DNA of 64,000 nt from Pezizomycotina sp. ARF18. Taxonomy: Eukaryota > Ascomycota. Below, one piece after another: positions 1 through 64,000 of this stretch. How positions within the stretch are numbered: the stretch's first letter is position 1; every line of letters begins with the position of its first letter. Both the position numbers and the translations under genes were made by a program. Under the pieces are notes generated by a model. The model was not told the origin of the DNA, searched no databases, and was given only the letters and a program-made list of their open reading frames with translations. Location: assembly GCA_002224055.1 (NCBI GenBank), contig AZLU01000083.1, positions 19,326-83,325 on the forward strand, in the 5' to 3' direction.

Positions 1-568
1 CTTTCTTTAATTCGAGAAGGAAAGATATTCGCAATAACAACTTGCATCTGATAATGTTCTCACGGGCCTGCGATTCATTCTGGCGGCGTCGATGCTGATG
101 CAGTTGACGGTAAAGTTGTCGACGGGCTGGTATCGTTGCCGGAAATAGCTGCTAGCGATGGAATCGATGCCGCTGCCGCCGTCCATCGCGTCCATGTTAA
201 TGCTGTACGTGTTGGCCGTGTCGGTGTAGCACGATTACGTGTAAATTATCACTGAATTTCTAAGAGGGCCGCCCAAATGTTAGCCCCTTTTATTTTATTT
301 TATTTTATTTTATTTTGCGATATATTATCACGAACACAAGCTCCAGCTCAATCCAGTCGGCATATCCTTGAAGCACAAGACAGAAAGTTCTAGACCAATA
401 CGTGAGTGGGTAGTGTTCGTCGATAGTTTGCCAGCGGCAGACAAAATGCGGGCCGTCTTCTGTTATTGAACCGGCTAGACAAAAATTTAACAGCTAATTC
501 CCACTAACCAGAAAGTCATCTATAACGGCTACGCTAACCCGTCTCGCGCCAGAAGCCCGGTTCACAGC
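1..568. other. Intergenic, left edge
   Basis: No gene is recognised. A TTTTA pentanucleotide run lies at about 291-316. A short minus-strand reading frame at 7-195 has no recognisable motif; it could be a terminal exon of a gene outside the window, but nothing supports that. Confidence 0.4.
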
Positions 569-1040
569 ATGTCCCCCCCCCCCCCCCTCCCAGTCCCCAG
601 TCTTCCAGTCGAGCTCTTCCTCCAGATCGCGTCCCACCTGGGATCCGTAGTCGAACAATGCCTGCGTATCTCGTGCAGCTCCGTTCCGCTGCATTATAGT
701 TCTGGGACTAAGTGAGTCGTCTGCACCGATAAAGACATGCTGCCGCCAGGAAGAGAACGTATACCCGGGGGTTCGAAGACAGGCAAGAGTTGCTTGAGAC
801 CGCGTGCTAAGAGACGACGACATCCTCGGCAACAACCGTTTTGAAGCGTGCAGTGTCCGCTTCCAAATCCTTAGCGAAGGCACGTTTCCCATGGGTGAAT
901 TAGCGTTCGACGAGCTGGGTGTTTGCAGGGACTGCGTGGTGAAGTTGGTCTGTCAGGGCGCGTCGAAGTGCCACAGGATCATTCATAGCTATCATAAGAA
1001 AGACCATATATTCGCGACCACACTCAGCCGCAGTACTTGA
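569..1040 (+). pseudogene. FZ1: degenerate F-box/Cys-rich family copy
   Basis: The F-box is readable from about 602 as LPVELFLQIASHLGS followed by QCLRISCSS. The Cys-rich region survives in another frame as FPMGELAFDELGVCRDC at about 887-945, matching the second CxxC of the family. The only plausible start, ATGTCC at 569, runs into a 15-base C tract and is out of frame with the F-box. The PGNVF segment and first CxxC are not readable in one frame. This is a decayed copy, or the C tract is misassembled. As in the family, it would have been a Skp1-binding adaptor. Confidence 0.7.
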
Positions 1041-1889
1041 GATCAAGAGGTAGTATCAAACGTCACAAAAAGTCCTTCTACTCATATATTGGGAAGTTTT
1101 CCTCCAGGTACAGATGCATGTCTCTACATACTAGTTTTACCGGTTTGGACGTTAGCCAAAGCCGCTGAAGCTGAAGCGTGGTCGTTCAGAGGAAAGACAT
1201 ATCAAGGCAAGCATTCGGAAAGATTGCTGATGAAGCCCTGGAAACAATTTGCATGGTTTGATGCCTGATTTGCAGATTGTATGTTGGGAAATGGCCCAAC
1301 ATGTACGTTCTCACGATTCTAGAACTAGCGAGGTTATGTTCATCAAGGGGATACCATCTTATCCAAAGCTGCGTAGCATTGTATCAATTATCTCAGTGGA
1401 GTGCTAGCTATTGCTTCTCATCGCCAACATCTCCACATCGAATAGGAGCATCTAGAAGCTGTTAATGAAGCTCATTAGCTAGAGAATAATTGCAGCTCAG
1501 AGGATCCAAGATATCAGGACATCGACAAGGCGCTGGATGCTGTCGAGGCCGATTGCACGTACTTCATCCAATTTATAGCATCGTCAGTTCATCATATATA
1601 CCATCGTTTTCTCCCTCAGTCACGTTAGTTAGTTCCGTAGATCAACAATCGAAGCTCATTCTATGCATATTATTGAATATCACGAAAATTTCTTGAATTA
1701 TACAGTCTCGTGAAAAAAGTTACATTTGAGCGTCAAGACATTATATCCAAATAATTATCCTATTTTAAGCTCGAACCTGTAGTGTATCATCAGCTTCAAG
1801 CGTTTGGAAAAGAGTAAGAAATGTACCAATAAATTTTTTCAGTGATGTTCAACCTCTCCCGATGATTACAGGTTCCGCTAATTCCTTAT
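1041..1889. other. Intergenic
   Basis: Moderately AT-rich, no recognisable gene, RNA or repeat. Short reading frames on the plus strand here carry no family motif. Confidence 0.4.
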
Positions 1890-2473
1890 CAAATAGCCGT
1901 CTGATCAAGGCAATCGGTATCGACGCAGCACCCCTTACGTGACAATCCTTGCAAACGCGCATATCCCCCCCCCACGTTCTGGAAAATCGTGAAACTGGAT
2001 TTCCTTGCTTCCGTAATTGAAGCTATCGCAGCATCTATAGCACTTGGCGTAATTTTTACCTTCGTAGCTCTAGTCCATTCCTTCCAGCAGCCCGCCATTC
2101 CGATTGAATCTGAGGATGCGTTCGACACACACCTCCAGATCATCGGTTCTGGCGCTGTCGTGGGTGAAGGCGGTCTTCCTGTCCAGAACCTGAAGGCAAG
2201 TGTCGCAAGCTTTTAGGCGCGGCTTTGCTTTCCTGCTTCCAGCCACAAAGATGTTTCCTTTTTTGAAAAGGGTTCGAGGAAGTCGCGACGTTGCGTTATG
2301 TCGTTGGAGACGAAGAACAGTTTCCAGACGTTGTCGGGTCGATGGACGGAATGGCGATCAGCAGAAGAATTGCCCTAAGAGCGCGACAGGTGAGACGGAG
2401 GCATTGATGGCCTGAATCCTTGTTCAGAAGCGGTGAGAAGATAGACTTCGACGGGTAGGTCCTGCAGCGTCAT
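1890..2473 (-). pseudogene. FZ2: degenerate F-box/Cys-rich family copy
   Basis: Reading downward from ATG at 2473, the frame begins MTLQDLPVEVYLLTAS, then breaks. QCLRLTCRALRAILL continues in a second frame. A CDTCLQVL motif at about 2185 matches the family CxxCLK site, and VCKDCH near 1940 matches a late CxxCH site. At least two frameshifts separate these parts, and the PGNVF block is corrupted (KGNIF-like near 2255). It is convergent with FZ3 downstream. It is a relic and no intact protein can be made from it. Confidence 0.65.
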
Positions 2474-3028
2474 GGTTGATATTGATAGCCTGTGCAGTGG
2501 TTTGCTTGGAGAGATGCTGTTTGTTGGTCCATGAAGTATCTGCCCGTTGATACCTTGAAATACCTTTTATTGTTATTATATAATAATTTATGGAATTACT
2601 ACGGGCTCCCCCCCCCCCCCCTTCTTGCTACGGACGGCCCCCTAGAATTTTTTTTTTGGCTTATCTTCAACTTGTGAACCAAAATAAGAGCGCAATATAT
2701 AAATTATATAGTAAAGCTCTTGCGCTAATTGATGGGCTAGCGTGCGCGTGTGAGCCTATTGCCGAAGCGCAGCGATACGGGGGCGGAGTAATTCCCTATT
2801 TCTATGATATTCCATTCTATTACCGTTTCAAGAAAAAAAAAAAAAAAAACAGACTGAGCTGGCGCTTTTATTATTTGACCTTGATCTCCGAGGCTGCACG
2901 AGAAAAAAACTATTCCTACTGTGTGTTCAAACATTCTCCTCCTATTTTGCGATCTCGATCTCCCAGTACAACCGGCTTCCTATGCTTTGATAGCTATCGC
3001 AACCTGTATCTCATCAGTTTTCCCAGAA
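2474..3028. other. Intergenic with homopolymers
   Basis: Holds a C tract near 2609-2620, a T tract near 2649-2658 and an A tract near 2831-2848. This is the shared 5' region of the divergent copies FZ2 and FZ3, so it probably holds both promoters, although no specific element was identified. Confidence 0.4.
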
Positions 3029-3840
3029 ATGTCGCTCGCCAGCCTTCCCCTCGAGCTTTTCGTTGCCATCGCGTCCTCTCTCCCTGATGCCGATAATCAA
3101 TCGCTGCGCCTCGCCTGCCGCAGTTTCCGCTCCATCATTCCACTTATCGCGATACCAAAGTCGAGCAATGACAGCAATTCCGGGTCAGGGCTCTGTCTCA
3201 GCAAGCAGTTTCTTTCTTCGCTCCCAATCCTCGAACGTCGCGATTCATGAAGCGCGTCCTCAAAGACAACACGGTCTTCGCCGGAAGACATGTCGCGGCA
3301 TGCGGAGGGTGCCTGAAAATCAGAAACATCAAAACCGACTTCCCGCCCCACGCCGACGGATTGCAAATCGATGATATGCATGTGTGCAAAGTCTGCCTGA
3401 TGGCGCTTATCGTCGGTATAGGGCGGATTGTCGATGATAACCCGCGCAACAAAGATAAGTTGTGTTATTGGAACTCTATCACGTTTATCGACTCCGAATC
3501 CCCAGCGGGAATCTTAACCATCGATGGCACGGCGTTCAACTACGGTCGCGTTGTAACCTGGCTGCGATTTAAGTTTCCGGGGGCCATAAGTTAAGCTTCA
3601 GAGGGCAAGAGACGTACAGGTGCTTTAAATGCGCAGATATTACAAAAGGCGGTCGCAACGGTTCCAAGATGCATGGGTTTGTCAGGAGATGGGTAAACTG
3701 GACCCAAGGATGGAAAAATACAGCAAAATGTGTTTTAAGTGCCATTGCAGAGTGTGTTCTGGCTCAGGATGCAACAGGTGGCTGAAATCTTCGCGCTACA
3801 TCAGGAAAAGGGAAAGATCCATCCGCGCATACGCTTGACT
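3029..3840 (+). pseudogene. FZ3: type A F-box/Cys-rich family copy, frameshifted
   Basis: ATG at 3029 opens MSLASLPLELFVAIASSL followed by LRLACRSFRSII, a clean F-box. The frame stops at 3250. A second frame from 3247 continues with the spacer (NTVFAGRHVAACGGCLKIR), then the second site VCKVCLMALIV, and ends at 3594. The type A terminus CFKCHCRVCSGSGCNRW sits in a third frame near 3733-3784. Order and spacing match intact relatives, so two frameshifts explain the breaks. The ATGTCGCTCGCC start is the usual MSL.. start of the family. Decay versus assembly indel cannot be decided here. Confidence 0.75.
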
Positions 3841-4194
3841 TCAGAATGGACCTGAGCTCATTGGGCCTTATTTTGCCAGTCTGAGCTTATTTTGCGTCGT
3901 TTACGTCGTTAGCTATTAAAAATGAAAAATAAACTAATATAAGTACGCGAATAACTTATCATTCGATCGATTTATATTTTTTTTTAGTATTTGAACTTGA
4001 CTTTAAATTTTTTAAGCACGATATTATAAGTATGCTTACTTACTCACCCGTTCGACTTAGAAATTTTCATTAAAAATACTAACAATTAGCTATTAACTAT
4101 TAACTATGCAGGTACGCAGGTATAATACTAACTACTAACTATATTATAACTTATACAGGTAGCGGGCAGTTTCTATTCTCACTGCATTCCTATG
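3841..4194. other. AT-rich intergenic
   Basis: Lies between the convergent 3' ends of FZ3 and FZ4. Contains short direct repeats of ACTATTA / ACTAACTA near 4080-4145. No gene seen. Confidence 0.4.
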
Positions 4195-4950
4195 TTAATG
4201 AGCTCTAAGTAAGAATTTAAGTACACCAGTATTATCCTCCCGTATTCCTGCCATGCCTTGCAGGAAGTCACTAAATCGAATCGCGAAAAATTGATTTCTT
4301 CGGCCTACTCCTCTATTCCCGCCTAGATTCCTTCCTAGACTTCTAGTAATCGCTTCTCCCAGTCTGGCGGCGCTTTCCCAAGAAAGATACCTTTCATGGC
4401 GCCCGTAGCAGATAGGCTTTTCAGTTTGCGAGCCTACGAGTTTAGGGTAAATGCTCCTCATAGTGAGTCCTAGTTCATAGTTCATTTGTAGTGTTTCCTC
4501 GTCAAATATAGAATCGCACCGATCACAGATTACCAAGTTGACTGGCAGGTATTCCCAAAAGAGGCATCCGCCGTCCCTCGCCACGGGAACCTCATTTTCC
4601 CTGCTTTGTTCCGCAACGCCTTTCAGAAGGCCCATAATACAAGTTTCGCAAACTTCTGTCCCATCAATCGTAAAGTCCTGCAAGAGAAATTCGGTCGTAC
4701 GGCGTATTTTGACGCATTTACAGCAAACTTTGCGGTTGCTACCGTAAAAGATGTTTCCTTTCAGAAAAGGCGTTCATAGAAGGCGTTGCGTTCTTTTGTC
4801 GGGGTGAAAAGGACTTGCAGGCCACGAGCCGAATAGCAGAGCGTCTTGAAAGATCGACAGGTGAGAGCCATGCACAGTTTATCGGCTTCCGTGATGTAAG
4901 CCGTGATCTGAAGGAATATGTCGATAGGTAGGTAGGTCGTGAAGAGACAT
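4195..4950 (-). pseudogene. FZ4: F-box/Cys-rich family copy with 4-bp duplication
   Basis: ATG at 4950 gives MSLHDLP, after which a tandem ACCT duplication (GGTAGGTAGGT on the plus strand, 4927-4937) throws the frame off. Removing one repeat unit restores LPIDIFLQITAYITEADK. A second break near 4760 separates the GNIFYGSNRKVCCKC block. A 162-codon frame (4683-4195) then carries DFTIDGTEVCETC and a third site ICDRCDSIF. The type A CxxCH..GWP terminus is absent. Probably a pseudogene; the slippage-type duplication is direct evidence of mutation. Confidence 0.75.
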
Positions 4951-5412
4951 CATTGCATCATTGGAGCTTTCGGTATATTGGCGCTGAAAGTCGTGAAGAT
5001 CTCCACGTAAACGTAGATGCAGAATGTAAACCTAAAGGCATTTTTTAATGGAGATGAGCTATTCTATTCGAGGAAGAAGTGAGCTAATTTATTAACCTGT
5101 CTTTTGTATGCTGATTCTTGGACGGACAACGGTCCGACGCTTTCTACGGCGTACCAGAAACCACTTCTACACGAATTTGCATTCGGCTTCCTGGTATAAT
5201 GATCTAGTAATCGATTAATGAGTATAATTGCTAGAATTTCCTAGAGTTGCCTTTATCGGAAATCTTTCTTATTCTTTGCACTGTGACATTCTTCCTCAGA
5301 CAAGCATTTAGGCAAACCATCAAAGCCACTTGCGGAGCTGAACAATGTAAACATTGCCGAATCGTCATCGCCAAATCATTTCTTCCCCTTCTCTAACAGA
5401 ATACCGCCCAAG
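4951..5412. other. Intergenic between FZ4 and FZ5
   Basis: No gene seen. FZ4 and FZ5 are divergent, so this should hold their 5' regions; no specific element recognised. Confidence 0.4.
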
Positions 5413-5760
5413 ATTTCACTTCAGGATCTACCCCTCGAAATCTTTCAGTGTGTTGTGGGGTATCTGGACGACCTTGTCGACGCCCAGTGCATCCATATCA
5501 CCTGCGCGGCTTTCAAGAACATCATCGAGCACGAAAGTCGAGCAGCAACCACGCAAATGGAGAAACCACCGCTTGTATACGACCAAAAGGCTCTGTAGGC
5601 CAGAAAACGTCTTGAACAGGATGAAAATTTGCGACTTGCCTCAGCATCGGCCATGCGAAGACCTCGTTTCCTCCCGAACAGGGAGATGCGCACAAGGGCA
5701 AATCCATCTGCTATAACCTGGCCTACTGCACCGTTAGCGCCACCAATTACGTTCTCTAGG
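5413..5760 (+). pseudogene. FZ5: truncated F-box relic, start codon lost
   Basis: The frame SLQDLPLEIFQCVVGYLDDL followed by QCIHITCAAFKNIIE is a clear F-box. The codon in the position of the initiator is ATT (5413-5415), where relatives have ATG before SLQDLP. The frame ends at a stop just past the F-box, and no CxxC pairs of the Cys-rich region were found downstream. This is an N-terminal relic of the family. Confidence 0.7.
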
Positions 5761-6835
5761 GTTCACGTAAAGAAATGAAAAAGTCGCCGCCAACAAGTGG
5801 GATACGATGGGATGATGTCAAATCACGCTAAGGATTGGTATTCGTTCAATAAGCTGAATAGGAAACGCAATGCTACTTATAAGTAAGTATGCGTTCTAAT
5901 CTCCATCTTATCGTGTCTGTTTCAATTAGGGACGTCTTTCTAATAGGTTAGATCTCGGACAAGGGAAAGTAGGGGCCTAGGTATTTTAGGAAGAACTTTA
6001 ACCTCAATGGCCAGTTTCACATGGGACCAAAGGTCATGATAACAATCAAGAACATGGTTAAAAAGATTTCGTTGGACATTAAGGAAGCTTCACTACCTAG
6101 ATTTAGAAAATACTGCGAGGAGTCATATTATTCAACACTCTTCCATTGCAGCTACGAAAGTATCCACTCTGTTTGAATTTCAAACCCCTATTACCTTTAG
6201 ATATCAATAGAATACAATAAACTCGCGACTTGCAAATAAGCTAACAAAGTGGCTACGGGTTAGCTAGGGCTTCACGGTCCACCATGTCCTCCGTGGTCAT
6301 GATCAACCCCTTCCGCCTTTTGTATAAACATGAGCGCCACCCAAGACGATCCAGTTCGCCTAATGTATCGCCTTTGATCTCCTGACTCTCGGCGCACTTA
6401 GCAAGGCGCGATCTGAATGCATTTACTCTGGATCTTGAAAGAGCTAGCCCCAAAGATATTTGAAATCTAGAACAAGGACTTCTGGACCATTCGCTTGGCG
6501 ATGGCCGAGCGCGGTAAAATATGATTTTGCTGCAATTCAGCCGTAACAACATCGTGTTACCTAATTATACCACGAAGGAATCCCCTTCTGAAAGAAGGGC
6601 CGCATGTATCATGTAATTAGGTGTCAAGTCAAATTCCTCTCTGATAGTAGACAAGGGAGGGGTGCAAACCCCTTGAAAGGAGCACGGCCTGCCCTCGTGA
6701 GGTTTTCTCCTTTTTTTTTTTTTTTTTGCCAAAGATCCTTCAGTGTTCACGATCCCTGAAGTTCCCAGAGACTTGAATATCATTAGAATTGGCGGATAAT
6801 TTTCTTTAGATCGCGGCGAGATCACGCCGTGCAAT
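5761..6835. other. Intergenic with an unassigned reading frame
   Basis: A 99-codon minus-strand frame (6253-6552) is rich in Arg and Ser and matches nothing I recognise. A T tract lies at 6711-6727. No other gene, RNA or repeat is visible. Confidence 0.35.
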
Positions 6836-7377
6836 ATGAATCTTCTCACCCCTCTACTTCTCTTAACCTCACTCGTCACAGCCCAACTCGTGACCGAGAT
6901 CATCATCTGGTGTGGTCTTGAATACCCTCCCCTAGACTGGGCCTGGACAACAAAAGTCAAACTGGCGAACAGCTTCTGCTCCGTCGGCTTCGGATACCGC
7001 CTCAAAGCCCCCTCCGCCGGTCTAACATCTTGCAACGTACCAAGAGGCTACACCTACTCCGGCACGGTAACCGCCTACAACACCTGCGAAGAGAGCCGGC
7101 AATCCACCGCTTACGTTCTCGCGGCCCCGGTCGATGGAGGCGAAGGCTGCGGTGTGCCGAGCGGTTGGCTGTATCATAGCGTCGGGTCAGAATACGGGAC
7201 TTGTCGACAGAATACGTTCGGGGATGTTTACATGCTGCGTAAGCCAGCGGAGGGTTGTGGTCGTGTAATCAGCCGAATACCTCACCGTGGACGTGGAATA
7301 ACGGAAACCATGCCGCAGGGTGCACTTTGAGGCCCGGCGAGCTTGCGAACAAGTTTTATATTGTAGAGGCGAAGTAG
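6836..7377 (+). CDS. Small secreted cysteine repeat protein (frameshift near C-terminus)
   Basis: ATG at 6836 starts MNLLTPLLLLTSLVTAQ, a strong signal peptide cleaved near Ala16. The mature part carries a repeat of about 40 residues with pattern Y-[RVM]-L-x-x-P-x-x-G-x-x-x-C-x-V-P-x-G-x-x-Y, then Y-x-T-C. Two full units and the start of a third are visible (YRLKAP, YVLAAP, YMLRKP). The open frame stops at 7330, but a neighbouring frame reads WNNGNHAAGC..RPGELANKFYIVEAK with a stop at 7375-7377. So one frameshift near 7250 probably hides the true C-terminus. Not assigned to a named family; an apoplastic or effector-like role is only an inference from size and secretion. Confidence 0.65.
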
Positions 7378-7822
7378 GGTGGGCAAGGTTGTTCTATTCC
7401 TGCGGGGTTTACGGCGAGGACGTCGCAGAGGGTGATTACGGACAGGTGTAGCGCGGGGCACCTTTATACATTCAAGTAGATATGCATCTTCCTGTTTTTC
7501 GTTCTTATCAGCATTTCTATATACAATATTTACCTATCAGAATAATCATTTGATCTAGAAAGTTTTCAGTGCACTTTCATCTTTACCAAACACTCCCTCC
7601 CAAAAAAAAAATTGCGGTATTTAGTTCATCATTGCAACGAAGGGCTTGAGAATATGGTACAAAGCATCTTTGCTAAAATGTATAGGGTTGTTAAAGCTAT
7701 GTTAGAGGTATCTTTCCAAGTTCACTAAAACGAAGTTATATAATTTAAAGCAAATTTTCACTTGTTAATAAGGCTCGGTTGTCGTCCTACTCATCGTCAG
7801 AGCCTATGTTCATGGACAAGCT
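7378..7822. other. Intergenic
   Basis: No gene recognised; a 9-A run lies near 7603. Confidence 0.35.
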
Positions 7823-8390
7823 TCACGTTAGCACAATTCTCGTTCGGACGAAAAGGCGACGGAAATAAAGCGTACCAAGCCCGTAACCACAGTCCTTGCA
7901 GCATGCCTTACAATCGTAAGTACCGGATCCCTTGCCATTGCATCTGATGCGAAAGGCAATACCCTCCCTGCTCTCCTCTACAAGCCCCTGAGCGACAGCT
8001 AAAGCCGCTCCCTCCCTCGTCGCGCCATTACTGCGCATACCACCACCCATCTAGTATTTCAGTTCAGCAGCGCAGTCGTAGCATAATTGTTGTCCACTGA
8101 TGTCTTCGGGCTTTATCGGAAACTTGGACATCTTATGAACGGCGAGGCAGACGAAGCAGATTCCGACGTCCATACCGTGAAAACATTGCCGGGCTTGCAA
8201 AGGCGCCTGATGAGCTTCCTCTGCACGTGGTTTGGTTTCATGTTCTCATAGTAACATAATACCTCGGCGGGTCGGTGATAAGGTCCATGAACGTGCGACA
8301 GGTGTATGTGAAGCATTGTTTATCCGCCCGCGATGTAATAAAATTAGCGATAGTGAGTATCAATTCGGTCGGTAATTGCTGGAGCGACAT
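7823..8390 (-). pseudogene. FZ6: F-box/Cys-rich family copy, frameshifted
   Basis: ATG at 8390 gives MSLQQLPTELILTIANFI followed by DKQCFTYTCRTFMDLIT, an intact F-box. The next block KLIRRLCKPGNVF is in a second frame (8316-8113). The first Cys pair ICFVCLAV and the LCYDCAAEL pair are in a third. Then TYDCKACCKDCGYG near 7910 resembles the type B YVCKTCK module. At least two single-base shifts are needed. Each block is well conserved, which suggests recent damage or assembly errors rather than old decay. Confidence 0.7.
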
Positions 8391-9012
8391 TGAGAAATAG
8401 ATGTTTTTCAGTGACCAGGTTATAACTGTGCAAATTCAATTAACGATGAAGGTATCTTTACCAATTCAGGTACCCAATTTGGTAACTGGAGCCAACATAT
8501 AGAAAACATCAGCACTTTATATTGGTTACAGAAGGATTGAAGAGCTATGTCTTCAGAGTTTCGGAGCGGGGAATTCACCGAGATCCATATCATTCAGCTG
8601 TGATTCCGAATTCTAACTGCACCGCCGCGTTTCCACGTGTTGATGCGACTGTGGGGACAAAAAAAAAAAAAAGGATGAGTCAATTTTACACGAGCTGAGC
8701 CTTGCCACTTGGTCTCTCGGTGCCAAGTAAGAGGACTCCACTCCGTGTCGATAGCGAAAGCGGGAAGAGCCGAGTATTCAATTATTTAACGAGGCTGGTT
8801 TTGAGGCTGTTCAAAATTTGCAAGGTAAATTTTAGCGGAGAAGATCATCCCTTTCAATTCAAATTTAGTTTCCATCGCTTCCGTAAAGTTTGATCTCGGA
8901 AACCCAAACCCTTCATTAATTCCAAACTTTGAAGCGTCTGTTAGCTATCCCCGCCCGTAAGCTCTCTATCATCTGCATATCCTTTGTTTGATAACCCTTT
9001 ATAACCCCGCAC
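8391..9012. other. Intergenic 5' of FZ7
   Basis: Shared upstream region of the divergent FZ6 and FZ7. A 13-A run lies near 8659. No gene seen. Confidence 0.35.
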
Positions 9013-9742
9013 ATGGTACGTCTATACAAAACCGTCAAGAAGTTCTTCCGTACACGTCGAGCAGTTGGCCGCGTCAGGTCAAGCAAGACCACTGCTTCCA
9101 CCTCGAAGAAAGTATCGCCGATCCAAGCACTACCACTAGAGCTATTCTACGCGATCGTCGCAGAACTCCCAGAGGTCGACAAGCAATGTCTGCGCATCAC
9201 CTGCCGCTCGTTTAGGTCGCTAATCCTCCCTCTGACACGAACTGACGACATCGAAGACGACGAGGTGGCTCTCGTTCAACGGCTTATCGTTCCCGGCAAT
9301 GTATTCCACGGTCGGGATGAGGCGCTGTGCTTCTCGTGCTACAAGATCAAGGACAACTCGCGGTTTCCGATGCCGGCGCTGCGATTAATGAGCGGACCGA
9401 TATGCGAGAATTGCATCGCGACAAGTGTACGGCGAAACTGGCAGGGAGGATACGAAGTGACAAACGCCGGAGTAGAACTATACGTCTGCAAGACGTGCAA
9501 GTTTGCCTTGTTTGAAGATCAGGGGAGGGTTTGTAAGAATACGGAACACGACGGCGACCGAGACGGGATGGAGCTGTATCAGAGGATATGCACTTCCTGC
9601 TGCAAACAGTGCAAAGAAGAGGTACGTACTATTTCCCACTGAGCAGGACTGCTTATATTGAAGCTAATTTCAATTTATCCAATGTTTTCCGCAGAAGGAG
9701 AGGATTGCCGCTGCTCAAGCAGAAGAAGCGGTCGATACATGA
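9013..9742 (+). CDS. FZ7: intact type B F-box/Cys-rich protein
   Basis: Predicted 218 residues from two exons (9013-9621, 9695-9742). The intron 9622-9694 has GTACGT..CGCAG ends and an AGCTAAT branch-like site. A basic N-terminal extension (MVRLYKTVKKFFRTRR) precedes the F-box at about residues 39-75 (LPLELFYAIVAELPEVDKQC, LRITCRSFRSLI). Then come PGNVFHGRDEALCFSC, GPICENCIA, a type B module ELYVCKTCKFALF, and ICTSCCKQCKEE. Exon 2 adds KERIAAAQAEEAVDT. The F-box should bind Skp1 in an SCF ubiquitin ligase. The eight or more paired cysteines suggest a zinc-binding, probably substrate-recognising, domain; this is inferred. It is the best reference sequence for the family in this window and lies just upstream of its paralogue FZ8. 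Confidence 0.88.
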
Positions 9743-10219
9743 TCCTAAAGCAACTCATTAACCTTCCCTCTGCCTAACTAATAATAATATTTCATGCTCA
9801 TAGATAGCCACGTAATTTTAATTCTCTGGTGTGACCATCACAAACCATAACTTTATTCCAATATACCCTCTGAAATATTGAGTGTTACCAATTATGAATC
9901 AGCCAGCGAGCCAATGATTATCACGATTATATAGTCTTATCTCATTTTAGTCCCTTCTTCTGTCATCTGTGTAGCGAGTGAGCGTGAGGGTTCAAAAAGC
10001 CGCATTTTGGGGGACCCCTAAAAATAAGCCATGCAAGCTCGCCCAAGACGAGGCTGTAATCAAAAGTTGCCTTACCGGTACAAGAAATTCCTTTGTTGCC
10101 TTATTTTCCCCCTCACTTTAATAACTCTCCACCACCATCATCATCATGTATCTTGGAAACCCGCCCTTCTTTGTTCCCTAACCTCCTCTTACAGACAGAT
10201 TGACTTCAAGTCAAACACC
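9743..10219. other. Intergenic between FZ7 and FZ8
   Basis: Upstream region of FZ8. Contains a short CACCACCATCATCATCAT run near 10131. No gene seen. Confidence 0.35.
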
Positions 10220-10991
10220 ATGGTCCGCCTCTACAAAACCGTGAAGAGCCTACTCCGCTCGCGCCGTGAATCCGGTGCCCCGAAAGCCCCCGCAAGTCTC
10301 CAGAACCTCCCTTGGAACTCTTCTACGCGATCGTCGAGGTGCTCCCCTCCGAAGCTGACAAACAGTGCGTCCGTATAACCTGCCGCGCTTTCAAAGAGCT
10401 GATCAAACGAGATCCGCGTCTCCCGAGCGACTCCCTCAAAGACTATGACATCGAGTTCGCCCAGCGTTTACTCCGCGAAGGTAACATCCTCCACGATCCT
10501 CCCGGAGACAAGCTGTGCTTCGACTGCTTCAACATCCGCGATAAAACTAAATTTCCCGTCCCGTCGCTTCGCGTTATCGGCGGTCCGATATGCGTCTATT
10601 GCATTGCGGGGAGCGTACGGCAGCGGTGGAACGTAACCGATAGCGTTACGCAGGGCGGAGAGGAGCTGTATGTTTGCAAGACTTGTAAATACGGGTTCTA
10701 TGAGAACAGAACGTGTAAGGAAGAAGGTCATAACGCTAGGCGGTCGGAGCTCAGGGAGCATGAAAGGATTTGTGTTTATTGCTGCAAGACTTGTAAAGTC
10801 TGTCCACTTAGGAGTTCTGGATGAGCTTCCGTATTCATTCATGTTTTTTTGTGCGGCGCGTCTTATTTTTGTTTCGGTATTTTCTTCGTCAATAGAGAAT
10901 CACAAGCCGTGAAATTCTCCGTGTCTTACAGGACAAACAAACACGTTCGGCGAGGACGCTCGAGCCAGAACCGCTACCACAGTGGTTTTAA
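10220..10991 (+). pseudogene. FZ8: type B F-box/Cys-rich protein, one frameshift
   Basis: Tandem paralogue of FZ7: the same basic leader (MVRLYKTVKSLLRSRR) starts at 10220. The frame breaks at CTCCCTTGGAACTC (about 10306), where one more C in the CCC run would restore LPLELFYAIVE. From 10312 the frame is open through the F-box (DKQCVRITCRAFKELI), KLCFDCFNIR, GPICVYCIAG, ELYVCKTCKYGFYE and ICVYCCKTCK, to a stop at 10824. A possible intron GTCTGT..TTACAG (10798-10931), at the position homologous to the FZ7 intron, would add a short exon ending at 10991. A single-base loss in a homopolymer is the only defect, so an assembly error is plausible and the gene may be functional. Confidence 0.75.
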
Positions 10992-11285
10992 TATATTATT
11001 CACGGGCATCCCAGTTCTAGTACTAAACAATTGATACGGTTCATATCTTGTTCCTCATGCTGTACACCTCTTCGGTCTTTCGCTTGAATGATTTATATAT
11101 TTATCGGCGAAGTTTTACAGGTAGCACTGATGGCGGAAGTGCCGCTTATCCTCCGATGCTAACTAGCCCCCTGGCTGCAGCTGAGCTTTTGTTCATGGTG
11201 AAATATATACCTCCGAGCCAGCCTCTTTAATAAGTTAATCATGGCTACTGAGGCTCTCTCAACACTTGAAGAAAACATATCCGCG

Positions 11286-11840
11286 ATGTCATTGCAGAAC
11301 CTTCCCGTCGAGCTGTTCACCGCGATACAAGACTGGCTATCTCCAGAGACGGACATGAATGCCTCCGCCTCAGCTGCCGCGCATTCAAACGTCTTATCCC
11401 GCCAAACGCCGAAGTACGTGGTCCCGATTTCGAATGGCCATCGGGATTAGATGAAACTGGCGAAGACGATGTTTTCGAATTCGTCAGCCGTCTTTGCCAA
11501 CCCGGAAACGTATTCCACAACATCTTCGCACCGTGCGAACAGCGCAATCACATCGTATCCGTCCCTAGGTTTCCCATGTCAGATCTTACAATTAACGATC
11601 GACCGATTTGCGACCGGTGTATATCTAAGCTCGTTAGTGCGGGAATTCGGCGCTCTGGAAAATTAGTATAAGAATCAGGAGGATGTTTATTGCTGTTATA
11701 GGTGCTTGAGATCTCTTCGGACTTCGTCGCAGAAGTGGTCACTGGTGCACGAACGAGGATCACAGACCGATGGTTTATCGGAGGTTCGATCGGAGCTGTA
11801 CTAATTCCTGTGAGGGATGTATAAGTACGTCTTTTATAAG
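11286..11840 (+). pseudogene. FZ9: F-box/Cys-rich family copy, frameshifted
   Basis: MSLQNLPVELFTAIQDWL starts at 11286; an in-frame ATG at 11241 would add 15 residues. After ETD the frame shifts: CLRLSCRAFKRLIPP, SRLCQPGNVFHN, then FPMSDLTINDRPICDRCISK follow in another frame to about 11668. DVYCCYRCLRSL lies in a further frame near 11685. No CxxCH terminus is readable. A TTTTA repeat follows at 11894-11922. At least two shifts are needed. Confidence 0.7.
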
Positions 11841-12430
11841 TTAGTTCCTATTTAATCTTCCTAATCCTTTTGTTTCCTCAATTGGCAAAGTTTTTTATTT
11901 TATTTTATTTTATTTTATTTTTTTTTTTCTTTTACCAGCGGGATATATAGTATGGATTAACGGCCATCTTGACACTGTAGATCAACATGCGGCGGATTTA
12001 CTCGCCAAATTGCCCGGAGCCCGTTTCGCAGACCGCCGGTATAGGCATCAAGCGTATATCAAATGATTCTAACAGGAACCCAAATTTTTTTGAAAAAGAA
12101 ATATTTATAACCTTATACTTACACCTGAAGTATACACTAAGATTTATTAGATATATTATATTGCCCCTCAATTGGAACTTATATAGCTCGTTGGATCACA
12201 TACTAGTAGAACGTTTCTTTCATAGGCAACACTCATACTTCATGATACATGGAAATGATATCGGAAATTATATTACGTATCTTCTAGATCTTGACGTCTT
12301 GACTAGGTGTGTCGTAATATACAGAGGTCGAATGACATTAAAAAGCGTGAAAAGAATATATTACAAAATCGTTATGTGAAGATTGATGATTGGGAAACTC
12401 TTGTTTCTTCTTACATCCGCAGCACTATTT
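11841..12430. other. Intergenic with TTTTA repeat
   Basis: A (TTTTA)n run with trailing T tract lies at about 11889-11931. The rest is AT-rich with no recognisable gene. Confidence 0.4.
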
Positions 12431-13972
12431 TTACGCAGCAGGTTTGCAAGTCCCCGAGACGCAGTTTCCGGAGCAGCACGACTCGTTGTAATAACAGGTC
12501 TGAGCCGTGAAGTCGTTAGGGATGCAGCCGCACGTCCTCGACGAGGAATGCAGTAGCCCTTGCAGCACTCATGGTTAAGCTGGCAAGGGCCGCCGATGTC
12601 GAAGCAACACGTCCTCGAGCTGTTGAGGACGTACGGCAGGCACTTGGCTTGCGGGTTGCAGCACTCCGAGTCCGATGTGCAGGCCGTCTGGAGCGCATTG
12701 AAGACGGAGTCGGGCAGGCAGCACTTCTGGTTCTGGCAGAACCGGCTGTCCGGGCAGGTCCCTTGGAGCAAGGCTTCATGCAGGTCCGGGTACCCGACAC
12801 GTCGCAGAATCCGTCGCAGCACTCGTCGTTCGAGGAGCAGGTGGTGGTCGCGCCGCTGGCGGTGCAGTCCTTCACGCAGACTCCCCCCGTACAAGAACTT
12901 CCGGAGCAGCACTGGTCGCTGGAGGAGCACGTGGTGAGGGAGCCGGCTGCGATGCAGCATTTGCCGCCGGAGCAGTTTCCATCGCAGCAGTCTCCGTTGC
13001 CGGAGCAGGTCGCGGATCCACCGCTCAGGGTGCAGGCCGCTTTACAAACTCCACCAGAACAGTTGCCAGAGCAGCACTGGGAGTTGGAAGAGCAAGGGGT
13101 GGCGGCATCGTTGGCGATACAGCAAAGCCCGCTCACGCAGGTTCCATCGCAGCAATCTGAACCGGCCGAGCAAGCTGTGGAGGCTCCGCTCAGGGTGCAT
13201 TGTGCTTTGCACACACCGCCGTCACAGTTACCCGAACAGCACTGAGAGCTCGAGGTACAAGCGGTCGTGGCGCCGTTTGCGATACAGCATTTTCCACCTG
13301 AGCAATTATTATCGCAGCAGTCACCCGCCTTGGAACAAGAGGTAGAAGCGCCGCTCTGGATGCACTGGTTGGTCGGAGGAGGGTTTGGAATGACAGCCGA
13401 GCACTTGTTACCGGAGCAGTTGTTCGAGCAGCATTCGGAGTTCGAAGTGCACTTGTAGTCGAACCGTTCGCGATACAAGAGGGAGGCGGCGAGGACGTGG
13501 CGGCGGTACACCTATTGTACTTGCAGTTGTTCGAGCAGCACTGTGAGTTGGACGTACATTTCAGGATCGATCCGTTGGCGATACAGGCGGAGCCTTTGGC
13601 TTAGCGGCGCACTTATTTCCGTAACCGCAGTAGCCGGAGCAGCACTGCGAGTCGGACGTGCACCTCTGCGAGGCGCCGTTGGCGATGCAGGGAGGAGGCG
13701 GGACGATGCAGTATCCGCGGACGCAGGAGGTTCCTGAGCAGCACTGGGAGTCAGAAGAGCATCTCTCCCCGCGGCCGAGGCGGCAGGTCTTCGTTTTGAG
13801 TCGCAGGTGTAAGCCGGGTTGCAACAGGGCTTCTTGGACGAGCAGCTCTGCCAGCTGGCGCACAGCTGCGGGCGTGTAAGTGAGCGTGGCCGTCACGGTG
13901 AGCCGAGGCGTTTACCGTCACTGCAAATGACGATACCGCTAGAGCCACGAGGATCTGGTAAAAAGACCGCAT
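12431..13972 (-). pseudogene. Secreted protein with 14 C-x5-CC-x3/4-C repeats, frameshifted
   Basis: ATG at 13972 opens MRSFYQILVALAVSSFAV, a signal peptide ending near VNA-SA. About 14 copies of a disulfide-type unit C-x5-C-C-x3/4-C follow, for example CTSNSQCCSNNC, CSAGSDCCDGTC, CSSNSQCCSGNC and CYYNESCCSGNC. CIANGA/CTLSGA linkers alternate between them. The last unit ends CVSGTCKPAA with stop TAA at 12431-12433. The longest uninterrupted frame is 13511-12516. At least four frame changes are needed to read the whole protein. The pattern resembles knottin-like or Dickkopf-N-like cysteine repeats, but I cannot name a family. Acts outside the cell, if made. The long low-complexity repeat invites indels, both real and technical. 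Confidence 0.7.
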
Positions 13973-16134
13973 TGTAGAAGAAAACGAAAAAACTCTGGAA
14001 AGCAAAAAAAAAAAAGAAGAAAAAAAGGAGTGTGGTTTGATAGTCCCAGGAGTCTATCAATGAAAATGAAAGAGAGTGAGATATCTGCTGAAGGGCGAGA
14101 GAAAACAAAGCCCTGCGGGCCTGGAAGTAGTGGTTTATATAATATTTTAATATAGTCCGGTAAGCGGACGGAATGACCGAGCGCCTTCTACACATCTGTG
14201 GGCTCTTCGAATCATCGGATACATACGCATTTTCAATTTCGTTCTAGACGCCACTACTTACAGCCCACAGCCCCGAGGACAAGGAAACCGGGCGATAATC
14301 GCTCATTTCGGTAAATGCAATCCCCCCTATTTTCGGATTTCCGGCCAAACGAGTTGGAAAAAAAAACTCTCAGGGCGCAGGATTGATTCAATATTGCAGC
14401 TAAATTGAGATTTGCCATGTGGCTGCCAAACCTTATGATCGAATTCTGAGTTTTCCTTGTTATTGACAGTGCAAATGGCAGACTATCGATCAAGGCTATT
14501 TTATATATATGCGGTCTGGATTGTAATAACCCACTTCTGCGTCCTGGAAATTAAAATTACATGGGCGAGCGAAAGATAGATCGGGGCTTCGATCCGTAAG
14601 CCAATAGAATTTTGCGTATATTAAACCGCCTCTGACACGCGAAATCGTTAGTCGCATCCGAGGCAATGCCGACTAACCGGAGACGGAGAGGATTCCCAAA
14701 TTATAACCCCGGCTAAGGGTTTGTAGGCTCAAAGAGTCTAGGCCAAGGGATATCTGAAAAGCCCCTAGTGTTTGCCTCTGAGAAAGGAGACGTTGCCTGA
14801 AAGCGAGCTTTAGGAATTACGATCACAAAGAGAGAAGAAAGAATATGATTGAGTCTTAAATTGTCCCGGACATTGAAGTGTCTGTAAGTTGAATTAAACA
14901 AAAGTATAGCAAAGTATCGATCTTTTTAGTCAATTGCACTAGGTATCACAGGCCTAGTTGTAATTATAGCAGATCATCAATAGTCAAATTACTGATCATA
15001 TTAGAGTTTGCTTCACAGTTTTTTACCCACGAATCCACGACTAGCGCTTGCAGTTAATAAGGAAATCCTTCCTTCTAAGCCTACATATCTTGCCTCAGGA
15101 AAATAGAGATTATCACAGTGAACACAGTCGCGGCCACTTATATTATTGATTATGAGTACTTGGTTTCTAAAGACTATCAACTGCTTCTGGCGATGACACC
15201 AATATCTCCAGCCAAGTCTGAGGTTCATAGTCACTTATCCAGAGACTACCGTGCATGGTATAGCGGGTGGAGACTCTATTACGGTCGCTGTGGCAAGGAT
15301 ACTGCTTAATTGGGATGCCCCTCACTTTGCCAGATTAGAGGATATTATAACCATCCCTTCAGCCAGAATTCTTAAACTGTATAACATTTATTCTCAGTCA
15401 AGTTTCGACCGTCCATATACAAATCTCTATAAGCCTGTGTATCTCTAAACTCTAAACAACTACGCGCTATCCGTTAGTATGTTTTTAAGAAGGCGCGACA
15501 ACTACAACCGAATACGAACTTTGACAAACAGAAATACAAGCTAGCTAACGATCGCCCACCCTGTAATATGCGTTAAAGAATCCGAATCGAAGTTCAAAAT
15601 AGCCCTCATCCCGTTTTCAACGTTCAATGACCTCAAGAACTTACTCTTGGTATTTTCTCTGGAATTACTATTATGGAGTGACCGTCGTTCTCCATATCCG
15701 GGTTAAGCTACCGCCCGTTAGGGCACAGCGGCAGATGACACATATCAATGCACTTAAGGATGAGGGTTTTCTTAAGAGAGACATTGGTTAGCGGAGCGTG
15801 ACGGCATTAATTGCAACTTTTCTTTTTTTCAATGTATAAATACAACGCTGGAATGAATTGAGCATCTTAGTTGATCGTGAAGACTTATACTCTTGAAAAC
15901 TGGATGCATCTGCGAAGCGCTATGGAAGTCTAGATTGTAATCTGCTAACATTCTCGGCAATTCTACTACTATATTCAAACTTCCCCTCTGTTCGCCTTTC
16001 GTCGTGCTTTTTTTTTTTGCTTTGTATACTTTAGAATATCGCAAGTTTTAAGTTAAAATAAAATAAAATAAAATAAAATAAAATAAAATAAATAAAATAA
16101 AATAAAATAAAATATAAAATTAACTAAGGGCCTC
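13973..16134. other. Gene-poor stretch with AAAAT repeat
   Basis: Long stretch without a recognised gene. Short frames (for example 15234-15013 minus, with one CVHC pair) show no convincing family motif. An (AAAAT)n run lies at about 16056-16112, just before the F-box frame at 16135. Confidence 0.4.
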
Positions 16135-16811
16135 GTGAAAATTGCGGATTTATCACCAGGCACAGCTCATAATGTTGCCAAACAAACATTTATCAACTAT
16201 CAGCAACTATCACAAGCTTTGAAGTCCAATCCCGCGACGGCTTACCTCGACCGTCTCCCGCTAGAGCTCCTCGTCGAAATCTTCTCAGACTTGGACTATA
16301 TAACTCTCAAATACCCACATCCGAAGACATACTGTCTCTTCAACACCTCATTCTTTCTACCGCCTATGACCCGCTAGCGGAAAAAACACTGCGTTCGTGC
16401 ATTCCCACGAAAACCGTCTCACGAAGTCTCAATCAGACTTACTACCCCGAGCTCCACCCTTGCATCACTAAGCTGACCATCTACTCCATCTTACGACCTA
16501 GAGTTGGAACACCGAAGCCGCTCGAACTCGACAGCATCGGCATGAGACTAGGGGTTTTCACGCCGTTATCAGCGACTCCGCTTGCAGGCAAGGACGCGCT
16601 GCTCCCTAGGGTACTAATGGTGGAATTCTTCGCGGCGAAGAAGCATACTAGACCGTTCGAGTACTGCCTCGGGTCGGAAACGGAAGGTATCACTGTGATG
16701 GAGTTTGTCCAGGCTATTATTAGTAACCAGCACGGGTGGAATTCTAAGCGTAATGATAATGGTCTTGCACGTTCGACGACAACTGTGGTGATGATGGATG
16801 ACTGCATGTGA
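16135..16811 (+). pseudogene. F-box protein of another family (no Cys region), one frameshift
   Basis: The frame carries a canonical F-box start, YLDRLPLELLVEIFSDL, at about 16234-16290, but lacks the LRLTCR half typical of FZ copies. It stops at 16377. A second frame picks up at about 16316 (SEDILSLQHLILS) and runs open to 16811, through SCIPTKTVSRSLNQTYYPEL and RVLMVEFFAAKKHTR. No CxxC pairs are present. No in-frame ATG precedes the F-box (the frame opens with GTG at 16135), so the true start or a 5' exon is missing. Function beyond Skp1 binding is unknown. Confidence 0.55.
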
Positions 16812-17754
16812 TGTGAGATGAGGGTGGTGGGAAAAAATTTCTGCCTGGAACCTGAAGCGTTTTCAACGAGCGTATCTTTGGGCAGGGGGCATGAGAAAGT
16901 TGCGCGCTTGGAAGGTAATATTGATCGATTGTAACTAAGCTTTTCGCAGCAATGAGATCATGTACACGAGAGCGGTTAAAATGATACATATCCGGTCTGT
17001 CTCTTTTCTAATATCGCATTCGGGTTATAATAGACATATAACATGACTTTGCGTTAACATCGTTTAGTAATCTTAAACTTAATGTCTACAAGCCACGGTT
17101 ATCGGATCTGGTGTTAATGAGCCCGTCTGATTCCCTCTAAACTTGATACGCGTTTGTTCACTGCCTTCCGATGGAATCGCGCTATAAGCGAATACGATAG
17201 AGGATAGACGAGGACTAAGGTCGTAAACTCGCGTAAGCTCCTATCATAAGCTAGAGAGTTCTGGATTCTTTTATGTACTGAGCTAGTGGCGCTTTGCAGC
17301 CAGCCCGTGCCAATTTTGGACTGCATTGCTGCTGCTGCTACTACCCTTGCTGATTGCGGCTCGATTTTGCGCTGTGCTAGCCACTCACAGTATATGCGAC
17401 GGAATTATACCGCGAAAGAAAAGAAACTTCCCAAGGGTGCATAAGCACTTAAGCCTACTCTTTCCCTCTTGCGTTCGTTGCTTGCTCCATGAATAAACAA
17501 ATATTCGAGAATAGCATATATTCCAGGCCGTAGTAGAATGTTTATCCTTCATTGTCAATCTCGTAGCAACCGGAACCTCCTGGTATTAAATCAAGTCATT
17601 TTTAATTCTTTTGTTCCGCTTCTGTTTAAGGAAAGTAAACAAGGAAATCTCCACAGAAGCAAACTCCCTCTCATTCACCACTTGGACATCAACAAACTAT
17701 ATAGTTCCAAACCGCGAGATATTTGGATCAGACTCTCGACCCGATACCCAAGCT
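16812..17754. other. Intergenic
   Basis: No recognisable gene. Short frames on both strands lack motifs. Confidence 0.35.
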
Positions 17755-18199
17755 ATGTCCGATATTCTGCTAAACTCGATGGTTATCTCGTCGATCGAAA
17801 CCCTCCCGTTGGAAATCATATACGAAATCATGTCAGCGATCGATTCCCAGTGGACCGAGATTGCTTCAGACTGACGTGCCGCGCTTTCAAATCGCTCACT
17901 GGCATGAAACCGAGCGCTCGACGGTGGTATATTAAAGGAAGTAACGGCCCGTTCTATACGGATAGAGTAGACGGCGGGAGATGGAAGCAGGATCGTAAGG
18001 CTAGGAGGACTTACTCTCCCGCCTCTTCACGCCGGGGAATATCTATCACGACTCTGAAGCCTCTCTCTGCGTTCGATGCGGGTACATTCCGCCCCTGGAC
18101 TACTTCCCGATCCCCTCCATGCGGTTCGACGACACGCGGATCTGCCGCGGCTGCATTCGTCAGGTGCTAACGGACTCGATGGCGGCGGACACAAGATGA
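17755..18199 (+). pseudogene. FZ10: F-box/Cys-rich family copy, frameshifted
   Basis: ATG at 17755 (or 17779) leads into SSIETLPLEIIYEIMSAID. The frame then shifts and RDCFRLTCRAFKSLTGM follows. A third frame gives RLFTPGNIYHDSEASLCVRC, FPIPSMRFDDTRICRGC and a stop at 18197-18199. The C-terminal module is not readable downstream, although sequence to about 18480 may be its remains. At least two shifts; probably a pseudogene. Confidence 0.65.
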
Positions 18200-18588
18200 C
18201 TTATGGCCTCAACGTCATTTGTGGAAGTGTAATACGACTGAATGTAATATGAAGGCAACGAAATGGAGATGCGCGCGCACGGAGGAGATGCAAACGAGAG
18301 GTACTACAGCTGGTGCTACGAAAATATGGGAGGACGGGAGCGTGACCAATTCGTCCGCCCAATAATTCAACTTCGTCAGGATTACCGTCACTTATGCGCA
18401 ATGTATGCGTAAGACTTCTGTATACGCCCGTGGATACCATGGGCCCCATGAAGGAAACGCAAACATTAGAGAAAGGCTGAATCAATTAAATTTAAACGTG
18501 ATGAGCGCCTGGGAATAATAATGCAGTTGCATGTGTTAAAAATCTAAATTCATGGAACCTTTGCTCCGGATTATGGCAAATCTTATAA

Positions 18589-19507
18589 TCATGAAACTTC
18601 AGCACGCCTCGTGCGTTCCTCCCCGCGGTCTTCATCCTTCGGATCATACTCGTCGTAAAAGTACAGCTGATGCATTGACTTGCCGTAATACTCAGACTCC
18701 TCAGTTATCTCATGAGGCGGTTCCATGGGATCCGGTCGTCCGTCAAGCTCGACTACAACGTATCGTAAAAGTTCGATTAGTCGTACCTTCTCTAGACCAT
18801 TAAGTCGGAAAAAAATAAAAAATAAAAAAATAAAAAAAACTACACCTTCGTTTCCCAATAAACACCATTTACACGTACAACCCGCTTCGACTGCCAGTGC
18901 TCCACGACCGGCCGCCTATAAAAGTGAAACATATGCTGCAGCGGAAAGCCTTCCGGCCAACCTGGGCACTTATCATTCCTGCATACGTCCATGTGGCACC
19001 TATAGCAGAACCTCCACAAGCGGGCTGATTAGGCGTATGGATCGTCTCGTGTCTGTACATCTGCCCCCCATATCCTTCCTCCTCACTGATATCGTAACCT
19101 TTCAAGCCGCATCTCGCACACGTGTAATTGACCAATCCTCTGTGGGTATGTTTCTGTCTTTACTCAAACCCCAGAGGACGAGGTGGGATACGCAGTTCTC
19201 GCACACGCGGAAATCATTTACGCGTAGCGTTTCCATGGGGAACTTGTTCTTCGGTCGCACGCGCGAGCACGTGCCGCAGATTACCACGTCATGGCCGTGG
19301 AAGAGTTTCCCGGGGAGAAAAGGAGGCGGAGAAGTCGTTATGGTCTTTGTGGCCGTGGGAGAAGCGGTCGAAGAGTCTTCAGGGTGTATTTGGGGTCGAG
19401 TCGGGCCTTGAAAGAACGGCAGACGATACGAAGCGAGTGATGATCTGCATTGGTGACGTGGTTAACTATGAGATCGAAAATCTCGCCGGGACGTCTTTGA
19501 GGGACAT
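18589..19507 (-). pseudogene. FZ11: type A F-box/Cys-rich copy with acidic last exon
   Basis: ATG at 19507 gives MSLKDVP; a one-base loss follows, then EIFDLIVNHVTNADHHSL and RIVCRSFK. Next come LFSPGKLFHGHDVVICGTC, FPMETLRVNDFRVCENC, YTCARCGLKGYDISEEE, then in another frame FCYRCHMDVCRNDKCPGWPE, the full type A terminus. An intron 18878-18792 (GTACGT..TCTAG, T-rich) leads to an exon ending at 18589. That exon is acidic (HEITEESEYYGK, DEYDPKDEDRGEE) and has no PIP-box. At least three shifts are needed. The intron after the last Cys pair matches other copies. Confidence 0.7.
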
Positions 19508-19918
19508 CGCTTTATAATTGCAGGACACAAGCAGGTTGTGAGCAGAAAGAAAACGGATCAAGGGGCATGAGCGACTTAAATTATCTTAGATCACGATTGA
19601 CAATCCCAGCCGTCGTGCGGCTGAGGATGTTGTCAAGGTGGCTGATACCCTAGCGGCGGTGTTATTTCGGCTTCGCGTGGCGTTCAAATTCACTAGATTA
19701 TCTACAGGAAAATCATATACTTCTTCGATGACTAAGATCGATAAAACACGATAGTCTCAAATCTAGTGTCTCAAACTTCAATTGACGACATTAAATACAA
19801 GCTGGTTAAAACAGGAAAAGCAAAAGTCTTCATGCTTGGAGACCCTATCTCTTTTAAAAGGCAAGGCGAACTCACTTGACCGAGTTCTAAGCCTGGGCAT
19901 TCAGCGCAAGCTGCGTGA
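19508..19918. other. Intergenic
   Basis: Region between FZ11 and the small secreted gene; no feature recognised. Confidence 0.35.
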
Positions 19919-20442
19919 TCAGGCCTGAGCATCTTGCTGCGGTTGCTGCGGTGCCTTCTCTGGCTGGAACTGGACGTTTGCCTGCTTCGGCTTGCCGAGG
20001 TTGAACGGCCAGTGGAAAGTACCAGCGCTCCCGCGGATTTTCGGCTGAACGTTGTCGCAGACATCGTTACCCTGTTGGCGCTTACATTTGCTGCAGGCCT
20101 GCTTGACGATGAGGTATTCACCGTTGCACATGTACAGATACTGAGATGGGTCAAGGCTGACGGCGGAGCCCGGACCGACGTTACTCACGACGGCACCGTT
20201 AGAGGTGCCTGGCTGATGTAGGTGTTTACGGCGCCGGGTGCGTCTTCTTAACAGCATGATTGTCGTTGTTGTCCACTGAAATTTACAGAAACCTCAGCAT
20301 TTTTTTTTTCCTTTGGGGCGATAAGCAGGGATGGGAGGAGGACTTACAGCTCTCATAGCAGTACTGGAAGTTATTCTGCACCAAGCCAATACTACATTGG
20401 GCCGGCGACAGCGGCCAGAAGCGTAACGCTGGAGGATCGCAT
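19919..20442 (-). pseudogene. Small secreted Cys-containing protein, frameshifted
   Basis: ATG at 20442 starts a hydrophobic leader (MRSSSVTLLAAVAG). After a one-base shift, AQCSIGLVQNNFQYCYESC reads through. A putative intron follows (GTAAGTCC..AATTTCAG on the minus strand, about 20348-20284). The second part is open in one frame: SQYLYMCNGEYLIVKQACSK, CKRQQGNDVCDN, then a Gln/Pro-rich tail ending QPQQDAQA with TGA at 19919-19921. Cys spacing and size fit a fungal small secreted protein; no family recognised. One or two shifts are needed. Confidence 0.5.
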
Positions 20443-20934
20443 ATTTTCTGATTTCTGTCCTTGACCTATGATATTTGGTAATCATGAATGGAGATCTTGT
20501 ATCAACTTACACAGAACAAGGATAGAGAATATGTCTCAAAGTGGTGCTTGCTGACGATCGTTAATCAGATAATGCTATGTGGCATTAATATAACGAGTAG
20601 AAGGCTCGGGAAACATACATTTATAAAGTACATATTCGAACAGTGTGATGTTCCAGATTGTGGTATAACCTCTATCCACGAGCTTAAAATGCGGACCCTT
20701 ACGACTTCTTACACGCGACCTCGACTCTCGAGACATTCTAGAACAAAAATCTTATTCCAACGTCATCAAAAATTAAGTGTAACTTTTAAGCTTCAGAAAG
20801 TTTTATCTGGGCTTTGGGGAACTTTAGTATTGAAATTGTCGTGCAATGTTCTAGAATGCCGCGCGATACAATTTTAGGGTTCATGCCCAAGTTTGAGATT
20901 GAAGCGTAGACTAATGAAGACGCGCAGACGACTG
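20443..20934. other. Intergenic
   Basis: No feature recognised. Confidence 0.3.
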
Positions 20935-21135
20935 CTAGATTATATGTCCTAGAATAGGGGCCAAGATGATGTAGCTTAGGCTTGTACCTAAGTCAATAGG
21001 ACCCTTATTCAATGAGGTGACAGACTCTTGCGACTTGCACGACGCGCAACTAATGCGAAGAAATTTGTATTCTAGTTGGTTTTGTGAAGTCACTTGTCCT
21101 ACTTCCTCAATCGGCATTTTCACAATTTTAATCAT
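20935..21135 (-). pseudogene. FZ12: short F-box relic
   Basis: A 66-codon frame includes KMPIEEVGQVTSQNQLEYKF followed by LRISCASCKS. This aligns by eye with the family F-box (LPVELFLQITS...EADKQC then LRISCRSFKS). No Cys-rich region follows on the minus strand. Interpreted as an old F-box fragment; the alignment is weak at the N-terminal half. Confidence 0.45.
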
Positions 21136-22556
21136 CCCTGAAGTAGTAATTGAGCTTCCAGACGCTTAGAGAAACCTTCTTGCAGTATTCCCGACAGGCT
21201 CCACTTGTCAGCCCTTTGAAGCCTTCGCGGTTTATAGATATCGTAGCGTGCGTGATTTAGCCATTCATTGGCCGTCCAGCTTCTGCAGCCATAGGTTCCA
21301 AATATTGTATTGGCCCTAATCACATCTCGCAAAAAGTAACGAGGCGACGAATAATAGTTGACTCGGCCCTAGTTACTCGATATGAACACTACTCGGCACA
21401 AGGAAATATGAGCTTACGAACTGGTACGTGTCCAAAAATCCGGGCTAAATTCGCGAGCATATACTACTAGAGAAGCGGAAGCTCAAGATCTCAACAAGGA
21501 TCCCTCAGTATCGCTTCTGATCAACTGGGAAGGAACGACGGCAGAGACAAACGACAGTTAAAATTCGTCAAGGTGCGACGGCTGTGACCGGTAGACCGGT
21601 GTGCTGGCTCGAATATGCCGTCGCTAATCCCTGGACGGTCGCACAGAGTCATGTCTCAGCGCACATGTCAGACAGCTGATCGAGTGGATTCGATACCGCT
21701 TGTGCCGCAAAAGGCTTCCCTTTACGTATTCGTACAGCGGGCCGGAAACCGTGACGATGCAAGAACGGGGAGTATTTTGGGTTCCGCTGCGACGCTGAGG
21801 CCGATATTTTATTACCCTCGGAACTATTGCGGCTGCACCGGATAATCGTAACGTCATGCCCTCGTGTAAATTTGAAGTGTTACTCTCCAAACATCCGTTC
21901 CAGTCCGGCTCTGAACAGTATAGAAGCATGTTAATAGTTAATTTCATCGATGTTTGATAATTCCAGAACAAGTTAAAGTCGATCTGTGACCGTGACGCAA
22001 CATCAAAAAGAAAAGCGGACTAAGTTTGATATTTGAGGCATCAACGACAACGACGTTAATGGCCCCACCGTTGTAAAATGAAAATATGCCTTCTTGGTTA
22101 AGAAGTAATCTGCGAGTAAGAGCGATTTTTTCTTCGAGAATCTCCAGATTACCGGAGATACGCGCTGGATCTGTCTAATACGTGAGGCGTATCGCAAATC
22201 GGATGTCCTGTTCTAGAACTATTGCGAGTTTTGGGCTCTTCATGCCGTGCCCCGTTTTTTTATGCATAGACTCATGCTGCCAAAAAAGGATCCGAGAACG
22301 AATTCAATCCCTAGATTTTCGCCTTGAACGATTTATTCACAATTTAACGCAACGTCATGCGCTTAAGGAGAGGGGAACGGACGAATGGCGCACGTCTCTT
22401 TTCCTTTTTTCACTGCGTCAAATAGGCGAATTTTTATTAGTGCGCACAATGGCATCACTCGGTATTACCTGTGGTTCCTGGGAGGGAAATAAAAAAATTA
22501 AAACGGGCTAATTTTAAAATGTCCGAGATGAAAATACGAGACAATTGATACGAGCT
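21136..22556. other. Intergenic
   Basis: Gene-poor; no motif-bearing frame found on either strand. Confidence 0.35.
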
Positions 22557-22640
22557 CTGCGAAAACGAATACTAACCACTGGCAGCATACCTCGGGATCT
22601 AATGTCTGACGCCTTACGCCACTCGGCTACTGGTTATTTA
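22557..22640 (-). pseudogene. Decayed tRNA (Leu/Ser-like)
   Basis: On the minus strand the sequence contains TAGCCGAGTGGCGTAAGGCG, a good A-box/D-arm (GCC..GGC stem), then CAGACATTAGATC at the anticodon-arm position. GGTTAGTATTC follows as a poor B-box. The anticodon and T stems do not pair properly and no acceptor stem was found. The long-variable-arm look favours Leu or Ser. Probably a dead copy. Confidence 0.4.
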
Positions 22641-22919
22641 AGAATAGTGGCAAAGAAGGACAGTATTTATATCAACTAGGGTCTCTAGAACGGTCTTTTT
22701 TTAATTTATTTGGTAGAAGATTCCACCGAAATATCATCATTTTGTTATTGCAATATCTCAGTCCTCACTCTCTTTAGGAACAATGGCAAATAACAGTAAT
22801 ACCTCTTACATTCAAGCTTGTAGTCTGTCATTCATTCCTTAATTCTCGTCTTCAATCTTTGCTTTTCAGCGTTAAATCTTTTCGTCTTGCGCTTGCTCTC
22901 TTTCTTCCGAGCTTTGCAA

Positions 22920-23476
22920 ATGTCGCTCTCACTGATCCCGGTCGAGATCTTCAACGTTATCGTCTCATTCCTCGACCATGCCGACAGGGAAAGCCTTCGC
23001 GTAAGCTGCTCCTCATTTCGAGCCCTTATCCCGAGAACCTTAGCTCCGGGTAAAATGTACATCCCCTACAGCGCAATTAGCCAGCAACAAGCGGACTTCG
23101 CCAAACGTCTTTTCACCCCCGGCACGTCTTCTACGACCTAGATAGGGCAATATGCGGGGTGTGCGTTCTCATATACCCCCTCGAAAAATTTCTCTTCCAG
23201 GATTTACTCGTAAACGACCTCCAGATCTGCCGGAATTGCATGGCGTGGTCGCTGCTGGCGTCCGTTCCATCGGGACAGAAGGCGTGTTTCAACGGTGTTG
23301 TTATGTATAATTGCAAGAGCTGCAAGAGGTGCTTGCAGGAGGAGTATATGCATATCCATGAGCAAGGGACGGAGCATAGACTGTGTCAGAGCTGCCATAT
23401 GAGGGTTTGCAGCAGCCGGTGCTGCACGGGTTGGCCCGAGGGGTTTATAGATCGTCATACGGAGCATTTTCGATAG
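22920..23476 (+). pseudogene. FZ13: type A F-box/Cys-rich protein, one frameshift
   Basis: ATG at 22920 opens MSLSLIPVEIFNVIVSFL, then DRESLRVSCSSFRALIP. The only break is at CCCGGCACGTCTTC (about 23121). One more A would restore the family string PGNVFYDLDRAICGVC. From there the frame is open to 23476: FQDLLVNDLQICRNC, VMYNCKSCKRCLQEE, then LCQSCHMRVCSSRCCTGWPE, a complete type A terminus. Length about 185 residues. A single-base loss in a family-invariant Asn codon may be an assembly error, so this could be a working gene. No PIP-box exon was found downstream. Confidence 0.75.
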
Positions 23477-25112
23477 GAAAAGTACTGTTGATGTGCGTTC
23501 GGATCAGCCCTTTATCCATACACCAGGTCTCCGTTCAGGGCTTATTCTACTCAAGGCGATTACAGGTATAGATCACGATAGCACAAGCGCAAGAGAAGAT
23601 TTCATATGATTGATGGCAGCTTCGAATCGGGCACAAGCTTGCAGCTTCTGTTGGCAGGCAAAGAGGAACGGTTATTCGGAAAGCAACGTCAGCAGGCCGG
23701 TGCTATTCCTTCGATTAAGGGGGTATGAGAACCATTAACGCAACAGAAGTTGACTCGGTCCGCAGTTTTGAAATGGGTATCCATGAAGATGAAGGTATTT
23801 TGGTTATTTTATGCGTTCTCATTATTCGTGCTTTTACGATAATTTTCCTTTAGATTTAGAAACAAATTAATGTTTAATAGAGAGCTCGTATATGAAATTC
23901 CTATCCAGGTATAAGCTTGTGTATTGAAAACAATGAACATGGGCAATGTTCGTCTTATCCGGGCAACTTGACGCCAAATAAACAATGCTGGCACCAGTAA
24001 ACCCGCTAGGAAATGCTGACATTCAAACCAACGCAGTGAACTTCTCTTTCAGTTGCATATTTTCCGCCATTCTCGCTGGCCCTGAAATAAAATATAGCCA
24101 AAAGCTTGGTAACCCATTAAGTAGTCTAAAAGTATCTAATGCTTTGGATCTTATTAGTAATCTCGGTAGAGCTCTGCATCCGCGATTTGAGCGTACCTTC
24201 ACTGTCGTGATCACCTTCTTTGGAATTTGACATCCGGGTTACATTCTGACTCAGAGCTAGTAGTGCCCTATTGCTCCCATTCTACAACATCGTTAGCATC
24301 TTGTGCTTTCCCGGACAGAACAAAAGGAGATTTACCATCTCGACGGTCAAAGCAGTAGCCTACGCAATACCACAACCGCCCGTCGAGATGTTTATGCTTC
24401 ACACCTATTAATTCATAGCCTTTCGATTCGTCAGTCCGGACAGTTTCGAGCTCTTATATGAATTACACCCGAAAGTCTGTCCATATATTTAATTCGAATA
24501 CATTGTAGCTAGTTCTAAAACCCAATCAATAAACCGCGCCGAAACAATGTGGTCGTATAGATGTCTAGCCTATAGGCCTACCACAACCTATTTTGAAACA
24601 TAGATAAATGAATTGAAGAGATAATCATTGTTAACCTTTCTGTATCACAATCCGTAGAATCTCCTCATATACGCTGCAGCCTTGTTTGATAGTGTTCTTT
24701 GCCGAACGTTTCTATGTAATGTAGACAATATCAAATCAACAGACTAGAGAAGGGAGATATGAGATCGAGCTCATGTTCACGTTAACAATGCGAGTATCCT
24801 CGAGGAAGTGGATGCAGTTTAGTATGTGGTCAATAAAAAGGTCAGAAACTAACTTCTAAATTGCCAAGGGAAATGTTTTGAGGAGTTCACGCCTCATCTA
24901 TTATCAAATATTTGTTTAATAATCTTTTTTTTTTGCCATTGCTTTGGTGACAAACTCCTATAGCAATTTGGCGTCTGCTATTTTCTTTAATTAAACTAGA
25001 CTATCGCAACAAACAAAATTGCAAAATTTATTAAGCTTCAAGGAGGAAGAGCTTTTCCACGGGGCCTCTTATCGGAAACGGCCGGCTACCATCGACCAGA
25101 CGTCTTCTAACG
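23477..25112. other. Intergenic
   Basis: No gene recognised. Contains an 11-bp perfect inverted repeat (24336-24346 and 24380-24390). Confidence 0.4.
24336..24390. repeat. Inverted repeat (CATCTCGACGG arms)
   Basis: Two perfect 11-bp arms separated by 33 bp could form a hairpin. Not linked to a gene; function unknown. Confidence 0.5.
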
Positions 25113-25746
25113 ATGTCACTCCAGGACCTTCCTTATGAGCTCCTTTTCATGATCCTTCCCAAGCTGGGGGAGCCCGGCAAGGAGTGTCTCATGCTTACTA
25201 CCGCCGCTTCCGCGCCCTTATCCAACCATCTCTAGGCGTCGCGACTATAGACCTCAGGTCCACCGAACAAACCTTGAACAGGTTCATCTTCCTACAGCGG
25301 CTCGAGTCACCCGGCAACATCTTCCAAAACCGCGGCTTCTCGCTCTGCAGCCAATGCCTACGCTTCCGCCCTTCCCGTAGACCCAATCCTCTCGCTGCAC
25401 ATTGGGCGTAACAACGGCAAAGTGTGCGAATCGTGCATCGTCAACAAGCTTGCCTCCACGTTGAAAAGGGGAGACTGCATCACGTACATGGGCAAGCGGT
25501 GGTACTGTTGTGGGGGCTGCGCGGAGATTCTGCCGGAGGATATCATGTGGTTGCACTGCAAACACTATAAACCCTCTGCCACCATCCTTTGTAAGGACTG
25601 TCACGAGCGCGAACGTTCGTTTATGCAGGACCACTAGCGTGCCTATGACCTTAGTAACTGCATGGGATGCAGACAGGCTAAGAATTTCGATCCGGATAAT
25701 ATGGAGACGCTCGTTCGCTGCGGGTGTTCGCGTTGTAACATCGACT
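25113..25746 (+). pseudogene. FZ14: type C F-box/Cys-rich copy, frameshifts and stop
   Basis: ATG at 25113 gives MSLQDLPYELLFMILPKL; the second half of the F-box is corrupted (ECLMLT then a shift). LQRLESPGNIFQNRGFSLC and SQCLRFRPSRR follow. After another shift come KVCESCIVN, YCCGGCAEILPEDIMWLHC and ILCKDCHERERSF. An in-frame TAG at 25635-25637 follows, then NCMGCRQ and METLVRCGCSRCNID. A canonical GTAAGT donor at 25747 sits right after the last Cys pair, as in other copies. Type C by its terminus, like FZ16 and FZ17. Pseudogene. Confidence 0.7.
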
Positions 25747-26507
25747 GTAAGTCACTGCCTCTGGGTGAGATCCGATTTTTTTCCTTCTTTTCTCTCTTTT
25801 CTTTTCCTATGTGATAAAATTAACAACATGAGCAACCAAGGCGAATTTCACTAGTACAATGGTTGCGTTCTGTGACAGTGACTTGGATTTTACTACAGAA
25901 CGCGCTCGAGTAGGCACGCAAAAGGATAGTCGATTTAGAGAGATATCGATTACTGTGCGCAGATAAGTGGGTGAGCCAGCTTATTACTGCGACCACAGCG
26001 AGATATGATACGAGAGCTTCCAACTACCCTAAATGCGATGCTTTGGTGAAAGAGATGGACCCAAAATTACGGAAAAGTATACGCTAGGATGGTTACTAGT
26101 AAACGCATTGCTCCATAACTCTAGTACGTTCGACGTTGCAGAGTAGCATGGCATTGGAGGCAATCAACCCTTGTTAGGCTCACAGAAAAAAATAAATCAC
26201 TCGGATTTCAAGCTGGGAGCGAAACACGGCCAAGTGAAAGGTCCACTACAGGAAATAGTGAATGGCGTGGCAGAAAGAAACAAGGCAGTAGAAATCTTAG
26301 AATTGAATTATCACTGCTAATAGCCTCCCTAAAAACCCCCAAAGGCTCTTTTCATCGTTTACTGCAGAATAAACGCTATAATTAGCTCCCAGAACACTCA
26401 AGGAGGAAACGAGACCAGAGAAATAAATAATCTGACCCAAGTCTCATGCGGTACTACCTAGATTCCACATCACCGTAGAGATGCCAGTAGTTCTCCCCCG
26501 TTATAAC
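25747..26507. other. Intergenic
   Basis: Starts with the FZ14 donor site. The 3' exon of FZ14 was not located. No other feature. Confidence 0.35.
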
Positions 26508-27046
26508 TCATTGTATGTCCTCTCGGAACCATCGACCTGACAATATTCGCCAAGCAATTGCAGCACGCGTAGTAATTATTCCTATATATCCTACAAGCTC
26601 CCGTCTCTGATCCCTATTATACCTCGTACAATCAAAGCAGTGACTAAAGCTCTCTCGCTTAAAGGACATGTCGCTCGGCAGACGCGGGAGGACGGCTTCG
26701 AGGAGGCAGGGGCGGCAGATATCCATGCCGTTGACCATGAGTTTTTTTGGGAGGAAGGTGGACTTGGCGTCGCGGATACGGAGGCAGCCGCCGCAGGCCT
26801 TTAGGTTTGGTGCGCTGTAGATGTTGCCAGGGTGGAGGAAGCGCTTGATGAAGAGCCAGCGGATGGTGATTAGTTTGGAGCTGTTTAAGAGGCCACGGTG
26901 ATGTGCGATGGGTGGGATGGGCATGCGGGGGGAATCCAATCTGTGAAAGCGGGGCAGGTGAGGCGGAGCGATTGCTCGTCGACGATGTCGTCGAGATAGG
27001 CGGTGATCTGGAGGAAGAGCTCGGTCGGTAGAGATCGGAAGTACAT
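26508..27046 (-). pseudogene. FZ15: F-box/Cys-rich copy, one frameshift
   Basis: ATG at 27046 gives MYFRSLPTELFLQITAYL, then EQSLRLTCPAFTDWIPP. A one-base shift near 26930 leads into the 26939-26508 frame: KRFLHPGNIYSAPNLKACGG, CLRIRDAK, KLMVNGMDICRPCLLE, and SHCFDCTRYN. The protein ends without a CxxCH..GWP or CGCxxC terminus, so the C-terminal module is missing or lies in unrecognised sequence. Single defect upstream of the Cys region. Confidence 0.7.
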
Positions 27047-27694
27047 CGTCGGTTTCGTACGATGCGTTGACCGTCGGCTTCGTGAAAGATCTTAATTTGT
27101 TGATTTTGTTTATTGATATTTATATGGTCATTTTTCATTTTTTTCGATTGTAAAATTTTTGCTTAGGCTATTTCTACGTTTAATTTGTTTACGAGTATGT
27201 AAGTACTGCTGCTAATTTAGGCTATTTTAATTTATTTTATTTGTTTTCTGGCGGCGCAATTTTATGTATAAATTGTATCAGAATAAACCGGCATTAATAT
27301 CATGCCAATTTTATATATATTGGGTTATTCGCCTTACACTCGGCATGCATCTAAGGTCTCGTCGGATATGTACATCGTCGCTATAATCCAGGACGAAGGA
27401 GTATACATGTACACAAACCACATAAACAAAGCATCACGGCCCTGAACTACATATAATTGTGGAACATTCGTTTTTTATTTGCGGGAGCTTCATAAACTTA
27501 GCAAAAAGGTCGTCGAGACTTATACGTATTGTAGCGACCCGTGCTGCAAGATGCCTTGATCGCCTGGTGCAAGCATTTATTTGCTATTACCGGCGCGTTG
27601 ACCTCGCCTGATCCTCTAACTCCGTCTCCGCGACTGTTAATGACTCTCCGCGTAAATTAGCGATTCGCCGAAGCCCTCATTTGATTTTCTCCTT
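27047..27694. other. AT-rich intergenic
   Basis: Contains several short T and A runs; no gene seen. Confidence 0.35.
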
Positions 27695-28532
27695 CTATAA
27701 AAGGAACCACCTACGTATCTGCGTACAATAGTCCACGTCAGCTTCCAGGGCCACGCGCTCCTTGTGCTTCTTAAGCTCCCAGGCTTTCGCCTTCAGGCAC
27801 ACTGTTCCGCGAGCATTATCAAACATTAGCCATGTCTTTCTCCAATAAATTCGAGCCTTATGAAAAAAAAAAAAAAAAAAAAAAAAGAAATAATAGAATT
27901 TTGTATACATAAATATGGCACTCATCGCAACCGCAGCGAGCGAGGCGCGAGATATCATCCGCATCAACATATAAACCCTGCCGGCACCCCTTGCAGAAAT
28001 CCAAAGAGTGCTGGTCTCTAGGCCAATGGCAGTCCGAGCATACCACCCACAGCGCCGAAGACCCGTGGCAGCAATGCCACCACATCACCTTCTCCGGCTG
28101 CACGACGCCGCAGAGCTCACAGCCGTAGTAGCTCACGCCGCGGAGCGTCCTGCGGTCGCCGCGCGCCGTATCGCGTATGAGGACCTTGAAGATGCACGTC
28201 TCGCACATCTTATCGTCGTCGTAGCCGACACTGAAAGTGTGCAGCATGGGGAACCTCGACGAGGGGCGGAAGGCTAGGCATTTGTAGCAGAGGTGCGCGT
28301 CTTTGTTGGAGAAGAGATCGCCGGGGAGGCGCGTGAGGCGGTCGAGGAAGGAGAGCTTGTTCCAGTACTCCTTGAGGCGGGAGAATTCGCAGCGGATGAC
28401 GTCGACGCCGATTGGAGGCGCGATGAATCCACGGAGGGAGCGGCAGGCGATTCGGAGGCATTGCTTGTCTTCTTCAGGTAGGTCCTGCAGGATGGCGAGG
28501 AAGAGTTCCGGGGGGAGTTGGAGGAGTGACAT
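27695..28532 (-). CDS. FZ16: intact type C F-box/Cys-rich protein
   Basis: From ATG at 28532 one frame reads MSLLQLPPELFLAILQDLPE, EDKQCLRIACRSLRGFI, LTRLPGDLFSNKDAHLCYKC, KMCETCIFK, YYGCELCGVVQPEKVMWWHC, VVCSDCHWPRDQHSLDFC, KGCRQG and CGCDECHIY. Without splicing the frame would run into a 24-T tract and end as poly-Phe. A 52-bp intron (27908-27857, GTATAC..CATAAG) removes that tract. It joins a 53-codon exon (KARIYWRKTW, WELKKHKERVAL) with its stop at 27695. Predicted about 261 residues. The F-box suggests an SCF adaptor; the paired cysteines suggest zinc binding. The intron is unusual in being nearly all T and having no clear branch site, so the splice model is moderately certain. Confidence 0.82.
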
Positions 28533-28643
28533 GTTTTGTTGGTTTGTTTGTTGGAAAGAGAATTATTTGAGGCTGGGAGTTGAAAATGGTGACTCCAACT
28601 TTGCTACCTAGAAAAAAGAGCCTCACAATAATCCTTGCCTGCG

Positions 28644-28680
<37 letters not shown>

Positions 28681-28937
28681 GAAAAATGAAGGGAACAAAG
28701 GTTCGTTTCTCACGTCGAAGTATCTTCAAAGGGATTAATACTTAGAAGGTCGCTAGAATGTATTCCATTACGGAGAACACTACGGGCTCCTTGCTCGCTC
28801 CAGTAATTGGCGATGGCCCGGAGCGCTCTGGTGGAAGCGCCGGGCACCACGGGCACTCGAGGAGTAGGGTACAGCGAGTACAGAGGCAAGGGAATATTTC
28901 CTCGCAATTCACGGCCATTATATTTGTTGTTTTCACG

Positions 28938-28968
<31 letters not shown>

Positions 28969-29499
28969 CTTATTTGAGTAGGGATAGTTCTCGATCATCA
29001 ATTGCTAGTTTTGGAGTGAGACAAGCTGGAGACTCGACGTGAACATTTATCCTCCTTGTGAATTAGGTGTGATATTGTATAGAACGTGCTAGTTTGTTGT
29101 AAGTGACTATATGCCGTTTTTCGTGTTATTTTGAGACGCAAAGATCATCCCTGGTCTCCCCTAATAACCAAATCGTCGTACTATTGATAGACTCGTTCAT
29201 TATAGACCCATCTCTCTCTCTGTTTAAGGTATCAGTTTCGCGTCGGCCACGCAATATTTTTTACTGCCTATATATAACCGAACAAGCAGGTTATTACTCA
29301 CTAATCTCGCGCATAATCAATATCTCTTTCCAATTCGTCGATTGCCTTGCTGCCCGCCGTATCTCGTCTTCGCGGAGTTCTTCAGAGACTGGATTGAGCC
29401 GCGTTAGCAGCCCACTACCTCTCGCCCTGTCTTAGGTAGTCAGATTGTAGAGGGCATTAGAACATTTCCAAGGGAGAAAAAACCAAGGAAATAACTCAC
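28533..29499. other. Intergenic with long poly(A) tracts
   Basis: Holds a 34-A tract (28644-28677) and a 27-A tract (28938-28964). A minus-strand frame at 28936-28742 has a few cysteines (CLCTRC, CPWC), but no family motif supports it as a gene. Confidence 0.4.
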
Positions 29500-30151
29500 G
29501 GAAATAGCTGCACAAATCACATCGCAACGAGCCAGCGTCTCCATGTCCCAGGCGTCAAAGTAAGAACCTGCCTACAACCCTTACAGTTGTATTCTCGGTA
29601 AGGAGCTCCGAGTCCTTGCCGTGCCTGATCGTTGTGGCAGCTCGCACACAGGATCACAGGACCATCTCCTTGGTGATTGCAATGCCACACATGATATCTT
29701 CCGGCTGCACGATTCCGCAATCAAGGCACGAGTAATAACGGACGCCGTAGAGGCTAGCACATTCCCTTTCCCTCTGCCCTCAACAGCATGCTCAGAAGGC
29801 ATACTTCGCACAAGTCCCGCCGTGAAGTCCTATCGATAAGGCCGCAACAGGCATATCCCTCGTAGGCCGGAACTTCAAGCACTGGCTGCAAACGAAGACG
29901 TCCTGTCCGAGAAGATGTTTCCGGGAAGCGTGAGCCGTCGTAGAAACTCGAACCTGTGCGGCTTCAATGGCCAGCTGCTAAGTAAGAAGTGAATAGCGAG
30001 AGGCGTCGTAGAGACGGAGTGCCGAGTAAGGTGAGACGGGGACAAGTTGGCGGAGGGACCGGCAGGTGATCCTGAGGCATTCCTTATCCATCTCTGGCAG
30101 GTAGACCACAATCTGGAGGAAGATCTCGACGGGTAGGTCCTGCATTGACAT
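29500..30151 (-). pseudogene. FZ17: type C F-box/Cys-rich copy, several frameshifts
   Basis: ATG at 30151 gives MSMQDLPVEIFLQIVVYLPE, MDKECLRITCRSLRQLVP. Further frames give LRRLTLPGNIFSDRT, DVFVCSQCLKFRPTR, YYSCLDCGIVQPEDIM, then ILCASCHNDQARQG and NCKGCRQ, and lastly DMETLARC. A GTGAGT donor at 29499 (minus) follows the last Cys region, as in FZ14. Closest to FZ14 and FZ16. At least three shifts and two in-frame stops. Confidence 0.68.
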
Positions 30152-30559
30152 CTTGTTTTAAGGATGCCGTGGAGGCATTTGAGGCGTTAGAAGGAGGTTT
30201 TGTTAGGGCAAGGAGAGTTGTTTTGGTGAGGCGATGTTTGTTTTGGAGACTTTTGCGGTGAAAGTGAAAGTACAAACCGGATTAAAAAATATCTATATAT
30301 GAAATAAAGTAACAAAAAAATAAATTTAAGGAAATTTAAGCAAAGAAGGACAGGGGAAAAAAAAAACCTCCATTCTCTACAACGCTTCCTTTGCCTCAGC
30401 GTCAACAGCGAACGGTACTGACTTTTCACAGTTTATCTCACTTTGAAATCTTCTTAAAGCGATATGGGTAAAAGGGGACGATGAGTTGCAAAGAGTGAAC
30501 TATCTTTCTTTCCAGGAATGAGTGGATACTAGGGTACGCACGTTATAGATATTATTGGC

Positions 30560-30595
<36 letters not shown>

Positions 30596-30841
30596 TGGAG
30601 GCGAAATACAAAATCTCTTGCGATAAACGAATAACCGTCCTCCAGCATGCCCTTCATCGTACAATAAATGCTTCTTTGCTCGAGGTATCTCACGACAATA
30701 ACGTGGAGAGTAACAGATATTCGAGTATAGTATGTTTTCCGGGTTTTATGGAACAATCGAGAAAGCCAAACGTCTCTTCTCTTGTAAACACATTTTCAAA
30801 GTCTGAAAATCTCTACCAATTATCCTAGCCTGTGCTTTCTT
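30152..30841. other. Intergenic with 32-base poly(G)
   Basis: A run of 32 G lies at 30562-30593. Upstream AT-rich sequence probably holds the 5' region of FZ17. No gene seen. Confidence 0.45.
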
Positions 30842-31431
30842 TCACATTTGCAGCATATGATACCTCCACTTGCTTGTGAGGTAACCGTTTGGGAAGCCCC
30901 TGCAGCTCTCCAGCTCATCGCATATCCTAACGTGGCACATCATGCACATGTTGCTCGCCGTGAAAGTGCGCATCTCGCTCATCCTGACGGTTACCGCACC
31001 CGAAGCACGTGAAATACGTAGTCCCCTCGTGCCTTAACGCGTGGCCGACGGCAGTGGTGTTTGGGATGTTGGGTGGCGAGAAAAGGCAGGCGTCGCACGC
31101 TTTATGGCCGTCGCAGATGTTCGAAAAGGTGCGAAGAGGTTTGGCGCGAAGGCAGCGGACGCAGATGCTACTGGATGCTCGGGAGAAGATGGTGCCGTCG
31201 TGCATGAGGCGTTCGACGAGGATTATGCGTTCCCGGTGGAGTTCGTGCGCGCGTTCGCCGAGGAAGGCCCAGCGATTTCCGGGGGGGGGGACGCGGCTGA
31301 GAATTTGCGAGCGCGGAGGGGGGATAAGGAGCTTGAAGCGGCGGGAGGTGAGGCGGAGGCATTGTTGTCGGCTTCTAGCAGGTCATCGTTATTGAGAGGA
31401 CGAGCTCCATCGGCAGCGCTTCGAGAGACAT
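30842..31431 (-). pseudogene. FZ18: type A F-box/Cys-rich copy, frameshifted
   Basis: ATG at 31431 gives MSLEALPMELVLSI; after a shift QCLRLTSRRFKLLIPPP follows. The frame 31205-30927 is open through RLMHDGTIFSRASSSICVRC, HKACDACLFS and YFTCFGCGNRQDE. Then, in another frame, MCMMCHVRICDELESCRGFP runs to a stop at 30842-30844. The terminus matches type A with GFP in place of GWP. Two or three shifts. The F-box half with the C-rich run near 31285 is the most damaged part. Confidence 0.68.
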
Positions 31432-32062
31432 ATTGATATTAATCGTAGTTTAACGGCTGGAGATTGGCGTATTGGAGAGCTTCTTGCGGAAATTGGATGA
31501 TTGGCTTTTTGGAAGGTTGATTTTCAAGTAAGTAGGTGGGTCCAAGATTACTGGTGATAAAAGGTTGGTTGTCTGCTATTACTAGTCGCCTTGAGGGTAG
31601 CTCGGTGTAATTGCTAAGGGGTTGGTTTTCTATTCGTTATGCTGATATATCTCTTACTTAGGTGTTCATATTTATTTTTATTTTATGTCATTATTAACTT
31701 ATTTTATTGATTTAATAATGTCTTATTTGCGCAATTGGTACTTAGGTAGTATTTGTGCCGCTGTAAAAGTTCCTCACTAAAGGTTAGTTTCTATGTATTT
31801 CTAGAAGACGACTTAGCTTAAAAATCCAGCAAGCGTCAAAAAGCCCTGCATGCAACGAGCAACAGTACAGCGGTAATGTTATCACCTTGGATTCCGGGTG
31901 TTCAGATGGTGTCGGGCTTTACATATACTCAAGTACTTCAAGACTATAGCGGCCCGCTCAGGGCCTTCAAGTTAAATCTGGTCGCTAGGTTTTTCGGGCA
32001 GCTTGTGGATCTCGCCGCCCTCTAGACTCCGTGTGTTAGTTAACCAATCTACCATTCTACTT
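31432..32062. other. Intergenic
   Basis: 5' side of FZ18 and 3' side of FZ19; AT-rich, no feature recognised. Confidence 0.35.
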
Positions 32063-32753
32063 CTATTTAGAATAGGCAGTAAATTTGCAACTAAGGAGGT
32101 AAACGAGAGAGACAGAGGACGTACTGCGCTTCACGCACATCACGCAACCGCATGTTCCACCTAAATACTTCTGCAACTTCTTCTTATTGCGGAAAATACA
32201 TCGCTGTGGCCGAGACGTATCCGCGGGCCAACCCGCGCACCAGTGATCCCGGCACGTACCCGCGTGACAGGGCCTACACAACAGCCGCTTCTGATGGCCC
32301 GATAGGTGTTCCGCGTTACCGTGATGCTCCTGCAAGTCCCCTTCTTGACATAAATGTAACACCCTTCGCACGAAGATACGATTCTTCGTCGTAGTTGGCC
32401 AATTGCGGCGCCTTTGGCAAAACTCTCGCTATGCAATTTAGCAGACTTCGTGGCCGTTGAGAGAGAAACAAGGATTCCAAAGCCGGATTTTTGCGCGAAC
32501 TTGCACCAGTGCAGGCAGACTGGGAGGTTTGTGTCGTGGAGGATGTTGCCTGGACGCGTTAGGCGGTCTAGGAGTTGGATTCGTCGGCGGGAGTATTGAC
32601 TGAATGGTAAGGATTGCGCTTCAATTTGGTTGCATCGTGGGATCAAGATTAGGAAGGAGCGGCTGGTGATGCGAAGACATTGCTTGTCGATATCTGAAGT
32701 GAGGTAGGATATAACTGGAGCCACAGCTCCGTTGGTAGAGATTGACTAGACAT
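32063..32753 (-). pseudogene. FZ19: type A F-box/Cys-rich copy, frameshifted
   Basis: ATG at 32753 gives MSSQSLPTELWL; after a shift VISYLTSDIDKQCLRITSRS, then LLDRLTRPGNILHDTNLPVC. The first Cys pair is damaged (CLHWC). CEGCYIYVKKG follows. The last frame reads LLCRPCHAGTCRDHWCAGWP and GGTCGCVMCVKR. A GTACGT donor follows at about 32124 (minus), at the usual intron site. It combines a type A CxxCH..GWP with a CGCxxC end. Two or more shifts. Confidence 0.65.
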
Positions 32754-33237
32754 TTTTGTTCGTCAAGATGTATTCTTTGGTGATCTAGAGATTCGGTGGA
32801 GAACTGAAAGCGGTAAAGGGGACTTTTTGTAACGTATAAAAAAATACAGGTTCGACCAAAGAGGTAATAAGTGACTCCGAGTGACGCATCAACACAGATT
32901 AGGCTCCGCGACCGCGATAAGGCGGCATCAAAGCGCAAGGTAGGATAAAAATATAAGAAAGACAAGCTCCTCCAGCTGAAAAGCTTACCATTGAAGATTG
33001 CCAACGCATAGCTCCCTCTTGGACCATTCTGACTAGCTGAAAAAAAACATCAACAAGACATCTCAGCCGTGATTGGGGTGGGCGATTGAGACAAATACCA
33101 AGCTCTTCGGGGATCAAACGCCTGATTCCGATATCTTCTTAGCTTCGGGAATTCGAAAGTTAACGCCGCTGCCTTTATTACCCCAGTCTACCTTGCTTTC
33201 ATTCTGTTTTCTGTCCTTGTTTTCTCTCCGAAATAAA
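32754..33237. other. Intergenic between divergent FZ19 and FZ20
   Basis: No gene recognised; probably the shared 5' region. Confidence 0.35.
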
Positions 33238-34079
33238 ATGAAATGTGGGGTATCGTCGGAGAAGTTTCCAACCTCTCCTTGGTCCGGTCTCCACCCTTTA
33301 TCCGCCGATCAAAGCCGCTCGATCGTCTATCCATTCCATCCCCGTAGAAGTGCTTGTCGAGATCGCGTCGCGCCTGCAACCCGTCGACCGCGAGTGCCTC
33401 CGTCTCGCATGTCGCTCCTTCAAGCAGATAATCCCCCGGCTCCCGGGAATAGACGCCTGCTCTCCTCCGCGGGAGACCACACCGCCTAGCTTTCCTCGAA
33501 CGGCTGGTACGGGACGGAAAGTGTTTGACGGTCGGGACTGTTACTCTGCGGTAATTGCGCCAGGCTACGGGACGAGGGTTCTTCCACTGCCTCTCTAGTC
33601 AACGGGAGGCCGATATGTGTGATTGTGCGGTGGAGCTGCAGCGGATACAAACCGTGTTGTCTCCGGATATCGAAGTGGCAGCGGGGAGAGGAACAACGCC
33701 GGCAACCGGGAGTGATCTTGGATTGGCGTACTGGGGAAACCTCGGTCGAGAAGCGGCGGAAGCATCACAACCATTCGACGGTGTTACACGGAGGGTATCC
33801 GGCATCGCCTCTGGACGGGCTAATGACGCATTGATGGTGGACGGCGAACGATCGGCCGAGGCGAGGGCTTGGTATTGGGCGATGATCTCGGATTTGGAGA
33901 CTTTGAGGGTTTTCTGGCTGCCTGTGAGTATCTCGTGCTTTGTGTGAGGTGTCGTTTGTGTATTTAAGTGCTAACGGCGATGGATAGTTGAGCAGATAGA
34001 ATCGGAGGTTACACTTACCGGAGACGACATGAGCCCGTTGAACCTGGCGATAGAGAACATGGATCGATCGGGCCGATAG
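33238..34079 (+). pseudogene. FZ20: F-box/Cys-rich copy with divergent C-terminus
   Basis: The F-box reads SSIHSIPVEVLVEIASRL then DRECLRLACRSFKQIIP. The ATG at 33238 is not in its frame, so the start is uncertain. KVFDGRD and LLCGNCARLRDEGS with NGRPICVI follow in other frames, with the usual first and second Cys sites. Later sequence is unlike types A-D. An intron 33924-33987 (GTGAGT..GATAG, with CTAAC at 33971) leads to an exon reading EQIESEVTLTGDDMSP.. with stop at 34077-34079. At least two shifts. It may represent a fifth C-terminal type, or scrambled sequence. Confidence 0.55.
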
Positions 34080-34483
34080 AGGACGATGATGGTATGGAGG
34101 TGTCGATGCTCCAGGAGAAATATACTTCGATGTCTCTCGGTTTATCGATACTTGGAATGTGTAGCTAGCAGTTGGTTGTTTTTTTTTTTTTTACCATGGC
34201 AAACTTTTGCAAACTTCGGCGTCCTGTTTTTCCAAATTTTATTACCATATAATATTAATCCAATAAATGATTTTACACACCCCGGGCCATCATCGACATC
34301 TCGTAAAATTTTTCACCAGGCAATATCTACTCAAAATATATATAATCACTACATCAAACAGCGCATCTCGGCCATCAGGTATACCCTAGCTCTCCTAGAT
34401 TGGTAGCTACTCCATTCCAAAGTTCTTCATCCTTGGGAGCCGACTTTACGTATACGGATAAGGCACCTTCAATTCAACAAACC
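34080..34483. other. Intergenic 5' of FZ21
   Basis: T-rich run near 34177-34191; no gene seen. Confidence 0.3.
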
Positions 34484-35650
34484 ATGTTACTCGGCGAAAT
34501 CCTGTTGAGCTTTTCCTTTCTATCACTGGTCACCTCATCGAAGCTGATAAACAAGCACTTCGAATCACTTGCCGCGCCTTCCGGCGCTATATCCCATTAC
34601 CCCAGGAGCTAGTAAAGATCTATGGGGTCGAAAATCCTTTTTTCAGTAAGGACGTTATGGAGCGCCGCAGCTTCCTACCGCGCTTGCTAAAACCCGGCAA
34701 CGTCTTTGCCGGAAGAAACCTCAAGGTGTGCTGCGGCTGCTTAAAGCTCAGCATCCGTCCCGCTTCCCATGGACGGCCTGAAAATCGACGACTTCGACAT
34801 CTGCGGTGAGTGCCTCCTCGACCTCTTTCGCCCCAGTTAGCGATTCCGGCCTCGAGGAGTTGAACCTCGCCCGTTGCCACTCCTGCCACTGGTTCGAGGA
34901 GGTCTTTCGAGGCTCGAGTTCCCCACCCGTGGCACGGGTTGGGAACCCTATGGGGAATCCGTGGTGCTGTGTAGTAACTGCATCTTCGATAAGCTTTGGG
35001 CAGTCGTAGCCAAGGGCATAAATTTGGGCACCCCACTATCGGGGAGTATTACATGTGTGTTAGCTGCGGGGCGGGGGGGAGCGACGGGAGATGCACGGGG
35101 AGTGCGTCGACATCGACGACTTCTTCGAGCCTGAGAGGCTGGACCCCTTGATCCCGTACAGGAGGATCTGCCACGCTTGCCATTGTAGCAACTGCTGGGA
35201 TGATGAATGTCCTGGTTGGCCCGAGTGGGCACTGAAGGAGCATAGATATCACTTTTATGACTTTGATCCGGATGGGAGGTGTTATGAGTGTAATAGAATC
35301 CGTAAGTTTTGATTTCATCTATCCCCCCCTCCCAAACCTATCTTTAGCTGGGCGGGATTCATTGATGCAATTTTTATTGTTTATTTTTTTGTCAATAACT
35401 GACGACATTATCCATATCCCCTGGACGCTCTAGACGACGAAGAAACTAAGTGCTTCCTTGTTGAAGGTTGCGACGAGGATGATTACATCGCGCTTGAATA
35501 TTTCCCACCGGGTACGCACAATATTTAATCCTCACTTTTTGATTGCATGTTGTCACTGCCGGGATTTACGTACTAATATATGTTTGTGGTACAGCCGCTG
35601 GCCCGCACAAGCGTCAGACCACCCTTGATGCGTATTTCAAGAAAGGGTGA
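34484..35650 (+). pseudogene. FZ21: type A F-box/Cys-rich copy with C-terminal PIP-box exon
   Basis: ATG at 34484 is one base out of frame with NPVELFLSITGHLIEADKQ and LRITCRAFRRYIPL. LLKPGNVFAGRNLKVCCGCL, FPMDGLKIDDFDICGECLLD, ARCHSCHWFEE, VLCSNCIFD, and RRICHACHCSNCWDDECPGW follow across several frames. The end GRCYECNRI is joined by two introns, 35302-35433 (GTAAGT..TCTAG) and 35512-35594 (GTACGC..GTACAG), both phase 1. Exon 2 is acidic (CDEDDYIALEYFPPG). Exon 3 (35595-35650) ends GPHKRQTTLDAYFKKG, a PIP-box (Q-x-x-L-x-x-Y-F). The last three exons are perfectly in phase with one another. Upstream frameshifts suggest decay or assembly indels. Suggested role: SCF adaptor that can contact PCNA; inferred. 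Confidence 0.78.
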
Positions 35651-35996
35651 ATGGTAAATCTAGAGCCATCCTACCAGTGGAACCTTTTAAAGTCGGGAAA
35701 GTCAGATACTTTCACCCTTAATTGTTTGTTTATTTGTCTATTGCCTTGTTATTTTTCTTTTCGCCTGACTTTCTTATATTATGATCAATTGCTATAATAA
35801 AATATTGTTTCGTTAGCTTTGAGCGCCCACTTTCAAACTGATGTATCTAGCCAGCATCATTTAACTGCCGTACAGTGGTTCACCTGACCAACCACCGAAG
35901 AGCTCGTTACTAGATAGTATCGTTCTTTTCGTTTTGTCTGAGCATTTTTTTTATATCATCTTCTGTTGCAATTGACTCAGATACTAGTATTTCCAA
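35651..35996. other. Intergenic between convergent FZ21 and FZ22
   Basis: 3' regions of two convergent PIP-box copies; no feature recognised. Confidence 0.35.
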
Positions 35997-37101
35997 TCAG
36001 CGACCCTTATTGAAGAAGTTATCCAAGCTCAATTGGCGTTGTGGTGGTCCGGCAGCCAAAGAGAAAGTTGCCAGCTTAATATCTTTGCGGTACTTGATCG
36101 ACAGAAGAAGCCATCGTACCTCGAGGAAATAACTGATCGTAATGTATTTCATCGTCCTCTTCTGCTTCGGAGCAGTCGAATCTCTCGTCGTCTTTCGAAA
36201 GCAGAAAGGCCCGCGGTAAGAACGATGATTAGTTGACTTCCAAGAGCAAGAGATGGTAACATGGGCCGGAAAGAAATTTATTGTAAGGGCGTCTTACGTA
36301 TCTTATGGCAGGCGTAGCAGCGGCCATCATCATCACACATGTAGGAGCGAAAGATGAAAGTTCCCAGTACTCGCTGATCACCGATTTTGGCCACGCTTTA
36401 CAGGTTGGTCCTGGCAGCGCCGAAAATGGCACAGTTCGCATATCCTGGTGTAAGGCTCCATATCCGGCTCTGGAGCCTCTATCCACTTGCATACCGCGTA
36501 CGTGCTTTCTTTACCACCTGGGTCGCAGCATTCGGCACACGTCCAGGTCTCGCGAATGTAGGTGTAGCTGCACTTGTGACCCGGATACACGGCCTCGCAG
36601 AGGAGCGGATGACGCAGGCGCGGCACCGCCTGGCATGATTTGGATTAGCGCCGCTGTATAGATTGACGGTGGCGGTACTGCCAATTTGTCGCCGCAGCGA
36701 AAGCAGATCGTCGTATCGACGCCCAGGCAGACGAAAAATAGCCGGCACAACGGAGGTGTCCACGATTCAGGTTGCGCATATTTCCTGGTCGTTGATGGTG
36801 AAACCTTCCGCCGGAAAGTGCCGTTTGTCGCCTACCCTAGAACAACCTCCGCAGACCTTAGCGCTGCTACCGAAGAACTCGTTACCTTCGGTGAACAGGC
36901 GCAGAGGGAAACTTCGGCGTTCGATACTTCGGAGGAGAAGATGAGAGGTCTCTCCCGATTCTCCGATCTTTGGAGCCGTCGAGCTAAACGTATGAGACGC
37001 GTAAATGAGCGGCAGGCGATGCGTAGGGATTGTCGGTCCTCTTCATTGAGGTGCGACGCGATGAGGAGGAAGAGCTCGACGGCGATGTTGGCGAGGGGCA
37101 T
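35997..37101 (-). pseudogene. FZ22: type A F-box/Cys-rich copy with PIP-box exon, nonsense and splice-site loss
   Basis: ATG at 37101 gives MPLANIAVELFLLIASHL, NEEDRQSLRIACRSFTRLI. After a shift: LRLFTEGNEFFGSSAKVCGG, FTINDQEICAT, where the next Cys codon is TGA. ICFRCGDK, RICELCHFRRCQ and GRCYACHKI follow in various frames. An intron with GTAAGA donor leads to an acidic exon (CSEAEEDDEIHYDQLFP). A second intron (36119-36056) ends in GG where relatives have AG. The last exon (36055-35997) reads GPPQRQLSLDNFFNKGR, a PIP-box. The nonsense codon and the lost acceptor point to true decay. It is convergent with FZ21, its closest structural relative. Confidence 0.75.
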
Positions 37102-37829
37102 GCCGGTGGAGAAGGTAATTAGATTGCGGGTGATAGATGAACCTTTGGTAGCAGAGAAAGGGGGGGGTGGAGGTTTATGGCGAGTGGGAACGATCGAGAT
37201 ATTTGCCTGAGGTCGGATGCGTGTGTATGAAAATTCTTTAACTTATACCGCTAATAAATTTTTTTAAATAAGTTCAAGAAAAGGGGAAAAAAAAGGGCTG
37301 ATTGATAGTGTAGTCTGGAGACCTTCTCAAGTCTCCAGACTATGACAGTACGAGGCGGAAGAAAAGTAAATAAATTAAAATAAGATAAAATAAAATAAAT
37401 AAGATTAGAAATAAAAATAAAATCAATGAACTTGAAGGAAGTACGGTGCTGGAAATCAAGTAACGATAGCCAGGCGGCCCCGTCTTTAAGATGCCTATTC
37501 AAATATACCCACTTAAACCTATTTCGACTGCTATATAGAATGTGGCAACAGTATCCGAGCTTTGTATTAAAACGCTGATTTCTTAGAAACGACTCTCCGA
37601 GTCCTTAAAAGCTAGTTCTTTGAAATTAGAGAAGCCCTCGAGTGCGAAGCCCGAAACCTCAGGAAGCTGAAGCTTACTATCCACTATATACTCAAGTTAT
37701 CGAAGCTGAACTTGTGACCCTTCGATATGCTCTAGCGTAGAGCATTGAAGAGGCAGTCGTAGCATAACCTCATTTCGTCCCATTCCATTTCCCAAATTTT
37801 GCTGCGGCTTAAGGGGATTGAATTATCGT
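37102..37829. other. Intergenic with a 12-bp hairpin
   Basis: Contains the perfect hairpin at 37311-37342, next to an AAAAT/AAATA-rich stretch (37370-37425). No gene seen. Confidence 0.45.
37311..37342. repeat. Perfect 12-bp hairpin
   Basis: TAGTCTGGAGAC, an 8-base loop (CTTCTCAA), then GTCTCCAGACTA. Could form a stem-loop in DNA or RNA. Role unknown. Confidence 0.7.
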
Positions 37830-38310
37830 ACGAACCCTTCTCACACCGAAGCAGACTGTCTCGGCGGCAAGGTGATAATTCCGCCACCTGTAAGGGCTCC
37901 TACGCTGGTTCAAGTGCTTGAAGACACATCGACAAGGCAGACGTGGCAGATCTCAAGATCGTCGATCTTCAACCTCGACCGGAAACCTAGAATCAACTGC
38001 GACACCCTGGCAGCCCCTGCACGTCTTCAACCCGGCCTCAATCCCGCGAAGACGTTACCCTTCCTGAACAAACGCGCAACAAAGCTTCTGCGTTCCCAGG
38101 AAGCGCTCGTCGAAGATCAACGGCCCGGTGTTATACCAATCCTTCGCTGGCCGCGGCGAGAGCAGGATGAGGCGTTTGAAGCGCGGCAGGTGATGCGAAG
38201 AGATTGCTTGTCGGCGGCATCGAGGTTGGAGGTGATGTCGAGGAATATTTCGACGGGGATATGGTTGAACGGCGAAGTTTGTGGCTCGTCTGCATTGCTC
38301 CCTGGGAACT
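37830..38310 (-). pseudogene. FZ23: F-box/Cys-rich relic
   Basis: F-box NHIPVEIFLDITSNLDAADK then QSLRITCRA, after which one base is missing (CRAFKRLILL in another frame). RLFRKGNVFAG, LKTCRGCQGV and KIDDLEICHVCLVD follow in separate frames. No C-terminal module or PIP-box exon is readable toward 37830. No in-frame ATG lies close to the F-box. The canonical GTAAGT site near 38381 (minus) and a CCCTCAG site suggest a 5' intron, unusual for this family. Confidence 0.55.
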
Positions 38311-38713
38311 CGGGGCGCTAGAGCGTCTTTGACTCGTGGCTAATATTCTGAGGGAAAGGATGGATGATGATAGCTGACGATACTTACCGGTGACAACGCT
38401 TGTTCGTGAATATCTAGATTCACCTTATTCTTCAATAGAGCCTTGATAATTCGTGAACTTTGTGTTCAATTGCCTGCCTTGTATTTTCTTTATTTTCTTT
38501 ATTGTTTGTAGTTGATTAAGTATACTTAGAGAATTATTTGTGTGTTCCTTCTGTTTTGATTGTTGGCAAGGAACTATTGTGAAGATAAATTGGAAGGCGA
38601 AAAAGTTTGCACAGGAAAAAAAAATTTGAAATGCCAATTAATCAAATAAATTACTAATACCCACGTGCTCAACAGTGCCTCTTTCCTAGCCCGTTTTCGA
38701 GCAGGGAGCACCA

Positions 38714-39884
38714 TCATGCTGTAGCTTTTTCTTCATATCGTCCGTTCTTGAAGAAGGCATCAAGGGTCAGTTGGCGCTTCGGTGGACCGGTAGCTATACA
38801 GGTACTCGTTAGTGGATATCTTCATCAACTTAAATATCGCAGCCGAGGAAAACAATGGTTATGGGGAACGAAGCGGAAAGGACGTCCTCATACCTGGAGG
38901 AAAGAACTCAAGACCAATATAGTCGTCCTATGGCATCCTTCAACTTCACTACACTCCAATCTTCGTCGTCCTTTGTCGAGCAGAAATTGCCGCAGTAGTT
39001 AGTATATGCATTTTCCATAGCGTATATGGCGAGGAGGTGAAGGGGAAAACATGAAGGGGTACGGGTAACTACTCACGGATTCTATTGCATTCATAGCGGC
39101 GACCTCTAGATCGAAAGCGTAGAAATGTTCCCTGTTCTCTTCGACAAACTTGTCCGGCCAACCAGGACATCCGCAGTCGCACAGTGATCAAGGTGACACT
39201 CCAACAGACCCTTCATATGATGGAGCCATATCCGCGGCGCCGAATATCTTCACCATATTCACACTGCGTATGTGCTCTCCGTATCTGTTACCATGCCACA
39301 GGTCATACACGCCCAATGATCTCCGATGCCAGGAAAGTGAATTTATGTCCCTTCGCGTCATCTTCGCAATACTTCCATGACGCAATCGCAGCAAAAGTAC
39401 ATGAGACTCAAGTACTTTTTCCCACTGCGTGCCCGTGGTGACAAGACGAAAGTAAAAGTCGCCTCCGTTACAGAGACAGCAGCGGAATGGACGTAAATAA
39501 TCGGGCGCTCTGGCTGTGACATCTCGGACGTTAGCAATTGAGGATGAAGGGCCGCATATGTCCTGGTCATCGATTTTGACGCCGAAGAACGAGAAACGGG
39601 GTAGCCGATTTTCAGGCAGCAGCTGCAGGCCTTGGAATTCTTCCCGGCGAAAACGTTGCCCTGTTTGAGTAAGCGTGGAGGGAAGCCCCGCAATCGAGGA
39701 CGTCCTTGGAGAAGAGTAAAGGTCCGGTGGCTCCGTTGTTGGGCCGCGTGCCGGTGGATATACTCTGAAAGCTCGGCAGGTTATTCGAAGTGCTGCTTGT
39801 CAGCCTCGTTCAGATCATCAGTGATCAGCAAAAGGAGTGCCACGGGAAGGAGGCGAAGGTGGGCGGTATTTGAGTGTTCTCCAT
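38714..39884 (-). pseudogene. FZ24: type A F-box/Cys-rich copy with PIP-box exon
   Basis: ATG at 39884 starts MENTQIPP; after shifts VALLLLITDDLNEADKQ, LRITCRAF, RLLKQGNVFAGKNSKACSCC and FSFFGVKIDDQDIC follow. Type A remains (CHLDHC, CPGWPDKFVEENREHFYAFD) and YECNRI end exon 1. The donor is GTGAGT, and intron 1 has a perfect TACTAAC branch. Exon 2 is acidic (DDYIGLEFFPPG). Intron 2 (38893-38794) has CACTAAC and ends TATAG. Exon 3 (38793-38714) reads GPPKRQLTLDAFFKNGR and ends EEKATA. Its PIP-box (Q-L-T-L-D-A-F-F) is textbook quality. Several shifts upstream. Confidence 0.75.
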
Positions 39885-40160
39885 GGTCTGCGGTCGTTAA
39901 GGGGGTGTTGGATTAGCCAGCCACCGAGGAGAAAAGAGAGATGAAGATTGTGGAGCCTATTGAGAGGTTTTGTTAGTGGTGTATATTCGGCGTCTTTGGC
40001 TTCTGTCGCTTCTTCGTCTTCGTCGTGTTTGCGTTCGGCACTAATAGGATGAGCTTTTAATGAGGATGCTGGATAAAAGAAATGAAATTGTTAAATTTAA
40101 AACAATAAATCAATCAATAAATAAATAAATAAATAAAATAATAAATAAATAAATAAAAAA

Positions 40161-40211
<51 letters not shown>

Positions 40212-40488
40212 ATTAAATAAAATAAATAAATAAATAAATGACACCCCTTATTTTCTATTCTATTACTTATATTTGCGGGAATCTTCGCACACATCAGTAC
40301 TTCAAGCAGATAACAAAACTTGTTTCTATTGAAAATCAACGCAATACCGTTCGAACATACACTGAGGATTTTCTTCCAATCCTGCCATCTCTTATCCAGT
40401 ACTGCATTACATTAGCTCATACTAATCGACATCACGACCTACTCCGCCTCCAGCAGAAATCAGAGTTCTCTATAGCGTATTGACGCCA
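39885..40488. repeat. Intergenic with AAAT microsatellite
   Basis: An imperfect (AAAT)n array spans about 40106-40239. Flanking sequence is divergent 5' DNA of FZ24 and FZ25 without recognised genes. Confidence 0.7.
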
Positions 40489-41306
40489 GAATGAGCTCCC
40501 CAAGTTCCCCGTCGAACTTTCCTCGACATCGCTTCCTACCTCCGCTTCGCGGACAAAGAAGGCTACCCTCACCTGCACTCGTTCAGGAACATCCTCCTTC
40601 CGCGCCTCTTTCGGGAGGGGAACCTGTTCGCTGACAGGGACGTCAAGGCCTGCAGCGTCTGCTTGAAGGTTGGGGATCGCGAGAAGCACTTTCCGATGGA
40701 GGGTTTCCAGATCGACGGTTACGACGTCTGTGTGGATTGCATTTGCTGCATGCTCTGCGACTGTCTCCCGAGGAGTGTTGACAAGATGGACTTGGACAAA
40801 TGCTGGGAATGCTATACCCGCGCGAAGAAGGTGTTCAATTCCCATTAACGGAGTCATGGACCTTGACGAGGCTTACAGGCTTGTCTGTGAGCACTGCCTC
40901 CTCGACATCGTGCGTCAAACGCTACTAGGGACACCAGCAGAGCTATAAGGGGTTGAATTCTATACGTGCCGCATCTGCTGGTCCGGCATCGGTTTGCGAC
41001 AATGTGGATACGAGTGGCGGGGGTGAAGGGGACTCTGGTGAAATGCACACACCTTGTCAGGGAGAGCTGATGCCTAAGGTTCTGGAAGAGATGAAACCCT
41101 ACACGAGATCTGCCAGGGCTGCATATGCGTATATGCGGCGAATACGAATGTTCCGGATGGCCGGAGGCTTTTGGGACCACTCGTCGATGAGGAGTATCGC
41201 ACCGAGGAGAGTGGCGGTGATGATTTTTCTGAGGACGGTTCAGCCGCGGACGACGAGGAAATCTATTATCCAGAAGAGCGCGACAATGAAGAAGAATCCA
41301 AATGAC
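40489..41306 (+). pseudogene. FZ25: type A copy with truncated F-box and acidic tail
   Basis: Reading ELPKFPVEL, one T is missing in GAACTTTCC (about 40523), after which FLDIASYLRFADKE follows. The LRLTCR half of the F-box is absent. It runs directly into RNILLPRLFREGNLFADRDV, KACSVCLKVG, FPMEGFQIDGYDVCVDCICC. LDKCWECY, LVCEHCLLD, FYTCRICWSG and, in another frame, HMRICGEYECSGWPEAF follow. The end is acidic (GGDDFSEDGSAADDEEIYYP). No PIP-box exon was found. Several shifts. The internal F-box deletion (about 20 residues) is not a homopolymer effect. Confidence 0.65.
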
Positions 41307-42109
41307 GAGGATGGAATCGGTCGATTACGGGACACCACCGATGAGGAAAAGCCCTCGAGCCAAGATAATTCTGGGGATGAAATTTATCAGAAGAGGAGGC
41401 GTCCCGTCGAGTAGTAGCATATGCTAAGAACAACCCGAATCTTGACGGGTACGATACGTTGTCCACTCTGCTTCCATACGGTCTGCTTTGTTTCAAGGCT
41501 ACTAATTACTATGAATTACTCATCTGCCGCCAATAAACAGGTCGGACATCTTGCTCTCAATCTCCTTGAATCATATTTGCTAAACCAACTGAAGGAAATT
41601 ATATATCGGTACGAACAGCGGATCATTAAAAGAAGATGAATATAACTTATGGGATATATGTGGTCACGATAGGTTCCTTCCTTAGAATCGAAATCCCAAT
41701 TGCCATTTCAAAGATGTTTGCTCTGGAGACCGTCATGGGGCTTATAATTTTATCCAATCAGCATTTCATTTGGCCTATTCATTGACAAGTCAGATATGGT
41801 ATAACTTTGAAGTTATATTGTTGTTAATTAAGAAAAAAGGTCCAAAAGAACACATTGAGAATTACAAAATTATTCACTCTTTAATTACGCTATTAAAGAT
41901 TAAATTAAGAAATTTTTGAAGTTGGTATATGTACGACGACTCTTGGAGACCATAAAAGTTGACTGGATGGATATTAGAGCCAGGACTTCCATTCTGCTCT
42001 GTTTTCTCCTCTCTGCTCTTTTGCTTCTCATTTGTTTCTCTTCCCACTTTTGTTTTTTTTTTAATATTGTGAGTTATCCTGGATTGAAGCAGGCTCTCGC
42101 GAGAACCCA
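41307..42109. other. Intergenic
   Basis: A second frame of the FZ25 tail runs on to about 41413. Otherwise AT-rich with no feature. Confidence 0.3.
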
Positions 42110-43640
42110 TCAGTACTTCCTGAAAAAGGCGCCCACAGTGAGTTGGCGTTTCGGTGTCCGCGGCTACATGTAGATATACAACACATTAGTATTAGCAACC
42201 GAAAGCCATGCTTTACAAGCGCTGAAAGTAAAAAGCATCATTGGAAGAGAAAGAACGCATACCAGATGGGAAACGTTCGTTTTCGGGAATGGCCTCATCG
42301 CCTATAAAATCATCGCAGGTCCAATATTTATCATCTACAAGGAAGTTATCAAGAAGTATTAGCTATCCGTTGGCCTGGCATATTATTTTACAGGCAATAT
42401 CATACTGATACAGTATGAAGGTAATGGTTGGAACGGAATGGAAACGTTCACATACGTATCTCGCCGCACAAAAGGCAGCGGCCCTGAGCGTCGCACTTGT
42501 AGAAATATCCGTTGTGGATATCGATGACAGAGGAAACGTTCGTTTCGGAATGGCCTCATCGCCTATAAAATCATCGCAGGTCCAATTTATCATCTACAAG
42601 GAAGTTTATCAAGAAGTATTAGCTATCCGTTGGCCTGGCATATTATTTTACAGGCAATATCATACTGATACAGTATGAAGGTAATGGTTGGAACGGAATG
42701 GAAAACTTCACATACGTATCTCGCCGCACAAAAGGCAGCGGCCCTGAGCGTCGCACTTGTAGAAATATCCGTTGTGGATATCGATGACAGACCTGGGCCA
42801 ACCAGTGCACTCGTGGTCGCGGCAGAAGGGGAAATGGCAACTCCTACAGATTCTGATATACGGCAGCATAACTCGGCCGGCGTCGTTTCCTTTTGCAAGG
42901 CGAGGATTCGCAGCCGAATTACTGACGCGTCCGCACTCACTACAAGACTAATGATCGCTGATTGCGGGTGACTGAACTTGTGACCTGCCGTAACGCCTTT
43001 CTGACCGCCCAGAGCACACAATCAGGGCAGATCTTGCCATAACCTTCGACGGTGTCCTCGGGCAGCCAGATGTCATGCCCAGATTAACCTGAGGGTTGTC
43101 TTTTTGTACCTAACCGGGACACCCGACATCGCAAATGTCGAGGACCACCCAACTGCGGATTGCGGCGAAGCATTCGGGAGCCTTGAGATGTTCGCCAAGC
43201 AGGTCGCACAGACTTCTAGGTCGTTGACAGTGAGGTCTTCGAGCGGGAAGTGGCGTTTATCGAAGATTCCCGTGCAGTTGCCGCACGCTTTGAGGATGCA
43301 TCAATCTTTCACGTTCGATAATTTCGTGGGGAGTGGGTTAAAGGGGAAAGAATCATCCTCGATGGTGGGCACGTATGCAATGGCTGCGCCGCGGACGTCC
43401 TACGCGAAATGTTTAAGTTCTCGATGGGCTTGCGCTTCGCCTCCTATTACGCCGGTCATTTCTGCCGGAACGGAATCACAACGTTCGTTATCCTGCAAGA
43501 GCCGCGATAACGAAGGCCTATACGGGAATCCACACGATATATGTTGGAATTGGGGTGCTGCGCCTGGTCTGCCACTGAAGTCGAGGAGAATTTCCGTAGG
43601 TTCTGCGACAAGCCGACGACCGAGGACCGTTGTCGCACTG
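42110..43640 (-). pseudogene. FZ26: type A F-box/Cys-rich copy with PIP-box exon and internal tandem duplication
   Basis: A damaged F-box (PTEILLDFSG, FQHISCG) is followed by LKACGNCTGIFDKRHFPLED, VNDLEVCATCLAN, ICPDCVLWAVRK, ICRSCHFPFCRDHECTGWPR and GRCLLCGEI. A GTATGT donor follows. The segment from the end of exon 1 through exon 2 is present twice (42269-42531 and 42532-42790). In the distal copy exon 2 (YWTCDDFIGDEAIPENERF) is open. Intron 2 (42262-42164) leads to exon 3 (42163-42110) with PKRQLTVGAFFRKY, a PIP-box. One extra base lies before the PIP-box. Several shifts and stops upstream. Confidence 0.7.
42269..42790. repeat. Direct tandem duplication, unit about 260 bp
   Basis: Copy 1 (42269-42531) and copy 2 (42532-42790) are nearly identical. 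They differ by TTTT/TTT, GGG/GG, ATATTT/ATTT, GTTATC/GTTTATC and two substitutions. The unit covers the last part of FZ26 exon 1, intron 1 and exon 2. Confidence 0.9.
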
Positions 43641-44315
43641 CTGCTACTGTGAGGTGATTCGTAAGTCTTGCCCCAGTGGTGATCGGATATATGCATTTGA
43701 TGAAATCCAAGAAGTTGACAATTATTTCACGTGCTGTAGACGGAGATGAGATAGTTGAATCCGATGAGGATGATTACGGAACGGATGAAGACGAGGCAAA
43801 TAGTCACCTGGGAGAAGAATGATATCGATCAGGGTGACTCAGAGGGAGAGGAATATATATGGTGGACGAAGATGAGGTGGATGAAGATGAGGTGGAGGAA
43901 GATGAAGTGGAGGAAGATGAGGTCGATGAGGATGCCTTGGATGGAGACGAAGACCAAGCTCTAGCTTGAGCGACACTAGATATCATAAGACCAAAACAAC
44001 CCAGATCGGCGGTTCACCTCTAAGAGACACGTAGCCTCAGACAAAACAACAAAACTGTATATCCCTTATGATGTTGGGTATATTTTACATTGGCTGAGGG
44101 ACTGCTTCACGACAATAATATTTACCATGATTGGGCTAATTTACGTGCACCGATCAATCGCGCACACTCACAATGCAACCAAAACGTAACTTTCCCCCCA
44201 GGAAAGAATGTCTGTATCTTATATCTATATACTTGAACGAATGTGCTGTTCTCTAAAGCAGCAAAATTATATACGTGAAAGGTAGAATGTTTTCAATCTT
44301 GTCAATTGAGGGATA
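43641..44315. other. Acidic coding relic and intergenic DNA
   Basis: Plus-strand frames at about 43740-43970 encode an acidic tail (DEDDYGTDEDEANSHLGEE; then VDEDEVDEDEVEEDEVEEDE), built on a GATGAGGTGGA/GGAAGATGA minisatellite. It resembles the acidic ends of FZ25 and FZ11, so it may be the tail of a lost plus-strand FZ copy. The rest has no feature. Confidence 0.45.
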
Positions 44316-45117
44316 CTAGGTGGTCGGCTCGATCGACGTCCTCATCTCCTCCACAAAAGCAACCACGTCATTCCAGTTCCCGCTCGTCAACTTATCCTTC
44401 GCTCTTTTGTTTTCCTCTCTCAGTTTCTCATTCTCATCCTGTAAACGCATGATATCTTGTTTGAGACCCCTTATCTCCTCCTGCGCAACACACAGCTCGT
44501 CTCCACCCTTACTTCTCTCCTCAGCTTCTCGTTCTCCAGACGCAACTCCTTATTCTCCTTTTCAAGATTGTATATAATAGGGATACTCGATTTGGGTATC
44601 TGAAGCTTGATAATGGCCTCAGACTACGTCGTCGTGTCGTTGTAGTAGTACTTCCCGATGTGTCGCTACCGTTCTTCGAAGGATTCGAAGAGATCCGAAC
44701 AGCGTCGCCGCGCAAATCGACGCCCGGGTGCCGTGCGAGGGATCGGAAGCCTCCTCGAGAAACTTCACCGTCAGCTTGCCGCTGTTTAGCGCTCCGACGA
44801 CCTTTTCCAGTTCTTTCTGGCTTATGGTCGAAATCGTAACTTTGGGATAACTGGCATGGACGACCGGATCGTTGATCTGTATCATCCAGCCCCGCCGCGA
44901 TAGGTGTTCGTGATCTCCTGCAGGTGTGCCTGGATGCCGTGCTCGAATAGGAAGGCTTTCATCATCTTCCGAAGGTCGGCGGCGCGTTCGGCGCGACGAT
45001 CGTTGGAGGGGTTGCGCGGGCGCGGAGCGGAGGGGCCAAGGCCGGCGCTGCCTGGCGGGTGGATCGCTCTCGCCGACGGGTGTCAGGGACTGGCGTAGGC
45101 TTTTCGGCCGTCGACAT
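44316..45117 (-). pseudogene. Hypothetical coiled-coil protein, frameshifted
   Basis: ATG at 45117 starts MSTAEKPTPVPDTRRRERST, a Pro/Arg/Ala-rich leader. In a second frame ERAADLRKMMKAFLFEHGIQ, MIQINDPVVHASYPKVTIST and KELEKVVGALNSGKLTVKFL are read. Two leucine-zipper-like stretches follow in further frames: NLEKENKELRLENEKLRREV and LKQDIMRLQDENEKLREENK. The end is FVEEMRTSIEPTT with stop TAG at 44316-44318. Heptad Leu/Ile spacing supports a coiled coil. No family recognised. At least three frame changes; some could be introns. Confidence 0.5.
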
Positions 45118-47420
45118 GCCTCTTTTTTTCTTTCGAGGTATATATGTAAGAGGTGTGACTGCTGAGAATCCGAAGACCTGGGTCGTGGAATTCGACGCCT
45201 AAAGTGCCCGGATAAGCATAAGCAGGAGGTTTACCGGTCCTTTTAATAGCGGTATGTATGATATACTTGCCCATGGCCTGGAAAATGTTTTGAAGTTTCG
45301 GTGTGATCCGGACTGATTGGCCTGTGGGTGTGGGAAAGCGGTTAGATAAAAAAACACGAAAAAAGGTGGGGTTCTTACCAGAATTATGCGCCGATAACAA
45401 GCGCTGTTGTACTGCGCCCCCGTCTCAAAATAAACCCAGGAAACTGGTATCATGATCACTAACTGTTAAGAGAAAGTTAAGAAAACTTTCTTCCAGAGCT
45501 AGAGCTCCGCATGTGATGATTCTTGCAGGATATGATACCGCCAAACGGCAGCTTGTACTGAATTAGGTCATATTTCTGTCTACTCTTCGACGGAGACTAT
45601 GTTCCGTCAGAGCCATTCGACCGCTAAAAACAATCCCTCGATATTTATAGTAGCGCATCATGCCAATTGCTACACCTATCTGACAATAGTGACACATAAT
45701 CATATGCACACTCGCAGAAGACGCCCCGGGAGCTTGCTAAGCATTTTAAACCATTTTTAGACGAATGCGATAGCCCGTCAATTGGTTAAGCAAGACGGCG
45801 CAATGGCTATCTGCATGGTCTCTTGAAATTTTCAATATTTGCAACTCAGGTAGCAGGGCGACTAGAATATGGCGCAGAAGAAAGATGTAATATCAAATCT
45901 TAGCAATGTCGCTGAACGGACTTCCAAGCCAGCGGAGGGCTTTGACGATGTTTAAAAATGTTGGAATATTTGTTTAATCAAACTTTGAAGCGCCCGAGAA
46001 TCATGCAACGGCCAGCGTTGCCTAGGAACATTCCTCCCGGTGAGCTCTTAAGCACTAATGTTACACATCTCGCGACCGATAAAAGCTAATGTTTCTGGGG
46101 TTTCCCGACGCAAGTGCAAGACTTTACCTCAAACCAAATTTTCTCCTTCCTCGATTTGACTAAAAGCGTTTATAGGAATGCTTGCGGCCGTTTCGAGCGC
46201 CGTTCGTACAATGGGATCACTTGTATGTTATCAGCGCGTTGCAGCTCTGGAGGGGCGTTCTTGACTTAACCAAAGGCGCATAGATAAGGCAACCTCCCCT
46301 CACTTACTCAAAGGAGAAACAATGACATTAGGTGCAAGTCACCAGTGCCATGGTAGAATTTCCATCCCAAAATTTTAGCGAGAACGTAACCGCTCAATCG
46401 GTTTCATCATCTGCATTTGTTTTGATAGCTTGGCTCAAATCAAGATTTCGTTCTTTAAACATCAATCCCATGCTGGGTGGCCAGAATACACCACCACGGA
46501 AGAAAGTTAGACACAAGATCCAATTGGCCGACGAAGACTTGATCGGATAATTTCTGAAAGTTGAATAAAGAAGACTTTATATTCTATCAAGTGTTTCCTA
46601 GCGATGACAATGGTTGGTACCGATAAGAATCCTCTGACTAGTAGACTGTCTCAGCGCCAGTGCCACCTTACGAGCGTTTAATATCCTTGGTTCTAGTATA
46701 TGTATGTAAAAATTTAAATTTCCAGTAGGCTCTTGCTGATGATAAATGATCATAGGATTTATCACGACAGACGTAGCGTTGAGAGATGTTGGTTCTTATT
46801 AAGCAAGATTAGAAAACAAGAGCTTCCCTTATTACTATAAAGATATTTGAGATCACTGGTATCTTCAACCCGTATTGTCGATCGGAGGGCTTGGTATTTG
46901 AAATATAGTTCACTAAGGGCCGGGAAAGCTTTCGTATCAGCGACCAAGGTAGTATTTTAACGATTACAGAACCCGGCTCAGAGGGAAAACAGAGGAAATG
47001 TGGAGCACTATTTGCAATAGCAGGCCGTGTACTTTTCCCTTCGAGATACTCCGTCTCTACAACTCTATCATTACAAATTCATCAAAACATTCGCAAACAA
47101 TCCCGGGTTGTCCTCTATCGATAGCGGTTCTATTCAGGCTGTCCCTGGCTTTCAGCAAAGACGTTAAAAATACGATAGCACTTCGGGACGACAGATATCG
47201 GCAGGCACGAGAAGACGTGGCAGAGCCTCAATCAACCACTCACGCGCTTTAGCCGCCGGGCTAAGAATAGCAATGTGGAGCCTGTTTTTCCCCACAAAAT
47301 AAACTATAAACAACAACTTACCCTCAGTCTTGTGTTCAGCTCACGATTTGATTTGAGGAATTAGCATTCAAAATACCCTTACCATCTTTACTTTAGTCTC
47401 ATACGCTAGGAAAGATCATC
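45118..47420. other. Intergenic with one doubtful spliced frame
   Basis: On the minus strand, 45459-45199 could be two exons (donor GTAAGA near 45380; GCTAACC branch; CCACAG acceptor near 45323), starting MIMIPVSWVYFETGAQYNSA. The product is not recognised and both downstream frames are open, so it is not called. 45470-47420 shows no gene. Confidence 0.35.
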
Positions 47421-48043
47421 ATGAGTTTCGGCTTCGGCTTAGGCGATTTTCTTGCGGTCATCCAGTTATCCAAAAGCTCCACGGGCGCTTGGTCAAGGCA
47501 CCGAAACAGTTTAGCTCTATCTCTAAGAGGTATGTTGATGTTGTGGTCTCGACGCCTGGACGCGTTCAGTCTCCCATAGCGTTATTAACAATTTCATGTA
47601 GCGTTGAGAGCCTTTCGGCGTGTTAGAGACAGCCAATGAACAGAAGCTGAAGCTGGACGAGATATGCCAAGATTGCCGAACAAGACTCCGGTCGCTTCGC
47701 GATGTACTTGATCGCTTCCAAGGATTAGGAAACGACCCCACCGCTAAAAGAAGCCTCAGCATAATTTGCAACGGACAAGGAGGAAATTAGCTTGGGACGA
47801 GAAGGAGATCGAAGAACACGAGCGGGAATACTGCTAAGCATCAATACGGTTAGCGTGTTTTTAGTGCAGATAAGTGTGTGAGTATATTCGTATGTCCACC
47901 GATCGGGGATATAGCGGCTGCTAGTGCTAATTTCAACTAACAGCGTCACAACTTCGGACACGAAAGCAGGCGTGGATCGGATACACGAGAACGAGAAGGA
48001 CAGGGCGCTATCGAAGGAGCGGGAGGATATCTTGGCACTATAG
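47421..48043 (+). pseudogene. Truncated fungal NLR-like (STAND) N-terminal domain
   Basis: ATG at 47421 gives MSFGFGLGDFLAVIQLSK, the hallmark start of a large fungal NLR/STAND family. One more A at 47479-47482 restores KLHGRLVKAPKQFSSISK. An intron (47530-47601, GTATGT..CATGTAG) follows. Exon 2 gives VESLS, then, one G later, VLETANEQKLKLDEICQDCR, RLRSLRDVLDRFQGLG, and KLAWDEKEIEEHE. A second GTGAGT..ACTAACAG intron precedes KAGVDRIHENEKDRALSKER. The frame stops at TAG (48041-48043), the junction with the TIR element. The nucleotide-binding and repeat domains are missing. Members take part in non-self recognition and incompatibility, but the fragment has lost those domains. Confidence 0.65.
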
Positions 48044-49007
48044 GTATCCTCCTACTAATATTACTATATTATATCCCTATATTAAACTAATATATTAGTA
48101 AAACCTTTAAAACTAAAAAGATAAACTAGAGAGATCTTACTTACTAATACTAAACTACCGCCGTATCCTAATACTAAATAATAGAGGATTAGGTTATTTT
48201 TATTAAAAACTAGAGAGGGGAAGTAGTATTATAAGGTAATACCGCTGCCCCCTATATTAGACTCTAAAATCCCGGCTTACTTCGTAAATTTCTATATTAT
48301 AATATAAATAACTTAGAGATTTAAAGTAAAAACTATAGAGAAGTCTTATTTTTTTAAACTTAAAAGGATTTATCCTTTAGAAAATTTAGATTTTTAGTCT
48401 AAAAACTACTAATTTTATCGATTAAATACTATATAATTTAATATTAAGAAATGGTAAGTAGAGATAAAAAATATCTCTTATAAACGTCTTAAAGCTATTA
48501 GAACCTCTTTTTTACTCGACCTTTTCCTCGTCTTAAAATTATTGAATTTTTAAAAATCTATAGTAGTAATTTATAAAAAACTTATCTTATTTAAGCGCTA
48601 TATAACTCGTATTAAGGTTTAGATAAAAAGAGGTTTTTATAGCTTTAGGCCGTTTATAAGAAATATTTTTTACCTTTACTAGCTATTCTTTAATATTAAA
48701 AAGTATTAGATTTATAGTAGTCTACTTAAGGTATTTAAAAAAACTCTTCTCTTTAAGTTTGTAAAACTTAACTCTTCTATAGTTTTAACTTTAATTCTCT
48801 AAGTTTCCGAAGTACTTTATAGGTAATCGTGGATATTATAGGATCCTAGCTATTATTCGTATATATGCCTCTATAACTTAGGATACCGCTATAATCTTTA
48901 ATTTTAGTAAGTAGAATCTCTCTAGTTTATCTCTCTAGTTTTAAAGGTTTTACTAATATATTAGTTTAATATAGGGATATGATATATTAATATTAGTAGG
49001 AGGATAT
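48044..49007. mobile_element. 964-bp TIR element (non-autonomous or RIP-degraded)
   Basis: The ends are inverted repeats of about 92 bp: left GTATCCTCCTACTAATATT.., right the near-exact reverse complement, with only a few mismatches. Six-bp direct repeats CTATAG flank it (48038-48043 and 49008-49013). The interior is very AT-rich with no open frame, as expected for a MITE or a RIP-mutated transposon. It sits exactly at the end of the NLR-like fragment. Confidence 0.75.
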
Positions 49008-49013
49008 CTATAG

Positions 49014-49350
49014 TATTAAACTATATAGGGATACCGGTATTCTATCATAAGAATATTAGTAGATAGACATAGAGATATTAAGCTATAGTATAGGGATATT
49101 CATAAACGGACATAGAGATATTGCCCTATACTATAGGGATACCGGTACTCTACTATAAAGATATTGAGCCATGCTATGGAGATGTTGATAGATAGATATA
49201 GAGATATTGAACCATGCCATGGGGATATTAGTGGATAGACATGGAGATATAGTAGATAGACATAGAGATATTGAGCCATGGCATGGAGATGTTGGTGGAT
49301 GACATAGAGATGTTGAGCCATAGCATGGGGACGTTTATAGATAGGGATGT
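49014..49350. repeat. Minisatellite, GAGATATTGAGCCATG..CATGG units
   Basis: Degenerate direct repeats built on ATAGACATAGAGATATTGAG and CCATGGCATGGGGAT. They give a shadow frame on the minus strand with repeated HAMAQ.LYV. Not coding in my view. Confidence 0.7.
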
Positions 49351-50173
49351 TGTTAGCTAGCAAATATAATATAAATATAATAATATTATAAATAATATAA
49401 TAAAGTATATAAAGATTCCAAATCAATATAAAAATACGAAATAAAATATAAAATTATATAAAAATATCTTAGCGGGTTAACCCGACCCGCACCGGGCCGG
49501 GGCCAGGTACCCGGCCGGCGCCAAATCTAAATCCTGACCTGGCCCGCCGGCGCCTTGACCCGACCGGGTCGAGCACCTGAACCCGGGTTCGACCTAGAAC
49601 GCTAATTTCAAATTTTTAAAATTATATTATAAAAGTATTATTTTTATTTTTAATTATATAATAGTAAATAGGTTTTATTTAGGATCTATTTCAAATCTTT
49701 TAAGGACGCCTAATATCTTTTATCTTCTATACCTTTACTCACAAATTACTTATTTTTTCTCTTTTAAGAGCTTTTTTAAATAAAATACTTATAAACTTTT
49801 TAAAAAATTTTAAAGACTTTTAAACATCTTTTTAATTTTTTTTAAGTATTTTTAAACCTTTTTTTTCTATAAAAAAATTCTTAAAAATAATATATTTTCT
49901 CGATAGTGGTATTAAATAAATATATTATATAAAAAGGTAAACAAGTACTTTAAGTAATTTAAATATCATATAAAATATTTAATATTTTTAAAAAAAATTT
50001 TTTTTTAGATAGTTTATAATTTATTTTATATTATATAATAATCTTATACGCTAATTTTAAAAATTAATTATAATTTAAAAAGTATACTAAAATTTAAGTA
50101 AATTAAGACTTTAAAGTATAAAGTACTAAGTAATCAGATTAAAGATAAGCGTACAAGCTCTAAGTAGTAGGTG
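49351..50173. other. AT-rich block with GC-rich island
   Basis: Strongly AT-rich sequence with no genes, in keeping with RIP. At 49469-49605 a sharp GC island (AACCCGACCCGCACCGGGCC.., CCCGGCCGGCGCC, AACCCGGGTTCG) interrupts it. Such CCCGG-type sequences are found near the ends of some hAT-type transposons, but no TIR or transposase was found here. Confidence 0.5.
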
Positions 50174-52142
50174 TTATCCTCGTGTACTTCCACCAGCTAT
50201 GGCCATCGCCGGTCTCGTCTTCGGACTCCTCTTGTGTTTCTTTGATGGCTGGGCAGGTTGTTTTGGAGGTACTTGTTGCGGTAACTCCATAGGATTCTGC
50301 GCTTCATCCATGGTTGTTTTTGTAAAGGTCTGCTCCGTCATCGGTGCGGTCCTGGCTCATCCTGGTCAAACGCGTTCTTGGGAAGTTTCGTCGCTCCAAC
50401 CGTTTCTCTCGGCGCATTAGGTAGCGGTTGCTTTGGCGCCGACGGGCCGACTTTCGGTAAGCTCACGAAAGGGCGGCAAAGATCGAAGAACGGCCATTTC
50501 ATACCGAACTTCCGGTTGAAAAAGTTTGCAGGACCTGGCCCGTTCGTAATTCCGAATAATTGATCTTACCGAGGACAAACCAAGCCTCGAGAGCGATGGC
50601 AGATTGCGTTATAATTCCGTACTTTGCGGCCCAACGCCTTTACTGCAGACGCCGTTTTGGTTGTAGACTGCAGATACATTAGCGTTAACGATGGGCAACT
50701 TGAGCTGCAATGCGGCTTCGTAGTTGATAACGTCGAGAACGTTGAAAGCCAGTGCAATTTCGGCCTGGTTGTACGCTGCTGCGCCTAATGTTATCTGGGC
50801 GGAGTTGATATTGAAGATCGGCTAATATGCGAGTCCCTAAGGCCTTGCGCGGTTGATTTCTCGTGATCTTTGAGATCCAGTCTCAAATATGCATCATTCG
50901 AAATGTTGGTTTCAACGCCGACGGAGACGTTAGTGAGACCAAGCGCGGTGACCTGCGCGCCGATTTCCCAAGCGACCTTCGGACCGAGTTCGAAGATATG
51001 TGGGATGATCAAGGGGCCGAGTCCAATGGCTGCCAATTCTTCCTGAATGCGGAAGTGAGGACCAAGGCCATCCGCTTGATAATAAGAGATATCTAGCTGC
51101 ATTTGTTATAGAAATCCTGCGGCTTAACATCGAACCAAGCCGATTCGACTTTCATGTCTCTTACTTTTATGTCACCTTGGAGCTGTATTGAACCGCGGAT
51201 CATGCAGTCCACGCAATCGATGACCAGGCGCGGGAAGTTCTGCAAGATGTCTGTGAAAATGTTGAAACGACCTGGTTTACCGGCGTTCAGGTCCCAATTC
51301 TTTTGGATACTCTTCTCGAAATTCCAGGGTGTGCGGCGGTCTATCCCTCTCTTGGAAAGACTTAAGGCCTGCCTTGCGTGTTCATTCTCGCTTAGATCGA
51401 TGTGACCGTACTTTACAGTAAAGTCGCTCGCCACAGACTTCCAGGAAGCTTTTCGGCATCCAAGGTTGCTGTGAGAGTAGCTTCGTCACAGTGGATATGA
51501 GTGACACGGTACGGATACCGCTGATCTTCGGGACCGCACGATTCGTCGTTCGCGACCAGGAGAAATGATTTATCTTTCTCCGCGTTGATCCATTGCCACG
51601 CTTTTTTGGCGTATGGAATTCCTCGAGGCTGTGGAACATGACCTTTATGTGTCCGTTCTGGTCGATGCAGGTCGCGTCCTTGACCAATTTCTTAAATTTC
51701 TCCATCATGACAACCTTTTCGCCGTTAGGTGGGGACATGATCATGCTCGCAAGAAATGCTTTGCCCTCGTCGCCTATGAAATAGAATCTGTCAGTGAATC
51801 TGCTATACTTTTAAGGAATTCGGATGCCTACCATGCTCGCGCCAAATGTATTGGCAGTCGTTCAGCAAGTCGAGTCTAGATATATCCTTTAAACCGCGCT
51901 TCTCGAGCCAAAGATCTCTTCCGATATCGGACGTAGTATCGTCTTCTCTCCTGCTTGGATATCCATCGCCCGCCGCTTCTTAGCAGTTCATAGTAAACAG
52001 TATTGTTGCGCTCGACAATCTCGGCCTTGACTATCTCGGAAGGCGATCTCCGCCGTGCTCACCAGAATATACGGGACCGGCAGACGTGAAAAGAGGTAAA
52101 GGGCAACGACGACCAGGCTAACGAGCGTAGTGAAAAATGCAT
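50174..52142 (-). pseudogene. DUF7029/DUF7223-type secreted protein, frameshifted
   Basis: ATG at 52142 opens a hydrophobic leader once one T is added to GCATTTTTCAC (MHFFTTLVSLVVVALYLFS). DISRLDLLNDCQYIWREHG ends exon 1. A 5' intron (GTAGGC..TTTCATAG, about 51829-51771) leads to GDEGKAFLASMIMSPPNGEK, CIDQNGHIKVMFHSLEEFHT, WQWINAEKDKSFLLVANDES, IHCDEATLTATLDA (DUF7029-like). Then LVIDCVDCMIRGSIQLQGDI and LGPLIIPHIFELGPKVAWEI, AQITLGAAAYNQAEIALAFN (DUF7223-like) follow. Past another T-run (50523-50527) comes a Pro/Lys-rich tail ending MAIAGGSTRG at 50174. About four shifts. Function of the family is unknown; proteins are typically secreted in ascomycetes. Confidence 0.65.
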
Positions 52143-54692
52143 CTTGTTAAAAGAGTGTGGTGGCCGCTGATGGCTAATTGTAGGTAAACAGTGACTGCAG
52201 TCTGACGACCTCTGTATACCCGGCTCGCGTCAGTACGAAGGCGCGATGAAAAGAATAAATGTGGATGAAACGAAGAGAATATATACTTTGCCCACTTTAC
52301 TGCCTACAGACGTAAAAACACTACCGACTAAGAACGACGCGGGACGCTATTTCGGAATGGTATATTACGATGACCGAATTGCAGACGATCATAATATCTC
52401 CAAATTATAATTGCGGGGGCTAATTAAGACACAACGGTGTCAATCAGTCCGTATTGCAATTCTAATCGACCGGGATGATTCAAGACTTAAGTGGATTAGA
52501 AGACTGAAGAAGGAAAATATAGGAATAGGCGTAAGTTGATAGCGGCGCTAGCCTGAGTATCCTCACCAAGACTTTTCATTCCTTTAACGATATATTTTTC
52601 GTTGCCATGTGGAGAAGGTTATGAGCTTATGAGAACGATAATGAGAACCCTAAAATTAAATATAGATAATTGCCATTTAGACTCTCTGATTCGCTTGTAT
52701 GCAGCTATGCAGCTAGCCTTGTTTTTCCCAATATCTCCTTCCGTGCATGGACATTTTTGAAATTAAATTTAGCTCCGTGCATGAACTTTGGAAACTTTTT
52801 TGGATACAATTCCAGGTTAGGTCTGTCGCGGGAACAATAGTATCAGAGACCACTAAAATATAAGTATGGTACTCCTTTTGTTACGAATTTAAGGAAGATT
52901 ACTTTTTGTGTCTCGCCATCAAGGCACTGAAGCTCATATGGAGAAAGCTCGGGCGGAGCCTCTCTATTAAGATACTGCAACCCTCGCGCCACCGAGAACA
53001 GAAGGCGCCATTTGTCGACCTTAGGATTCGCGATCTTGAGACGAAGCCAAGACTCGCCGGACTAGCCAATAAATGGATCGCTTCCGAGGTAGAGATTTGG
53101 GCTTCGGGGCGAGCCCGGGGTGGATTGGTCTTTTACGCCGCAAACCCCATGAGATTGTGCTCTAAGCTGAACTTCCTATATAGTGGGGGTAATCCTTCCG
53201 GAGGGGTATCACAAATGATATCGAGAAGGTTTTGAAGGTTTTCTAAAATAGACGCATCGAGGGTTTCTTATTCTATCTATAGGCGGAAGGGATCTGCGCA
53301 GTAATTCATGCAAATAACTATACCTGAAAGTTCCTGAAGATTAGCACCGATGTGCACGAGATCTGATAATTTTGATTCCTGTCAAACATGCGAGAGCGGC
53401 ATCAGGATAGCCACTCACGATTACTTCATGATATCTCAAGGCAGTTTGAGTAGCAGGGTTTCTGAATCATTGTACTCAGTGGAATGAATCTGACAACAGA
53501 CAAAAAACTAGTTTCACCTGAGATATTAATGAGTCGGTTTTCCTTGGTTCTATCCAGTACATCGTAGTGGCCGTACCCGCAACCACTAAAGAAATGACGT
53601 TTATAAAATGAATTTCCGTCGGTTTGGTTGACGCTTGGCCTGTTCTTGCTTTGTTCGGCGCCTTCCGGAAACGATTGCAGAGGGTTCGTTACAGAAAGAC
53701 CCAGGATCTATCGTCCGATAATTATGCGAGAGCCACGCCTATCGGTCGGAAAAAATTAGCCTCATTCCTCTTCGGATGAAGCTTCCTAGTTACACAGATA
53801 ACACGATGCATTCTTCCTTGTTTCTGGTAAACATTCACAAGCCATAATGATGATATTTCACAATCGTCCTAGCTGTTGTTCTCGGGCACTTTACCAAATT
53901 GTCATGACCCCAAGGGGACTTCTCTGGTATTCCGTTTTCTGCTCCGAGATATTGTTTTGTTCTGGAATGTGCTGTTTGCATCCCAGTGGACAGTCTCAAT
54001 AAAAACTACCCCCAGGTTATCGATATTCCGTTATCTTTCTCGTTATTCGCAAGCAAAGAAAGGAAAAAGAAACAGAAAAACAGTCTTATGCGGATACATG
54101 AAGAACCACAATGTTAAGCCCATATTGACAAATATAAGCCCCACTTTAGAAACTCGTGGTCGGCATGAATGTAGGCCTCCGGGATGTGCAACCGGTGTTT
54201 CTCCGTGATTATAGATGCCTCTGGAGGTTTACCATGGAGTATTCTCGGGCGTCGGGCTGCTCTGAGCGCATCTCACATAATACCTGCTGCCGAGTTTAAT
54301 TGCGAGCCTCTTTGCCGAATTCTCCGACGATCAGCCGACGATCAAAAGCTGCCTGGGGTTGGAAGATTAGCTCAAGAACTTCTGACTAATATAAAGAAAG
54401 GGCACTCATGCGATGATAGAAATACATCTTCAAACAAGCCTTTATCATCCAGACTGTTTCGATCAAGTACCTAATTAATATTATCTCGATATTTCTTGGC
54501 TATTCTTATACTTGATTTCGGATCCCCACGCGCGCATTCTAGTCATGTCCAAATATTTCGTTCGCGAGATACTCGCCGCCATAGCTCGCTTGATTTTCTG
54601 TAAATGGTTCTGGTTATTCTATTAAACTGTCGTATTTCACGCAGATGATCAAGATCGCAAAAAAAAAAAAAAAAAAAAAAAAAGGAATGTTC
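52143..54692. other. Gene-poor stretch
   Basis: No recognised gene; frames such as 52906-53235 lack motifs. A 25-A tract lies at 54659-54683, just beside the tRNA. Confidence 0.4.
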
Positions 54693-54841
54693 CTCGGTCG
54701 CCGGAATTGAACTTTCATCACAAGTTAGCTTGATATTCGTATACTAGAGAAGTAGAGAGAAGATCGCTTACCCCGGGTCCCATGCGTGCAGATCTATCAT
54801 GTAATGACAGGCATGTATACTGACCACTATACTACGACCGA
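54693..54841 (-). tRNA. tRNA-Asp(GTC) interrupted by two insertions
   Basis: The acceptor strands are TCGGTCG (54841-54835) and CGACCGA (54700-54694), a perfect 7-bp stem, with discriminator G. The D-arm is TAGTATAGTGGTCAGTATA. The anticodon arm CATGC-CTGTCA / CGCATG carries anticodon GTC. An 18-bp insertion (about 54787-54804) sits one base 3' of the anticodon, the normal site of nuclear tRNA introns. A second, 60-bp insertion (54712-54771) splits the T-stem CCGGG from the T-loop TTCAATT and interrupts the B-box. It starts GTAAGC, contains GCTAAC and ends AAAG. Without both insertions the tRNA is 71 nt, one C short in the T-stem (CCGG for CCCGG). Function is doubtful because the B-box is split. 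Confidence 0.8.
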
Positions 54842-55539
54842 TTTGTTGCGTGTCGATCTGGGTCGGAAAATCTCGTGATGAGCCGATTCCCTGCTAGGGG
54901 AAAGACTCATTCCGGAAGAGGATTAGAATTTTGACTAAATTTTGGAAATCCCTGCTGCGCGATATATCAAAAAAATTTTTTTCATCAACTACATTTTTTC
55001 ACCACGGCTCCGATTTTTGGCTTCTAGCTAGTGATTATAGAATAAGTGTTACTGTCGAATAACGACTTGTGGGAAGAGCTAGACAACTTGGAATAGTCGG
55101 GCATTTTAGATTCCGGAACGTCAATGAGATAGCAACTTAAGAACGTAACTCGTGATGGATATAATAAAGCCGTCCGAGTCGATTGTCGATCTAGTACTAC
55201 TAAAAACGATTGCGATAAGATGTATTTCATCACTCCCCTAGGCAAATTCAGCTCCTTAGAAGTCCAAAGAGATAGACCCCTGTTTAGTCCATTTCCTGCA
55301 ACACTAGCGAGTCTCTCCAGGATCCACCACTACCTCAGAAATATTCAAGTTTCTTGAGACGAACTGGACCGTGGAGATATGCTGGGCGAGTTAAATTATG
55401 TAATTAAGCCTCTTGTGGTCCGTAAATCGTCGTAGTATAACGCCTTGGCGGTGAAGCAGAATGCGGAAGAATGAAAGAGATTGTGCTCGAAAATTCTCCA
55501 AGAATTCTCGACGTATGCTCACCGTGATCCAAAGGGTTC
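54842..55539. other. Intergenic
   Basis: No feature recognised. Confidence 0.35.
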
Positions 55540-56140
55540 AGGACGCTTGCCAACAGACTCTTCTGGTGGCTCTTCACATGCCGTGCCCATGCAGGCACCG
55601 GTCACAAAGCCTCCTGTACTCCACTAGATCCCTTTCTCATTACAAGAATACTACTGGGATGCCGATCCGTCCTTTCCTTGGCGCGAGACTTTCCGTATCC
55701 ACGGCAAGTGAAGTTACTGCCGTCTTCAACTCGCTTGCACCTGTCTTATAACCCCTGGAATCCGGTGGGCGACGAAGTTGGTTATACAAAATACGCACAG
55801 AGGACGCTCGCCGATGAATTCGTCCGCTCGTTATAGTACCATGCACGCGACATAAAGCCGTTTGTCCGGGTCTTCCGGTCGCAAATTATGGCCTCTAAAG
55901 ATCCTTTTCATGCAATGGAAGAGCCCTACGCACTCTCGTCGATCGTCGATTCGATCGTCGATTTTCTAATGAGGTCGAAAGTGAAATTAATTGAACGTCA
56001 AGTGGGTAGAAGACCTCCTGGGGAAGGATTTGCTTAAAACCTTTCCGCGTGATACAAAGAAATTGTCAATATATCCCCAGAAGAGCATCGGAGATCCGGA
56101 GAAAGATCTCTACATGGAGGTCTTGCAAGTGGGACCGACG
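55540..56140 (-). pseudogene. FZ27: F-box relic with possible Cys remnants
   Basis: Near 56131 the minus strand reads HLQDLHVEIFLRISDALLGI, a stop, then QFLCITRKGFKQILP: a degraded family F-box. Further on only single remnants are seen, such as RLCDRCLHGHG near 55600. Strongly decayed. Confidence 0.55.
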
Positions 56141-56532
56141 TTCCTTACTGTCAGTTAATAGCGCCACTGAGTCGGAGGACCTGGTCGCGTTCTTAGTCTG
56201 TTGTAGAGTGCTGATTATTGATTTTCAGGAAGCTGGATGTAGGGCGTTTGCTGTTCGATCAGGGTAATCGTCTTGAAGTTACTCTTTCTTAAGTACTTTA
56301 ATTATCATAACCCCGTTATTTTTATTTGTTTATTTATTTACGTTATTTTTTATTTTTTTATTTAAAAAAATTTTTTTTTTTTCGTTAAAAAAAGAGACAA
56401 AAAAAAATTTCCACACTTTGTCCTAAACAAAATGATTCCTCAAGTATTTTCCTCTATCCTCAATATCACCACCACCACGGATCAGTGCATCAAGCGGAAA
56501 ACCCCAGTTAAGCTCGACTCACCGAAGCTCTA
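56141..56532. other. Intergenic, T/A-rich
   Basis: T and A runs at 56310-56405 lie upstream of FZ28. No gene seen. Confidence 0.35.
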
Positions 56533-57300
56533 ATGTCTCTCCAATCGCCTACGGTTGAACTCTTTCTTCTCGTCGCGGCTAAGCTTTCTAAACCCGACGA
56601 ACAATGCCTTCACCTCACTGCCGCAGCCCCGATCTATATCCCGTGTATGAACTTCCAAAGGAAACTCGTTAGGGGTACCGACGAGGACGGGAACCAAGAG
56701 GTCTGGACGAGCTTTCTTTTTAGCAATGATCACATTGACCGCGTCACACTCCTTGAAAGGCTCTTAAACGATAAAAGCGGCGTCTACCGCGAGCTCGACT
56801 TGCAGAGCCCTTGCTGCCGATGTCTACGCGCCCCGCCGGCGTTGTCGTTCCAGGAGCGCTTCGCTGTCCAAGAGTTGAATGTTTGTGACTCCTGCTTGGA
56901 AAATCTCGCGGACTGGGACATGCCGGACGACCTTCCGTACACCCGTCGCGGAGAAGCTTTCTACAGTTGCTTCGCAACGCAAATTCGCCAGGCGGATTTA
57001 CATCGGCACTTCGGTCCGATGAGATCGGCATTTGCATGCCCTGCCATTTTGAGGAATGCGACGATCCTACGTGCCCCGCGTGGCCGCGATTCGTTCGGGA
57101 TAATTGGGACCAGATTCTAGAGGGTGTGAAGTGCCCCGACATATGTAGTGATTGCAAAGCTGCGTGTGAGTTTATAAAAAATATCCGAATGTTATCGCTG
57201 GGCTAATGCAACTCGTCATCTCTTGCCGCTTTCCAATACGTCTTAGGTGCGGAAAAATGCCGTTCCGTAATGAATCCGAACAGGGTGAGGAAAGGCAAAG
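56533..57300 (+). pseudogene. FZ28: type D F-box/Cys-rich protein, one frameshift
   Basis: ATG at 56533 gives MSLQSPTVELFLLVAAKLSK, PDEQCLHLTAAAP (an altered F-box second half). The frame is open for 195 codons through LLERLLNDKSGVYRELDLQS, PCCRCLRAPP, VQELNVCDSCLENL and AFYSC. A shift near 56970 moves to the frame with DEIGICMPCHFEECDDPTCP, AWPRFVRDNWDQILEG and CPDICSDCKAAC. A phase-1 intron (57166-57246, GTGAGT..TCTTAG, with GGCTAATG) follows. The exact last exon is uncertain, so the end given is approximate. Type D, paired with FZ29. With one shift only, it may be functional if that is an assembly error. Confidence 0.7.
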
Positions 57301-57801
57301 AAATAATAAGATGCATTCTGAAGGGGTCTTTTTCAGATCACTGGTGGGGTTAGCATTGAAAGCTGGGGAATGCTCCTAGTTTCTCAAGTCCAATCACAAT
57401 ACAATCCTTCGTTTGTGAACTTGTTGACAGGATTTAATCTATATTTATTGTTATTCTAGTTTAACGGTTAAGCCATAAAACAAAGCTATAAGTTTAAAGA
57501 CAGGATAAAACGACTCCTGAATCCAGAAACTCAATCGATTGACTATTGGAACAGAGCTGTAGAGCTTAAACTTAAGCATGCGGGTCGGTGGTCGCCCGCA
57601 AACCCTCGAAGCCGTAGAGAAGTGATCTTAAGCAGCAATAATAGCGTTCAACGCATTCTCTACAGCTCCATTCCCGGTGATAAAACTTCATAGTATCGCA
57701 TCGCAATCATAGGGATTTCCTTGCCACAATCTCGTGGCTTGGATTCGTGAGGGGAAATCCATTCTTGTAATGTTTGAGATGATAGTTGTCCCATTTGTTC
57801 T

Positions 57802-57840
<39 letters not shown>

Positions 57841-60229
57841 TCATTATTCATATTTTGAACCCTTCAGATATCGATATTAAGTTTTACGCAGTTTCCAGGC
57901 TTTCCTGGCTCTAAAAGATAAGCCGATCTCTTCTGTACATCCCAATTTACTCTTTTAGCCTCCTATTATCGCGGTTAGTACTGGGGGGATTTCTAAGAAA
58001 TTACGTATAATACTCATACGCAACTCGAAGAGAGAGAACGCACAATAATTCTTAAAGTATCCACATGGCTCACGGTTCAATATCTCTCTAGGGCTGCGGC
58101 AATAGCAGAAGAGATCGGGAAATTTCTCGAGATATTCTGCTGGTCAGCCTACGCATTCCTAATCCGAACAATCTCTCCGGTGGCAGTCAGGGCAGAGCGG
58201 GTGTAATCCTTCCGCTTTTATGCCCACTTTTCTGTCTGACTCTTCGGCCTCGGCCACCCCTTGTAGTACGTACTATCTCTTGCTACGCCGCCCTGGGGCG
58301 ACCTTTTCTGCCAGCTGTTGCATCACGGCCCTGCGAACCCCTTGAACCAGTTTCCGGCGCTTGCCTTGGACTACTCCTCTTTCGCCTTGTCCGTGAGCTC
58401 CTGCGCTACTGGGCCCAGCTTCTGTGCCTCCAGACTGACTGCCACCGGCACCAGGCGCGGGTTCAAACTGTTCCGGAGCTTCAAACGCGCTCCACCCAGC
58501 GCTGGTACTGTGCAGGTTCGGATCCGTTGAAATGCGTGACATTTGCATTTCCCAAGATCCCGACAATATTGGTTACCTGTCCTGATGCCAATTCCCTTCC
58601 CGGATCCTCCCGCCTCATTGTCGAGCATTTCGGAGAATGCCTTATACAAGGTTCTCTGCGCACAGTCCGGAGACCTCGGATGCCTCCTGGGTCTTGTACA
58701 CTGCATTGGCAGGACTTTTCGCAGAGTTTTCCTACATTCCGACCGTGATTGTCCGTAGTATGTTCCTTGTCGCATAAAGGTCGGAGTATCCTCTTCGGGC
58801 AAGTGCAGCCACTGCCGAAAAAATGCTGACAAAATTCGCTTGCGCTTTTGATTGTGACGGGATCCCGGGCCTTTTGAGATAACTTCAGGGCTTCATTTAT
58901 ATATAATTGCTGAAAATCAGATTGCAAGCAATTCGCAATCGCGCTGGTGGGCCGGCTCTAGGGCAGGTACAGCGGTACACATCGTCGACAGTGGACGACG
59001 TAGACTGCTTGGCCGCTCGGCATATCCTTAGGTCCAGATGGTTCTGGCCTCTCCGGATCCGAGGAATTCGTTGGACCCAGCCTTTCCCCAGACACCGATA
59101 TCCGCCAACTTTTGCACCGTGTTTCTCCGTATCTTCGCCGTCCTTAGCTTCCAGCCTAGGACTTTCCTGACGCTCGATGGTAGAGCACCTGAGTCGACCC
59201 TCTATACACCTGCACCGCTTCGTACAAAGCGGAGAATCTTTCTTGAAACCGGTCCACGTTCCAGCACTGTCAGGGCCATAGCGCAATGTTCATCACTGAA
59301 TCGGGAGCCTCCTCGGCCATCTACACTGACCAAGGGAATTGAAGGAGGAAAATCCACGGTCCAAGGGCTACAGAGGTGATAGTTGCCAGTCTTGCGTTTC
59401 CAGAGTCCTTATCACCGCGTTTCTTCCATGTCATATTTAGGTTAATAGATTATTTGTATTGCTCTAGATTGAGCCTCAGGTTTAGCTGTGGAGTTTGGCG
59501 TTGACGATTGGATCTTCGATTTGTATGCGCGGGCTTTAAGCCGCTGGGAGGGTCTGGATGGAAGGGTCGCGAAGCCTTGGCTCGGGTTGAATCTGACAGG
59601 TGCAGCAAGGACCGAATCAGACCGGTATCACTAAACTCTAGAGGGGTTGGAGCCGCGGCCGCTGACTCTCAACCCGGATCACCGGTGGCCTCGCTTCGTT
59701 TTGAGCTCCAATAGCTACAAACAAGTATTAGGTAATGCTAGTATTATCACTAGACGAGCTTAACAGATCTACCTATCATTTCATTCACCGATTAAGACGC
59801 CTTACGACTCACGGTATATCAGAAGCGGGGATATTGAAGTTATGGGTAAAGGTATAGGCGATCCGTGGACCCCGGTGTAAAATGTCTCGCATCCAGGGCA
59901 GGGACTGGAGACGGCCTATGTCACCTTTCGAAAAACAGCTAAAAAGCCGGTATTTCCGCAAAATTCGGATGAAACCTGCTGACCTGGAGATCGATCAACA
60001 AGGATTTACCCAGTGTAGGATAAACAGCGGCAAGAGACGAGGGAATTTTAGCTTTCAACGGCGTTGCATTGCTTGGGGAAATTTGTGATCCCGAGGTTTT
60101 TTATCGCTTTTGAGTTTTTATAATACGGGACCACCGCGGAGTAGACTTCGAGGGTTTATTACCACGCGAGAGGTTGTCTATTGGATAAAGCGTAGCAGTA
60201 TATACCAAGGAGCACATCGCGGCCGGAGT
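57301..60229. other. Unassigned stretch with possible coding region
   Basis: A CT microsatellite lies at about 57800-57837. Minus-strand frames between 59286 and 58273 look partly coding. One ends in GAGGSQSGGTEAGPSSAGAH and a basic tail RRAVMQQLAEKVAPGRRSKR; another has clustered cysteines (CTCPKRILRPLC). I recognise no family and the frames overlap confusingly. 59400-60229 shows nothing. Confidence 0.35.
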
Positions 60230-62117
60230 ATGCTCCTTAGAGGGTTAGTGTTTCTTAACTGGGCGGCGGCTGCGCTCTCACTCGCGATGCCACTAGTTGC
60301 CAGCCAAAATGCGAATTTCACATATGATCGCCACAATTCCTCCTCGATGGAACTCCATCCGGCTCATCGGGGGTCAAATGGACCCCAACGCTCCCTCCGA
60401 GTACTGGTCAAGCGCCTGCAGATGGCAAAGTCAATGGGCTTGAACACCATCTTCTCCTACATCTTCTGGACAATCGAACCGCAACAGGGGCAGTTTACTT
60501 CGAATACCGAAACGACATCGCTACATTTATGCACCTAGCGCAGAAGAAGGTCTCTACGTCGTCCTCCGGCCCGGCCCGTATTATCTGCGGTGAGCACGAC
60601 TGGGGCGGTTTTCCTGCGTGGCTCAGCCAGATTCCCGGCATGCCGTTCGCCAGAATAATAAGCGTTTTTGGACGCTGCTGGAATTACCTTGAGAAATTGG
60701 GTGAACATCTTGGGGAACACATCTCGAAGGGCGGACCAGTATTCATGACGCAGTTGGAGAACGAGTACGGTAGCTTTGGGAATGATAAAGCGTACTTGCA
60801 GGCTCTTGCCGATATCCTTAAAGCCAACTTCGATGGGTTTCTTTACACCAACGACGGCGGTGATAAGGGTATGCTGCGGGGCGGAACGCTCCACGGGGTC
60901 CTCGCAGAAACGACGGCGATCCCAAGACCGGCTTTGCCGCGAGGGATAAGTACGTCACGGACGCTACCATGCTCGACCACAGTTAGATGGAGAGTATTAC
61001 GTCACCTGGATCGACGACTGGGCGCCCGATTCCGCCATCATATCACGTCCGGTAATGCGAAAGCGTCAAAGGAAGTTATAGACGACCTCGACTGGATCTC
61101 GCAGGTAACACTCGTTCAGTATCTACATGTTCACGGTGGAACGAATTGGGGGTTTGAAAACGGCGGAATATGGTCCGGTGGACGACTCAATGCTGTAACG
61201 TCTAGTTACGACTACGGTGCTCCGCTGGACGAGAGCGGCCGGCTACGGAGATTTACCGCGAAATACGGGAGATGATCGCCAAGACGTTCCTACGGGTAGC
61301 ATCCCGGATATACCGACCTTCCTCATTTGACCACATCGACGAGTTCAAGCTGGAGCCGGCGCTATCATGTTCGATGTAGTGCGCGGCGATAAACTGCTGC
61401 AATCGAGTTGCGTACCATGGAAGCCGTCGGCCAATCGTTCGGCTTCATACTGTACGAGCACACCGTAACAAAGCCGTAAGCGGTGCTCTCGCGCCAGGAG
61501 ATGGCCTCGCGACCGTGTTATCGTCTACGTCAACGGCTTCCGTGGCGTAATCGATAAGACGCGCGTGGAAACCTGCCACTGTACAACTAACTTTGAAGGA
61601 AGGCGACGTCCTGCAGCTCTTCGTCGAGAATCTAGGTCGGGTAGACTATGCCAGCAACTCAAGGAGCAAACTAAGGGTATCGTGGGAACGTTTCCGTGGG
61701 CAATGCGACGGTTCTAAAAGGTGGTCTACGTATTCCATCCCGCTGGATAAATTACCGACGCGCTCGCTGGGGATCAGACTAGCGCCCCGGAAATTAAAGA
61801 CGGTCAAACGCCGGTATTTCTATAAGGGGTCATTTAGATTGCCGGAGGGGACGACCAACGATATGAGCGGCGATACGTATATTTCACTGCCGAACGTGTC
61901 AAGGTACAGTATGGGTCAACGGGAAGCATCTGGGACGGTATTGGGTCGTTGGACCGCCAGCAAGTCTATACGTTCCGGGTGTCTGGTTGAATACGGGTGA
62001 TCAGGGAATGATGTTGTAGTGCTCGAGCTTGAGCCTGAGGCCGGCGTTGATATGATTGCGCGAGGGTTGGATACGAGGGAATGGGCTAACCATCCGGATC
62101 CCGATGGTTCTGCTTGA
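60230..62117 (+). pseudogene. GH35 beta-galactosidase, many frameshifts
   Basis: ATG at 60230 opens a signal peptide (MLLRGLVFLNWAAAALSLAM). Conserved blocks then follow across frames: RLQMAKSMGLNTIFSYIFWT, GEHDWGGFPAWLSQIPGMP, GGPVFMTQLENEYGSFG with the acid/base Glu (60763-60765), LDGEYYVTWIDDW with the likely nucleophile Glu (60992-60994), FHGGTNWGFENGGIW, and SSYDYGAPLDESGR. A C-terminal jelly-roll segment follows (TVWVNGKHLGRYWVVGP, SLYVPGVWLN) with stop at 62115-62117. The enzyme would hydrolyse terminal beta-galactosides outside the cell. Length fits the shorter GH35 class (about 620 residues). At least eight shifts are needed, more than in the FZ copies, so this is probably a true pseudogene. 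Confidence 0.82.
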
Positions 62118-62565
62118 ACTAATTGTTACCTAGGCGTGCATATAAAACTTGACAATACACTGATACATAGGTTTAGATATTGAATTAATGTGAAGACATC
62201 CTTTGGCTACGAAATGATCAATGGAATATAGAGCAGGCAACTGTTATAGTATTAAATTGGCGGTGGCGTTGAAGGCCAAGTAGTTATTCGCATTATTTAC
62301 CCTGGTAATTTCCAATTATCCTCAAATATACCTCTGCCCTTTTTCTTCTCTTTCTAAATTTATCTTACACCATGTGGCTTCTCAAAGTGTCGCACATGCC
62401 TCCCTGACATGTCAATTCTGAATTTCTGTTGGTTTATTGAAATAACAGTCGTTCTTTGGCGGTTCTTAGAATTCCATCGTGGCCTGGCTTATGCATAAGG
62501 TAGTTTCGCGTTCTCCGGGCCTTCATCAGGCAATTCTGCGCTCTTCCAAGTTCTCAAAGCTTGCC
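62118..62565. other. Intergenic
   Basis: Between the GH35 gene and FZ29, which are convergent. No feature recognised. Confidence 0.35.
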
Positions 62566-63505
62566 CTAACGCTTTCGCACTATTATGTACACACCGCCAA
62601 ATTAGGAGGTAGAGGATATGTTAGTATAGAGTAATATGAAAGCGCAGAACTTGTTGGGACAGATGAGGGGAGACTGAGAAGGAGAGGAGAGAAACAATAC
62701 ATACCTCCAATTATACAATCTACGCAGCCAGGACTGCAGTGGTCTTCCTCATCCATGATTTCATCCCAATTTTCCCGTACAAACTGCGGCCAGCCCCTGC
62801 ATCCAGGGTCATTGCATTCGCAGAAGTGGCACGCCAGGCATAGCCTCATGTACTTCGAGCGGTGGAAAGCGTCGCCACGCAATTTTGATCGTGCGCGTCG
62901 GCTTCCTTGAGATGATGTCCGCAATCGTCGCTGCAAGTGTATATCCGTCCGCCGTCACGACTTGTGTATCTGTGGCCGAACGGGATGTCGATAACCTGCA
63001 GGCTTTTCAGACAGGTATGGCAGATCCTCTTGTCGTCGATGGTGAACAAGGTTTCGAAATCCGACTCTGGGAGAACGCGCAAGCAGCGCAAGCAGGCGCC
63101 GTGGAGGCTCATACCCTGTAGACGCCATCCGCGTCCTTCAGGAGCCGTTCCAAGAGCATGAAATGATCAATGAAGCCCCAGCTATGAAGGAATTCCCCCC
63201 AAGGTCCCTCGTAGCCGTCGTCGAGCCATCGTCCGAATCGTTATCCGAAGGGTCGCCAATGGTCTGCGGAATCTTTCTCTAACTCTCCATCTAGTTCATT
63301 GTCCGAGTCATCCTCCTGAGTCGCTGTGCGAACCGTGCCGAAACGCTTTGTCCAGCTCTTCGGTTGAAGGCGGTAGTTTGTTGAAATTAGCGTGAGGCAT
63401 GATGGAACGGAAACCGCTGCAGGTCAGACGGAGGCATCGCTCGTCGACTATCGACAAGTTAGACGCGATCAGAAGAGAGTTCGATAGGACGGTCTGAAGA
63501 GACAT
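62566..63505 (-). pseudogene. FZ29: type D F-box/Cys-rich copy, frameshifted
   Basis: ATG at 63505 gives MSLQTVLSNSLLIASNLSIV, DERCLRLTCSGFRSIMP. A shift near 63310 and another near 63130 lead to MSLHGACLRCLRVLPESDFE, IDDKRICHTCLKSL and IYTCSDDCGHHLKEADAH. Then, in another frame, RLCLACHFCECNDPGCRGWP, QFVRENWDEIMDEEDHCSPG and CVDCIIG follow. A 125-bp intron (62704-62580, GTATGT..AATAG, with ATACTAAC) joins a tiny exon VRKR-stop (62566-62568). Sister of FZ28; the two flank the GH35 gene in convergent orientation. Confidence 0.72.
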
Positions 63506-63857
63506 GGCTGTTCCAGTTTGTGGGTGCTCCTAGACTTTCTGTTGATATTACGGCGCTGGGGGGGGGGGGAAGATAGAAGGTGTCTGTGGTGGCGAATTGT
63601 TTGCGTTCTGTAGATGGATGATGAATGGGCGGCAATGCTAATTACTAATGGAAAAAAGTTGAAGAATAAAATAAAAAATAAAAAAATAAATCAACAACCA
63701 TCTCGAAAATTTCCACCACTCTACTAATTCCACAACAGTCCTGCTATTTTAATTTTATTCTCTATCTGCAATTTTATCATAATCTTTCTGCAACACCTAC
63801 TCGTTCCTTCAAAAACTATCGAGACTCGCCACCAACTACCAAAGGAAGAGGCACGGC
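63506..63857. other. Intergenic between divergent FZ29 and FZ30
   Basis: A 10-G run near 63559 and A/T-rich repeats near 63665-63690. Probably holds both promoters. Confidence 0.4.
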
Positions 63858-64000
63858 ATGTCTCTCGGATTGTTGCCCGTCGAAATCTTTCGCCTGATCG
63901 TCGCGGAGCTCACAGAAGCCGACAAGCAATGCCTCAGGTTGGGCTGTCGCGGATTATGGCCCTCATCGACCCACAACCACGAGTCGACACCCGCGACGAA
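63858..64000 (+). CDS. FZ30: F-box/Cys-rich family gene, cut by window end
   Basis: ATG at 63858 gives MSLGLLPVEIFRLIVAELTE, ADK, QCLRLGCRGL. One more T in GGATTATGG (about 63952) would give CRGFMALIDPQPR. Only the F-box is inside the window, so type and integrity are unknown. Confidence 0.7.
   Translation, partial: MSLGLLPVEIFRLIVAELTEADKQCLRLGCRGLWPSSTHNHESTPAT

Follow-up and report, generated by a model that had tools for sequence, protein, structure and literature searches.

Do some genes of a fungal F-box array end in a PIP box, and could such a tail bring an SCF ubiquitin ligase to PCNA? This question arose from the original prediction that four F-box copies each end in a separate small exon matching Q-x-x-[LIVM]-x-x-[FY]-[FY]. 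The window, which is the whole 64,000-nucleotide stretch analyzed, corresponds to C83:19326-83325 in a genome assembly of 46.36 Mb and 408 contigs. Short GT-AG introns and the gene content give the sequence a fungal look. From its sequence, this fast-changing gene cluster probably encodes ubiquitin-ligase adaptors, and a small number of them carry a tag that resembles a PCNA hook. The original prediction is partly supported overall, and the parts that stand and fall are described below.

A tandem family of F-box and cysteine-module genes

The array is described here as a tandem family in which an N-terminal F-box is followed by several CxxC zinc-like modules, with putative zinc binding. A subgroup is described as having two additional exons, one that encodes an acidic linker and a last one that carries a canonical PIP box. 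Both descriptions belong to an explanation that, taken as a whole, we judge somewhat likely to be correct. One open-frame member served as the reference copy in the genome match search and the Pfam scans.

9013..9642, plus strand: open-frame family member without a PIP tail (reference copy)

Among the best candidates scored, this copy gave 50 genome matches, of which C83 has 33 and nine further contigs share 17; one gene can give several matches. With short family peptides as queries, C83:9.5-103.6 kb gave 41 F-box rows, 33 with E<0.01, and FZ26 is absent from these; against these 33 F-box matches, the PIP tail is present in only five members. When the FZ21 terminal module and tail were used together as the query, all eight matches (8/8) fell on C83, and Pfam held no family for this segment. 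Searches for related proteins gave none under threshold among 181 candidates at E<=0.1, 735 candidates at E<=1, or 1455 candidates at E<=0.01, and no orthologue of the F-box/cysteine-module family in another organism was found in these searches of 181-1455 candidates. An AlphaFold2 model of window positions 9013-9639, calculated without an alignment, has a mean pLDDT of 35.5.

The F-box identity of the family is supported by profile matches to short segments. Of nine hand-picked family segments, which include those of FZ21 and FZ22, eight match the Pfam F-box-like family (best E 3.6e-7) and seven match Pfam F-box (best E 9e-7); the segment from member 1 has an F-box score of 23.3 relative to a cut-off of 20.5. 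Whole proteins and longer pieces of the family fall under the Pfam F-box cut-offs. The reference copy, for example, has an F-box E of 0.0025 (below cut-off) as a whole protein and lies above the cut-off as a segment alone, and an 87-aa piece of FZ21 matches F-box-like at E 0.034, which is under the cut-off. When a profile of the nine segments was compared with PDB sequences, FBXO31 was matched at E 0.006; two other matches were to DHT03 protein B (E 0.79) and DHT03 protein A (E 5.5). No helicase was listed in Pfam scans of three family open frames and the FZ21 and FZ22 pieces. The distance from the F-box of FZ21 to its stop is approximately 1.16 kb, which leaves no room for a UvrD-type helicase domain.

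PIP-box exons at the ends of four copies in the window

FZ21 is the cleanest copy, and its exons are consistent with the predicted splicing.

34489..34602, plus strand: FZ21 F-box (tblastn E 1.2e-22, a self-match; one of the nine family segments)
35160..35301, plus strand: FZ21 terminal zinc-like (CxxC/GWP) module at the end of exon 1, followed by donor GTAAGT
35434..35511, plus strand: FZ21 acidic linker exon 2, followed by donor GTACGC
35595..35650, plus strand: FZ21 last exon with the PIP box, AAGPHKRQTTLDAYFKKG-stop, in frame with exons 1 and 2

As assembled, these three exons are separated by two GT-AG introns of 132 and 83 nt, and a single open frame runs to KRQTTLDAYFKKG-stop. The spliced frame (35160-35301 + 35434-35511 + 35595-35650) is continuous over 91 residues and ends in EYFPPAAGPHKRQTTLDAYFKKG-stop. 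The other three copies in the window are on the opposite strand.

36985..37098, minus strand: FZ22 F-box (self-match; Pfam F-box-like E 0.0021, under the cut-off)
36120..36192, minus strand: FZ22 exon 2, the acidic linker, with an approximate 5' end and donor GTACGA
35997..36055, minus strand: FZ22 last exon, AAGPPQRQLSLDNFFNKGR-stop, with GG rather than AG at the aligned acceptor
39752..39799, minus strand: FZ24 F-box, a partial match (E 5.1e-4 with the FZ21 segment)
38894..38978, minus strand: FZ24 exon 2, with an approximate 5' end and a broken frame as assembled
38714..38793, minus strand: FZ24 last exon, ATGPPKRQLTLDAFFKNGRYEEKATA-stop; the 3' part of exon 2 reads into it in frame
43187..43333, minus strand: FZ26 first zinc-like module, from the family-peptide search
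42714..42866, minus strand: FZ26 terminal zinc-like module, part of which is repeated at 42454-42531
42110..42163, minus strand: FZ26 last exon, PRTPKRQLTVGAFFRKY-stop; in the assembly its frame does not match that of exon 2

The positions predicted for the four last exons, FZ21 on the plus strand and FZ22, FZ24 and FZ26 on the minus strand, were reproduced exactly, and all four match the Q-x-x-[LIVM]-x-x-[FY]-[FY] pattern. The description of all four genes as F-box copies applies to FZ21, FZ22 and, by the partial match, FZ24; upstream of FZ26, the family-peptide search of C83:9.5-103.6 kb detected no F-box. The proposed joining of separate 3' exons is similarly divided. The sequence allows an in-frame join in FZ21 and between the 3' part of exon 2 and exon 3 of FZ24. 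In FZ22, an in-frame reading needs either the GG acceptor or an upstream in-frame AG that leaves a 37-nt intron, and in FZ26 the tail exon has an AG acceptor and is out of frame. For intron 1 of FZ24, the acceptor tried is not AG, and exon 2 has stops in that frame. A piece comprising zinc module and exon 2 sequence occurs twice in FZ26. By eye, the donors are at homologous places in all four copies.

A fifth member with a double tail

A fifth PIP-tailed member is located outside the window at C83:85.6 kb, approximately 24 kb from the nearest of the other four. In this member, two adjacent last exons (C83:85547-85762, joint sequence DHATSGKGRQSTLHSFFDMPKSRSLPYAFRQRTLDKFFSK-stop) carry one PIP box each, GKGRQSTLHSFFDMPK followed by FRQRTLDKFFSK-stop. 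These boxes are in frame across a 91-nt GTAAGC...TAG intron, a predicted splice join that covers the two PIP exons alone. An F-box match is found upstream of the double tail on the same strand (C83:84899, E 2.3e-9), and a stretch similar to the FZ21 terminal zinc-like module is present at C83:85103-85150 (E 8.8e-4). In comparisons with PDB sequences, the double-tail peptide gave one irrelevant weak match only (AT27789p, E 0.89) and the FZ24 tail matched no chain.

The motif is rare beyond the tails

All six tails conform to the PIP-box consensus Q-x-x-h-x-x-a-a, as it is given in PMC7225939. In the six frames of the window, the Q-x-x-[LIVM]-x-x-[FY]-[FY] expression has 10 matches, and four of the six that lie beyond the tails are poly-Phe. 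With K or R before the Q and a stop within 13 residues, five window matches are found, which are the four tails and one poly-Phe. This stricter expression occurs on average 0.25 times, and at most three times, in 60 Markov-resampled windows. In 93,951 bases of non-C83 loci it has three matches: two overlapping ones within a single poly-Phe tract, and one in L060, a locus that had been fetched by a PIP-like pattern. The tails are paralogous, and thus the four in the window are not independent events.

Scoring of C83:9500-103600 with a 12-residue weight matrix placed the six tails at 32.4-38.3, followed by poly-Phe at 27.3; the best match other than poly-Phe is KRKRILSAFFRQ (window 58812, minus strand) at 25.3. 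This gap is partly circular, because the matrix was built from the same six tails. The best score is 22.9 in another 13 loci of the family, which together span 41,367 bases (10 off C83 and three on it). A codon pattern of the FZ24 peptide, with three or fewer mismatches, has 20 genome matches compared to nine in a reversed control. Five of the 20 are on C83, and all five are PIP tails. The corresponding pattern from the first PIP of the 85-kb member has 94 genome matches versus 68 in the control and is therefore not specific; its off-C83 matches on C84 and C12 were inspected. Among the candidates for further tails, QPRLEHHF in L037 was dropped, as it is absent from the best 15 of 24 matrix matches above 20 (scores to 20.3). 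QLTLDAYF on C108 sits after a stop with no F-box by eye, and RQPTFHTYF on C12 has no family features by eye.

Frame breaks, tail constraint and the possibility of gene remnants

The original prediction held that the motif is kept while the upstream frame decays. To judge such decay, HSP70 was used for comparison: 37 of 38 matches, with a lone C10 match left out, give 31 junctions of neighboring matches. Over five loci (C70, C49, C3, C208 and C303), 20 of the 31 junctions are frame breaks: the two matches touch, leaving no space for an intron, and lie in different frames, a difference that is selected for because the search merges neighbors in the same frame. Relative to the profile, the excess is −1 or −2 nt at 18 of the 20 breaks and +2 and −4 at the other two. 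The remaining 11 junctions consist of 10 intron-size gaps and one with an excess of 14 (C3). Some of these HSP70 loci could be pseudogenes. The PCNA gene, for which there is one genome match, likewise lacks one base between KLMDID and QEHLG. Because five HSP70 loci show the same kind of loss and the PCNA gene has also lost a base, small deletions are attributed to the assembly. Upstream frame decay is therefore weak evidence, selective retention of the motif is not supported, and the tailed copies need not be pseudogenes; more generally, frame breaks in this assembly should not be taken as signs of pseudogenes. By eye, the frame of FZ21 switches five times or more within approximately 820 nt, which is denser than in HSP70, and so some real decay beyond assembly error is possible.

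The second half of the claimed contrast, a preserved tail, also proved less pronounced than proposed. Pairwise identity ranges from 7/17 to 13/18 in exon 3 and from 8/21 to 16/24 in exon 2, and the terminal modules of FZ21 and FZ26 are identical at 22/48 positions. Taken over its full length, the tail exon is about as variable as exon 2, with no striking excess of conservation; the core residues are conserved. In the six tails, the R and Q are kept via synonymous codon changes and the codon of the last F is identical, while the first aromatic position is F or Y and the aliphatic position is L or V. Across five core codons in 15 tail pairs, there are 33 synonymous and 10 amino-acid differences; these pairs are not independent and the copies were found through the motif. 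This codon pattern is suggestive only of a constraint on the tail core.

These data bear on the strongest alternative, in which the tails are pseudogene remnants of a birth-and-death cluster, neighboring tails are alike as tandem duplicates and nothing acts now. The placement of four of the five tailed members within 9 kb, the many frame switches, and FZ26, with its out-of-frame tail and no detected F-box, are consistent with this scenario. However, the same class of deletion in the HSP70 and PCNA genes indicates that the breaks are largely assembly error, and, while exon 2 has diverged, the tail core keeps its R, Q and last F, stays within the consensus at its other two positions and has more synonymous than amino-acid differences, in pairs that are not independent. 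We consider such remnants unlikely, though not negligibly so, as an explanation of the tails.

The binding partner and function of the tail

PIP-like motifs can also bind Rev1 or Mlh1, and PIP, RIR and MIP motifs overlap and can cross-bind, as described in PMC7225939 and PMC7145657. The partner of the tail could by this token be Rev1, Mlh1 or a related clamp, either in place of PCNA or in addition to it. This assignment is decidedly unlikely, as all six tails keep the Q of the PIP consensus at position 1 and an aliphatic residue at position 4.

It is less probable still that the tail regulates the F-box protein itself through PCNA-coupled destruction by CRL4-Cdt2, in the manner of FBH1, whose PIP works as a degron according to PMC13200063. 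As defined in PMC7225939, a PIP degron has a TD pair directly ahead of its two aromatic residues, together with a basic residue four positions after the motif. The basic +4 residue is present in three of the six tails (FZ22 by eye, FZ24 and the first PIP of the 85-kb member), but the TD pair at motif positions 5-6 is present in none (in FZ22 it is DN, by eye), and the other three tails stop 2-3 residues past the motif and have no +4 residue. By this definition, the lack of a TD pair points to a docking PIP rather than a PIP degron.

Finally, the notion that splicing does not link the tail exons to the F-box frames and that the peptides are chance open frames is very improbable, given the homologous donors noted by eye in the four window copies, the in-frame splices in FZ21, FZ24 (exons 2-3) and the 85-kb double tail, and the rarity of the motif in resampled DNA.

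The reading that we consider most likely, at slightly better than even chances and as judged from sequence, is that the PIP-tailed subgroup of the F-box/cysteine-module family docks SCF on PCNA. The F-box should bind Skp1/Cul1, the cysteine modules would probably select the substrate, and the C-terminal PIP box would insert into PCNA's hydrophobic pocket and so dock the SCF where DNA is being replicated or repaired. With its two PIP boxes, the 85-kb member could span a pair of PCNA subunits. In keeping with this proposal, a PCNA is encoded in the genome and contains QEHLGIPETDY, which we take to be the interdomain loop, recognizable in this genome. We infer the expression, PCNA binding, SCF assembly, zinc binding and substrates of the tailed proteins. 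A bolder extension, to which we give little credence, is a replication-coupled ubiquitin trap: a tandem, fast-diversifying set of SCF receptors, some anchored to PCNA by one or two C-terminal PIP boxes, whose variable cysteine modules would catch proteins that arrive with freshly replicated DNA, such as mobile-element proteins.

Comparison with known systems

The tailed proteins had been put forward as a new way to bring an SCF ligase to replication or repair sites. This novelty does not stand, since both halves of the idea are already known from FBH1 and Cdt2. The tailed genes differ in having the PIP exon at the C-terminal end, in one case doubled, and in forming a subgroup of an F-box array without relatives in the protein searches above. 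Among the papers listed for F-box/PIP/PCNA, fungal F-box expansion and PIP-like motifs, no fungal F-box family with PIP tails was found.

FBH1 (FBXO18) is an F-box protein with its own PIP box and an APIM, and it is recruited to damage by PCNA (PMC13200063). Like the tailed family, it combines an F-box and a PIP box in one protein. The PIP of FBH1 is in a disordered N-terminus, in a protein that has a UvrD helicase and is a PIP-degron substrate, whereas the tailed family, whose CxxC proteins are much shorter, has its PIP in a C-terminal exon and without a TD pair. Cdt2 is the CRL4 receptor in which a PIP box at the C-terminal end takes the ligase to PCNA, and, according to PMC6312923, its C-terminal extension is present in higher eukaryotes and absent from fission yeast. 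Cdt2 and the tailed family are thus alike as cullin-ligase receptors with a C-terminal PIP box (PMC6312923). They differ in that Cdt2 is a WD40 receptor of Cul4, whereas the tailed proteins are F-box (Cul1-type) receptors from a multigene array.

Within the same genome, an Exonuclease V homologue (L066, C84:147.3-150.5 kb) contains DRQTTLDTYF, which is nearly the FZ21 motif. One piece of L066 matches PF09810 at E 1.3e-4, with 22 bits relative to a cut-off of 25, and the piece holding the motif matches at E 0.03. Unlike the tailed family, L066 is an Exo5-like nuclease with an internal motif and no F-box match. The presence of RQTTLDTYF in this Exonuclease V-like gene suggests that repair proteins here may use this form of the motif.

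Dia2 is a yeast SCF receptor that travels with the replisome. A TPR domain attaches it to other proteins of that machinery, and it is not known to use a PIP box for this purpose. The role proposed for the tailed family, that of an SCF receptor at the replisome, is similar, and the tether differs (TPR versus PIP). If the docking reading is true, the array offers a compact system in which to ask whether a PIP tail alone makes a ubiquitin ligase replication-coupled, with the clamp-hooked receptors sitting inside a fast-changing gene array. In this fungus, Cul1-type receptors would then carry their clamp hook at the same end of the protein as Cdt2, the Cul4 receptor, does.

PIP-like motifs and repeats

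PIP boxes or PIP-like motifs are present in the following genes:

C83:85547-85762 (locus L044, 1648-1863), outside the window: F-box family member with a PIP box in each of its last two exons (the 85-kb member)
C84:147300-150500 (locus L066, on the minus strand): Exonuclease V-like gene that carries the PIP-like motif RQTTLDTYF at an internal position

A 12-residue weight matrix built from the six C-terminal PIP-box peptides of the F-box family was run over C83:9500-103600. After these six tails, and with poly-Phe excluded, the top score (25.3) belongs to KRKRILSAFFRQ at window 58812 (minus strand), which carries K where Q is expected and lacks a near stop. The hits of a genome pattern search modelled on the first PIP box of the 85-kb member include three identical matches on contig C2 (416330, 416554 and 416778), and their spacing of exactly 224 bases suggests a tandem repeat. 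Within FZ26, a minus-strand family copy, window 42263-42800 holds a tandem repeat whose unit comprises the end of the CxxC zinc-like module, an intron and the acidic linker exon (exon 2).

Assembly quality and other open frames

Many 1-2-base deletions are observed in housekeeping genes, namely in HSP70 loci (C49, C70, C3, C208 and C303) and the PCNA gene (C56, locus L040). The genome assembly thus looks unpolished, making pseudogene calls from frameshifts unsafe in ARF18.

At window 60230-61275, the frame of a gene that we take to be beta-galactosidase-like also looks broken by small indels. Long open frames overlap on opposite strands at window 12361-12960 (minus, cysteine-rich) and 12571-13245 (plus).
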